Source: Deltaproteobacteria bacterium (GTDB lineage: Bacteria > JAUYMQ01). From it: 7,495 bases of DNA. This document shows, piece after piece, positions 1 through 7,495 of this stretch. Each line of letters starts with the position of its first letter. Within the stretch, counting starts at the first letter, position 1. The notes beneath the pieces were generated by a model. It searched no databases. It was given only the letters and a program-made list of their open reading frames with translations, and had not been told where the DNA came from. The translations under genes were made by a program, and so were the position numbers. The DNA lies in NCBI GenBank assembly GCA_030698575.1, contig JAUYMQ010000052.1, positions 1 to 7,495 on the forward strand. The letters run 5' to 3'.

Positions 1-55
1 CGAAATCCGGCGCCTTCGTCCCGAGGGGCAGCATTGTGGAAGGCGTCATGACCAT
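1..55 (-). CDS. Redoxin (AhpC/TSA, thioredoxin-fold) family protein, N-terminal fragment
   Basis: Only the first 18 codons are inside the window; the gene continues past the left edge. The peptide read from the ATG at 55 is MVMTPSTMLPLGTKAPDF. The element L-P-L-G-T-x-A-P-D-F is the typical opening of peroxiredoxin/thioredoxin-like proteins, just ahead of the first beta strand of the fold. The start is supported by a strong SD, AGGAG, six bases upstream; the ATG at 49 is an in-frame alternative. Proteins of this family reduce peroxides or exchange thiols in the cytoplasm, but the active-site cysteine lies outside the window, so peroxidase and plain thiol-disulfide roles cannot be told apart. 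It follows the LLM oxidoreductase by 54 bp on the same strand and could be cotranscribed with it. A redoxin beside flavin-dependent oxygenases would fit peroxide protection (inference). Confidence 0.6.
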   Translation of the reverse strand, partial: MVMTPSTMLPLGTKAPDF

Positions 56-109
56 GGCTTTCTCCTCTCTCACCAAATACGAAGATCGTCCGGTTCCATT
101 GCCCAATCT

Positions 110-1123
110 TCATGTCGCAAATACCTCCAGCAGCCGCGTTCTGTAGTGATCCTGCTGCTCGCGGGTCGTGCCGGTGGAGGGGACGACGAGCATGACGGTA
201 TCGAGCAGCCCTTCGCGCTCAGCCACGCCCGCACGCACGCGATCAACGGGCCCGACCGCGCAGAAGGCGTCGACCATTTCGGGCGGGATCGCCTCGAGCG
301 GGTCGCGCCCCCCCTTCTCCTGGATGTCCCGCACCTCGGCCACCACGCCGCCGAAGCCGTGGGCCTCGAAGATCGGATCGTAGATTCGCGCCCAGATGCT
401 GAACAGCAGCGCCCCCGCGCCGATGCGGCGCGCGGCGGCGAGATCGTCGTCGATCACCGTGAAGCACTGGCCGAGGAGCTCCACGTCGCCGCGTTTCCGG
501 TTGGCGCGGGCGAGCCCTTCGTCGAGCCCCGGCAGGACGACTTCCCGGAGATGACGCGGCGAGAAGAGCGGGTTGCCGATGAGTCCGTCCGCCGCCTCGC
601 CGGCCAGCGCCGACATTCGCCGCGGCACCGCGGCGATGTAGACCGGCGGACTCTCCCGGGGTTGCTTCGTCATGCGGGGGAAGAAACGGCGGGCGCGCAC
701 GTGGTAGTGCTTCCCGTCGAACTGGATCTCGCCGCCGTTCGGCGCCTTCTCCATGATGAGGCGCACGACCTTCACGTACTCGCGAAGCTGGCTGAGGGGC
801 TTTCCGTCGTCGCGTCCGGCGTACCAGTTGTTGTTGCGATTGGGATGGGCGACCCCGAGCCCCAGCGTGAAGCGCCCCTCGCTCAGAAGATCGAGATCGA
901 GGGCCGCGAGGGCGAGCATGACGGGGCTGTGCGTGAAAGCCAGATTGATGGCGGTGCCGAGCTTGATGCGCTTCACCGCGGGCGCCAGGGCGGCCAGCGG
1001 AATCATCGCGGCATTGACCAGCTCGCCGTTCCACAGCGAGTCGAACCCCGCATCTTCAATGCGCTTCGCCCACCCGAGCATGGTCTCAAAGTCGCCCGAC
1101 GGCAGGAACGCCGCGTGCTTCAT
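110..1123 (-). CDS. LLM-class (luciferase-like) flavin/F420-dependent oxidoreductase
   Basis: This 337-residue protein has the bacterial luciferase-like TIM-barrel fold. Visible landmarks are the first strand with MKHAAFLPSG, the helix/strand pair ending in AGFDSLWNGE (about residues 25-34), IKLGTAI (53-59), and SEGRFTLGLGV (81-91), the usual family signature. The C-terminal part, with DTVMLVVPS, closes the barrel. Such enzymes use reduced FMN or coenzyme F420 for monooxygenation or hydride transfer on small organic substrates in the cytoplasm; the cofactor cannot be decided here. The length is normal for the family and no damage is seen. The start at 1123 has AAAGG seven bases upstream. It is clearly a different subfamily from the second LLM protein at 4503-5381. 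It lies 105 bp after the SDR gene, with a palindrome and a dispersed repeat between, so it may or may not belong to the same transcript. The substrate is unknown. Confidence 0.9.
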   Translation of the reverse strand: MKHAAFLPSGDFETMLGWAKRIEDAGFDSLWNGELVNAAMIPLAALAPAVKRIKLGTAINLAFTHSPVMLALAALDLDLLSEGRFTLGLGVAHPNRNNNWYAGRDDGKPLSQLREYVKVVRLIMEKAPNGGEIQFDGKHYHVRARRFFPRMTKQPRESPPVYIAAVPRRMSALAGEAADGLIGNPLFSPRHLREVVLPGLDEGLARANRKRGDVELLGQCFTVIDDDLAAARRIGAGALLFSIWARIYDPIFEAHGFGGVVAEVRDIQEKGGRDPLEAIPPEMVDAFCAVGPVDRVRAGVAEREGLLDTVMLVVPSTGTTREQQDHYRTRLLEVFAT

Positions 1124-1137
1124 AGCTCGACCTTTCT

Positions 1138-1159
1138 GAGGCGCCCGGCCGGGCGCCTC
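1138..1159. repeat. Perfect 22-bp GC palindrome
   Basis: Half-site GAGGCGCCCGG is followed directly by its reverse complement, with the centre between 1148 and 1149. It lies just upstream of the SD of the LLM gene at 1123 and directly beside the dispersed repeat at 1167-1199. No T-run follows on either strand, so it is not a canonical intrinsic terminator, although as RNA it would fold very stably. It could be a transcript stabiliser, an attenuating structure in the LLM leader, a dimeric operator, or part of the neighbouring repeat element. Confidence 0.85.
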
Positions 1160-1166
1160 GCCGGGG

Positions 1167-1199
1167 GATTGCTTCGTCGCTCCGCTCCTCGCAATGACA
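1167..1199 (-). repeat. CHCEERSDEAI-type dispersed intergenic repeat
   Basis: On the minus strand the segment begins TGTCATTGCGAGGAG and ends GACGAAGCAATC. This matches from memory a short repeat scattered through intergenic regions of many unrelated bacteria; its spurious translation CHCEERSDEAI appears in many databases and is also readable here on the minus strand. The ends ATTGC/GCAAT form a short inverted repeat. It is non-coding and lies between the SDR and LLM genes. REP/MITE-like origin is likely but not shown here. Confidence 0.85.
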
Positions 1200-1228
1200 T
1201 GCGGGATGAGCGCTGCGCGTGGGGTGGC

Positions 1229-2095
1229 TCAGTCCATCCCGAGGAAGCGCGCCATGAAGCCGTCGAAGAGTCTGTCGCCGAGGAGGCTGGAGAGCGTCTT
1301 CTGGATCTTGGCCTCCTTCCCGACGAGGTAGCGCGTCTTCGGCTTCGGCGACGTGAGCGCGTGCGCGACAACCTCGGCGACCCGCTCGGGAGGCAGCGCG
1401 ATCTTCGACATTTTCTCCGCCGCCTCGGCCAACTTGGTCAGCCCCTTCCCGTACACCCGCAGCGCCTCTTCGGAGAGCGCGGCGAGACTCTCGTTTCCTG
1501 CTTTCTGGCCCTTTTCCCAGATGGGCGTCGCGATAGCGCCGGGTTCGATCAGCGAGACCTGCACGCCGGTGCCGCGCAACTCGCGCCGGAGAGCGTCCGA
1601 GGCTCCTTCCATGGCGTATTTCGAAGCGGCGTAGGGGCCGATGAAGGGGCTCGCCACCCGCCCGCCGATGCTGCTGATGTTGACGATGCGCCCCCTGGCT
1701 TTCCGAAGGAGCGGCAGGAAGGTCTGGGTCACGGCCACGAAGCCGAAGAAGTTCACCTCGAACTGCCGCCGCCATTCGTCCATCGACGTGAACTCGAGAG
1801 GGCCCGAGACGACGATGCCCGCGTTGTTGACGAGGCCCGCGAGCCCGTTCTCGCCCAGCGCGGCGGTGACTTCCTTCGCCGCGGCCGCGATGGAGCCCTC
1901 ATTGGTCACGTCGATCAGGATGGGCGAGAGGCGGTCCGAAGCACCTTCCCGCAGGGCCTCGCCGTCCTGCGCGCGCCGCACCCCCGCGAAGACGCGGAAG
2001 CCCAGCTTGTCGAGATGGTGGGCGGTCGTCCGGCCGATGCCGGTGCTCGCACCCGTGATGACGACGGCGCCTCTGCCGCCTGCTTGATCGCTCAT
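1229..2095 (-). CDS. Classical short-chain dehydrogenase/reductase (SDR)
   Basis: This 288-residue Rossmann-fold oxidoreductase interconverts an alcohol and a ketone or aldehyde using NAD(P)(H). All classical SDR landmarks are visible: TGASTGIG cofactor loop (14-21), D62-V63 contacting adenine, NNAG (90-93), structural N115, catalytic S142 in NISSIGGR, and YAASK with Y155 and K159. Arginines 40-41 at the end of the second strand suggest a preference for NADP (inference). The GFRVFAGVRR segment recalls the retinol/17-beta-hydroxysteroid/3-hydroxybutyrate dehydrogenase side of the family, but the substrate is not determined. The start at 2095 is chosen over longer in-frame starts because AGGAG lies eight bases upstream and the Rossmann strand begins at about residue 10; upstream codons run into the dehalogenase gene. 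It is 28 bp downstream of that gene, so it may oxidise the alcohol made by dehalogenation (inference). Confidence 0.93.
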   Translation of the reverse strand: MSDQAGGRGAVVITGASTGIGRTTAHHLDKLGFRVFAGVRRAQDGEALREGASDRLSPILIDVTNEGSIAAAAKEVTAALGENGLAGLVNNAGIVVSGPLEFTSMDEWRRQFEVNFFGFVAVTQTFLPLLRKARGRIVNISSIGGRVASPFIGPYAASKYAMEGASDALRRELRGTGVQVSLIEPGAIATPIWEKGQKAGNESLAALSEEALRVYGKGLTKLAEAAEKMSKIALPPERVAEVVAHALTSPKPKTRYLVGKEAKIQKTLSSLLGDRLFDGFMARFLGMD

Positions 2096-2123
2096 GGTGA
2101 TGACTCCTCTCGTGTTCGGAATT

Positions 2124-3005
2124 TCAGGTGAGCGATGCGCGCCACTCGGCCACCGCGCGCCCGATCTCGTCCGGAGCGTCTTCCTGGATGAAGTGCAAGC
2201 CCTTGACCGTGATTTCTTTCTGGTGCGGCCAGGTGCGGCAGTACTTCCGCTGCTTCCCGATGAGAATGGTTCCCGGCTCGGCATTGATGAAGAGCTTGGG
2301 CAGGTCGGCCGTCTCGAGCCACTTCCCGTAGTCGAGCACGATCTTCGCAACGTCCTCGGGCTCGCCGTCGATGGGAATCTGACGAGGCCATGTGAGCGTG
2401 GGCCGCCGGCTCTCGCCCGGCTCGAGGTACGGGCGCTTGTACACCGCCATCTCGGCGTCGGTAAGTCCGCGCAGCACCGAGGACGGGAGCACGCGCTCGA
2501 CGAAGACGTTCTTCTGGAGCACGATCTCCTCGCCGGCCTCCGACCGGAAACCCTGGAAGATCTGCCGGGCCATCTCCGGCCAGTCGGCCCAGTTCATGGG
2601 CATAACGATCGCCTCCATGTAGGCGATCCCCTTGACCGCGACGGGGTGGCGCCGCGCCCAGTCGAAGCCGAGGGCGGAGCCCCAGTCATGGATGACGAAG
2701 GTCACGTTCTCGCGCACACCGAGCTTCTCGAGGAGCGCGTCGAGGTATTCGCGATGCTCGACGAAGCGGTACTTGTCCGGCCCGCTGTCGGGCAGCTTCT
2801 CGCTGTCGCCCATGCCGATCAGATCCGGGGCAATGCAGCGCCCGGCCTTCTCGAGGTGCGGAATGACGTTGCGCCACAGATAGGATGAGGTCGGGTTGCC
2901 GTGGAGGAAAACGATGGGATCCCCCTCGCCCGTCTCGACGTAGGCCATCTGCCGGCCGTTCACCTCGATCTTCTTCTTCGGGTAGCGTTCCAGAGCGCTG
3001 ATCAT
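2124..3005 (-). CDS. Haloalkane dehalogenase, HLD-II (LinB-like) subfamily
   Basis: This 293-residue alpha/beta hydrolase hydrolytically cleaves carbon-halogen bonds to give an alcohol, halide and a proton. It aligns almost without gaps to LinB from memory, and the catalytic set is intact: nucleophile D107 in VIHDWGS, halide-binding W108, second halide-binding N37 in HGNPTSS, general acid E131 in YMEAIV, and base H271 in GLHFIQED. This D-H-E triad with Asn-Trp halide binding marks subfamily II. Cap-domain F150 and F168 match LinB F151 and F169, while the tunnel-mouth position LinB L177 is Ser176 here, so substrate preference may differ (inference). The start at 3005 gives the LinB-like N terminus and has AAGGA nine bases upstream; longer in-frame starts would overlap the previous gene. 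No signal peptide is seen, so it is probably cytoplasmic. It is flanked by the DMFase-like gene (49 bp) and the SDR gene (28 bp). Confidence 0.93.
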   Translation of the reverse strand: MISALERYPKKKIEVNGRQMAYVETGEGDPIVFLHGNPTSSYLWRNVIPHLEKAGRCIAPDLIGMGDSEKLPDSGPDKYRFVEHREYLDALLEKLGVRENVTFVIHDWGSALGFDWARRHPVAVKGIAYMEAIVMPMNWADWPEMARQIFQGFRSEAGEEIVLQKNVFVERVLPSSVLRGLTDAEMAVYKRPYLEPGESRRPTLTWPRQIPIDGEPEDVAKIVLDYGKWLETADLPKLFINAEPGTILIGKQRKYCRTWPHQKEITVKGLHFIQEDAPDEIGRAVAEWRASLT

Positions 3006-3054
3006 TGCAGTCGTTCCTTGCCGGCCTTGCCGCCCTTCCCGACGTTGATGAATA

Positions 3055-4485
3055 TCACTGTGATCCGCCGCGCATGCGCGCGAGCAAGTTCTCGGTGATG
3101 CGCTGCAACCGGGGGTCGGGCCCCTTCGGCGAAACGATGTGCTGCGGACGAACGTAGCCTGGAGGTTCGGCGAGGCCGTCCCCCCACCAGCAGGTGGCCG
3201 CGTTGAAAACGATGTTGCCCTTCGCCCCGGGGTAGACGGTGGCCGTGTAGACGCCGTCACCATGCTTGCTCTGCGTCTCGCCGCTGGCCACGACCTCCAG
3301 GCCGCGAATGTCAGCGGGCTCGCCGTGATACTCCCAGCCGACGAGACCCGCGATCCCGTCCCCGTTCCTCATGCCCGTCCCCTCGAAGAGCCAGTGGTCG
3401 GGGGCCGTGCAGATCCAGTCCGCTGATCCCGTCGGCGGCGCCGGCGTGCGGGCGCCCACGAGCCACTTCTCGTCGGGGGCGCTGGCGGGCAGCTGCGCCA
3501 TCTCGGGAAAGACAGCCGTTTCCTCCCGCGACGCGCCGCCGAACCGGTCGGTCCGTGAGAAGACACGGTCCGGCGCGCCGCCGCCGCCCGGCCGAAGACC
3601 GATCTCGCCGCAGCAGACGTTCCCCGAAAGGAACGCCACGTTGAGGCCCGCGGCGATGGCGCCGAGGAGATGATCGTACATGGCGCGCGTGTAGTACTCA
3701 TCATGCCCCACCGAGAGAAAGCCCCGCGCGCGCAAAAGCCCCCCGGGATCCTGGTGTGCGTCGATTCCCGAGATGTAGGTCACGTCGTGACCACGCGACT
3801 CCAGCCAGTATGCCACGGGAAACTCCCACAGCAGCCACTCACCTGAGCCGGTCGACAGCGGCGCGTCGACGAGCTGGCAGTACTTGCCGTAGGGACGGTC
3901 GAAGCTCACCGCCGTGTCGGGGCCCCAGTACCAGAACTTCTTCCCGTCGTCATACAGCGCGTAGCTGTCGGGCCAGCGGTTGTAGGCCTGCCAGGTGAGA
4001 TCGGAGCACTGAAAGATGAAATCCGCCGGCCGGTCGTCGCGAACGACGAAGATGACATAGCTCTGATCGCCGCTCGGCCCGGCCGTGAGCTTTCCGAGGT
4101 AGACGCCGCTCGGCCAGTCGGCGGGGATCTCGATGCCGGCGCAGGCATTCCACCTGCACTCGCGCAGCCGCATGGGTCCGACGGGCGGGTCGGGCTGGAC
4201 CTCGCCCGTGAAGGGACCGAGCCGCAGCATGTGCCGTCCTCCGGCGCCGCCGTAGTAACCCATGCGGTAGAGGTCGAGCGTGAAAGGCGAGGGCGGGTTG
4301 GTGCTGACGTGGAACGAGATCGACTCACCGGGACGGACGCTCTGGCGGGAGCAGAATCCTTCGATCGATGACGACCGGAAGCGTGCGCCTGGATCGATGC
4401 GCGTCTTCCGAAGGATCCACTCCTCTGTTCCTGGCCGCGCGTTCTCCTCGCGGATCAGATCGGGTCGGGGGGGAATTGAACTCAT
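3055..4485 (-). CDS. N,N-dimethylformamidase large-subunit-like protein (stand-alone)
   Basis: This 476-residue protein resembles the C-terminal part of the large (beta) subunit of N,N-dimethylformamidase, an iron enzyme that hydrolyses the amide bond of dimethylformamide. Diagnostic stretches are YRMGYYGGAGGR (73-84), closing a beta-sandwich region, then DLTWQAYNRWPD (162-173), GHDVTYIS (232-239), SVGHDEYYT (258-266), AFLSGN (284-289) and VGWEYHGE (382-389). The known enzyme uses two Tyr and one Glu as iron ligands. Candidates here are Y226, Y264/Y265 and E385, but this assignment is inference. The known large subunit is about 760 residues and pairs with a small subunit; this protein is much shorter and no small-subunit gene is seen nearby. 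No signal peptide is visible. The start at 4485 lies 17 bp after the LLM stop; its nearest SD-like sequence (GAGGA) is unusually distant, suggesting translational coupling. The true substrate may be another amide or a non-amide. Confidence 0.85.
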   Translation of the reverse strand: MSSIPPRPDLIREENARPGTEEWILRKTRIDPGARFRSSSIEGFCSRQSVRPGESISFHVSTNPPSPFTLDLYRMGYYGGAGGRHMLRLGPFTGEVQPDPPVGPMRLRECRWNACAGIEIPADWPSGVYLGKLTAGPSGDQSYVIFVVRDDRPADFIFQCSDLTWQAYNRWPDSYALYDDGKKFWYWGPDTAVSFDRPYGKYCQLVDAPLSTGSGEWLLWEFPVAYWLESRGHDVTYISGIDAHQDPGGLLRARGFLSVGHDEYYTRAMYDHLLGAIAAGLNVAFLSGNVCCGEIGLRPGGGGAPDRVFSRTDRFGGASREETAVFPEMAQLPASAPDEKWLVGARTPAPPTGSADWICTAPDHWLFEGTGMRNGDGIAGLVGWEYHGEPADIRGLEVVASGETQSKHGDGVYTATVYPGAKGNIVFNAATCWWGDGLAEPPGYVRPQHIVSPKGPDPRLQRITENLLARMRGGSQ

Positions 4486-4502
4486 CTTGTCAGGGCGCTT
4501 CC

Positions 4503-5381
4503 TCAGAGAGAGCGCGCGGGCTCCACGATCGTCTCAGCAAGTTTGTCCAGCGTCGGCTCGATCAGCTCGGTTGTGGGCAGCATGACGAGCAGGATGACCT
4601 GATCCACCCCGGCCGCCGCGTAGCGCTTCACCTTGTCGAGATCGACGGTTTTCATGTAGGGGCAGATGCTGATCTCGACGTCGCTCAGGGCGCGGCCCCG
4701 CTCGACCAGGAGCCGCTCGAGCTTCTCGAGGCGCTCCTCCGTTTCATCCGGCTCGAGGCCGAAGCCGTACCAGCCATGGCCGAGGTCAGCCACGCGCCGG
4801 AGCGCTGCGTCGCTCTCGCCGCCGAAGTGAATCGGCGGGTATGGATCCTGAACGGGCTTGGGATACATGCGGCAGGCCGGAAGCTCGTAGAACTCGTCCT
4901 TGTATTCCGAGACCGCGTCGCACCAGAGAGTCTTCATGACCTCGATGTAGGATCGGCAGCGCTCGGCGCGCCGCTCGAAGGGCATCTGGAGCGCCCGGAA
5001 CTCCTCGGCGAGCCAGCCGACGCCGATGCCCATGTCGAAGCGGCCGTTCGAAAGGTAGTCGAGCGTGGCGGCGTCTTTCGCGGTGTAGACCGGGCTGCGC
5101 TGCGGGAGCAGGCAGATCCCCGTGCCGAGCCGGATGCTGCGCGTCACGGCGGCCACGTAGGAAAGCGTCACGAAGGGGTCCATGAGGCCCGACTCACCCG
5201 AGGCCGGAAACTTCCCGTCGGGTGAGTAGGGGTACTTCGACTGGTAGTGATCGAAAAGAACGACGTGCTCGGCTGCCCAGAGGGAATGGAAGCCGCGCTG
5301 CTCGGCCGCCGGGCCGAGGGTCTGGATGTACTCACCCGTTGCCCAGGGGCTGCTGAATGGGGGAAAGATGCCGATCTTCAT
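4503..5381 (-). CDS. LLM-class F420-dependent oxidoreductase, Rv2161c-like
   Basis: This 292-residue luciferase-fold protein resembles the group annotated as probable F420-dependent oxidoreductases of the Rv2161c type. Visible features are MKIGIFPPFS at the first strand, RGFHSLWAAEHVV (29-41), a YPYSPDGKFP insert (50-59) typical of that group, IRLGTGI (83-89), and the signature SNGRFDMGIGVGW (111-123) followed by LAEEF. The C-terminal strand has GVDQVILLVMLP. The expected role is cytoplasmic hydride transfer or monooxygenation with F420 or reduced flavin; the cofactor is inferred from family resemblance only. The start at 5381 is well supported by AAGGAG eight bases upstream, and longer in-frame starts lie inside the preceding hydrolase gene. 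It begins 19 bp after that gene stops and ends 17 bp before the DMFase-like gene, so the three are very likely cotranscribed. The substrate is unknown. Confidence 0.92.
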   Translation of the reverse strand: MKIGIFPPFSSPWATGEYIQTLGPAAEQRGFHSLWAAEHVVLFDHYQSKYPYSPDGKFPASGESGLMDPFVTLSYVAAVTRSIRLGTGICLLPQRSPVYTAKDAATLDYLSNGRFDMGIGVGWLAEEFRALQMPFERRAERCRSYIEVMKTLWCDAVSEYKDEFYELPACRMYPKPVQDPYPPIHFGGESDAALRRVADLGHGWYGFGLEPDETEERLEKLERLLVERGRALSDVEISICPYMKTVDLDKVKRYAAAGVDQVILLVMLPTTELIEPTLDKLAETIVEPARSL

Positions 5382-5400
5382 GCCGCCGCTCCTTCCGGTA

Positions 5401-6282
5401 TCAGTCCGCCAGGAACTCGCTGACGTACTCGAGGAACAAATCGAGCTGATCGTGGTGCACCCAGTGTCCCGCGTCGTCGACGTTGACCACGCGCGCGTTC
5501 CGGAACGCCTGGACCCTGCCGTCGGCTTCGGGATCGCTCGCCCAGCTCTCCTTGCCGCGGAACAAAAGGGTGGGACATGCGATGCGTCCCCAGAGTTCGT
5601 TCGCCTCCTCGACATTGAAGTGATCCGACGAGAAGACCCGCACGTAGTTGTCGAACTTCCAGGAATAGGTGCCGTCCTCGTTCTGCGTGGTTCCGTGTCG
5701 GGTGAGATGGCGCGCCTGCTCGGGCGTCAGGTGCGGGTTGGCGTCCTGCATCCGCGCGCAGGCCTCGTCGAGATTCTTGTAGCGGCGCGGCAGCCTTCCC
5801 GCGAGGTCGCGCACGGTGTCAATCCAGCCGCCGATTCGCTCCTGCGGCGATCTCTTCACCCGCTCGGCGACCATCTTGGGCGACGGCCCGAGCCCCTCGA
5901 TAGCCACCAGCCGGTGCACGTTCTCGGGGTAGAGGCCGGAGTAACGGAGCGCGATGGCGCCCCCGAGCGAGTGGCTCACGATGCGCACCGGAAAGAGCTG
6001 CTTCTGGTGCAGGAGCTGGGCGATGTCGTAGACGTAGTCGTCCATGCGATAGGTGCTGCCGATGACCCACTGCGAGTCACCGTGGCCGCGGAGATCGGGG
6101 GCGATGATGTGATACTCGTCGCGGAGCGCCTGGGCGACCCAGTCCCAGTTGCGACAGTGATCCTGCCCCCCGTGAACGAGCAGGAGCGGGGGCGCGCCCT
6201 CGTTCCCCCAGTCGACGTAGTGGAGCCGGAGGCGCTGCGAGTAATAGACGTGAGAAGTGGGTCCCGCGATGGGCGTCGGCAT
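5401..6282 (-). CDS. Alpha/beta-fold hydrolase (serine nucleophile)
   Basis: This 293-residue protein has a full alpha/beta hydrolase fold. Visible are HGG (37-39) of the oxyanion region, APDLRGHGDS (61-70), nucleophile elbow SHSLGG with Ser105, and base His273 in DDAGHWVHHD. The acid is probably E245 or D250 in the segment after LLFRGKE, but this is not settled by eye. Unlike the neighbour at 2124-3005 it has Ser rather than Asp as nucleophile and lacks the Asn/Trp halide site, so it is an esterase, lactonase, C-C hydrolase or similar rather than a dehalogenase. The cap region carries ERVKRSPQERIGGWID. No signal peptide is visible. The start at 6282 has AGGA seven bases upstream. It is the first gene of the minus-strand operon, so the operon promoter should lie in 6283-6450. 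The substrate cannot be assigned. Confidence 0.92.
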   Translation of the reverse strand: MPTPIAGPTSHVYYSQRLRLHYVDWGNEGAPPLLLVHGGQDHCRNWDWVAQALRDEYHIIAPDLRGHGDSQWVIGSTYRMDDYVYDIAQLLHQKQLFPVRIVSHSLGGAIALRYSGLYPENVHRLVAIEGLGPSPKMVAERVKRSPQERIGGWIDTVRDLAGRLPRRYKNLDEACARMQDANPHLTPEQARHLTRHGTTQNEDGTYSWKFDNYVRVFSSDHFNVEEANELWGRIACPTLLFRGKESWASDPEADGRVQAFRNARVVNVDDAGHWVHHDQLDLFLEYVSEFLAD

Positions 6283-6380
6283 GCGCCTATCCTAGCGAAC
6301 TCCGTGCCGAATTGGGAATCCGCCCGGCGGCCGCCTGCGGGCCCCGCCAGAGGGCCGCATCCCGCCGGCGCCTGGAGGCA

Positions 6381-6410
6381 TCTATAGAGCGGTATCCATA
6401 TATACATATA
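6381..6410. promoter_or_regulatory. AT-rich island, candidate promoter region
   Basis: The run TCTATAGAGC through CATATATACATATA stands out sharply from the GC-rich surroundings. It offers TATA-type -10 hexamers on both strands (for example TATAGA on the minus strand at 6386-6381), roughly 100 bp upstream of the hydrolase start. No good -35 box is spaced correctly, so the promoter call rests mainly on composition and on position between divergent genes. Confidence 0.3.
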
Positions 6411-6439
6411 CGGGCCATGCAGGTGCGCGGACCGCGGGC

Positions 6440-6481
6440 GGCGGTTCGGCCCCGCTCGCAGCGGGCGGGGGCTGAACCGCC
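6440..6481. repeat. Long GC hairpin
   Basis: GGCGGTTC at 6440-6447 pairs perfectly with GAACCGCC at 6474-6481. The pairing continues inward through a G.T wobble and a GCCCC/GGGGC block, then past a one-base bulge to a small loop near 6459-6461. The result is a nearly continuous stem of about 18 pairs. No T-run follows on the plus strand. It could be a 5' leader structure, a terminator insulating the two divergent units, or a regulator site. Confidence 0.7.
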
Positions 6482-6491
6482 TTCAGATTCT

Positions 6492-6514
6492 GGGGTGGGG
6501 ATTAAGGGGAGGGG
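6492..6514 (+). promoter_or_regulatory. Canonical G-quadruplex motif upstream of the lipoprotein gene
   Basis: Four runs of four G are separated by loops T, ATTAA and A (runs at 6492-6495, 6497-6500, 6506-6509, 6511-6514). This meets the strict G4 definition with short loops. It is on the sense strand, 45 bp ahead of the lipoprotein ATG, so it could fold in DNA or, if transcription starts upstream, in the mRNA leader. The regulatory role is inference. Confidence 0.55.
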
Positions 6515-6519
6515 TTTAG

Positions 6520-6546
6520 ATGATGATAGGAATGGGTTTTCAATGA
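6520..6546 (+). CDS. Possible 8-codon leader ORF upstream of the lipoprotein gene
   Basis: An ATG at 6520 opens the short frame MMIGMGFQ, ending at TGA 6544-6546. It is preceded by the SD-like run GGGGAGGGG with five bases between, and it stops 13 bp before the lipoprotein ATG. The SD-like run is the second half of the G-quadruplex motif, so folding would hide it. Such a short frame can occur by chance in this ATG-rich leader, and no leader-peptide signature (such as runs of one amino acid) is present. Confidence 0.2.
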   Translation: MMIGMGFQ

Positions 6547-6559
6547 TGGGAGGGGATTG

Positions 6560-7447
6560 ATGATGCTGATGATGAAGGGCGCGATCGGAAGCCTCGTAAG
6601 CGTGCCGGGCGTGTTGCTACTCGTTCTGATGTCGATTGGCTGCGGGTTCTCGGACATCCGAACGGAGCGCGTGAAGGCGGGCCTCACGCAGGAAGACGCC
6701 TCCCGCGGGCGGGCCATCCTGGAGGCCGCAATGGAGAAGAGCGGTGGCATCGCCGCCTGGAAGGCGCACCGAACCGCCGAGGCGACGATGAGGGACGACT
6801 GGCCGAGCATGTTCATGCGGCCGTTCTTCATGCCCTGGCCCGAGAACAAGGCGCCGATCCGGTTCCAGTTCCTCCTCGGGACGAACGCCTCACGTCTCGA
6901 ATTCCTGGAGGGTTCCCGCCAGGGCGAGATCTGGGGAATCCAGAACTGGTCCACCTACGAACAACGGGCTGGAGAGCCGAGCCGGTTCGAGAAAAACGCC
7001 GACGCGCAATTCTTCCTTCCCACCTTCCAGTGGTTCTTTGAAGCGCCCTTCCGGCTCCCCTATGCCGACATCGTCACCTATGCCGGCGAGGGGAGCGCCG
7101 CCGGGCGCGTCTATGATCTCGTCTTCGCGACCTGGAACAAGCCCGAACCGCAGGAGAAGATCGACCAGTACCTCGTGTGGGTGAACCAGGAAACGGGCCT
7201 CATCGACTTCCTTCAATACACCGTGCGCGACATGATGAGATTCGCCCGCGGCACCATGCAGTTCACGGATTACCGGGACGTGCAGGGGATCAAAGTCGCC
7301 TTCAATCAGACGGTCGTGCTGGAGGATGAGCCGGACGGTACGCGCATTCTGCACCAGGTCATTCTGAGCGACGTGAACTTCGGCGTGGACATTCCCCGGG
7401 GGGCCTTCTATCCCGACCCCGCGGTTCGCGCGGCCAAGCACAACTAA
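6560..7447 (+). CDS. Putative lipoprotein, LolA/LppX-like fold suspected
   Basis: This 295-residue protein has a short N region with one Lys (K6), a hydrophobic stretch about residues 12-26 (VPGVLLLVLMSIG) and a candidate lipobox ending at Cys28. The -3 residue is Ser rather than Leu, so lipidation is likely but not ideal. The mature part begins with an Ala/Glu-rich helix, then KSGGIAAWKAHRTAEATM, and later alternating strands including QYLVWVNQETGLIDFLQY and FTDYRDVQGIKVAFNQTV. This strand pattern, with D-Y-R-x-V-x-G-I, recalls outer-membrane lipoprotein carriers of the LolA/LppX type and related uncharacterised lipoproteins, which bind hydrophobic ligands in a half-barrel. The assignment is inference. 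The start at 6560 is preferred to TTG at 6557 and later ATGs because GGAGG lies six bases upstream. It is transcribed away from the catabolic genes, possibly for export or binding of a lipid-like substrate. Confidence 0.8.
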   Translation: MMLMMKGAIGSLVSVPGVLLLVLMSIGCGFSDIRTERVKAGLTQEDASRGRAILEAAMEKSGGIAAWKAHRTAEATMRDDWPSMFMRPFFMPWPENKAPIRFQFLLGTNASRLEFLEGSRQGEIWGIQNWSTYEQRAGEPSRFEKNADAQFFLPTFQWFFEAPFRLPYADIVTYAGEGSAAGRVYDLVFATWNKPEPQEKIDQYLVWVNQETGLIDFLQYTVRDMMRFARGTMQFTDYRDVQGIKVAFNQTVVLEDEPDGTRILHQVILSDVNFGVDIPRGAFYPDPAVRAAKHN

Positions 7448-7495
7448 ACGCTGTTTTCCCGTTCGAGACGTAGCAACGCTTCTTTAGTTGCGAGG

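What the first reader, a model, noticed from the sequence alone, without database searches (positions are those of the whole stretch)
110..6282. Candidate undescribed catabolic operon combining dehalogenase, DMFase-like protein, two LLM oxidoreductases, SDR and hydrolase
Six complete same-strand genes, five of them 17-49 bp apart, encode enzymes that could act in sequence on a halogenated and/or amide-containing compound: C-X hydrolysis (HLD-II), alcohol oxidation (SDR), C-N hydrolysis (DMFase-like), flavin/F420 redox steps (two LLM) and ester or C-C hydrolysis. I know of no described pathway with this gene set. The families are well established; the pathway is inference.
Basis: partly seen in the sequence, partly recalled or inferred. 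Interest (0 to 1): 0.7.

Follow-up and report, generated by a model that had tools for sequence, protein, structure and literature searches.

The report
Private cluster of known catabolic enzymes
Six neighbouring genes in an uncultured bacterium encode well-known kinds of degradative enzymes, and five probably form one operon, but none of the roughly one hundred loci examined around their relatives in other bacteria (none of them close kin of the host) repeats the set, so the proposed new degradation pathway remains a guess.

Summary
In detail: six intact minus-strand genes lie at the stated place, in the stated families, with gaps of 19, 17, 49, 28 and 105 bp. The first five are a likely operon. 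The sixth (LLM2) is set off by 105 bp holding a genome-wide interspersed repeat and a perfect 22-bp palindrome, so its membership is doubtful.

HLD is a LinB/DmbA-type subfamily II haloalkane dehalogenase with all five catalytic residues. The 'DMFase-like' protein has the dimethylformamidase fold without its pentraxin domain (Z about 31) and keeps Y399, H519, E521 and N547. Its nearest relatives are mostly Tat-exported proteins of Planctomycetota and Verrucomicrobiota; here it cannot carry a signal peptide and was probably acquired by horizontal transfer. The host encodes F420 biosynthesis genes.

The pathway claim is weak. None of 80 DMFase-like loci, nor the HLD, LLM1 and ABH loci examined, contains the combination. 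Where HLD and ABH orthologues of 64-72% identity share a genome they lie far apart. No other genome of the host's phylum was available, so conservation among close kin is untested.

Verdict: a plausible, apparently private catabolic operon of known families, with no demonstrated joint substrate.

The parts
5401..6282 (-). ABH: alpha/beta hydrolase, first gene of the run; Ser in HSLGG (S105), His in DAGHW (H273)
   Evidence: ORF; Pfam PF00561/PF12697; motifs; relatives 58% in a Sphingomonas plasmid, about 64-66% in G094/G233/G363
4503..5381 (-). LLM1: luciferase-like oxidoreductase, TIGR03619 (Rv2161c-type, predicted F420-dependent)
   Evidence: TIGR03619 251.6 bits, cut-off 166.9; F420 biosynthesis genes in the genome
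3055..4485 (-). DMFase-like short-form amidohydrolase (DMFA2_C), no room for a signal peptide
   Evidence: PF20254; AlphaFold model pLDDT 92.6; Z about 31 to 8i59/6lvb; iron-site residues by alignment; in-frame stop 16 codons upstream of the ATG
2124..3005 (-). HLD: haloalkane dehalogenase, subfamily II, LinB/DmbA type; pentad N37, D107, W108, E131, H271
   Evidence: NF002938; alignment to 7pw1 and 6s06; motif positions; pentad defined in PMC8584953
1229..2095 (-). SDR: classical short-chain dehydrogenase (GASTGIG, NNAG, YAASK)
   Evidence: PF00106; motifs
1160..1206 (-). interspersed repeat between SDR and LLM2
   Evidence: 62 further matches in the own genome, all to query positions about 1152-1229
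1138..1159 (.). perfect 22-bp palindrome GAGGCGCCCGGCCGGGCGCCTC next to the repeat
   Evidence: 0 in 200 shuffles
110..1123 (-). LLM2: luciferase-like oxidoreductase nearest TIGR03617; membership of the operon doubtful
   Evidence: PF00296 187.9 bits; below every NCBIfam cut-off

Best explanation
A locally assembled catabolic operon of five genes (ABH, LLM1, DMFase-like, HLD, SDR), perhaps followed by a separate LLM2 unit, that widens the range of small organic compounds the host can use. Shown from sequence: five intact genes packed 17-49 bp apart, an HLD with a complete subfamily II active site, a DMFA2-fold protein with the iron-site residues that could be mapped, and a host with F420 biosynthesis genes. 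Inferred: HLD converts haloalkanes to alcohols plus halide; SDR oxidises an alcohol or reduces a carbonyl; the DMFase-like protein hydrolyses an amide with a mononuclear iron centre; LLM1 carries out an F420-dependent redox step; ABH hydrolyses an ester, lactone or C-C bond. Most likely these enzymes share expression but do not form one dedicated linear pathway. The DMFase-like gene probably came from Planctomycetota or Verrucomicrobiota and lost its Tat signal, so it would act in the cytoplasm.
For: Gene anatomy. HLD 444.6 bits to the haloalkane dehalogenase equivalog, nearest solved relatives AncLinB-DmbA and LinB, pentad as in PMC8584953. DMFase-like: Z 30.7-31.4 over 385-391 residues to dimethylformamidase and N-acetyl-(R)-beta-phenylalanine acylase; Y399, H519, E521, N547 map to Y168, H261, E263, N289 (functions from PMC7686228). 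Tree places it beside a Planctomycetota sequence (100/93) inside a mixed Planctomycetota-Verrucomicrobiota set (97/83); 52 of 68 homologues carry an RR-type signal by a crude motif. F420: CofD with an adjacent CofC-like ORF, and CofH matches above cut-off, one in an 805-aa frame. ABH relatives on plasmids lie among other catabolic genes.
Against: No conserved neighbourhood in any locus examined, so shared function is not supported by comparative evidence. No promoter was recognised by the consensus scan, no transcript data exist, no regulator or transporter is in the window. In G094 and G233 the HLD sits with a different LLM, not with the other partners. No gene for handling the products of dehalogenation (aldehyde dehydrogenase, haloacid dehalogenase) is present in the window.
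Confidence: 0.55

Rival explanations
1. A dedicated pathway: the enzymes act in sequence on one halogenated and amide-containing substrate: HLD removes halogen, SDR oxidises the alcohol, DMFase-like cleaves the amide, LLM1 and ABH complete the degradation.
For: Co-directional packing; motifs of the enzymes look intact; gene classes are chemically compatible (inference).
Against: The set is not repeated in any of the loci examined; HLD and ABH orthologues are unlinked where they co-occur; DMFase-like relatives live in an unrelated, exported context.
Confidence: 0.12
2. Chance proximity: unrelated metabolic genes packed in a compact stretch and transcribed together or partly, without any shared substrate class.
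For: No conservation; LLM, SDR and alpha/beta hydrolase are large, common families; the DMFase-like gene looks like an arrival by transfer; a repeat element lies in the last junction.
Against: Five co-directional degradative-type genes with gaps of 17-49 bp, and two of about 14 LLM genes of the genome in one 6-kb stretch, is more than random placement would usually give.
Confidence: 0.23
3. The HLD is not used for haloalkanes in this host but acts on another natural substrate, the operon serving lipid or natural-product turnover.
For: Physiological substrates of many HLDs are unknown (own knowledge); no further steps of haloalkane use are in the window.
Against: Close similarity to LinB/DmbA and a complete pentad predict real dehalogenase activity.
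Confidence: 0.1

Closest known systems
LinB / DmbA haloalkane dehalogenases (HLD-II)
   Same: About 64% identity to LinB on Sphingobium and Sphingomonas plasmids; catalytic pentad conserved
   Different: Not accompanied by recognised lin genes in the window; a general SDR, not compared with LinC here, follows it
Dimethylformamidase large subunit (Paracoccus, 6lvb) and N-acetyl-(R)-beta-phenylalanine acylase (8huy)
   Same: Same overall fold for domains I and III (Z about 31); mapped iron-site and catalytic residues kept
   Different: 476 aa instead of about 760-775; pentraxin domain II (residues 74-337 in PMC7686228) missing; no small-subunit gene seen in the window; about 22% identity
Short DMFA2_C proteins of Planctomycetota and Verrucomicrobiota (uncharacterised)
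   Same: 50-71% identity, same length of the catalytic part
   Different: Those examined mostly carry a Tat-type signal, and 16 of 72 loci have a DUF7133/HEAT/cytochrome c-type neighbour; this one has no signal and sits in another gene context
Haloalkane utilisation operon of Rhodococcus (dhaA-adhA-aldA; own knowledge)
   Same: A dehalogenase next to an alcohol/carbonyl dehydrogenase
   Different: No aldehyde dehydrogenase or regulator in the window; other genes differ

Membership tests
Haloalkane dehalogenase subfamily II (HLD-II) | Catalytic pentad: Asp, His, Glu with Asn and Trp as halide-stabilising residues | tested here: met
   N37, D107, W108, E131, H271, aligned to 7pw1, pentad from PMC8584953
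Haloalkane dehalogenase subfamily II (HLD-II) | Hydrolytic dehalogenase activity on haloalkanes | not testable with these tools
   Needs an assay
Dimethylformamidase | DMFA2 fold of domains I and III | tested here: met
   VIA-align Z 30.7-31.3, 385-390 residues, to 6lvb/6lvd/6lve
Dimethylformamidase | Mononuclear iron ligands Y399, Y440, E521 and catalytic H519, N547, E657 | tested here: inconclusive
   Y399, H519, E521, N547 map to Y168, H261, E263, N289; Y440 and E657 could not be aligned; invariant Y199 and E385 are candidates
Dimethylformamidase | Large subunit with pentraxin domain II | tested here: not met
   Protein is 476 aa; the profile alignment jumps from about residue 40 to 336 of the large subunit, and only 385-390 of 762 residues align in 3D; domain limits
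Dimethylformamidase | Partner small subunit (15 kDa) encoded nearby | tested here: inconclusive
   No room for a further gene of that size between the six genes (gaps up to 105 bp) or in the 274-bp divergent region, but the contig ends just beyond, and the rest of the genome was not searched
F420-dependent LLM oxidoreductase TIGR03619 (Rv2161c type), LLM1 | Score above curated cut-off | tested here: met
   251.6 against 166.9 bits
F420-dependent LLM oxidoreductase TIGR03619 (Rv2161c type), LLM1 | Host able to make F420 | tested here: inconclusive
   CofH matches above cut-off, CofD match with a CofC-like ORF beside it; CofE/FbiB not searched
F420-dependent LLM oxidoreductase TIGR03619 (Rv2161c type), LLM1 | Use of F420 rather than FMN | not testable with these tools
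   Needs an assay
Conserved catabolic operon | Same gene set together in relatives | tested here: inconclusive
   Absent in every locus examined, but no other genome of the host's phylum was held

The most novel reading that the evidence does not exclude
A dedicated, undescribed cytoplasmic pathway in a sparsely sampled uncultured phylum that degrades a halogenated amide, using an HLD, an iron amidohydrolase recruited from the exported DMFA2 family of Planctomycetota and Verrucomicrobiota, and an F420-dependent oxidoreductase.
Probability: 0.08. Interest if true: 0.6.

Novelty: new member of a known kind. Interest (0 to 1): 0.25.

Why it matters
If a real pathway, it would link dehalogenation, amide cleavage and F420 chemistry in one unit of an uncultured lineage. 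As it stands it is mainly a pointer to two testable enzymes: a new LinB-type dehalogenase and a short, signal-less member of a widespread but uncharacterised DMFA2 family, whose activity could show whether the iron amidohydrolase works without the pentraxin domain and small subunit.

Tried and rejected
Looked for the cluster in viral contigs by LLM1: nothing. Searched plasmids for DMFase-like, ABH, SDR, HLD, LLM1 and LLM2; of these only three ABH plasmid loci were opened and none repeats the set. Tried to align Y440 and E657 of dimethylformamidase with a shorter query; only the acylase aligned, over the H-E-N part. Consensus scan found no promoter, and terminator-like sites only within genes, no more than in shuffles. 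Rfam found nothing. An LLM-HLD pair in G094 and G233 was considered as evidence for a conserved link and set aside: two sister genomes, only about 30% identity to LLM2, and genomes very rich in LLM candidates. Binatota was considered because all its genomes are reported to carry dhaA (PMC8262859), but the host phylum could not be named.

Full report
The six genes are real. On the minus strand, in order of transcription, the window encodes ABH 5401-6282, LLM1 4503-5381, a DMFase-like protein 3055-4485, HLD 2124-3005, SDR 1229-2095 and LLM2 110-1123. The gaps are 19, 17, 49, 28 and 105 bp. The contig ends with the window on both sides, so the run cannot be followed further; a start codon at 55 on the minus strand opens a frame reading MVMTPSTMLPLGTKAPDF, possibly a redoxin, cut by the contig end (the family is my reading, not tested).

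The first five genes are a good operon candidate; the sixth is doubtful. The 105-bp gap before LLM2 holds a repeat (about 1160-1206) that gives 62 further matches in the genome, often as neighbouring copies on opposite strands, and a perfect 22-bp palindrome at 1138-1159. The repeat also ties the contig to the rest of the assembly. The consensus scan found no promoter and terminator-like sites only inside genes, at no more than the shuffled number, so transcription is inferred from spacing alone.

HLD is a subfamily II haloalkane dehalogenase by sequence. It scores 444.6 bits against the equivalog cut-off of 241; the nearest solved structures are AncLinB-DmbA (7pw1) and LinB; plasmid-borne LinB is about 64% identical. 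N37, D107, W108, E131 and H271 correspond to the pentad described for AncLinB-DmbA (PMC8584953). Activity was not tested.

The DMFase-like protein is a short form. Its AlphaFold model (mean pLDDT 92.6) matches dimethylformamidase and N-acetyl-(R)-beta-phenylalanine acylase at Z about 31 over 385-391 residues; the next entry scores 15.3. The dimethylformamidase large subunit has an Ig-like domain I, a pentraxin domain II (74-337) and a catalytic domain III (PMC7686228); domain II is missing here. By profile alignment, with positions counted by me, Y399, H519, E521 and N547 fall on Y168, H261, E263 and N289; in that paper Y399, Y440 and E521 bind iron, and the Y440A, E521A, H519A, N547A and E657A changes abolish activity. 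Y440 and E657 could not be placed; Y199 and E385 are invariant in 33 homologues and are candidates. The dimethylformamidase large subunit is inactive without its small subunit; none is seen in the window, and the rest of the genome was not searched for one. A substrate other than dimethylformamide is therefore the better guess (inference).

Its origin is probably horizontal. Most of the 80 loci found by sequence are Planctomycetota or Verrucomicrobiota, the rest Bacteroidota, Hydrogenedentota, Acidobacteria and a few others; a search of 145 genomes spread over other families found only five with a match, the best 48% identical. In an 80-row tree the window protein pairs with a Planctomycetota sequence (100/93) inside a mixed set of Planctomycetota and Verrucomicrobiota (97/83), on a longer end branch than its neighbour, 0.46 against 0.16. 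A crude motif finds a Tat-like RR in the N-terminal extension of 52 of 68 homologues; at least two of those hits are unreliable because the extension was cut at the wrong place, and several of the others also show an RR that the motif did not accept. Here a stop lies in frame 16 codons upstream of the start, leaving no room for a signal. Caveat: the host's phylum is unnamed, so a relationship to that group cannot be excluded.

Host background. The genome (4.13 Mb, 653 contigs, completeness 91.6%) is the only one of its phylum held. It has about 14 LLM genes, two above-cut-off CofH matches, one in an 805-aa frame that also shows weaker CofH-like segments and may be a fused FbiC, and a CofD match followed by a CofC-like ORF (the CofC reading is mine). 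CofE was not searched. F420 use by LLM1 is thus plausible but not shown.

Conservation was tested from four of the genes. DMFase-like: 80 loci with up to 10 kb on each side, some cut short by contig ends, none with HLD or LLM at E 1e-8; a few weak SDR or ABH family matches only. HLD: eight loci of 55-72% identity, most 20 kb, none with DMFase-like, LLM1 or ABH orthologues; weak SDR family matches, and an LLM of about 30% identity directly upstream of HLD in two sister genomes, G094 and G233. LLM1: fourteen loci of 9-20 kb, fetched and compared, none with the partners beyond weak SDR or LLM family matches. ABH: four genome loci and three plasmid loci, none with the partners beyond weak SDR matches. 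In G363 HLD and ABH are on different contigs, in G094 about 407 kb apart and in G233 about 1.73 Mb apart. LLM2 and SDR were searched only in plasmids, and the matching plasmid records for HLD, LLM1, LLM2, SDR and DMFase-like were not opened.

Literature. In the open-licence papers held, none contains both haloalkane dehalogenase and dimethylformamidase, none both dimethylformamidase and Planctomycetes, and the one paper that mentions haloalkane dehalogenase, a luciferase-like monooxygenase and gene clusters is a Lysinibacillus genome description that I did not read beyond the start of its abstract. Subscription papers are not covered.

Conclusion. The anatomy is confirmed, the enzyme predictions are good, the joint pathway is not supported by comparison and stays possible only because the host's own phylum could not be sampled. 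I rate the finding as an ordinary, apparently private catabolic operon with one mildly unusual member.

Noticed in passing
window 1160-1206 and many places in G000: An interspersed repeat with 62 other matches in the genome, many as neighbouring copies on opposite strands (for example C490 3244-3294 minus and 3303-3349 plus), resembling a REP/BIME-type family.
   Followed up: partly
window 1138-1159: Perfect 22-bp palindrome directly beside the repeat, between SDR and LLM2.
   Followed up: partly
L010-L089: A widespread family of short DMFA2_C proteins in Planctomycetota and Verrucomicrobiota, mostly with Tat-like signals; in 16 of 72 loci a nearby gene belongs to a cluster whose seven scanned members carry DUF7133, HEAT and mostly cytochrome c domains. 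Function unknown.
   Followed up: partly
L116 9112-11007 and L117 8518-10337: In two sister genomes (G233, G094) an LLM gene ends 11-12 bp upstream of a LinB-type HLD gene on the same strand.
   Followed up: partly
window 1-55, minus strand: Start of a cut-off ORF (MVMTPSTMLPLGTKAPDF), possibly a redoxin, 54 bp after LLM2.
   Followed up: no
window 6557-7447, plus strand: Divergent gene matching the LBF_0142 lipoprotein family below its cut-off (132 against 250 bits), with no Pfam match.
   Followed up: no
L141 (G000:C202): 805-aa open frame with a full CofH match and weaker CofH-like segments upstream, possibly a fused FbiC.
   Followed up: no
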